64,000 nt of DNA from Maylandia zebra (taxonomy: Eukaryota; Chordata; Actinopteri; Cichliformes; Cichlidae). Every line of letters starts with the position of its first letter. Within the stretch, counting starts at the first letter, position 1. The position numbers and the translations under genes are program-made. Positions 1 to 64,000 of the stretch are shown piece after piece. The stretch is taken from the NCBI RefSeq assembly GCF_041146795.1, contig NC_135177.1, positions 7,232,560 through 7,296,559 of the forward strand. Direction: 5' to 3'. The notes beneath the pieces were generated by a model. The model had not been told where the DNA came from and searched no databases. It saw nothing but the letters and a program-made list of their open reading frames with translations.

Positions 1-1332
1 GACTTGGGTCTGCAATCACAGACATTGCTAAAAGCTGAGCCGTGTTACCCTCGTTAAGACCACACTGGACTTGTAACGTTGTGATTTCTACTTCATTAAG
101 GACAGCCTCTTGAGATAGGCCATCTTGTTTTCAACGGGGTCCATATGGGAGTGAAAGTACAAAATATGCCAGCTAGGATATTAATATGAGCAAATAAGAC
201 ACGAATCATTATTTGAACAGGGTGTAATGAGTTTAAGTTTTCACATATTTTAGATTCTAATGGCTATAACCCCTACAGCTTACTATTCATTTTCCAGATA
301 TTTTCTTGAATGTGAAATATTATTTACAATTACAGTCAGCATAAGATTAGAGTATATAATATGTTTATTGATTTGAGGGTACATCCTTTGCTCATTATCA
401 CCAAAAGCTCATTTCCATCAAACTTGTAGGATCAACCAATCACGGCTTTTGAAATGATGACTCATACCTAGCAACGGGGTCAACCACACCTCCTCACTGA
501 GAAGGGTTTTCCATCCATTCCTTGCTCAGAGTTCACTGAAAATGTTCTGGAATCACTTCTAAGCTAAAACTCCTGGCAAGGAATTTTTAGGTTAAGTTAG
601 GAGCTCTCTGAGAGGATTCTCAGAATCTTTAGGGATACGGGCCCTGGACCGCAAACACTGATATCACAAGTTCCAGGAAGACAATAGAGAAATTGTCTTT
701 CTCGAGAGGTTATGAATCTGAACGATGTTTGTTAAGCAGATCAGTCTCCAAATCATTTGACTGTACTGCCTTTTCCTTCCAGCGCATCTAAGCCAGTTAA
801 GTGTGTTTGCGGAGATTTTATAGAGTAATTAAATCCATGTACTTTTGGTGCTGTGTGCACTCAGGGTCCACAGAGCTATTTTTATTTTCCATGGAAAGTT
901 CCATTAGTTTTAAAAAAGGAGTGATCAACGTAACGTCTGAGGGGCTTGCTTACATTTTTGCTTCATATCAGGCGAAGCTACTAAAGGAGACAGCAGCTAG
1001 CTCATCTGTGTAGCTGATAGTCCAAATATGAACTTGTGCTTTATAAAGAAAAACAGACACATTTGATTTTACTAGTTGATAACACAGCACAGGTCTAAAC
1101 TGAGCAACTCTTCAGTGGAAAAATGTATGCAACAGTCGCCCTTGCAAAACTTTTTTTCATTGAATGTCTCACACTAATAGACATTTGTTCTTCGTGGATG
1201 TGTAACATGACTCATGGAGTTATGGGAAAATACAAAGATGGTTGCAGCGGTTAACGCTAAAAGCACTAGAAAATACATTATTACTTTTGTCACATCTCAA
1301 AATCAAGCTCGTTGTCTTCTCTGTGTTCCCAG
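1..1332. other. Non-coding DNA upstream of ncald coding exon 1
   Basis: I see no supported gene here. Vertebrate NCALD genes have non-coding 5' exons far upstream of the start codon, so this is probably the last part of a 5' UTR intron. A plausible acceptor, a pyrimidine-rich tract followed by AG at 1331-1332, lies 32 bases before the ATG at 1365. A 70-codon open frame at 801-1013 has no recognisable family features. Confidence 0.5.
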
Positions 1333-1343
1333 CTGTGAGCTGA

Positions 1344-9606
<8,263 letters not shown>

Positions 9607-12600
9607 ATCTGAGGCATCGACACAACCTGTAAGGCTCCTTTAAGCAGTAAAATTCACTTCTGTCTCTGTCTTTGAAGTTAAAGTTAAGTTAAATGTAAAT
9701 TTAAACTTGAGAGTGTAAAAAAGAAACACCGATCCAACAAAGAGTGCTCAGTTTAGAGTCGTGCTGTTCGCGCTGACGGTGCTGCTGTGTGGTCGGATCG
9801 GTGGAGGGCTGAGGTTCAACCTCAGGAACAAACGCGCTTCTCCTACGAGCGGTTTTGCCTTGCAGGCAGAGAAGACGTCTGCTGGAGGGAATCTATTCCG
9901 AGGCTGCGTGCGCAGTGTAGGATGTGGGATGGGTCATCCACAGTGTCAGTGACTTTGTGGCTGCATGTAATTCATGGACTGACATGAGAGACTTTGTAGG
10001 AGGTGGCCTGGTATTTTGGAGCAGGTGCTGATGCTCAGAAGAAGCTTCTTCTTTTTAAAGCCCCCGTGTGTAGGATAGCTACAATGTTTCTGTGAGCACC
10101 TCTCTCTTTTTTTCTGTCTTGATGGTTCTGAGCTTTCAGCAGGACCTGCGGCACTACAAGACAAACCTTCCCGGTGTCAGCTGTAACTTCGAGAGCCAAG
10201 AATCAGATAATGTGAAGAGGAGATCTGTGAGTCAACAGATGAGTTACAACAGCAATCTGACAGCAGAGTGTCACAAGATGAGGTTGTGGTGTGTTGAAAT
10301 CAGTGGAGAAAGAGAAGCCTGGCAGTTCTCAGTGTTTGTGTATAGCACTGTGAGAATCATTGTCGTGTCATCATCACCTCTGCACTCTTCCCTGCAGCTG
10401 ACAGCTGATGATGATTTCTGTAGGTTTCCCCAGCCGTCCTTTCTCACAGAGCTGCTGTAGAGCATAACCAGACAGAATTTTTCATGCTAAAAGCTTTAAG
10501 ATGTTGGAAGATTCTTCCAAATGTATTTTGCACAGAAAAAACACTGCAGACTTTATTCTCAATCACCTGGATAATATGAATTAAAATATATCAAAACTCT
10601 TTTTGCTGTTTCACAGCCTACAGTCATTTGTTGAAGTTTCCAGCAAGCCTCACACACGTCTCCTGAGCAATCCCAGCACATTCTTCTTTGGAGAATCTCT
10701 CAAGCTCCTCCATATTTCATGGTCTTCAGTTCACCCCACAGATTTTCAGTATGGGCTTTGTGCAAGAAAGCCATTAATGTTCACATTGGTCTTCCGGAGG
10801 TAGTTCTTCATCAGTTGTTGTGTTGAATGTCAAAGCGATGACCCAGAGCCGGTTTTGCTGGTGACTGCTTGAAGTTTTCTCTGAAAATCTTCACATAGGC
10901 TTCTTTCTTCATGATTCCTTCCACATTGAAAGGATTCCCAGTTCCAGATGCACTGAAGCATCCCAAAGAGTGTTACCAAAGAGCTCTAGTTTCATCTCAT
11001 CTTTCCAAAGCGGATGTTTCCAGTAAGCATAATCTTCTTCCGTGTTGTCCTTAACATACTTGACTCAGGCTTGAAGTTGTTCTCTTCTGCAGAAGTGGAG
11101 TTTTTCTTGGTCTGCAACCTCACAGTCCATTCCTGTGCAGAGTTCCAGTGATTGACTTATTCTGGGGACTAATAATGTTGGTTGTGATCATTTTTGTTTT
11201 TTCGGAAATAATTCTGTTAATGTGTGCAAATATAAATGCTATGCTATTTTAAAAATCCATTGCTTTAAAAAACTTTAAATTTTAATAGTTGTGGCTGTGA
11301 CTGACAGATGAATGTGATACATTAGCTCAAATAAATGTCAAACAACTGGCATTTTTGTGCCAGCTGAGCGTTGGATTGACCAAAGAGATCCTGCAGACTG
11401 ATAAACAAAGCTCTGGACTCAGAACTGAAACTGGTTGTGCCAACAAAGGGCAAAAAAACAATGCATCCTGTCTACATCCTGTGAGATTGTGGTGATACCC
11501 ATACGCAGACTCCTTTTCCCCTCCCATCTTTAGCTGTGAATAGATGTGGACATGCCGTTATTCTCATCACTGGATCACAGTTTGCACCTCAGGTTATTAG
11601 ACTGAATTAATTAGACTGATTAAAACAACATCAAAGGATAAAAGGAATTTGACTCTCGTGAAGCAGAGAGAAGGAAACACGTTAGTCTCAATCTGGAACC
11701 ATGAACGGAAATCTAACTACCGAAGGAAAAAGCAACGGGGGGGTTCTACCTGGGATAAATATTCAAACTGCAAACGAGAAGCAAAAACAACACTTCACAC
11801 TAAGAAAACAAGCTATTGCACACGACTGCAGCTATTTATGGCACCCACAGCCACCAACGATAACAAGACGCCCAATAAATGCAGAGCACGCAAATATTTT
11901 TGTAGTCAGGCTTTTGAATTTGCAAGTAAATGCTAGAATAGGTAGGTGTGTTTGCAAGAAAAAAGTATAATACGAAATTCAAGCCCCTTAAGAAGAATCC
12001 TCTGTTAAGTTCTTTCTCATCAAATGTCTCTCCTCCACTTCGCCTTATCAGCAAAACATTAGAAACGTGTTGTGAAGCATGTGTGAGGGCGCACATTACT
12101 CCTTCATAATAAGAGTTCACGTGTGGAAGAACACACTTACTGTTGTTATTGTTGTTGTTTTGAACTTCTGGCCTCTTGTGTTGTTGCCAGTTAATAGCAG
12201 TCCAAGTTCAGCACAGTACAAAACAAAACTGAACCGACAAACGACCAGTGAGAGAAAGTTAACGCGAGGAAGCACGAAATGTACCGTGAGCGAGTACGGC
12301 CTGTTCTGAAAATGAATTAGCAGATGTATCTGGTAGTAATTATATTTAATTCAATTAAAACAGAATTAAATGCTCTGTTTTAATTCACTGTCATAAACAG
12401 ATCGAGAGGCTCTCAGTCGACGTAACCCTCTGGAATCAAACGGCGCGTCCAAGTCACATGACCAATTTAAGATGAGCTAGCAGCAAGACGCAGCCTCGCT
12501 GAGTCTCTGTTTCAGCTTGTGTTGAAAGTGCAAACATCAAACTGTAACAGCGCAGTTATAAGGAGTTTCATGCAAACAATAATAGACATGCTGATGTTGT

Positions 12601-15060
12601 CTCTGCTGTGGACACGTTTGTAACAGGGGCTTTTTAGACATTTTCTCATGTGATAATGATACGCTTCAACTATGTAAAGTAATACATACAAAAGCAAAAA
12701 TGTTCTGAAACACATTCAGCGTTTTATTGTAGATAATCTCAAAAGAGTTTGGGGTTTCAGGTATTTATTTTAGTTTAATATTGCAAAGCACTGTTTGCCA
12801 CCAGTGGCTGGTGCTGCTCTCCGCAGCTGCAGGGTGGGATTAGGGCTAGCACATCTGATCACTTACACCTCGCAGGGTTAACAGAATATTGACTGCAATC
12901 TTATCAACCTAGCCTGGCGTAATCTGCTCTAAAATGTGATAGCATATTCAAGTATGTAGGATTTTGTTTCCGGTCAGCAAACCGGGAAAAATGGGAAAAA
13001 GATTAGAGATTTAATTTAGATATGAGATAACGTGGGATTGCATCTCAACTGCTTTTATATTACCTGTAACAACACCAGCCTGCAACACATGGTTGAAGAA
13101 GTGGGAAGAAGCCCGGAAGTGTTGATCAAAAACGCTTCCATATTTTGAACATGTCAGCACCTGTGTGTGACTGTTGATCTTCATTTGTGTCTCCACAGTG
13201 CTTCTTTGGGGTGCTAAATGCCCACAACTCTCCACTGTGGAGAGTCTGATGATGAAGATTGACAGGATGATGAGGATGAAGAAGACAGGCCTTTCAATGT
13301 GCACTGAGGACTTTCACACAGGAGATGGCCACAGGAGCTACACTCTCAAATTTCCCAGCCCTCCCACACCCCTCTGTCAAGCCGTTTATCCGAAACCCTC
13401 CGAACTCCAACTAAGACTGATGTCCCATCAGGTTATTAAACCCCACTGATTGTAATTGCATTCCTCAGTTCTCCTATAGGCATTTCCAAGTTTAAAGAAG
13501 GTTTACAGTAGGTTGTACATACGCAGTATAAACTGGAGTCTCTGTATCAGTGTCTTTGCTTGACTCTCTGTAACCCCCCCAGGCTCCGGCCAGGGCCGCA
13601 CAGAGCCTCCATCACTCTAACATGTATAATAGACAGAGTGTGCACAAGACCACGAGAGAGATGATGGTGTTTAGTACTGTAGGCAAGATCATTTTTATCT
13701 GCAGAGAAGACCTGTGAAGTTTGTCCTTCACTCGGAACGAGTACCGCTTTCCTCTTTTCTACTGTGAGAGTGTGTACGTGTGTTTGTGTATTTTTTTTTT
13801 CTTTTTTTGCAGACTTGATAGACTTTGTTTCATATTTTGTGCTGGGCCAACAAGAACATGTGATATTACGCTACTATGCATAAGCACCCTGATCAGTAGT
13901 TTTCATTTTGTGAGGTCTCGCTGAAGGATAGAAAGCGTCCCTCTGCTCCGTTGTCTGTGTTTCGCAGCGGCAACGCCGAGGCCGTCACCGCGCGCTAGCT
14001 TAAGGCAGAAATAGAAAAGTAGTCTTAACAAGTATTTGAGTACCGTGTAGATATTTTAAAGTGCATCTCTACATTTGTATAGCAAACCCATGTAGTCCAG
14101 AGCGCTCAGTGCTCAATGAACAAACGTCGTGAAATATTAATAATAATTTTTTTTTTTTAAATCTTTGTTTATTTAAGCTGTGGCGAGATATCGAGCATGC
14201 AAACCTTTTTTTCTTTTAATTGCGTGAAGAACAAAACCGCTTTTTCTTCACTTTTGATGTTTTTAAAGGCAGCATGTTGAACCAGTTGTCGGGTACGGGG
14301 GGGTAGACTAACATAGCACATATGCATGTGACTTACACGCATGTGTGTGTTCTTAGTGTGTGTTTATGGATATCAAACAAGACGGTAGCGCTATTCAGCC
14401 CTGTGCTCGCTTCTGTGTCGTCAGTGTTATTGACCGAGTGTGGATCGACAAAGCTGACGCGTCTGTAGGTTTACAGAAGAAGCTCTTTAGGTTGACTTCC
14501 CTGCACAACATCAGTGAGGCAACTGTAAACAAGCACTAAGCTATCAGAGCTGAGAGCTCCATCATTAAATCACCATCCAATCGTGTCTCCAACACGGCGC
14601 CACGTGACACACCGTGAGCAGCGGCCCCACAGTCTCACACGCAGGATAAATATCATAATTTCAATCCGTGCTCCTCTCCTTTGTCTCTCTATTCTTCACT
14701 CTGCTTTCAAAGAAAACCTGAAAAGAGAAAAACCAAACTTCTCCACCCCTGAATGTAACCCCGCCCTCCTCCAGGCCCCAGCCGAGCCGTTTCAGTAACT
14801 GCAACATGTTCCAATTAGAAAAAGCTTTGAATGTTCAGTATAATAACTGCTGTTTGGTTTTTTTATGTAAAGAGAAAAAAGATGCAGAGCAACAAACAGA
14901 ATCACAACTACTGCAATGATACTGTCATAATGTGTCACATTTATTATTTTTTTATGATTTTTTTTTTTTTAAGAAAAACGCTGTCATGTGGATCGTTTCT
15001 GTTAAAACGTAAAGAAAGCATCTTGTGGTCAGGTGCCAAATAAAATAAAAAAAACAGTAT
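9607..15060 (+). other. ncald: ncald 3' UTR and downstream DNA (ends uncertain)
   Basis: This follows the ncald stop at 9604-9606. NCALD transcripts usually have long 3' UTRs, so much of this may be transcribed. AATAAA hexamers occur near 11328, 11870 and 15039. I cannot tell which is used. The Tc1/mariner relic at about 10600-11160 lies inside. No other gene is supported. Confidence 0.4.
10600..11160 (-). mobile_element. Tc1/mariner transposase relic
   Basis: On the minus strand, broken frames give Tc1-type transposase words such as KLELFGN next to DASVHLELG, from about 11010 down to 10940. The plus strand shows the mirror text CTTCATGATTCCTTCCAC and AAAGAGCTCTAGTTTCATC, which recurs in fish Tc1/mariner elements. 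No frame stays open through it, and a segment seems missing near 10970. No inverted repeats or target duplications were found. It is an old, inactive copy in or just beyond the ncald 3' UTR. Confidence 0.55.
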
Positions 15061-17998
15061 TGTATAAATTTATACTGTACAATTGTTCAGCGTTGAACAA
15101 AATGTTTGTAATTGTTGCATTTTGTAGGTTTTGTATGGTATATTGTATTTAGTGACTACAGATTTGGAACACAGGATTCTGTTTTCTTCTTTTGGGGTCA
15201 AATTCAAAGGCAAGAATTAAATTTACAATATATTGTGTGCAAGTAATCATGTGGTGTTTGCTTAATTGTGGAATATTGTGGAATTAGATGATTAAAGTAT
15301 TTAGGTTGTTACTTTTTCACCTCAGTGGCATCCTTGACTCACCACTCAAACCAGTGTTCCTACCTGCAAATAACTGTATCTCAGGCACTTTGTTACTGGC
15401 AGCCTGTTACCATCTTTAGTTGAGTCAACATAACATTACAAGATATTATTCGAGATAATCACTAATGAGGTGATTCCCAATAAGCTAATAGCAAAATGTT
15501 TGGGATATCTTTACACCTCAGAGCTCGAGATTGTTGCACATTCACAACTACCTTTCATTGCAAGGCATCACCAGATGCAATCTTTCTGCAAAGCCTGACT
15601 TGGGCTGATTGCAAACACTCTCAGAGACATTGTTGGAGGTTTGGAAAAAATTACTGTCTAATTCATAAACATGTTGCCATCAGTCAATGAGCACAACTTG
15701 AGGGGACTCAATTCAACTGGCTGCTAGCTGGTTGAATTCTGGTTATATTCCTAAAGTGCTAATATTGCTGTGCAATGTGATGCAAAGACCACTAGGCAAC
15801 TGTTAATCATGCTAGCATAGTCAAAAACCTCAGAAACCACTGAGGTGTACACCTGTAGCCAGTATTTTATGATATGACTAAAAATGCCAATGGAGTCACC
15901 GATTAAAGATTTCAGTCTGAACTGAAGTGAGAGATCATCAATATTCTGATACACAGTCACATCACTAGCATGACTACAATTACATACAATTTTTGACCCA
16001 AACTGCTCTTTCTAGGACTGTCTGTACCATTTCCAGCATCCACTGAAAACTACTCCGTTCAGCTTCCTGTCACAGTTAACCTGTCACACTGGCAGAAGCT
16101 CGCTGATCCTGTTGTATAATGTTGCTTCCAGCTGACCTGAGGTCTCCTCAAGGCAGGTACTACTTTACAGAGTTTCTTTAAGGAGGGTTAATAAACTCTG
16201 AAATATGGCTTATGTTTGCATGTTAACAAACACAGAAAAGACTTTTGCAAAGTTACAAGTGCATACTCTAAATCAGCCCAGTGAGCTCCTTTTAGCCTGT
16301 AAGTGACACGTCGTAATAGCTGCAGTTTCAAATCCTTAACATGTGAAAGGAAACCTTACATATAGACACATCCCTGGATCAGTTAGTTTCCAAGTACACT
16401 GTTTGAAACCACTGTGTATATTTTGACAATAGAAATGTACGACTTTTGTGTAACTCATTAACAATATTTTTTTTTGTGCTACATTTTAAAAACCTTAGAC
16501 TTAGGAAGTTAAAGAATGTGACTGCTTACATTCATTTTAAGGTCATGCTCAGCCTTTTTTATACAGACACCAATTTTTACCATATAATTGCACTATTACC
16601 AAACAAAAGTATAATTAACCTGTAAAAATCAATGTGACCTTTGTGCATAATTAAGTATGTTAATTTGAAATGACCAAAATGTGTTGTGTTAGGTTACAGT
16701 GATCACAACAAAGATCATTCAATTAAAAAAATAAATGAATCAATGACTCCATCCTACCTGACTGCCTCAGGATCCGTTTGGGGTTTGTTTTTGTTAGTTT
16801 GTTTTAATGGTACAGTAACATTAATACACGTACTGTAGATGTGCACTGGTAACCAGTATATGCGTTTGAATGAAAAAGACATGAATAGGATGTGTATGAA
16901 TATGTATGGTGTTTTCCAATTCTTTTTCCAAAAGGCTTTTAAGCAGTGCAGTGTGAACGCTATTGATTATGGTAAACCAGTGTTGTAATAAATTGGCTAC
17001 ACAGGTGTACATATTAGATACTGACTTACATTTCCACTCCTGTAATTACAAATATTTAAATCAATTAACATCTTAAGTTATTCCATTTCCCCTCAGTTTC
17101 TAATTTGGGAGTGTTTATCTCAAGGCTAAGCCGTGGATGGAAGTCAACTGTCTGAAGTGATTTCCTATGAAAATTTCACAAATTACAAACCCTTAAATTA
17201 CCATGATGGTAAGCAGATAAGATAAAGGTGAGATAATTCACCTCTATTGGACACGTCATCTTCATTACAGTGTGAACAGGCAACAGAGCAACAACATCAA
17301 TTGTGATCAGGCCCTTCTACATGTTCAAATTCCAAAGACTTTGAAAACCATGTTCAGGACCTAAAGTTGATCCATCAGTGCGATCTGTCCAAACTGTAAT
17401 ACAGAACATTACATAGAGGCGTCATTTCTCCATTTCACAGCGCCATGTGAGAGTGTTAAAATATGCCTATTAGAAAGCTGTTTTGACATAAAATGAATAA
17501 CAGCTAGAAGATGAGTCTGGTATTAAAACGCAGTTTAAAGGACACCGGTACAACTTGCTCTGACCTATCCCACGTGAGAAGTTCGCTTACAAATGTTTAC
17601 TCAATGGCCTTCTTAAAGTTTTCCCCAGAGAATTATCAGAAAACTGATTCAAAATGCAGAACACCAGTGCTCATTTCTGTTAAGATACTAAATTCATGCA
17701 GTTTTGCCATCCGAACTATGATGTAGCCAATCAGAGGGCTGCTCATAGCATGTGTGATTTTGCCTTCATATTGTGACACTTGGGATGGGTGTAAAACTGA
17801 TTTGGTAACAGTTTTTAACATATCTCGGATGTCTATTTTATCGGTGGAGTTCCTAAATGTTATATTTACATAAATGAGACAGGGAAACCTGAAAACATCA
17901 CACTTCAGGTGACAGTTGTAGCCACTGTTGAGCTGTAAAAACGCACGCTGTAGATTTTGGCAGAAGCAGAAAGAAGTGACTTTATAGAAAACTATTTT
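15061..17998. other. Intergenic DNA between ncald and grhl2
   Basis: This is AT-rich sequence between two convergent genes. I see no exon, RNA gene or recognised repeat in it. Short open frames such as 15496-15690 and 17511-17726 carry no recognisable motif. Confidence 0.5.
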
Positions 17999-18218
17999 TT
18001 TATTTGCACATCGTAAAAATTGTACTTCACTGCATGTGAAGTATATGAAGGATACAGGCAGACGCACCGAGCTGGAACAGGATCGCTCCGCTGCTGTGCT
18101 CTGATCGGCTGCTGCAGCCTCAAAGGAGTAAACGGATAGAGCGGCTGGGCCCTGCGAGTCCCTAACGAATGTCATAAATACTAATGACTGCAGTCTCTTT
18201 AGTGAGAGGAAAAGCAAT

Positions 18219-18272
<54 letters not shown>

Positions 18273-19116
18273 GAAGCAGAACAATTTAACAAGAGCAATT
18301 TAGACCAGAAGTCCTGTTCTATAACGGTGCCTCAATCTAATTATAGATCCCAGGACAGTGGCATGTAGTTACAATCTGGGATAAATAACTGTTATTTTTT
18401 CACTGGCACCAACAGGAAACATTTAGCATGCAGTAAAAATATAACCAATCAAAAAATAATAACATAATGGATGCTAATAAGAGTTAAAGTACCATCACTT
18501 CAGATTAAAGTCGAGACATGTCTAAAATTGATTAGGAAGGTAGCAAGCAAAGAGCAGTGCCACGCGACTCAAAGGTGTTGCAAAGGCTTTTCAAATGCCC
18601 GTCACGTCATTTCAAAGTTTCGATCACAGGAGGAAGTACAGGGAGGATAACAGAAGGTGCAGGAGAAGCCCGGAGCAGTGCTCTGTGCTGTTAATCTGTT
18701 ATGACGTCTTCTTCCTGACACCACAGAGAGCTGCTGCTGTCTTTGTGCGGACCGGGATGAATCCTGTTTTTAGTGACAGCTGGGCAAAAAGGGTTCACAA
18801 CTGCATTCCTGCCAGCTGGTAAGGTTGCTAGGAAAGATCAAAAGATTTTTCCTAACCTAAAAACAAATCCACAAGTTTTCAACGTTTGCTGAGCCTGTGT
18901 CCCCAGAGCCAAGGGCCAATGTTCAAAATGATCCATGCAGGACAGGAAAGCCTGCAGAGACTCCCGTGTGATTTCAAAGAACAGTTTGGCTCCAGCATAC
19001 AACACTGATAACAGCGTTCATGAGTCTGTGCACATGAAATGGATAAAGAGTCACCAAGCACTGATCAACCTCCGTCTGGAGCATAATGAGTATGACAGTG
19101 CAGGGGTTAGTAGCCA
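17999..19116 (-). other. grhl2: Probable grhl2 3' UTR
   Basis: This follows the grhl2 stop (19117-19119 on the minus strand). A minus-strand AATAAA lies at 18004-17999 and is the first hexamer of that kind I noticed downstream, so a UTR of about 1.1 kb is possible. It contains the (CA)n tract at 18221-18269. The UTR end is a guess. Confidence 0.3.
18221..18269. repeat. (AC)n microsatellite
   Basis: This is an uninterrupted AC dinucleotide run of about 49 bases. On the minus strand it would lie in the likely grhl2 3' UTR, read as GT repeats. Confidence 0.95.
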
Positions 19117-20704
19117 TCAGATCTCCGACAGAGTCACACGCCAGGAGTCTGCTGAGCTCTCGATAGCCAGGATGAAGGTGTCCTCATTGGAGTATTGCTG
19201 GATGATGTTGTCATCCATGTTCACCAGGAGCCTGGGAAAGACAGTAAACACATTTAACGGTAATAACTGATCTGGTCAGCTCATGTCTCTATTGCAAATT
19301 GATTTCTACATACATGATCCCTCGGCTGTTCTTCACACGGCTTCCCTACAACTTCATTTAATTTCAAAGTTTTGTCCTGAAGTTTGGTTTATGCTAAAAT
19401 ATGCCTTCTAAATGTAAGACGGGCATATTTATTCATCTCTTCTTCTCCTCGTTAGCAAGGGTTACTGACACTGGTTGGCATGTAAAGCTACCTTAAGCCA
19501 ACAAGCAAACAGACATGGAAGCAAGTGAAAAGCAGAAGAAACTGTTTTTATTGAGTTGGACTCACCCTTTTTTGCTTTTTTGGTAAACCTTGGCTATCTT
19601 TTCAACAGGCACCGCATATTTCTCAGAGATCTGTGAAGACAAAGTAGATGTTAACAAAACTGAATCTCTCTCTCTCTCCCCATTTATACATGCATGAATT
19701 CAATTCTTGCGACTATTCCGGTTTCAGAAAAGTGTAAGATGTAAGAAGGATCAGAAATAACTACTTCTCACATCTTCAGTCTCAGAAAACACTTTCCTGA
19801 TGAGTTTATGGTCTCAATCCCTAGTTTCACATCTTAAAGCGAAGAACATTACTAGCCAAAAGGAGGATAAAGCACAGGTCTATCTTGCGACTGTTGGATC
19901 CACTGCTCATTTTGTGACGTCTGGTTTGAAGAAGCTAACAAGGTAACAACCAAGATGCTCCAGATGATGCTTCAAAAACAGGGCTTTGCAAACCAACAGG
20001 TCACATTAGCTTTGACCCATCTACAAACCGTTTGGCAGTGAACTATTGGTTTGTAGAAGTAATGACTTCTGTTTTGTAAGCAATGTATTCTCAGTACTCA
20101 CAGCCTCCATCAGAGCTTTGAGGGTTGGGCTGCGCAGCATCAGAGCATCAAACACTTCATCACACTCCTTCCTCACATATAGTAGAACTGGAAAAGTCAA
20201 GGTATAGGAAGACAATATTAGGTCAAACCACGACACCAACAAGGACAAGAACTCTTAATGAGAAATAAGTTACCTTTTCTTTCTGGTTCCACTCTGGACT
20301 TCTTTAGTGCAGGTGGACAGAGGTCTTCCTGGCCAACACATGAAACCCTCTTCATTAAAACACCTCTGATGAACACACATGCAGAAACACGTGTCATTTT
20401 ATGGGAATGCTCTTGGTTCCCTGACATGTAACAGTTTGTTTCTTCTAAGGTAGAAACAAGGATAAAAACAAAATTAGCCTTTGTCCAACCTTCTGTAATC
20501 TTCTCACCATGGAGAGACCCTCAACAATAAACTCAAGGTCTAAGCGTGTGGAGCAGTGTGCACTAACACAAAGCCACTGTGGGACTCACCCATTTCGATC
20601 AACTTCTTCAGTGTTGAAAGCAAACACCTGCAAACAAAATAAAAAAATAAAAATTAAAAAAAAACCATTATGTCAATTCTGTCTTCACTAAAATGTCAAA
20701 ACGA

Positions 20705-20774
<70 letters not shown>

Positions 20775-23700
20775 TGGAAAGAGCGTGGTCCCTCACCTGC
20801 CCCGCTCTCTGCAGGTTTCCAAAGTGGACGTCTGGAATGAAGAGAACGGGCTGGGAGTCCAGGTCTCCAATGCTTTTGAACAGTGCACTTTCAGCCCTCT
20901 TTATCGTGGTCAACCCCGAGCTGCCATTTTTCCCTAATCCAGAGGCAGTGTGAACTTAACATCTGTTGCCAAGCGACAACTTCAAGTACAGAATTGATTA
21001 CATTTGCAAACCTTTTTAAGTCTCAGTGTCCTAAGGTCAAGGATTTGTAACCTTGTTTCAGTGGATTTTAAAACAATATGAACAATTTTATTTCTGTAAA
21101 TAAATTGTAATCACGTTTTAGCAACAAACAAAACCAAAAAAAGGTTTCACCTTTCATACTCTTCCTGAGCTGCTTTTTTTCCTCGTCGCGAAGCTTCCTC
21201 TCAGCACCCTGCAAACAGAAAAAAAATGTCAGAATATGTTAAAAACAGGTTAAAAAGGTTTATCCAATTCCATGTTATTAGCTCACCGTTGAGCACATGT
21301 GCTAGCAGGCTTCTTTACCTTGTCACAGAAGACCTTAATCTGAGTATAGGCTCTGTGGATTGGCCTGCTGCCACAGCCGTTGTTGTAGCTGTACGTGTCG
21401 ATCTGAATAATCATAGGCATCCCCTTCACACCCTTCTGAGAGGAGAAGTCTGTGCTCAGACAGTTCACAGAGATAAAGACCTAGGAAGCAACAAAAAAAG
21501 AAATAAAAACAAAACATTCAGTTTTTTTAATTTTGTGACTTAAACTGAAGCAGAGATGATGATCATATAACATTGCTAAATCCATGCCATGCAGGGCAGG
21601 AACAAGAAGCAAGAACACCCAGACCTCCCTCTCCCCACCTTCTCCAGCTCATCTGGGAAAACATGTTCCCAGGCCAGCTGAGAGATGCAATCTCTTCAGG
21701 GTGTCATGAGTCTGCCCAGGAGGCCTTTGTCTAGTGAGACATGCCCAAAACAACTCACACAAAAGGCATCCTTGTCAGATGCCCAATCACCTTGATTTGC
21801 TCTTTTTGATGCAGAGGAGCAGCTCTACTCTGAGCACCTCTCAAATGACTACACTCTTCACCCTATCTCAAAGGGAGAGGCCAGCCACCCTTCAGAGAAA
21901 TCTCATTTCCACTGCTTGTATCCGCGACCTAATTTTTTTGGTCACTACACAGAACTCATTATCATAGGTGAGGACAGTAACGTAGACTGACAGCTTCGCT
22001 CTGACGTTTCGCTCTGTCTTTAACACAACGGGACAAGGCAATATCTGCAACACTGCAGCCGCTGCCCCAATCTGTCTGTCTGTCTCCCACTCCCTTGTCC
22101 CCTCCCTCGTGAACAAGACCCCAAGTTACTTAAACTCCTCCACTTGGGGCAAAAACTCATCCCTGACCTAAAGAGGACACTCCTCACTTTTCTGGCAGAG
22201 AAAGTATCCAATTAGTAGGGGTGCAACAACACACAAAATTCACGGTTCGGTTCGATACTTTGGTGTCACGGTTCGATATTTTTTCGATACAAAAAAAATG
22301 TTCATGCCTTTTTAATTTGTCATTTATTAAATTTTCACGGCACATTCCGCACCACATCTCTGTGCGTTCATCATTTGTTTGAAGCCAGCTCACCTCCTGC
22401 AACTACTTTTCCGAGAATACATGCTTCTTTTGTGGTTCGGACTCCTTCTGACATTTCTTTGGAGGTGGAGGAACATCACAGTAATTGCTTAAAGGAGCTT
22501 GCTTCTTCGACATCTTTAAGAGTTCTAAACAAATGTCTGTCCTCCTCCTGGAAATCTTATTTATTTATTTATTAACCTTTATTTAACCAGGAAGATCCCA
22601 TTGAGATTAAAAACCTCTTTTTCAAGGGAGACCTGGCCAAGATAGGCAGCAGCAGATGTCTCACAGTTACAGAAATTACTCAAACACAGGCAGCAACAAC
22701 ACACATGCAACAATAAGTGAAAGAATACAAATAAAATAAAATTCAATAAAATTCAAATAAAATAAAAAGTCAGTTAAAATGACAATCAATCTAATTGAAA
22801 CAGTTGCATGTTATGGACTTGGCCTCAAGGATTCGTAGTTTAGATTTAAAATCACTTAATGAAATGAATTCAGTCATTTTCCATTCCTTCTGCAGTTTGT
22901 TCCAGGCCGAGGGTGCTAAATGGACAAAAGCTCTTTTACCAAGTTCAGTTCGGGCAAATGGAACAGAAAGCAACAAGTAACCATGCGGACGAAGAGAATA
23001 CCGACCAGCATGTTTCATTACAAGCAGGGAACATATATAAGAAGGCAGCAACCCAAGTATCACCTTATATATAAAACTGTATAAATGAGAGTTCCTCCGA
23101 CTTACCAAAGCAGGCCATCCTACCTGAGAGTATAACTCACAGTGGTGAGTCTGAAATTTACAGTTAGTGATGAACCTCAGAGAAGCATGATACACAGAAT
23201 CAACCATTCGAAGACATTGAGCAGAAGCATTCATATATAGAATATCACCATAATCCAGCACAGGCAAGAATGCTGCAGCAACAAGCCGCTTCTTTGTATT
23301 AAAAGAGAAACACAACTTATTTTGAAAATAAAATCTCAGTTTTAACTTCAGGTTTTTCACAAGATTCTCTACATGTGGTTTGAAGGTAAGCGAGTCATCA
23401 ATTAAGATTCCCAGATATTTATAGGTGTGAACCAACTCTATTTTATTACCTTCAAGACTGGTTACTGATGGGATTGTTTGGGCTCGTCTCCTTGATTTAG
23501 AAAACAACATGAGCTTTGTTTTGTCTGCGTTGAGAACAAGTTTAAGCTGATGTAATGAGTGCTGGACAGCAGAAAAGGCTTTCTGCAAGGAGTCGATGGC
23601 TTGGACAAGAGTTGAACCACAGCTGTAAATAACTGTATCATCAGCATAGAAGTGCTGATGATACAGCACTTCTATGCTGATGTATGCAAACACGCGTTGC

Positions 23701-24542
23701 AACTTCATATCTTGTGCCCGTTTTTTATTTTGACAGCGAATGCGCACCTGCGGACCACTTATGTGCAGCCCTGGTTATTTCGCTCGTCATATTGCAGCCA
23801 CAGAAATTCTTTTGTCCATGAAACCATAAAGCTGCACTTTCTTTTTGCCTTATAGTCTGATTTGTCATAACTTTTCCGTTTTGTGGTAAGCTTTTCTTTG
23901 GCTGTCACTTCTTCACCCTGACCTGTCTTATTTGGCTCAGCAGAACTAAAATATTGTGGCGAGCTCAGACAAGGAGGAGACGGAGGTATCGTTTGGTCTT
24001 GCTTCCCGTGAGCTAGCCAGGGAGCACAGCCGTTTATTGACATCTGCAGAAGAACACTGCCGCTAGCTAACTGCTCAGCGCGGCAACCGCACAGCAACAA
24101 CAACAACACACAGAGCGCCCTCTGACTCCGGAAGGACACACCGTCGCAGCGAGAGGGCGTCAACCGTCACTACGGCAACATAAACAAAACATAACTGTAC
24201 AAACAGAACCCTGAACAGCCCTGACCCTCTACATAGCCCCCACCTAAGGGGTCAGTCGTCCCCGACGACCTCATTGCCCCACACAAAGTCCTGCAAATGT
24301 CCAGGTGCCTTCTTTTGGCGCACCGGCCGGTCACGACCGGCGGGGGAAAAGTCACTCGGGTCAGAACATGGGGTGCCACCATCATCCCACTTCTGACACC
24401 AATGTGGCGAGCTCAGACAAGGAGGAGACGGAGGTATCGTTTGTCTTGCTTCCCGTGAGCTAGCCAGGGAGCACAGCCGTTTATTGACATCTGCAGAAGA
24501 ACACTGCCGCTAGCTAACTGCTCAGCGCGGCAACCGCACAGC

Positions 24543-24576
<34 letters not shown>

Positions 24577-27500
24577 CCACCACCACCACACAGGGCGCCC
24601 TCTGACCCCGGAAGGACACACCGTCGCAGTGAGAGGGCGTCACCCGTCACTATGGCAACATAAACAAAACATAACTGTACAAACAGAACCCCGAACAGCC
24701 CTGACCCGCTACATAGCCCCCACCTAAGGGGTCAGTCGTCCCCGACGACCCCATTACCCCACACAAAGTCCTGCAAATGTCCAGGTGCCTTCTTTTGGCG
24801 CACCGGCCGGTCACGACCGGCGGGGGAAAAGTCACTCGGGTCAGAACATGGGGTGCCACCATCATCCCACTTCTGACACCAATGTGGCGAGCTCAGACAA
24901 GGAGGAGACGGAGGTATCGTTTGGTCTTGCTTCCCGTGAGCTAGCCAGGGAGCACAGCCGTTTATTGACATCTGCAGAAGAACACTGCCGCTAGCTAACT
25001 GCTCAGCGGCAACAGCACAGCAGCAACAACAACAACACCACCACCACACAGGGCGCCCTCTGACCCCGGAAGGACACACCGTCGCAGCGAGGGGGCGTCA
25101 ACCGTCACTACGGCAACATAAACAAAACATAACTGTACAAACAGAACCCTGAACAGCCCTGGGCCCTGTTTCAGGAAGCCGGTTTAGTGGAAAAACTGAG
25201 TAAGTATACCCTGAGTTAACGAAAACTCTGGGTTTTCGGTTTCACAAAGCGAGTTCAGCTGCAGCCTGAGTGAGTCACTATGACGACACACGCCGTGAAG
25301 CTAACCTGCCCCCTAGCAGGTTTCCCACAACTAACCCTGACTGTCTCCGCCCCTTTGTCGGAAACCTGACAGTAGGAAGTCTCAGACATGGCGTGTCCCT
25401 TCCTTGAAGAGCCGGTAGATATCGAAGCCCAAATTCTCCGCAGAGCTCTCCGCCGGGAGAGAGTGATTCGAGCGCGTCTGGACATCTTATCATTACCTGA
25501 TGATTTCCTGTGCGAACGTTACCGTTTCTCAGCACAATCTATAATTTATTTGGATAACATCCTCAGGCCATATATTACGCATGTGACACATCGCGGACAT
25601 GCTCTCAGTTCTGTACATATTATTTGTATTGCACTTCGGTTTTTTGCAAACGGGAGCTTTCTGTATAATATTGGTGACGCTGAGCACGTTTCCAAGGCTA
25701 CCGTCTGTCGGGCAGTCAGGAATGTTACAGTTGCACTGAAACGTCTCCTGTACTCGTCTGTGGTGTTCCCCGGTCATAGACCCACAAGATTCATCAAAGA
25801 GGGATGCCACAAAATTGCAGGTATCAGGATGAACAAAACTTAATTTATGATGTGGTGATACTTGAACTACTACTTAAATTTTACATTTATTTTCAGGGTT
25901 CCCAGGCGTGATTGGCTGTATAGATGGTACTCACATTCCAATTATTGCTCCTTCAGTAAATGAAGGAGACTATGTGAACAGGAAGTCTTTCCACAGCATT
26001 AATGTACAGGTACATAGTTCCCTGTAGCATTTCAAACTAACAAATTATTTCATCATAGTAATGGATGCTAATTTGTGTTCTCTGCACTGTGAAGATCATA
26101 TATGATGCTGCCAACATTATCACAAATGTGGAAGCCAAGTGGCCAGGCTCTGTCCATGACTCACAAATATTCCGTGAATGTACACTGAGCACAAAATTTG
26201 GACATGGTGAGTTGAAAATACTTTAAAATATATAAAGACCAATTGCTTCAGGGACATTTGAACTGAAGTGTATCCTTCTGTCTTAGGAGAGTTCACTGGC
26301 TACTTGCTTGGTGATAGGGGGTATCCATGTTTACCCTATTTGCTTACCCCTTACCCTGACCCTGAACCGGGCCCACAGCAGCAATATAATCTGGCTAATT
26401 GCAGGACAAGAGCCAGAGTTGAAATGACTATCGGAATGCTTAAGGCCCGGTTCCAGTGCCTGCAAAGACTCAGGGTCACCCCAGAAAGGGCATGTGACAT
26501 TATTGTGGCATGTGTGATTCTTCACAACATTGCCACAATTAGAGGAGAACACTGTCCTTCTGAACCAAACATCAGCAGTGATCCAAACCATGAACATCCT
26601 GACCCTCCCACGGACATACAAGATGGAAGAGCAGTCAGAGACACCATATGTCACAATCATTTCCTTTGACCCATCACCTCAACATGTTGAAAGAAGAATA
26701 AACAGATTTTTTGTTCAACTGGCTTTATTGGTCGCCTGTGTTTCCTGTACACAAAGTATTAAAAGATGTAAACCTCATAAAGTGTCTCTGTTGCTTCCTC
26801 CTCTGTAACAGCTGTCAATGTTTCTTCATTATTTTCCTGTAGTAAAGAAATAAACAACATTGCTGTTCTACTGTAAACTCATATAATCTGTGGAGTATTA
26901 CTCACAACTGCATGTTGGTCTGGCTCAACAGGAGGCTGCACCAGATGCAGTACACCACCACCATCAACTGATAGAATATGAGGTTTATACAGGTCACTTA
27001 TAACTTACAAGGGACCAAATGGCAATTAACAAACATACCAATCACCTTACACTTCATTGTCATTATGCTCTCAAAGACAACCAAGACTGAGGGAAGGCAA
27101 AATCAGTAGGAAAATAACTTCACTACAAAATAATCCATTATGGTAAAGAGTTTATCAAATGAATGAGTAGCACTGCGAAGGTGACTGTGAAGAAAGGATG
27201 TATGCACATCATGTATTATTTTGAATTTACCCCCTATGTAGGCACTTGTGTCTTGCGGGGTTATTGACTCAGAGGATGTCCCCGCAGAGATGCCTTCGGC
27301 CACAGGGCGCCCACTGTTTTGGCTGAGGGCCAACTGCTCAGCCTCTGTGAGTGGTGGTGGAGGAGGACCCCCACCTGTTTTTCGGGCCTCCGCTTTTTTT
27401 CTGTTGGCTATAACGGGTCACATTTGAGCATACAGAGTAAGCAAATATGTACTTGTAATGTGCTCAGATAATTTCAATAAGTGCTTACAGACAGAAAATT

Positions 27501-30500
27501 AATGTAACCTCTAACTGCAATTGATTTACATCGGACAAACAGACCAAGCACTATGGCTCATAATACAATTACACCTTACCTGTTTGGACTATATTTTTAT
27601 ATTTCATTTTTACTTGCTGCCAGGCACGTTTGGGGCCTGTTGGGTTGCACCTGCGCTCACATCACGTCACAAAATAAAATGTATAAAATAACAAATAAAA
27701 TAACATATGATAAAATAACGTGTTAAATGGGTGGAAATCCCTAGATCAATGTTTATATTAACACTCACGCATTGACTCTGTCGGCTATGTTTTGCCGTGC
27801 ATGCTCACTTTCTTTTGCAGCTGTCGCTGTGTTACTTTTTTCCGCGGAATTTGCATGTTATCGGCATATGCTGCCATCAGCATTTCGGCCTCAAGCGCTG
27901 TAAAATACATTGACCGCGCCTTCTTTCCCTCCGTCTCCATGGTGACTCGCTTAATCTGTGCTCCGCTTATCAGGGCTTTATGTATCCTCGTCCGCGCGCT
28001 TCACTTGGGGTTAAAGCAACTCCGCCTTGATTGAACTAATTGTTATCAGCCTTTCTGACACCGAATATTCCGAGTTGGACAGTTCGGGGTTACTCAACCG
28101 TGAGTGTCGTTTTTCACTCTGAGTTTTCCAAACCGGCTTCCTGAAACAGGGCCCTGACCCTCTACATAGCCCCCACCTAAGGGGTCAGTCGTCCCCGACG
28201 ACCTCATTACCCCACACAAAGTCCTGCAAATGTCCAGGTGCCTTCTTTTGGCGCACCGGCCGGTCACGACCGGCGGGGGGGGGGGGGAGTCACTCGGGTC
28301 AGAACATGGGGTGCCACCATCATCCCACTTCTGACACCAATGTGGCGAGCTCAGACAAGGAGGAGACGGAGGTATCGTTTGGTCTTGCTTCCCGTGAGCT
28401 AGCCAGGGAGCACAGCCGTTTATTGACATCTGCAGAAGAACACTGCCGCTAGCTAACTGCTCAGCGCGGCAACAGCACAGCAACAACAACACCACACAGG
28501 GCGCCCTCTGACCCCGGAAGGACACACCGTCGCAGCGAGAGGGCGTCACCCGTCACTATGGCAACATAAACAAAACATAACTGTACAAACAGAACCCCGA
28601 ACAGCCCTGACCCGCTACATAGCCCCCAACTAAGGGGTCAGTCGTCCCCGACGACCCCATTACCCCACACAAAGTCCTGCAAATGTCCAGGTGCCTTCTT
28701 TTGGCGCACCGGCCGGTCACGACCGGCGGGGGAAAAGTCACTCGGGTCAGAACATGGGGTGCCACCATCATCCCACTTCTGACACCAATGTGGCGAGCTC
28801 AGACAAGGAGGAGACGGAGGTATCGTTTGTCTTGCTTCCCGTGAGCTAGCCAGGGAGCACAGCCGTTTATTGACATCTGCAGAAGAACACTGCCGCTAGC
28901 TAACTGCTCAGCGCGGCAACAGCACAGCAACAACAACAACACCACACAGGGCGCCCTCTGACCCCGGAAGGACACACCGTCGCAGCGAGAGGGCGTCACC
29001 CGTCACTATGGCAACATAAACAAAACATAACTGTACAAACAGAACCCCGAACAGCCCTGACCCGCTACAATATATATCCTGCTGCTTTTACACACGCACT
29101 CACATAAGCTCAGCGATTCTCTGCGCGATCAACCTCTCACATGTTTAAGCTGCGGGAGATTTCACTTGTCATGTTTGCATAGTAAGCTAACGATTGATAA
29201 GACGATGTCAGAGGAATTGGTGCACAAATTATCATCATTCACCAATCAGTGCTGTCGCTCTCTATACACAGTTCGCGTGATTGCAAAGTGAAAGCAAAAA
29301 ACAAGCGCAAATTCAAACGGGATTTCAATATGTCACATATTGACAGTGGCTCACCGATGCCAATGACATAATTACCCAGCTACATTTCCGAAAGAATGCA
29401 AAAGCATTGACATATATTTTTCCTTCCTATGATAGGCAGACGGGCAGGGCAGAGATAGATTTTGGTAGCCCGACTGGAAAAATCGCTAGCCCGGGCAGGC
29501 GATTTTGCGAGCCCTGTATCTGATTGAGGAATCGCTCATCTTTGGAAAACGGACTTTATTACAGAGAAATGTCTCTTTCCAAAATAAAAGCTATACTATA
29601 CGCTTCTTCTGGGCTATATTCTCAGCAGCATATTAAACATATCAGGTCCCCATAAGAAGAATCATGTGCTAACCGCTGTCTAAATGACTCGGGTAAAGGG
29701 TAAAGTTTGTAGCATGCGTGCTTGTCGTTTTTGTCTGCTTCCACTTGTCTTTGCACTAGGGTGATGTCGGTGTAAATGTGCTGTCATATTTGTTGTGTTC
29801 CCACTAGTGCTGTCAGCATTAATCTCGTTGAAATGACGTTAACGCCACAACACGGCAAATCTCTGTTAACGAGCTACTGCGGGTGGCCCGGGGCTGGACG
29901 GCCAACACGTTAACGAGCTAACTGCCCTAACACACTAGCTCCCACCCATGTAATTGAGCATTGCGTGGCACATCCAATATACTGTTTTACTTTAGTCCAT
30001 GGCGCTTACCTTCAGGGTCATACGTCACATGAAAACCAAAATAATTCCAAACGCCAGATCTGAATGAGGGTGGGGGAGGTTCAATTTGCCATGTTGCAAG
30101 GAGAGCTTAACTTCTGTCTCAGTGAATCTGCGTTCGACTACTCCGCCTAAGCTGCACTGTCGAGCGCAGATCCACTGAGCGCTCAACACAGACAGCATCG
30201 TCAGAAGGAAAGTTGATAAAATAAATTAAAAATTTATTTTGTATTGTTTGATACATATGCATACTGAACCGAAAGCACTGTATCGAACGGTTCAATATCG
30301 ATACGAGTATCGTTGCACCCCTACCAATTAGGCACAATTTTTAGGGCCAAATATAACAACCTCAGTTTTGTCTGAAATTGAGAGAAAAAAATTACAGGAC
30401 ATATGGGTCTTTATGTCTTTTAGACAAGCCAGCCTGTACTTTCATCAATTGATTTTTGTCATCTGGCTGTTGTCATAGATAGATATAACTGGGTATTATC

Positions 30501-33500
30501 TGTATAGCAATGAAAGAGATATGCTAATAATAATAAAATGGCCAGCAAGTCAGGCCTCATACCAGCATGGGTATTCTATTTAGAACATATTCTTTCTATT
30601 ATAGTCCTGAGTTGATGTCAGGTTGAATACAAATTTCAATATAATCAACTTCTACAAGCAGAGCATAAAGTACATGCCGCACAGCTTATGGGCACTAGCT
30701 GCTGCACCAAAGTTTCCAGAAACTGGCCAATCAGAACAATGTGGGATCTTAGGGAGGGGTCCCTAAAGAGGCAGGCATAAAAATGGTGCATTTCAAATAA
30801 GAAAATCTTTGTTACAGAATTCCATTTCACTTTTGTAAACACCTGTAAAGCAATAAACAGCAACTTGCTATTAACTAAAAGGTATTCCTGCATTAGTTTA
30901 ACCATAAGAGCCCGTTATTAGTCAATATGTTTTCTAATGAAGCTGTATCTGACTCACAAACTGTGTGGTAATGATAGAAAGTTTAGAGGATCCATGAATC
31001 ACAACAGCAGCAGTTCACAGGCCACAACAACTCATAAGCCTCCTTCAAATTCGCATGTGTCAAGTAAAAACACTTCAAAGACACAGAGGTACAAGAATGT
31101 GGGATTTTATATAAAGAAATCAACTGTTTAATATTGTTTCAGAACCGCGAGTGTCCCAGATTTCAGAAATATATGGCTCTTCTCCACCCATTCCTCTTTC
31201 CCAGAGCTAAAGTAATTGGGCATAGCTGCAGATCTGCAGGTTATTAAAAGCTTGTGAAAAGAATTCACAAAATGTCACCCAAGTAACAGCACCATCCTAC
31301 CACTATTTTAATCATTTAGTGTGCTCTTTAAGCAATAATACATGTCATTATCTTAACACATTTAATTGCACAATGGAACAGATTCTCATGATTGGTGCCA
31401 AATCATCCAAACGGACAGAATTTCCACATGAATCTCCCAGCTAAACAGGACGGGCAGCTTCAGCAACAGGTCGGCAGAGACTGATCACGGTGGATTCATA
31501 ACTGCGGCTAAACACCAATTTTCCCACTACGCAGCATCAACAGCATCGTGTCTGAACCTGCAGAGGTGAGGGCTGATTGCTGGAAAAGCCTGGAGCACAA
31601 ATGAGCCTCCTACACACCTCCACAAATTCACACCTCCACAGACCCAAGCCATTTCAATTTTCTCCACAAGCGCTGGACGCATTGCTGCTAGCAGCGTGTG
31701 TATGTGTGCGTGGGAGGCTTGTTGTGTTTGCGCGATCCGCATGTGTAAGCGTACCTTCCTAAAAAAGGGGGGGGTGGAAACAAAGTTCACAAGGGCACTG
31801 CAGAGTGGCTGTTTAGTGCCATCCGCTCAACCAGCACAAACAAACACGAAAACAAGAGTTGTGTGCAGCAGGAAGCCACTCATCTCCCGCCCAAACCAAC
31901 ACATTTCACACTCTGTTACAAGGAGGTTGCCAACTGTTACCTGGCAACAGCCAAAGCATGCAGAAACAAAACATAACGTGTCCACCAAATAAAAAAAGTA
32001 TAGATATATTTATTTCATCTAAACTGGTGTCAAATTAGCAGTGGAGAGCTACATTTCTAAAAAGAAAAAAAAAAGATTATAGGAGTGACACGAGGCTTCA
32101 CATTTCCTCACAGTAACCCTATTGTTTTGTCCTCAACCTTTTCCACCTCATTTCCCCTGGGGGGTGGGGTCTGGCCTCATACTGGAGGCTTGTGAGTCAG
32201 AGTGCAGCAGAAAGGGTGAGAACCACTTGGCTCACATCTTACAGCACAGCCACACAGTGTAATCAGTGCTTCTAATGACCTAATTGATATTTAGTAGGAC
32301 AAATTGTATTCATTAGACAAAGCAGATCATATGCAAAACCCAGAAGAAGGGATTATTACAAACTGTGAATGATGACGAAGGGAGGATATCGTCACAGTTA
32401 AAAGCTAAATCCTCAGTGCTCTCACTTTCAAAATACCTACCACCTCTAAACAAGAGGCCAGACTACAGGATCATCCATGCTTTGAATATACATACTGGCA
32501 AAAATCCAAACATGCTGGTTACATTATTTATTTGTTTAACATGCATGAAGGTGCTACCATGGAATTTTGGCCAGAGCTTGAGAGAAAAGTTCAACCTCAC
32601 AGGGACTTCCTTGAGTTTCACTCACATTAAAAGGACTAAGATTCCTCTAATTTTGCACCTGTAGTATGTAGCCTGACATAAAAGTGATTTAACTACTAAT
32701 AATAAAAGGTGCCATCCGAGACAGTCACTTCCCTTTCTGTAAGACTAATGTAATGGTACACAGTGGTACACGATTGTGGTCAGGTGTACAATCACACACA
32801 CCGCTCGATGCAGTACCGTCACAGTACCGCCTGAACACACATTTAAAGCAATTACGGTTTGTGAAAAGCGTGTGCGCCACACAGTAAATATTTATCCACA
32901 AACCAGCAAAACGGCAATTACCCGTCTGTCAGCGAGGCAGTTTGAGAAGTTCCCATTAAAACTGGAGCTGAATGGGAGCCCCAGGGCTCAAAACACCTTA
33001 GGGTGGACTCATTCTTTAGTGTGTTTGTGGGTGTGTTTACACGCTGTGTGCAATTTGTCTTCATCCAACTAACCGACGTCACGGAGTAGAAACCTGAGCA
33101 GGGTTGTTTTCAAGGGTTTGTTGCCCTGTACCCGGCGTCTCTGCAGCCCCAAATAACCTGACACAAAGCAGGAGACACGCCTCCCGTCATCGGGGCCAGT
33201 CATACGATCCCTCAACTAGAGTGAGAGTATGAGGTATAAACAGTCCACTGACGCGGTTCAGCACAGACCAGGAGTCCTAAAGACAAAAACTTGCGCTTTT
33301 ATTAAGCAATCCTCCCCACACAGGGCTAAGAGTTTACGTCGTCTGACCTGTTCAGCTTCCATGGTGTGACACATACAGCCCCCCCCTCACCTTGGCTTCT
33401 TCACTGACATCCCATGTGAAAGACACAGCATTGTAGGCAATTTCCTCCACGTTCCCGATGTTGAAGCTCTCCTTGTAGTCAGCTGAAGGCAAATGGAGGA

Positions 33501-36500
33501 AACAGGAGAAGTTTGGCGTCAGATCTGTTAACATTTTGCCTGTCTGGAGGCACATTTTCTTTTTTGTGTATGAATTTTTCAAAACATAGTTGCATAACAA
33601 AAACAACTATACATTTATCTTTGTATCTTGCTATATATCTCTATATAATAGAGAGAGAGAGACCCTCCTCTTCGCAGATCCTCTCCAAGTCATTAATGTT
33701 TCATGCCTCATGTTTGGCAACTGGAACCTTCAGCTACCTCCACAGATTTTCTATAGGATTAAGGTCTGGACACTGACTCGACCACTCCAAGACCTTAACA
33801 TGCCTCTTCTTGAGCCAATCCTTTGTTGCCTTTCGTGTTTTGGATCATTGTCATGCTGGAATACCCACCCACCCCATTTTCAATGTCCTGGCTGAGGGAA
33901 GGAGGTTCTCACCCAAGACAGTACGTGTCCCCATCTCTCCTCCTTTGATCCAGTCCCTTTGGCAGAAAAAACACCCCCAAAGCATAATGTTTCCACCTCC
34001 ATGTTTGATGGCGGGGACGGTGTTCTTGGAGTCGTAAGCCACATTCTTTCTCCTAAAACATGGCGAGTTAAGTTGATGCCAAATAGGTCTCATCTGACCA
34101 CAACACTTTACCCAGTCCTCCTCTGAATCATTGAGATGTTCAGTGGTCTGTACATGTTCTTTCCAACTGTTTTCTTGGTGACTGGGTTTCCAGCTGCCTT
34201 GAGATCATTGACAAGTTCCTCCCGAGTAGTTCTGGGTTGGTTCCACAGTGTTCTCATTATCACTGAAACTCGATGAGGTGAGCTCTTGCGTGGAGCTCCG
34301 GACCGAGGGAGATTGGCAGTTATTTTATGGTTCTTCCATCTGCGAATAATCGCACCAACGGTCGTCACCTTCTCCCCCAGCTGCTTGGCGATGGTCTTGT
34401 AGCCCATTCCAGCCTTGTGTAGCTCCACAGTCTCGTTCCTGACATCCTCAGAAAGCTCTTTGGTCCTGGCTATGGTGCAGAGTTTGGAATCTGGATGGAT
34501 TGATTGCTTCTATGGACAGTTATCTTTTATACAGGTAACAAATTAAGAAGGCTCCCAATGTCAGCTCGTTACCTGGATAAAATATACCTGGGAGCCAGAA
34601 ATCTTGCTGATTGATGGTGAGCAAATACTTATTTCATTCATGAACATTTGAATATTTCTTTTTTATTATTGTTCTGTCTCTCACTGTTCAAATAAACCTA
34701 CCGCTGAAACTATAGACTTATCTTTTCTTTGTTAGTGGGCAAAGCTACAAAATCAGTAGAGGTTCAAATAATTTGTTCCCTGACTGAGTGTCAACTAAAT
34801 TTTTGATTGTTCATACTGATCCAAGAACTCATAAAGACATACAGTATACTTATTTAGTAAGTGGTTGAGGCAGTGATCATTTCCCAAACTAGGAAACTGC
34901 TCCCTCTGAGTCAGAACAACAATAACAGTTAACATTCCACCGTTTCTCTCCTACAGTAGCATTTTGTCTTTAAATCCCATTACAGGCAGCATGTCTATTT
35001 CATTATCTCATATTTTCAACAGTTCACAACACTCCACCATTAACTCCAAATACACTGCCTTATTTTCACTCTCCCACCTTGTCTGTGGCAAGTTCATGCC
35101 AATACTTGCCATGAAAATTCACCAGAGTTTATGACACCTGGTTCATTCCTTTCGGTTTTAAGCCACAGGCTGGGGCACGTCTTTTGCTGAACGCACATGA
35201 TATGGCTACAATCCAAGCCCCCACCTATTTCTCCTGTTAACGTCTATGCAAACATAGACCCATAAGCGTCTTTCCACAGCACTCCTGTGGGAATTCAGGC
35301 TTGACTGTTATTCAAATTATATCAGGTTTCAGCTCTGGATATGTGACAGGATTCTCCTGGAGCCTCCTGTAAGACTGCCACCTACTTAGTCTCTCCTTAA
35401 ATGGTTTTGTGAGGTTTAGGTGAAAATATCTAGTAGTCCCCATCTACACCATTATTGTACAGGTAGTGAGGACAGAACGTCTTACCGATGTCCAGCACTC
35501 TCTGCTTGGCAGTGTGCTGCCTTGAGTGCCAGTATTTCCAATTCTTCAGCTGCTCATCTCTGCCCTTGTCGTCCCCAAAGACAACCATGATAACACTCTA
35601 CAGGAAAATATGAAGTAGAATAAGGTCAAATATTTCACACTACTGAGTGATCAAGTCCTCAGCCTCCTCCATCTTCCCTCACTCACCTGTACAATACTGT
35701 TCTGTGGCAGCTCAGAGCCTCCCACGGTGCACTGATCACTCCTGGATAGACTCCTATCAGCTCCATGGGATGATGTCACTCCAGTCACTCCGACTTTCCC
35801 TCTGGGCTGATGCAGGGATGATCTGAAGCCGGCCGCAGAGAGCGTCAAAGGGTAGAACTGGCCGCGGTTCAAGTAGGCCATGGGTCCTTCTCCTTGGCGT
35901 GGCCGGAGAGATAACGTGGCCTCCAGGTTGTACCGGAAGCTGTCACTGTAAGGACATAATGGGCTCCATAACTGCCATTGGTAAGATGACTACTAAAACA
36001 ATGACAGGTGAAAGTAAAATATAAAACTGAATGTTATTAAATATAGCCTTATACACTCTTCCTAATATATAGTTTAGGCTTTGAAGTCTAAATCCTGTGT
36101 GTGCCAATAAGGAAACTGGACTACAGTCATTGAACTCTTGCAATCCTTGACAATATTAATATTTGATAAAAAATTAATGACTTAAGACAATCTTTTAAAA
36201 TGAAGGACATCCTAATCTAAAAATCAAATTATATACCAGCTTCTTTCATTTTAGAAAAACTCTTTAAGTTGATGCTTGTGCACTAGAAAAACTCTATTCC
36301 TGTCATATTATCAAATTAAAGCAATCACAGCCAAATGGAGGAACTTGTTAAAACTTTAAAACTTTCACTCTAGGAGAGCAGATTAATGCCGGTGTATGTG
36401 ACTCAGTAAAAGAGGTCAAGCAACAGCAGATAGTCAGCATCACCTTTGACATACTAAACACATTACTGTCCAGAGGTAAATACTTAAATCAACATTTTAA

Positions 36501-39500
36501 TCATGGGGGGGGGGGTGAAATGAGCAGATAAGAAGATTGCGAGGAACTCTTTAAAGACACTTATGACTCTAAACAAACTTGAGCCCAACATACACTCAAC
36601 AAAAACTTTATTACTAGTGTCCCTTTTGCTTTCAGAACTGTGTTAATTCTTCATAGTGTAGATTAAACAAAGTGCTGGAAAATTTCCTCAGAGACTTTTT
36701 TTTCCACATTGCCATGACATGCCGTGATTTCCGGGGCTGCACATCCACGATGAACATCTCCAGTTCTACCCAAAGTTGCTCCACTGGATTGAGATCTGAT
36801 AATTGCGGACACGAGTACAGTGAACTCATTGCCATGTTCAAGAAGCCGCTTTGAGATGCTTTGAGTTTTTTGACATCATTATCCTGCAGGAAGCAGCCAT
36901 GAGAAGATGGTACACTGTGGTCAAAGGGATGGAGGTAGACAGCAACAACACTCAGGTAGTGCTGTGGAGTGTAAGCGACACTGTTGGCACTAAGGCATCT
37001 GCAGTGCAAAGAAAATATCTCCCACGCCGTCACACCACCACCAGCCTGAACCGTTGATTCAGTGCAGGATGGATCCATGCTTTCATGTTGTTTAAATTAG
37101 GTCTTAACCATCCACCTATTGGAGCCAAAATCATCAAAATCATCCAACCACGCAATGTTTTTTCCAATCCTCTATTGTCCGATTTTGATTCCTACTGTCT
37201 TCTTCTTAGCGGGCAGAGCAGCTGTAGCCACAACACACTGAACCACAGTTCAGTGTGTTGTGTGTTCAGAGATGCTCTTCTTTTTTGGAACAAGTGGTTA
37301 TTTGAGTTACTGCTGCCTTCCTATCATTTCAAGGCAGTCTAGCCATTCTCCTCCAACCTCTGTCACTTAAATCACCTTTCTTCTTCATTCTGATGCTTAA
37401 CTTGAACTTCAGCAATTCATCTTGACCATGTCTGCTTGTCTGAATGCATCCAGTTGCTGCCAAGTGATTGGCTGATCAGATCATATTGTGTTAACAAGCA
37501 ATTGAACATTGCATTGCATTTTGTACCAAACAGCGTGGCCAGTGAGTGTGTGTCTGGGCCGCATAGATTCATTGAAACACACCGAAACCCTGGTTAACCT
37601 TAAAAAACACACATTGCAGTTTCTTTAGACTTAAACCCCCACATACACCATTCTTCCAAAGCACTGAATGAAGGTTAATCCAATGCTGAAAATAGTTCCA
37701 TAAGTTCCGCCTGCAGTGTCATGTTAAGGAAACTGTGACTGACTTTACAGGTTTTATTTTGTTTATAATGTTTTGCATGTTTTGATTTGATAGCTTTACG
37801 CAGGATGCCCTTCGTGATGCAATGAATGTGGTTGCAGCTTCACAGAACAATCACAGTAAATGGGGAAACTTAAACGGTGTTTATGTTTTTTCCCCACATG
37901 AGATTTGTTGGCAATTTTTTTTTTAAAAAGCACCTAAAATTCATAGTCATTCTTCTCTCAGGATAAGATGTGTGCACATAAATGTTATTCTAATTTTTTG
38001 TAGTATCGCCATGTTTTTAAACTTACGCTGGTAGACTGTGGTGAAATTCATCGACTCCCGAGGAAGAATTTTTATGGTACATCTGTAAAAGAAGATACTA
38101 ATGAGCAAACTATTCATGTAAAAAGAAATAATAATGAAAAAGGAGTTTGTATCAAATAAAAAAAAAATCTTATCAGTATCAACAAAACTTGTATAGCAAC
38201 AACCAACAATTCTATTCAGATTAGGTCTGACCTCTTTTTCCACTGGCTCCTCATACGTGCTGTCCAGACTGCTCCTCTGTTCGTCTTTCAAATAGCCAGT
38301 GAGGGACATATCATAACAGCTTTGCTCATACAGCCTCCTTATTTGGTCTCTAGGCTCTTTTTGGCAGGTGCCACCAGAAAATGAAAGTGGCATGGGGGCC
38401 TGGCTTTCTGTCTTGACCAGAGCAAGAGGTCCATTCTCTCCACCTTTACCATCTCCTTCTCTAGAATCTCCTGCGTGGCTTTCAGCTCCATATTTGTAGC
38501 CCTGCTGGTGCTCAGTGGTTGTGCTGTTGTTTAAAGAGAGGTTAACAGGCAGTGACACCATAGCTTGAAGCTGGTGACCCACCATGTCCAACTTTCCGCA
38601 GTTGCTGTGCCCATGAGCAGAAGGCTCTGTGGGCTTAATGGCACTGGGTGTATACCGCTTCTCTCTGGGAACCTGAAAGGATTATGACAAGTCCAGAAGC
38701 AATTCAGACCTAAAATAAATCAGATCATTGTATGTGGCAATGTCCTTTATTATTCTTTGTTTCATACCTTATAGTAGTCATACAGCACCCCTAGAGCTGC
38801 TGGACTGTTCTCATCTCCATTGATGTTCATCATGGCCTTTGAGGCAGCTGTCAGTGGGTTCTCCAGGAAGATTTTCCATGCCTAAAATAAATCAGATAAT
38901 TATAAGTGGCAATATCCTTTATTCTTCTTTGTTTCATACCTTATAGTAGTCATACAGCACCCCTAGAGCTGCTGGACTGTCCTCATCTCCATTGATGTTC
39001 ATCATGGCCTTTGAGGCTTCTGTCAGTGGGTTCTCCAGGAAGGTTTTCCATGCCTCATCCTCACTGCCGAGCGGTTTGCGATGGGCCACCGACACTTCGT
39101 TTGGTACCACCACCACCAGCCTTTTGCTGGGAACGACCGATGGGAAAAGACAGAGAGGCATGTTATTACTACAAAGTCATTCTTTCATTAACAGAAGCCA
39201 GTGCCAAGCCACTAAAAATGCCCCAGGCTGTTTCTCACCAGACTTCACTCAAATTGCCTGCTCCATGTGGAGCATGTTTATTTAAGTCCACTTTTGCTGG
39301 TATATCTTTAAAAATGAACCAGTGGAAATGAAGTCATTCAGAGATATTGGCATGAAGATAAATTTCGTCTGACATCGTGGTAGTTCTTAATTTTCAAATT
39401 TTTGTGAAATCTTTCATAATAATGAAAGCATAAACGAAACCAGTAACGTTTATGTGCAGGTACGTGAACGGTAATTAACTCATTCTAAAATAAATTATAT

Positions 39501-39666
39501 TAGTTTAGTTTAGTAATTTGTGTCCCTGGGGGTGTTTATATAGCATAGGCTCCAGTGCACATCTACTAGCAAGAAGACAAAAAATATATCTAAAAGGAAC
39601 TGGACTAAAACTGACAGAAGTTATTATCAGTGATGCTAAAACTTTCTCTTACCTGTCCAGGTCCAT
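19117..39666 (-). CDS. grhl2: Grainyhead-like 2 transcription factor (15 coding exons plus one duplicated exon)
   Basis: Minus-strand coding exons in order: 39653-39666, 38940-39126, 38232-38672, 38027-38082, 35687-35945, 35486-35597, 33391-33482, 21319-21480, 21151-21208, 20797-20933, 20590-20627, 20274-20365, 20102-20187, 19566-19630, 19117-19231. They sum to 637 aa in perfect phase, against about 625 for human GRHL2. An extra in-frame exon at 38768-38881 would make 675. The N-terminal activation region has SEDEAWK and LENPLT. The CP2-type DNA-binding domain shows [29 protein letters not shown] and [17 protein letters not shown] ubiquitin-like dimerisation end has [14 protein letters not shown] and [13 protein letters not shown]2 activates epithelial junction genes such as cadherin in the nucleus. 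Neighbours ncald and znf706 identify grhl2 rather than grhl1 or grhl3. The exon 3 donor (GTCAGA) is weak. Intron 7 is swollen to 11.9 kb by transposons. Confidence 0.95.
20706..20773. repeat. (TG)n microsatellite in a grhl2 intron
   Basis: This TG run of about 68 bases lies in the 169-bp grhl2 intron between exons 20797-20933 and 20590-20627. In the transcribed (minus) direction it reads (CA)n and starts only about 24 bases after the 5' splice site. Confidence 0.95.
21600..22203 (-). mobile_element. LINE fragment, reverse-transcriptase C-terminal part (RTE/Rex3-like)
   Basis: The plus strand carries phrases such as GCAGAGGAGCAGCTCTACTC, TTGTATCCGCGACCTAAT and CTCGTGAACAAGACCCC, known from a very common fish LINE. 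On the minus strand these decode to the region after the polymerase core: [28 protein letters not shown] and RSRIQAVEM. Frames are broken, so it is a dead 5'- and 3'-trimmed copy. A second, shorter fragment of the same family is at 52255-52450. The clade assignment is from memory. Confidence 0.65.
22560..23663 (-). mobile_element. 5'-truncated LINE with an open RT C-terminal frame (Rex1/L2-like)
   Basis: A minus-strand frame open from 23747 to 22791 encodes, from about 23663, [10 protein letters not shown] (the catalytic YADD of reverse transcriptase). Thumb and C-terminal sequence follow: [41 protein letters not shown] and [10 protein letters not shown]. The element therefore begins almost exactly at YADD, with fingers and endonuclease absent, which is typical 5' truncation. 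The 3' UTR at 22560-22790 has AACCTTTATTTAACCAGG read on the plus strand and ends in an ATTT-rich tract. About 290 uninterrupted codons suggest a fairly recent insertion. The first residues of the long frame belong to flanking hAT DNA. Clade within the Jockey/L2/Rex group is uncertain. Confidence 0.8.
23639..23682. repeat. Perfect 19-bp inverted repeat at the LINE 5' junction
   Basis: Arms at 23639-23657 and 23664-23682 are exact reverse complements around a 6-base loop (ATGATA). The left arm is the YADD-coding end of the LINE and the right arm repeats it in reverse at the border with hAT DNA. This looks like a short inversion or fold-back formed when the LINE integrated. Confidence 0.85.
24541..24590. 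repeat. (CAA)n(CAC)n expansion inside LTR 2
   Basis: All LTRs carry a short CAACAACAAC block near their middle. In LTR 2 it is expanded and followed by CAC repeats, which explains why this LTR is about 30 bases longer than its sisters. It gives the minus-strand frames poly-Leu/Val stretches that are artefacts. Confidence 0.85.
25388..26669 (+). CDS. Harbinger (HARBI1-like) DDE transposase, 4 exons, intact
   Basis: Exons are 25388-25820, 25897-26009, 26095-26206 and 26287-26669. Phases close to a 346-aa protein, the length of HARBI1-type nucleases (about 349). The N-terminal third (MACPFLEEP onward) holds a helix-turn-helix-like region with SKATVCRAV. The DDE_4 catalytic residues are all present: D154 in [10 protein letters not shown]204 in [11 protein letters not shown] and E265 in [11 protein letters not shown]. 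The late motif CVILHNIA is typical of the family. The enzyme would cut at the element's ends with help from the Myb-like partner encoded 90 bases downstream on the other strand. Introns are 76-85 bases with GT-AG ends. I found no stop or frameshift. Expression or activity is not shown by sequence. It could be a recently silenced copy. Confidence 0.9.
26759..27940 (-). pseudogene. Harbinger Myb/SANT-like DNA-binding protein, frameshifted
   Basis: Minus-strand gene of the Harbinger. Exon 1 starts at 27940 ([20 protein letters not shown]) and would end at 27769. Exon 2 is 27650-27580 ([19 protein letters not shown]). Exon 3 starts at 27407 ([20 protein letters not shown], then [12 protein letters not shown]). 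A further exon at about 26965-26910 reads [20 protein letters not shown]. The last, about 26842-26759, reads [19 protein letters not shown] and ends in TAA. In exon 1 the frame of [11 protein letters not shown] is one base out of step with the start. The break lies at a run of six T on the plus strand (27836-27841), so a one-base loss there is the likely cause. In the family this protein carries the transposase to the nucleus and to the element's ends. Sequencing error in the homopolymer is possible. The later exon borders are approximate. Confidence 0.75.
30332..30560. repeat. LINE (L2-like) fragment beside the hAT element
   Basis: The words AACAACCTCAGTTTTGTCTG, GGTCTTTATGTCTTTTAGAC and CTGGGTATTATCTGTATAGC belong to the same long fish repeat family as the 3600-4150 relic, as I remember it. 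No open frame is present. The hAT element appears to have inserted at or within the edge of this fragment. Confidence 0.5.
30561..33390 (-). other. Rest of grhl2 intron 7, no gene seen
   Basis: This lies between the nested transposons and the exon at 33391-33482. There are several short open frames but none with recognisable motifs. A C-rich tract sits just after the donor of the upstream exon (33380-33386). Confidence 0.6.
33640..34790 (-). mobile_element. Tc1-like transposon relic in a grhl2 intron
   Basis: Read on the minus strand from about 34490, the frame gives [20 protein letters not shown], then [17 protein letters not shown] and RRWKNHK, the paired helix-turn-helix of Tc1 transposases. 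After a stop it continues in another frame with [13 protein letters not shown] (34093-33851) and then HDNDPKH, the second catalytic Asp region. Stops and frameshifts make it inactive. The right end (about 34763-34788) shows GGTTCAAATAATTTGTTCCC, a Tc1-like terminal sequence. The left end dissolves in a TATA/GA-rich tract near 33630 and no matching repeat was found, so it is truncated there. Confidence 0.85.
36590..37552 (-). mobile_element. Second Tc1-like transposon relic (different family)
   Basis: The minus-strand frame 37078-36632 reads [15 protein letters not shown], then a degraded middle with FLQDNDVKK and [15 protein letters not shown], the DD34E end of a Tc1-like transposase. Further upstream (37100-37500) broken frames match the N-terminal part of the same family. 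The ends are CACTCAACAAAAACTTTATT near 36595 and GGCCAGTGAGTGTGTGT near 37540, a decayed inverted-repeat pair. It lies in the grhl2 intron between exons 35687-35945 and 38027-38082. It differs from the 33.6-kb relic in sequence, so the two arrived separately. Confidence 0.85.
38709..39052. repeat. 172-bp direct tandem duplication covering a grhl2 exon end
   Basis: Copies are 38709-38880 and 38881-39052. Each holds the 3' part of coding exon 2, its donor site and intron sequence down to CCTAAAATAAATC. Counting by eye they differ at about nine positions with no length change, so the event is not a fresh assembly error. The junction of the copies creates the TTATTTTAG acceptor used by the extra exon. 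Confidence 0.92.
38768..38881 (-). other. grhl2: Duplicated grhl2 exon (in-frame extra copy of coding exon 2)
   Basis: This is a 38-codon, phase 0-0 exon candidate lying between coding exon 2 (38940-39126) and the next exon (38232-38672). It starts after a good acceptor (TTATTTTAG) and ends at the same GTATG donor as exon 2. It encodes [18 protein letters not shown], then [13 protein letters not shown] and VLYDYYK, differing from the exon 2 copy at three residues (T to I, E to A, D to N). Splicing exon 2 to this copy would repeat 38 residues of the activation region. Joining exon 1 directly to it would shift the frame, so it can only be an added exon. The intron between the two copies is only 58 bases (38882-38939), which may be too short to splice efficiently. 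Confidence 0.75.
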
Positions 39667-40700
39667 GTTGCTTCAAGTCCCTGCTGTTTTCTAGGATTGC
39701 TAGAGAAACTGGACTTTCAAGTTAGTGCAGGTAAGTTTGTGTGGGAAACTGCAAAAATGAGCCCGGGAAAGGCTGGCTCTATTTAAGGTCTCACTAAAAA
39801 CCGCCAATGAAATCCTCTGGATCCTCGCGAACACATTTCCCGATGCCCATAGTGTAAGAAGAAAATGTCCATATTAAAAACAAACAAACAAACAAAAACA
39901 AAACAAATCGATAATAATCCGTATAAATGGAGACAGGGGTGTATTCTGTTTGGAAAAGGTGATCAATTAAGACCGAGGTAGTACAGCACCTAAGGCAGGA
40001 TAAACGAGGAAACGAAAGCTATCCCTGTGATTGGTGATATACTTCTAAGCGTCGTAGTACAGGACTGCTCCCCATTGGTGAATGGAAAGCAGAAAGGCGT
40101 GTCTTGAAAAATAGGTAAAAGGTGGACTGCCCAACGTTAAATTATATATAATGTACGTTGTTGTATGTACGTGTTGTTTTTTGGTGGGGTTCTGTGTGTG
40201 TTTAAAAACAAGCCCGTGAGCAGCAAAACAGAAAAAAACGAAAACACACGCTCTTCCAACTCAATTTGATATTTTAATTGGCTATATTGGTGATATTAAC
40301 GGTGTCATAAAATGTATTTTACGAAAGCTTATGAATATCATCTTAATTGTTAATTGGCGTAAGAGAAAACTATGGTGGCTGTTCCTTCGTGTTGTATCGC
40401 GACACCTTGTGGCATGCATTTGTCTTGCACCTTGAAGGGAAAACTGTTATACATTTGCTGAGTTCAAAGGTGTTTTGCTATTCTTGTTGTTTTTCGGAAA
40501 TGTATTTTTGTGGTTAAATAACTACTTTACGTTTTATTACGCCAATTTTTCTTCCTGGGAAATGTTCCTCCTGTAAAGAAAGATGGAGCCTTCATGTGCT
40601 GTCAGTAAAGCCCCCAACTTGATTCGTGTAGAACTGTCATGATTTGGGGTTTACTGGAAATCTTTGAATGCATCATAGTTCATGGTTTGGGCATGCGCAC
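39667..40700. promoter_or_regulatory. Head-to-head intergenic region of grhl2 and znf706
   Basis: About 1 kb separates the grhl2 start codon (39666, minus) from the likely znf706 first exon (about 40700, plus). A TATA-like word (TTAAATA on the minus strand near 39780) lies about 115 bases before the grhl2 ATG. The grhl2 transcription start and the znf706 start are not defined. No gene is visible between them. Confidence 0.45.
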
Positions 40701-40810
40701 TAGTGCGGTGACGCCAAACGGCAGGGATAGGCGAGAGTTCCAGAGGACTCAGCGTAGTGCTGCTTCAGTTTAGTGATTGTCTTCACTGATACAAGTACTT
40801 TTTTTAACTG
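40700..40810 (+). other. znf706: Probable non-coding first exon of znf706
   Basis: A CpG-containing stretch (GCACTAGTGCGGTGACGCC) is followed by a donor at 40811 (AACTG then GTAAGG). The matching acceptor is TTTTGGCAG ending at 41722, 14 bases before the znf706 ATG. An alternative acceptor is CATTTCAG ending at 41597. The exon start is approximate. Confidence 0.45.
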
Positions 40811-41736
40811 GTAAGGTATTTACAAAACGCCTAGTAGTACGTTTTAGTGCTCAGTGTCTACTTAAAGTCGTGTTCATTGTATGTGTCAATGTATTATCCA
40901 AGCTACCGGATAGCAACCGGCTAACTGAATGCTAGTGTCTCTGAATTAGTACGAAAAGAAATGTATGGTTACATTTTTTTTCTAAAAAAAAAAAAAAAGT
41001 TATTTTAGTGTTATCAAGATGTCTCCGAAGTGAGAAAAACGGTAGTTGAAGTTGTTAAGACTAAAGCAGCATTTTCAAATAACGTTAGCCTTGAATGGGC
41101 ACTGCATGGCGAGGACTGTCCTTACATCACCCACCGTGGTCAGTGGTGGACGATATTTTAACTTAAATATTTGCTGATTAAGGTAATGCAATGTGGCAAC
41201 TGAAAAGAGACATCAACACTTATTTTGTGACGTGCTTATTATTCGAATAGCTGACTGATTCTGGTTTGATGATAGTAAACGAGTTCGGCTTTAAAAATGT
41301 CGCTCAGAAACAGAGTTCATACAGTCCCTACAATACTGACCTAAATCTTATAGTCTGTCTATAATAACTTTGAAAATGAGCATTTAGATTTTCTTTGGGG
41401 AAATTTCCGAGATAATTGCCTGATGCATGTGACCCAAAAAGCAACAGTTAGCCTAGTTCCAAACGGCGTTTCACAGCCGCTGCTGCCTTGCACGTTTTGA
41501 AGTCTAGTTAAGTTAGGAGACAGGTATGCTTCAGCTGTAAATAATTAATAGTTCTTAAGCCAAACCCTCAGCTGCTGTCACTTCTCTGCATTTCAGGATG
41601 GTGTGGCTTTTATTCCCTTGGTGCCTTGCATTTCCCTTCACCTTCCCTAAAGTCATTGTATTAGAGGCTTGTCATCTTCTTGCTAGTGCTGTGTTGATTA
41701 AATTGTTGTATATTTTTGGCAGGTGGAACATCAGAA

Positions 41737-43270
41737 ATGGCCCGTGGGCACCAAAAGTTCCAGTCCCAGCAGAAAAACGCCAAAAAGCAGGCAGAGATCA
41801 AGAAGAGTAAAGGCCATGACCAGAAGGCTGCAGCTAAGGCTGCTTTAGTATACACATGCACCGTGTGTCGGGTATGGGCTAAAGCTGACATTAGCAGCAT
41901 TAGCTAACATTTAACCATGTAGTTAGGATGGAACTCACTACACAGGAGGCTGGCAAATCACTGCAGTGGATTTGATCATATTGTTTGCAATGTGATTAAG
42001 TCAATACCTATACCATATCTCATTTCACACTTCACTGTAACACTGAAGTTGGAAGTTATACCTCCCAGCCAGCTACCTTAAATAACTTCACCATGTTATG
42101 TGATTACTAGGTATGATCTCATTTCAGTAAAGTCTAGGTCAGTAAGCTTTCCTAGACTGAGTTAGAATTGCTTGGCATTTCTTATATTTTGTAAACAATC
42201 AAATATAAAACATTAAGAGTAGAACAGAAGTGAGTCACAAGCTGAAAGCAGATCACAACCGAGATTGGATTCATCCCAGTGCTGTTTTACCTGGACAGCA
42301 TGGATTTGTGCAGGTTTATAATTGACAGCTTATTGATAAAGTATGCCAAGCTAACAGGTCATAGTAATCTTACAGCCCCCCCACCCCCCTTCAAGTTTCA
42401 ACTACATCTCTACGATTGTTAGAAAGGTGTGATGGAAAGTGGTTAAAATCCCTTTCTAATACCCTCATACACCTTTTGCTTCTCTTTTCACACCTGTGCC
42501 AAGGACGGTCAGCTTTTCTTGTCACTGCCGTCATCTGACACACAGGTGGTGGCATGCAATGCTGCTCGGTTGGCACAGCACTGCCCAATGTTTAGCATAA
42601 ATGACATCAGCTTCTGCTCTTCCTGGAAGAATGAAGCGACAAATGCAGGCAATTTGTTTTTGATTTTACCTGCATTCAGTGGGACAAACAGATTTTCTGT
42701 CTCTGAGACCATTTCACAGTCATGTTCTCTTCAGTGCTTGTCCAGAATCGGACTGCTTTTGAAATTTGTCAGAACTCCAGGCGATTTTCCTCTTCACCAG
42801 TCTGTGTTTGCTCCTGGATTGACTGACCAGGTTGAAGTCAAACATGAGCTGTCATGCTACATCCTGTTTACATGTTTTAACTGGAAAACTCACCAGGCAA
42901 CGTGACTTTCTGTATTACCTGTAAATAAGTTTCTGTGTTTCCTCTAGCCATTTATCACTTATCCAAGCGATTACAGAGCGGCAGCAGCTCAAAGCCTTAA
43001 CAATGACTAAACAAGCTGGTGTTTGTAATGTAATCTAATATCCAACCAGTCGAGATCATATTGTGAAACACCTTTTGTCTCATATTATGGTTTTGCTGAT
43101 ATATCTGAGTAAACTGATGTCATTCTCATTGATGTCGTCTTTTTTTTTTTTTTTTTTTTTTTTCCCTTTACCAGACACAAATGCCCGACCCGAAGACCTT
43201 TAAGCAGCACTTTGAAAGCAAACATCCAAAGTCTCCAATGCCCCCAGAGTTGGTTGGTGTGGAGGCGTAA
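41737..43270 (+). CDS. znf706: Zinc finger protein 706 (2 coding exons)
   Basis: Exons 41737-41871 and 43175-43270 encode 76 aa, exactly the length of vertebrate ZNF706. The protein starts MARGHQKFQSQQKNAKKQ and is very basic for its first 35 residues. A single C2H2 finger follows (CTVCR...HFESKH), whose second half is in exon 2 (MPDPKTFKQHFESKHPK). It ends LVGVEA. The donor is GTATGG. The acceptor follows an unusually pure run of 24 T (43140-43163). In mammals this small nuclear protein has been linked to exit from stem-cell self-renewal, and its biochemical role is poorly known. It lies head to head with grhl2 and upstream of the 14-3-3 gene, as at the human locus. Confidence 0.96.
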
Positions 43271-44655
43271 TGGATTAACCTCTTTCTGTAAGGCAGTTGG
43301 AACCAACTCAGGACAGGCTTCTACATTTTGAGGTGTTTCAGATAATCTTCAGTACAGCTTCAGTTATTGCTCATGATGATTAACTGATGTATGGGTGTGC
43401 TTATGTAGGGATTTTACACAATCAATTGGACTGAAGACAGCTACCCTCTCTTGGCATAAATGTATGTGTTCCACTTTTGATTGTATGCAATATTTGCAAA
43501 ATCTGATCATTTCAAAATGTTATGCTCACAAGACTAGCTTGTCCATGGGCTCCACCACCATCTCAGGTCTCCCACTGTTTCACAGCAAGCTTTGAATACA
43601 AGATGAATTGGCACTGGCTCAAATGAACAAAGATGATGATGATAATTGGAAGTTATCTGCCAAATCCAGTGTAATGTGAAATCCATTATGGGTTTTGACT
43701 GAGATGGATTTGTGATGCAGAAGGGTTGATGTCAAAATAATAGTTATCCAGAATGTGACTAGAGTTCATTAATGTCCTTGCAAAGTCACATTCATAACCA
43801 CTAATGCTGTGTTCTTTCTATTAGATTCAGATTTACTTCTAATCTGCACTGATTATATATATCTATATATATATAAACACATATATTTTTTGGCTTGGTA
43901 CCATTATTTTTTAATGAGTCTATTGTTGTTGAAGTGAAAAATGTGTCAAATGTACTGTCCTGCACAGTTGCTGAAATTGTGCATTGCATTTACCCCTCAG
44001 ATTATCATGAAACAAATTTTGTGTCAAATAAGTTTTTGTCATGTGCAAAATTTGTAAAAGCTCTGCAGACAGGGCACTACACGTCTGATCACTGCAAAGC
44101 TTTCCATGTTCCTACTCTGCTGCTGCAGTAAACATCTGGATATTTACCTTTGATCCTATTATAAGAGGTATGTCGACTGAAAATAGGTTTGCACTGGGTG
44201 TTGTAAATGACAACACTAATGAACTCCTGTCCCCAGAGTTGGTCATTGTAGTAATACATGTGACATAATTGTGCACAGCTATTGTATGTATTCTGCAGTG
44301 TAACTTGTCTCACTGTCATCTCTATGGTGTATGTGAAAACAATCCCAAGTGCAGTCTCGTGCTCTTTGGTTTGTTTCAGCTCTGAACCTGCAAAGTCTAA
44401 ACTAAATTACACCGTACATCATCTTACTTTACCTTATTTTATATAAGTTGATCATAGCAGGCAAAGACAGTTTTAATTCATTGGAAGGAACTATTTTCAA
44501 TACATTTGGACCTGCTGGTCATTAACCACTGACATTGTAACACTGCTAAAGTCTGGACTGACAACCAGCCATGTTTTTACTTTTTGTAATAATCATATCT
44601 TTGTCCACAAAATGTAATGTATAGCCTTTGAATAAAGTTATTTTATATTAATATT
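43271..44655 (+). other. znf706: znf706 3' UTR
   Basis: Non-coding sequence runs from the stop at 43268-43270 to a good poly(A) signal AATAAA at 44631-44636, giving a UTR of about 1.4 kb. Open frames in it (43395-43595, 43895-44131) look accidental. Confidence 0.65.
44631..44636 (+). terminator. znf706: Poly(A) signal of znf706
   Basis: This is a canonical AATAAA in the context CCTTTGAATAAAGTTATT, followed by a T-rich region. It is the best such site downstream of the znf706 stop codon. Confidence 0.7.
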
Positions 44656-44729
44656 ACCAAGTTGTGTTTTTAACTTTGAAAGTTGCTAAATTCTGCCTTA
44701 GGTTCCCCTACAGTAGGTGGAAACTTAAT

Positions 44730-45620
44730 GGAAGCTCAGCTTCTTTTTTTCTGCCGCTCCTCTTAGGGGTCACCACAGCATCTGCTCCATCTCATCTTGT
44801 TCCTTCCATCATTTTCTGTTACTCCAACCATCTGCATGACCTACTGTGGGCTTCCTCTTAACCGACAGCTCCAAATTCAGTATTGTTTGTCCGGTATCTC
44901 CACCGTCTGTCTTCTGTACATGTCCAAGCCATCTGACCTTGAGATGTCCTTCATATTTTTTCCAATCTGGTCAATCACTTGGCCTCCTGCCTTTCTGTAA
45001 GTGCCACTGTCTCAAAATCATACATCATAGCAGGTCTCCCTATCATCTTGTAAACATTCCCTTTAACATTTCACCTCTGACACTCACCCCACCCTCCCTA
45101 CACTCTCTTCTTCATCTCTTTTGTGTCGCTTTTGCTTCAAAATGTTCATCTCATGTATTTATATTTACCCATCGTCAGTACCTCTACTCCTTGGAACTTC
45201 ACTTTTCTGTCTGTATCCCTCGTATTTGCTCTAGAAGAATGCTCCGCCGAGTAGGTGGAAGAAAACAGCTTGTCCACCTGCTCTCTATGCTCGCTACAGA
45301 TCACAAAGTCATGTGTAAACGTCATAGTCCACAGAGACTCCAATCTGACCTTGCAAACAAGAATGAGCTCACCACTATCTCACTGCCCTCATACCTGTCC
45401 TGCACCACCCCTTACATACTTTGCCAGCACGTTTCTTCCCCATTTTTCAGGCATCGTCTGTAGTAAACAATCTGGTTAAAAAGTCCAATGATCTTTCTTC
45501 TAGACATCTCCAACCCTCCACAGGTGTGTCATCTGGATCAGCTGCCTTTCCACTCTTCATCCTTTTCTTAGCTGTTATTCCTTCCTCGTTATTATGGGCA
45601 ATCAACATGATTGGACAGTT
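44730..45620 (-). mobile_element. RTE (Expander-like) LINE relic
   Basis: The plus strand is the mirror of a very common fish LINE: GGGGTCACCACAGCATCTGC, ACCATCTGCATGACCTACTG, CATGTCCAAGCCATCTGACC, AGTGCCACTGTCTCAAAATC, CTCTCTATGCTCGCTACAGA and CCACAGGTGTGTCATCTGGA. The coding strand is minus. Several blocks of the usual element are missing and no frame stays open, so it is an internally deleted dead copy. A 205-codon plus-strand frame here is antisense and not a gene. The RTE/Expander name is from memory. Confidence 0.7.
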
Positions 45621-47510
45621 TCTACAATTTTAATCCTGCCGACTATTTGGTGTGTTTGATATATTTCTTTGGTATATTTCTTCGTCTGCCTCCGCTCTTC
45701 CATCTGTTTCAGGTAACACCAACAAATTTAATCTGCGCAATTGGTTTCATTAGCTTCTCGGCTCATACCCCATTATGAGTCAAAGATCTTCTGCTCAGCT
45801 GCACTGTTGATGGTAAAATCTCTATATTTATGAACCAGAAATGTAGCACAAGCATAATGAGTTCCTTGCTTAATGGGAATGTTACATAAATTGGTACACA
45901 GGTGGGCTTTTTTGTTTGTTTGTTTTTTTTGTATTCATACTTCCTTGTTAATGCACACATCCTGTTGGTAATTAGGGTGGAAAATGTCAGCAGAATATTA
46001 GAGCTATAAAATTGAAAAGGCTATTATAGTTCACACTCTTTGCTTCCTCTAAGAGTGGTTATTTATTGATTTACTGTAGTGTAACATCTACAGAGTGAAT
46101 TGTTTCAGGCAACCTCTGGCTCTGTATACACCGATGAGGAAGCCTGGAGCTTATCTTGTGACTGGTGCACAGTAAATAGTGGGGTCAGAGTGGTGTTCTG
46201 CTGGACCAACAGGTTTTGTGAAGAAGGCCTTAAAACAGCTTTTCTCATTGTCTCTTCCCTGACTACAACCACGAAAGACCATATACAAGATGTGAGACTG
46301 CAAAAGACTTGATTTTATGTTGGGGTTATTTCATAGTATGATATAAATTTTTTACACAATGATATCACAATTGCTCATGCATAGGTTAGCACATTTTGAT
46401 TGAAGAAAATATAGCCATTCCTACATGTGTAGAAATGCCATTAAAGTGATATAAGTTAGAGTTTGTTAAATATAATTTCAAAGTTACAGGCGTATAAAAC
46501 TCCACGTGAAAGTGTACTCTACTACAGGTATCATGTATGTGACTACACCTCCAGATTTATATTACACATTGTCCAATCTACATACTTAAATGTTAGTCTG
46601 TATTTTTCACTTTAAACGGATTATTTTCATTTAATTTGTCTTTAATGATCATTTGAGTTTTTTTGCCATTATTTATAATTTATTCATTGATAAATTATCC
46701 TGCAAATAACAAACTCTTGATACATCACTCACCAAGGACCACGTCAGCATTGTGAAATCTAAATACCCTGCAGGATTTTTAGGAGTACCTACCTTTAATA
46801 AGACATGTAGATCCAAGATCAAAATTTAGTTGTTTTTTTTTTTTTAATCCCTTTATTAATTGTCTAGTTTAGTTCTGTTTTTATTGCTTAATTACACCAA
46901 TCAGACTCTATTGTAGCACTTTAAGGTTTCAATCAGAGATGTTACATAAGCTGAGTGACCCTGTGACAACTGACTTTTTGCAGTGTACCCATTCATCTTG
47001 TGCATGTGTGTGCATGTGCATTCAAGTTCTGTGGATAAGGTTGATGGACTGAATGAGAACTCACCCAACCGGTTACATGTAAGCAATCACTCAGCTTAAT
47101 CTTATTTTTTTTCCCTTTCTGCGAAATGACTCTGGTTTGGTGCTACGCCCTTCCTGGACCACAAACTGACAAGTGTGAAGATCTTTTTTCTTCTTTGCAT
47201 TTATGCCTATGATTTTCTACACCCAGTACTATGTGCTCTGCTCTTAAATAGGTTACAAGCTTGAAATCTTGGCCCAAGGGGAAAACATGTGACAGGGCAA
47301 AAATAGCTTTACTCTCTCCCCTTGGAAACCAACCAGAATGCAGAAATAGTAGTTTCTGTTAAGCAAGATATACTGTAACCGTGTCCTGTGTTCTAGTTTG
47401 TGATGCCCTCAGCATCCTTAGCAAATAATCTTATTGAAAATATTTTATTTTGTGGAAATATCACAGAGGCATTTGAGTGAGGGACATGGTTCTCCTAATA
47501 AAAATTGATC

Positions 47511-47555
<45 letters not shown>

Positions 47556-47900
47556 CTACTTGAGTGTCATTCAGTGACTGACATTTCCTCTTAGTGTTTG
47601 GTGTCTGCAGTCTCTACTCTTATACAAAATGATGATATACAGTAAGACAAAGATCTGTATGTTGGATATATCACTGATGTTAACTGTCTTATTAAGAGGA
47701 ATTCTCCGCTTGCTGGAGGCAGTAAAATAAGCTTAATCACAAGTGCCTGTATCATAGCGGTAAAATAATGAACTGCAAAGTCTTCAAAGGGTGCTTTTGT
47801 CGACTACATTATATGCACTCATTTGCCTCACAAAGACTGGAGAAGTAATGGTGAACTACAACTTCCATGTTACTTTGCTTTGGTTGTCATGGTAACGTTT
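45621..47900. other. Intergenic DNA between znf706 and the 14-3-3 gene
   Basis: AT-rich sequence with no supported gene. It contains T-rich runs (45925 and 46830 regions) and the (TA)n tract at 47515-47554. Confidence 0.55.
47515..47554. repeat. (TA)n microsatellite
   Basis: This is an uninterrupted run of about 40 bases of alternating TA, roughly 400 bases before the probable first exon of the 14-3-3 gene. Confidence 0.95.
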
Positions 47901-47929
47901 GACGTCAGCCCTCCTTTTCTCCGGCAGTG

Positions 47930-48033
47930 CCTTGGACTGATGTGATTGGAAGGAAACCCCGTGGACTGCATTCAGTCGGGCGGCTGAGAGAATCAGCTGT
48001 GGCTTGGTAACACTGACATCTGCCAATACTCAG
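47930..48033 (+). other. Probable non-coding first exon of the 14-3-3 gene
   Basis: Sequence with CpG and GGCGGCTGAG words ends in ACTCAG followed by donor GTATGA at 48034. It pairs with the acceptor CTCCAG ending at 49993, nine bases before the start codon. A CRE-like TGACGTCAG-type word (TTTGACGTCAGCC) sits just upstream near 47900. The 5' end is approximate. Confidence 0.5.
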
Positions 48034-49993
48034 GTATGAAATGACTTGCAGCTTTTTAAAGTGCATTTTGAAACTCGTATCATCTTAAGGTCTTCTGACT
48101 TTTCATTAATCAGACTAGCTATAGAGATTCATTGTCTCCAGTTGGTAGCAGGGTTGCGTCTTCCGGCGACGCTCATCAATCTAAAGAACAATGGCATGGC
48201 TAGCTTAGCTAACGTTACATTGTGGGATATGGCTAATGTCTGGTTTCAAAAGGAAATGGCAGACGGAGAAGGCGTGTCTGTCGAATAATTGAAGCTCTGA
48301 AATTTTGGCACTCATACAAACGGCACATTTTGTTTAAAACGAGGGTATTTAGCGATTTATTAATTAAGCGGTATGATGCTTGTCATCTTAAATTGAAAGT
48401 TTTTACAATTAGGTGCCTAGTGTTGAAAGGAAAAACGAGGTTAATTGAAATGTATTTTCTTGTGTGCCACCAGGCGAGCAGCTAGCTTAGTTCAACTGCG
48501 ATACACACCTTTTTAAAGGCGTCGCGCCTACTCAGCTGTCTCCTGTTTTTCCTTGTATTCTTGTAGTTAACATTGTGTGTAGATATTTGAAATTGTGAGC
48601 ATGACGGGCTACCTATGAAGTAGTCACGTTTATGCAAGACTTTTGCTTGGCGTTACTCTTTCAGGAAATAGACGGGGCCATACTTGAAACGAGTCACGCG
48701 GGCCTGAATGTAGCGGTTGTTTTTTTCATTCACTGAATTGCGTTTCTACGGTGAGATTGTGTGTTTGAGTTTGCGAGAAGCGCTTTTGGGTCAGTATCGA
48801 CTACAATAGTGACTTTAATGCCAGTATAATGTGTCCAAGCACGCTTTACTTTGCGCACTTTAGCTTCCGCTTTTTGGGCAAGCCACAGGTACAGGGAAGG
48901 GTGTGGTGTGTGTACCGGAGGAACAGAGAGGCGCATCAGAGGCGAGCCAGCAATACAGGATTGAGTTCTTATTTTTGTCCGTACGGTGTCCACTAAATTC
49001 TCTTGGCATTATATTATTCTTATCATCCCTTCTGCACATCTATTTGCTGATTAAAGTCGATGCATATTAACATGGTGCATTCTGCTCCTAGGCGAGGGGT
49101 ACACTGACGGGCAAAGATCGACTTCCTTGTTCACACACTTGTGCTCTTACGGTTATAAGAAGCTGTTTACTTACGGATAACATGACGGTTACAATAACTT
49201 TTAAAATTTCCTAGCTTATTTGGCCAAAGATTGGAACTGAAAAAAGAAATGCATTATTTTCTGTACGTTAGGATGGATCTGAACACAACACACTACACTA
49301 CATGTACTGGAATGGAAAAAAGGAATTGATTTTTGTGTAAACCCACTGGCTGTTTTTGATAGGTCAATCGGATGTAAGCTATTGACATAGTAATGACAAT
49401 TCCTATGTGTTGATGTGTGCATAGTCTACATAGTGCTTTAGGCTGTAAACTCTAGCTGGTATTCCACAGTTCTTCTGTTACAAGTCTACAGGATCTCACA
49501 TTGCCCTGTAATTTGCAGGGCTAATACTGTACAAGATGCTTAGGTGGCTACTTGTAGTGTTGCTGTGCAGGCTTTGTTGGCATATTAATTAAATAGATCT
49601 ACAGCTTTGTTTACTGGTCTTATTTAAGCACAGATATCCCTTAAACAGAAATATCTGTTTTTTTCAGTCGGTCACAGTCTTTCTTTATGACTATAAATAA
49701 ATCCTTCAAATGACAGGAAAAACTTCCACGGTATGCATCATTGTTGTTCCTTGTAAAGGTACTGAAAGACGGGGGGGGGGAAACTCAATTAAACGTGTTA
49801 GGTGATGTGTGCAGTTTTTTTTTTTTTTTTTTTGTTTGTTTTTTTTAGGACCCACATTCATTATTGTATTTCCACTTTGACGCATTAAATGACCCTGAAA
49901 TGAAAAATTGTATCTGCTGGTGGAACAGAAGAGTTGTCATACTACTTTTTAACTTAACTGATTTCAACCTTTTCTATGTTCCCCATTCTCCAG
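48034..49993 (+). other. 5' UTR intron of the 14-3-3 gene
   Basis: This 1.96-kb intron lies between the probable non-coding exon and the coding start. It has long T runs at 49816-49847 and a G8 run near 49770. No other gene or recognised repeat was seen. Confidence 0.5.
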
Positions 49994-50002
49994 TGAACAG
50001 TC

Positions 50003-58220
<8,218 letters not shown>

Positions 58221-59225
58221 GCCAGACCCCCGTAGTCATCCCTGTTGTCCTGGCTCATCTTCATCATGATCATCAACACTGAGACCACCTCATTTTGATC
58301 ATTGTCATCCAACTCTTTCCATCTTTTTTTCTATCTAAGGTCTCTCAGTACTCATCTCATTCCCATCGGTTTACTATTCCTTCTTTTTGTAGTAACTGTG
58401 GGGAAAGGGGAGGGGAATTCAAGTGGTGTGGTGGGAGGGTAAAAGTGTTTGGGTTTAGATGTTTTTGGGTGTTGCATTATTAAGGTGCTGGGTGAAAGGG
58501 CAGTTTCTTAAACTCATGAAACATGCAGCAGGTTAAGTTTGTAGAAGTAAGAAAATATTTAAGCTGTATGTGCTGTACTACTCATTAACGGTGCTGTTTT
58601 TGACCATCCTTTGATGACACATTTGTGCTTGACAAAAACAGGAGCTGCCTCCTTATATTTGAGGTGACAACAACTGAGTTTGTACATGGCAAGGGGAATA
58701 ACAGCAGAGGTAAAGACAGTGAAGATGTGATTGGGAGAAGGAAGCCAAGATTTAGTTGGAAGACAAGGTTACATTCTACATACTGTTGCTCAACTTTCTA
58801 CTCTTACTATCTTTTTTGTTTGTTTTTAGTAGACTGCTCTTGTATTTTTATGCATCAGTTATGAGGTATAGAAAACTTTGAAGAACAAAAGAGCACGAGC
58901 ACACAAGCTTGTATTGTTTTTGTTTTGTATTGGCACGGCAGTTTAAAAAAAAAAAAAAAGAAAAAAGGGAAAAAAAGAAAAAGATCCATCTGCGTATCTA
59001 ATTAATGCTTTTTCAAATTAAGACATTTTGTTTTTTCCTTTTTCTCAGTACTTGCCTGAACTGCATGGTGGTAAGAAGTAGTTTTTGGAGGAGTAAAGAA
59101 GGTTGTTGTTGGGCTGGTTAGCTTTGTCTGTCTTTGGAATTTTCTTACAGGACACCCAAGCATAACTGTAATTTTTGGGGGAAATGTGTAATTTCATGTA
59201 AGTGGAATAAAAAAAATAATTAAGT
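58221..59225 (+). other. 3' UTR of the 14-3-3 gene
   Basis: This runs from the stop at 58218-58220 to just after an AATAAA at 59206-59211. It includes a purine-rich A tract (about 58945-58985). Open frames here (58295-58483, 58625-58864) have no family resemblance. Confidence 0.6.
59206..59211 (+). terminator. Poly(A) signal of the 14-3-3 gene
   Basis: AATAAA in the context AAGTGGAATAAAAAAAATAATT, about 985 bases after the stop codon, followed by a T/GT-containing stretch. Confidence 0.6.
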
Positions 59226-60780
59226 TTAATGTGTCCATTTCATTGCTACATTGGTGGGATTTGTGTTACAAGTTACCACTATACCCACCTTTTTTTCCAC
59301 GCAGCAATATAAACCACATGCAGAATCTAATATAATGGATTAGTTACAAATACCGGTAAATAACTACTCTACAACACAGACCACATCTGGAAATTGGAGA
59401 TGGAGAAATTCAAACACTAAAACGCCTTATACACATCTGAAAGCTATTTGATGGGATTTAGAAGTACACGTGTTGTTTAGCTGAAAATACTTGAAAAACG
59501 AAAAATTTGTGCTGCTCGGCTCCTTGGGTGTGTCTGCTGCTTCACTACCTTAGCTGTGAGCGCCCAGAGCACAGCCATGTCAGAGAAATGCTGAGTTGCT
59601 GCCGCATCTTTCAGAACCAACCCTCCAGTGAACACGAGTGCAATAAATGACACGGGAGTGTTCCTGCAGACGTTTCCCTCAGCTTATCTTCCTTGTAGTG
59701 TGACAAAGGTTACATGTTCACTGCATGTGAAGGATAACGCTTTATATTTTAGATAATGTCTTTAGTTTTCCAGGACTTCGTCCCAGTAATCAGAAAAGGC
59801 AATGGCTGACCGAAACGTGATGGAAGTAGCGTTGTTTAGGACACCAGGTAGTCTCTGCCCCAAGCGTCCGTGGTCTGTGCTTTGCCACCACAAGTATGCC
59901 CTTGTTGTTCCTTTTCCCCTCGCTTTTATAGGCGAATAATCACAAGAAATTCGTGAATACACGCCAATTAGAATACAATGTTGAAGACATAACTGAACAT
60001 ATAAGCCTCGTAAGGTGTAGAAAACAGTAAATCTTAAACGTTTATGAGACAGATTATGCGTCAGATTTTTAATTGTAAATTAAATATAGAGTTCAAATAT
60101 CGCGAGATGTGTGACGTCAAGCATTGGTAGCAAACGCGCCGTGGTTTCGAGTGGAACAGGGAAACAACCTCCGCCGACCTTTCTTTCAATCCTGTAATCC
60201 GTCTGCGTAGGGTGTGCTCTGGGGCTAGTCTCGGCACACATTTTATTATGAAACAAACCAAAAGCTAGAGAGCACACGCAGACATATTTTTATAAGAAAA
60301 ACAAAAATCGGTGAAGCAGGATTTGATTTGCCAACTCAAGCAACGCGAAGAAGACGCTGCCAACGGATAAGAAAGAAAGACGGAACGAGAAGAACGTTAG
60401 CAAGCTAAGCTGTTAGCCTCATTGTTGAAAGCGTGGGCGATTAACTTTAGCCAGGTATATTGTTAACTACTTGTTTTTTACGTTGAAGTCAGTTGTCCTT
60501 TCAGGCATACGTGTTAATTATAACATTTGTTTTGCAAGCTACCGAAATTTGAGTGCTGTAAGTAATTGCGAAAATTGAAATTTCAATTTGGGCCAGTCAC
60601 ATCGGTTAGGCCACGCTCCGACATTTTGCTAATCACGCTAACTAGCCCACGTTGTTAACGGTTAAGCGATAACTGCCTGCATTGGTGTAGAGACGGATAT
60701 AAATAATCTCTCAAATCTTAAAAGGCTAATTTTGGTTGACGATTGTCCTCAAAATATCGAACTTGCAGTTGAGACGTAGC
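59226..60780. other. Intergenic and promoter DNA before pabpc1
   Basis: No gene is supported here. The stretch 60090-60460 is richer in CpG and probably holds the pabpc1 promoter and 5' UTR. The transcription start could not be placed. A 66-codon minus frame at 59762-59962 was considered and rejected. Confidence 0.45.
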
Positions 60781-60784
60781 CTGA

Positions 60785-63992
<3,208 letters not shown>

Positions 63993-64000
63993 GTAAGATA

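Follow-up and report, generated by a model that had tools for sequence, protein, structure and literature searches.

The question raised by this locus is whether a small tandem duplication has given a grainyhead gene of this fish a second copy of a coding exon segment, and whether that copy is likely to enter the mRNA. The investigated window, i.e. the whole analysed stretch of 64 kb, is part of contig C11 in a genome of 962 Mb and 63 contigs. A repeat search of positions 38200-39600 revealed a single two-copy direct repeat (38709-38880 and 38881-39052, spacing 172, 95% identity), and TRF applied to the whole window returned the same array at 38709-39055. Two adjoining 172-bp copies thus occupy the 3′ end of exon 2 of a grhl2 gene on the minus strand, with 163 of 172 positions identical. 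Direct comparison of the copies showed exactly nine mismatches, where the original prediction had counted about nine, and no indels; the intron part (58 nt) holds five of them and the exon part (114 nt) four. The duplicated unit consists of the last 114 nt of exon 2 and 58 nt of intron. Copy A (38881..39052, minus strand) comprises the 3′ part of exon 2, its donor and the next 58 nt, and lies upstream in the gene (39052-38881). Copy B (38709..38880, minus strand; read 38880-38709) comprises the extra exon segment and the start of the native intron, and continues into the remainder of that 95-nt intron. On the minus strand, copy B runs from TTATTTTAG|GCATGG to TATAAG|GTATGA.

A match of 172 nt at 95% excludes chance. 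As a rough estimate of the base rate, one 10-kb piece was drawn from each of contigs C1-C20 of this genome, always at the same position (20 pieces, 200 kb in total, 15 kb of which were N), and none contained a two-copy tandem repeat with a period of 100-600 and at least 90% match. TRF reported five rows with a period of at least 60 in this sample, all with 75-86% match. The duplication was established on assembled sequence, in which the array might also have resulted from two haplotypes or a chimeric read placed end to end. Such an artefact is, however, highly improbable, as the copies differ at nine sites (5%), the join has just 3 bp of homology, the contigs are long (63 for 962 Mb; the 20 inspected measured 31-70 Mb) and, among the best candidates listed, the repeat pair occurs at a single place in the 962-Mb, 63-contig assembly, with the same sequence found nowhere else.

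Gene identity was determined by tblastn with human proteins. The grhl gene extends on the minus strand from about 39.7 to 19.1 kb, flanked on the plus strand by ncald (from 1365), a 14-3-3 gene (from 50018) matched by the ywhaz probe, which was the sole 14-3-3 probe tried, and pabpc1 (from 60803). The genes ncald, ywhaz and pabpc1 form the neighbourhood of human GRHL2. A DNA-binding-domain exon at 21319-21480 matched Pfam CP2 (E 1.4e-22), and among solved structures GRHL2 (5mr7, 8.1e-25) ranked first by a narrow margin over GRHL1 (5mpf, 1.4e-24). No counterpart of the small grhl2 exons for human residues about 219-246 was found in the window.

A search of the genome with the exon 2 protein gave four places among the best candidates listed, namely copies A and B and one place each on contigs C19 and C21. 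The best match of the C19 place was GRHL1. The C21 place (C21:16891353-16891523) has a 10-residue stretch in common with the window gene, and its exon 2 showed 78% identity to the GRHL2 probe (2.7e-29) and 70% to that of GRHL1 (4.0e-29), with E-values that are nearly equal. The exons of the C21 gene that were seen are those matching human residues 7-367. No direct repeat of at least 40 nt was present around the exon in C21 grhl2 or C19 grhl1. Over the 38 residues of the duplicated segment, C21 differs from human GRHL2 at 2/38 positions and the window gene at 7/38 in copy A and 7/38 in copy B. In this segment the C11 gene is the faster-evolving and less constrained of the two putative grhl2 ohnologs. 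Because of its larger number of residue differences from human GRHL2 the window gene is called grhl2a here, and the C21 gene grhl2b; these names were given from divergence and not from a tree. The earlier assignment of the locus to grhl2 was right as to the gene, with the correction that, of the two grhl2 genes, it is the one that has diverged further. Zebrafish is reported to have both grhl2a and grhl2b, with little known on grhl2a (PMC5730563).

GRHL proteins carry an N-terminal activation domain (PMC7471608), of which the AWK...DYYK segment encoded by the duplicated sequence would be a part. Exon 2, the candidate exon and exon 3 matched no Pfam family up to an E-value of 1, and exon 2 gave one match in PDB (E 1.7), which was read as chance. 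A structural RNA was considered as well, and no Rfam match at the gathering threshold was obtained in the 64-kb window.

The gene model around the copies, all on the minus strand, begins with the 14-nt coding part of exon 1 (ATGGACCTGGACAG, 39653..39666), which was translated and its donor scored. Exon 2 (38940..39126; 187 nt, 62 residues) matched human GRHL1 and GRHL2 as well as the grhl1 and grhl2 paralogs in the genome. It is followed by the new intron between the copies (38882..38939; 58 nt), the candidate new exon B (38768..38881; 114 nt), the native 95-nt intron after copy B (38673..38767) and exon 3 (38232..38672; 147 codons, phase 0 at its start, with a predicted 3′ end). Sequence comparison and translation agreed with the original prediction that exon B has 38 codons, phase 0 at both ends and no stop, and that its donor is unchanged, the donors of copies A and B being identical. 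The description of exon B as a second copy of a grhl2 exon held for gene, strand and frame, but only the 3′ 114 nt of the 187-nt exon were copied.

The breakpoint could be read from the flanks of the unit. The flanking sequence is TTTTAGGTCTG on the intron side and GATGAGGCATGG on the exon side, and the new junction reads CTGATTTATTTTAGGCATGG. The trinucleotide AGG, located at 38881..38883 (minus strand) at the junction, is common to both flanks, and so intron and exon were joined by a 3-bp microhomology. An origin by head-to-tail duplication through this microhomology is well supported by the sequence. In the proposed mechanism, one such event via AGG would have duplicated the terminal 114 nt of exon 2 together with the first 58 nt of the intron, so that a T-rich AG, until then internal to the intron, came to precede the copied exon segment. 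This AG, now the end of the new intron, is a cryptic acceptor in the native intron, where it scores 7.83, and it reaches 8.82 at its new position. As had been claimed, the junction itself forms the AG|G acceptor. The outcome would be an in-frame cassette exon plus a new 58-nt intron, i.e. an "imprecise" intron gain by tandem genomic duplication.

Between copies A and B there are 4/114 exon differences, whereas C21 differs from them at 27 and 28/114, respectively. On this comparison, and with the paralogs unduplicated, the two grhl2 genes separated long before the duplication, which would have arisen in the lineage of this fish. An origin before the grhl2 split was ruled out by the same counts and by the lack of a repeat in C21 and C19. 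Divergence of the intron parts amounts to 9.2% (Jukes-Cantor). At assumed rates of 3 to 10 substitutions per site in a billion years, this corresponds to an age of roughly 5 to 15 million years.

Splice sites were scored with a small matrix derived from 20 introns of the window, which is not a trained predictor. The 20 were kept from 26 attempted junctions: grhl2 E2-E3 was dropped as it holds the duplication, grhl2 E3-E5 and pabpc1 2 gave no model, and grhl2 E5-E6, E9-E10 and E10-E12 were ambiguous. The exon B acceptor (8.82) equalled the native acceptor (8.79), and the 20 reference acceptors ranged from -0.4 to 16.7 in leave-one-out scoring. Of further grhl2 sites that were scored, the E5 and E12 acceptors and the E11 donor were set aside for an offset of a few bases, and the E10 acceptor for its ambiguous junction.

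The original prediction had named the length of the intron in front of exon B as the weak point, and rightly so: at 58 nt it is shorter than all 20 reference introns of the window, the shortest of which is 88 nt. This minimum depends on the choice made for junction pabpc1 10, where models of 72 and 111 nt tied and the 111-nt model was taken for its usual-looking splice sites. The likely lower bound of intron size was put at about 75 bp in a survey of 172 vertebrate species (PMC9438311); the 58-nt intron lies under it, although exceptions are known. Human data give a minimal distance of about 50 nt between 5′ splice site and branch site, and at 35 nt assembly was abolished on one model pre-mRNA, E1A (both in PMC6692369). 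Branch points were guessed from motifs. In the native intron, CTGAA (A at 38704, intron position 64) is the probable branch point, with its A 31 nt before the acceptor and no AG between. CTGAA is located five bases past the duplicated unit and hence was not copied. The stricter yUnAy matches CTGAT and TTTAT (native positions 48 and 52) are within the unit and were copied; in the new intron the donor is 47 and 51 nt away from them, but the acceptor only 10 and 6 nt. The candidate with the best spacing there is CTTAT (38903, minus strand; putative function), at distances of 36 nt to the donor and 21 nt to the acceptor; copy B has CATAC at the corresponding place. The candidate motifs of the new intron thus show 5′ splice site to branch point and branch point to 3′ splice site distances of 36/21, 47/10 and 51/6 nt. 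SPF45 assists the splicing of a 56-nt intron of human HNRNPH1 in which 27 nt separate the 5′ splice site from the branch site (PMC8363638), so a length of 58 nt is not prohibitive. Inclusion of exon B would accordingly be hard but not impossible.

It was also observed that, of the five sites in the new intron (38882-38939) at which the copies differ, four are T in copy A, among them intron positions 35, 38 and 42, and that the T residues at positions 35 and 38 make up the CTTAT match. This pattern is suggestive of an adaptation of the new intron; the changes are not polarisable.

Three products can be predicted from these sites. If exon B is included, 38 codons are added in frame. If it is skipped, the copy A donor is joined to the native acceptor over a 267-nt intron and the ordinary protein results. 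If the 58-nt intron is retained, the reading frame passes through AAG GTA TGA, giving ...LYDYYKV and an immediate stop. Mutually exclusive use of the two copies was rejected, as copy A lacks its own acceptor and joining of exon 1 directly to exon B shifts the frame, the 14 nt of coding exon 1 being followed by a phase-0 exon.

The reading that we prefer, with confidence only a little better than even, is that exon B is a newborn cassette exon that is mostly skipped and perhaps partly included. Skipping would predominate because the intron is smaller than the usual minimum of vertebrates and lacks a branch point that is both well spaced and sufficiently distant from the donor. The bulk of the mature mRNA would then join the copy A donor straight to the native acceptor, a minority would include exon B, so that the N-terminal region repeats its AWK...DYYK segment of 38 residues, and part of the unspliced product would reach the stop. 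The second grhl2 gene, better conserved over the exons seen, would make these costs in splicing tolerable. The copy B donor counts against skipping as the default, since it is identical to that of copy A, nearer, and backed by the native 95-nt intron. If the copy B donor won over the copy A donor, skipping would not be the default, and the 58 nt would either be spliced out or the mRNA lost.

A rival reading, in which the ultra-short 58-nt intron is spliced and exon B is included constitutively or commonly, giving grhl2a a doubled AWK...DYYK segment, is one we regard as doubtful. It is consistent with the open frame, the good acceptor and the good donor of exon B, and with the human 56-nt intron that is spliced (PMC8363638). 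It is opposed by a length below the vertebrate lower bound (PMC9438311) and by the 36 nt between donor and best-spaced branch-point candidate, which falls below the published steric threshold (PMC6692369). The T residues of copy A at four of the five differing intron sites, two of which create the CTTAT absent from copy B, would fit inclusion; five differences are, however, too few for this and cannot be polarised. The in-frame nature of the junction also bears on the matter. Among all pairs of breakpoints in exon 2 and intron, modelled on an old allele composed of the exon 2 of the window and the intron of copy B, 316/12,616 (2.5%) yield an in-frame open exon with an acceptor of at least 7, and 247/316 of these use the same AG at intron position 58. 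The low share of such junctions mildly favours that exon B matters, with the reservation that the finding was chosen for being in frame. A fuller form of this reading, with substantial inclusion of exon B as an AWK...DYYK tandem repeat, a branch site that may have arisen after the duplication, and a paralog further altered by a 34-codon extension of its DNA-binding-domain exon (see below), we likewise consider rather unlikely. The original prediction of an expressed isoform with the duplicated exon is possible but not indicated, the intron being shorter than both the 88-nt minimum of the window and the bound of about 75 bp (PMC9438311).

Divergence between the copies was then compared with expectation for a coding exon. 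The four exon differences fall in three codons, all of them replacements from A to B (T4I, E12A and D25N). The number of codons with synonymous-only differences was 0 over 25 (24.8) synonymous sites, with 89 nonsynonymous sites. Both C19 and C21 have Ala at position 12 and Asp at position 25, so copy A changed at 12 and copy B at 25. At position 4, where both have Ser, the Ile of copy B is probably the derived state. Thus copy A, which is always translated, has itself changed a conserved Ala to Glu at codon 12, and with about two derived coding nucleotides in each copy, B is not decaying faster than A, a point in favour of inclusion. Comparison of exon (4/114) with intron (5/58) divergence gave p = 0.17 by Fisher's test, while the binomial probability of at most 4 changes in 114 with the intron rate fixed was p = 0.028; both values are given because they point different ways. 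Lower divergence of the exon, which would favour inclusion, is thus seen by the binomial and not by the Fisher test. There are too few data to show constraint on exon B. Purifying selection on it was considered and set aside, with three replacement codons, no synonymous-only codon and the two p-values of 0.17 (Fisher) and 0.028 (binomial). The argument that the changes are conservative enough for exon B not to be simply decaying was not borne out, as all three codon differences replace a residue and the Fisher test gave p = 0.17, although the binomial value of 0.028 leans towards that view.

A second rival reading is that the duplication is mainly damaging, with the copy B donor competing, the 58 nt retained and a TGA following LYDYYK-V, so that grhl2a is being lost while the other grhl2 carries the function. 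We judge this unlikely. The immediate stop in the retained 58 nt and the presence of two identical donors would agree with it, as would the faster change of C11 relative to C21 over the 38 residues and a second grhl2 that is stop-free in the exons seen. The remaining coding exons of the C11 gene matched by the probes are, however, open, and the loss of the donor of exon 5 is matched by a strong in-phase donor downstream. In C21, this exon of the DNA-binding domain ends in ...AAAGTCCGG|GTGAGC (score 9.3), its donor being CGG|GTGAGC, and the C11 homologue has GGA|GTGACT (-2.0), i.e. the ancestral donor is lost. C11 has another donor of that phase, CAG|GTGAGT (11.1), 102 nt further downstream, and the frame is open up to it, an indication that the gene still keeps its reading frame. 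Our reading is that grhl2a is probably still translated but loosely constrained. If the downstream donor is used, which is likely, the DNA-binding-domain exon is extended by 34 codons (35687-35788, minus strand), and an intron of 89 nt remains.

Several known systems resemble the newborn cassette exon that we favour. Imprecise intron gain by tandem genomic duplication, as described in PMC3443670, likewise creates a new splice site, an intron and added coding nucleotides at the junction. In grhl2a, the duplication is head-to-tail and its junction bears a splice site, the latter predicted from sequence. The grhl2a unit, in contrast to that work, spans the exon-intron border, so that the donor is old and only the acceptor new; its junction is AGG and not the full AGGT, and its intron is a candidate by sequence. 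The "precise" form, with an AGGT protosplice site at both ends, was not found, since the junction has AGG followed by CATGG and the donor is AAG|GTATGA. Tandem exon duplication and duplicated exon substitution (PMC9013439 and PMC9741552) likewise place adjacent homologous coding exons in one gene. In those systems the copies serve as complete, interchangeable exons that exclude each other, whereas the grhl2a copies share only the 3′ 114/187 nt and exon B is additive.

A close teleost precedent is dmrt1 of Solea senegalensis (PMC7605655), also a transcription-factor gene, in which part of an exon lies within a tandem duplication. Its duplicated exons II and III were recovered from cDNA, and the authors did not see the duplication in 45 other fish species. 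The Solea duplication exceeds 10 kb, comprises several exons and was linked by its authors to a SINE, whereas that of grhl2a measures 172 bp, was joined by microhomology and is read from genomic sequence. In the tandem exons 4a/4b of OGDH (PMC7969005) and in alpha-tropomyosin (PMC6692369), joint splicing is limited by a short distance between 5′ splice site and branch point. In both pairs one exon excludes the other, and that of OGDH is ancient and under regulation; in grhl2a the short distance would only cause exon B to be skipped. The grhl2a duplication is a fresh instance of tandem exon duplication or imprecise intron gain. A report of an exon duplication in grainyhead or grhl2 was not found in the literature searched, which comprised open-licence papers, and the statement that no such grainyhead isoform has been described is consistent with this search.

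If exon B is spliced in, the locus would be a clean natural vertebrate case of one small duplication making an exon and an intron together, would test the lower size limit of fish introns, and would encode a grainyhead protein with a doubled N-terminal module. With substantial inclusion, a young, structurally remodelled grainyhead factor would have been caught early. If exon B is skipped, the locus would show how one of two sister genes absorbs a change in exon structure.

Two further observations concern other parts of grhl2a. In a conserved stretch of the DNA-binding domain at 33391-33482 (minus strand), a one-residue in-frame deletion relative to C19 and C21 was observed. Within an intron of 11.9 kb, two direct copies of 450 bp (TRF 96%) are located at 28151-29069. 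On the minus strand they have ends resembling those of a long terminal repeat (TGTAGCGGG...GCCACA), followed by TTGGTGTCAGAAGTGGGAT, which resembles a primer-binding site; they are perhaps a non-coding terminal-repeat element.
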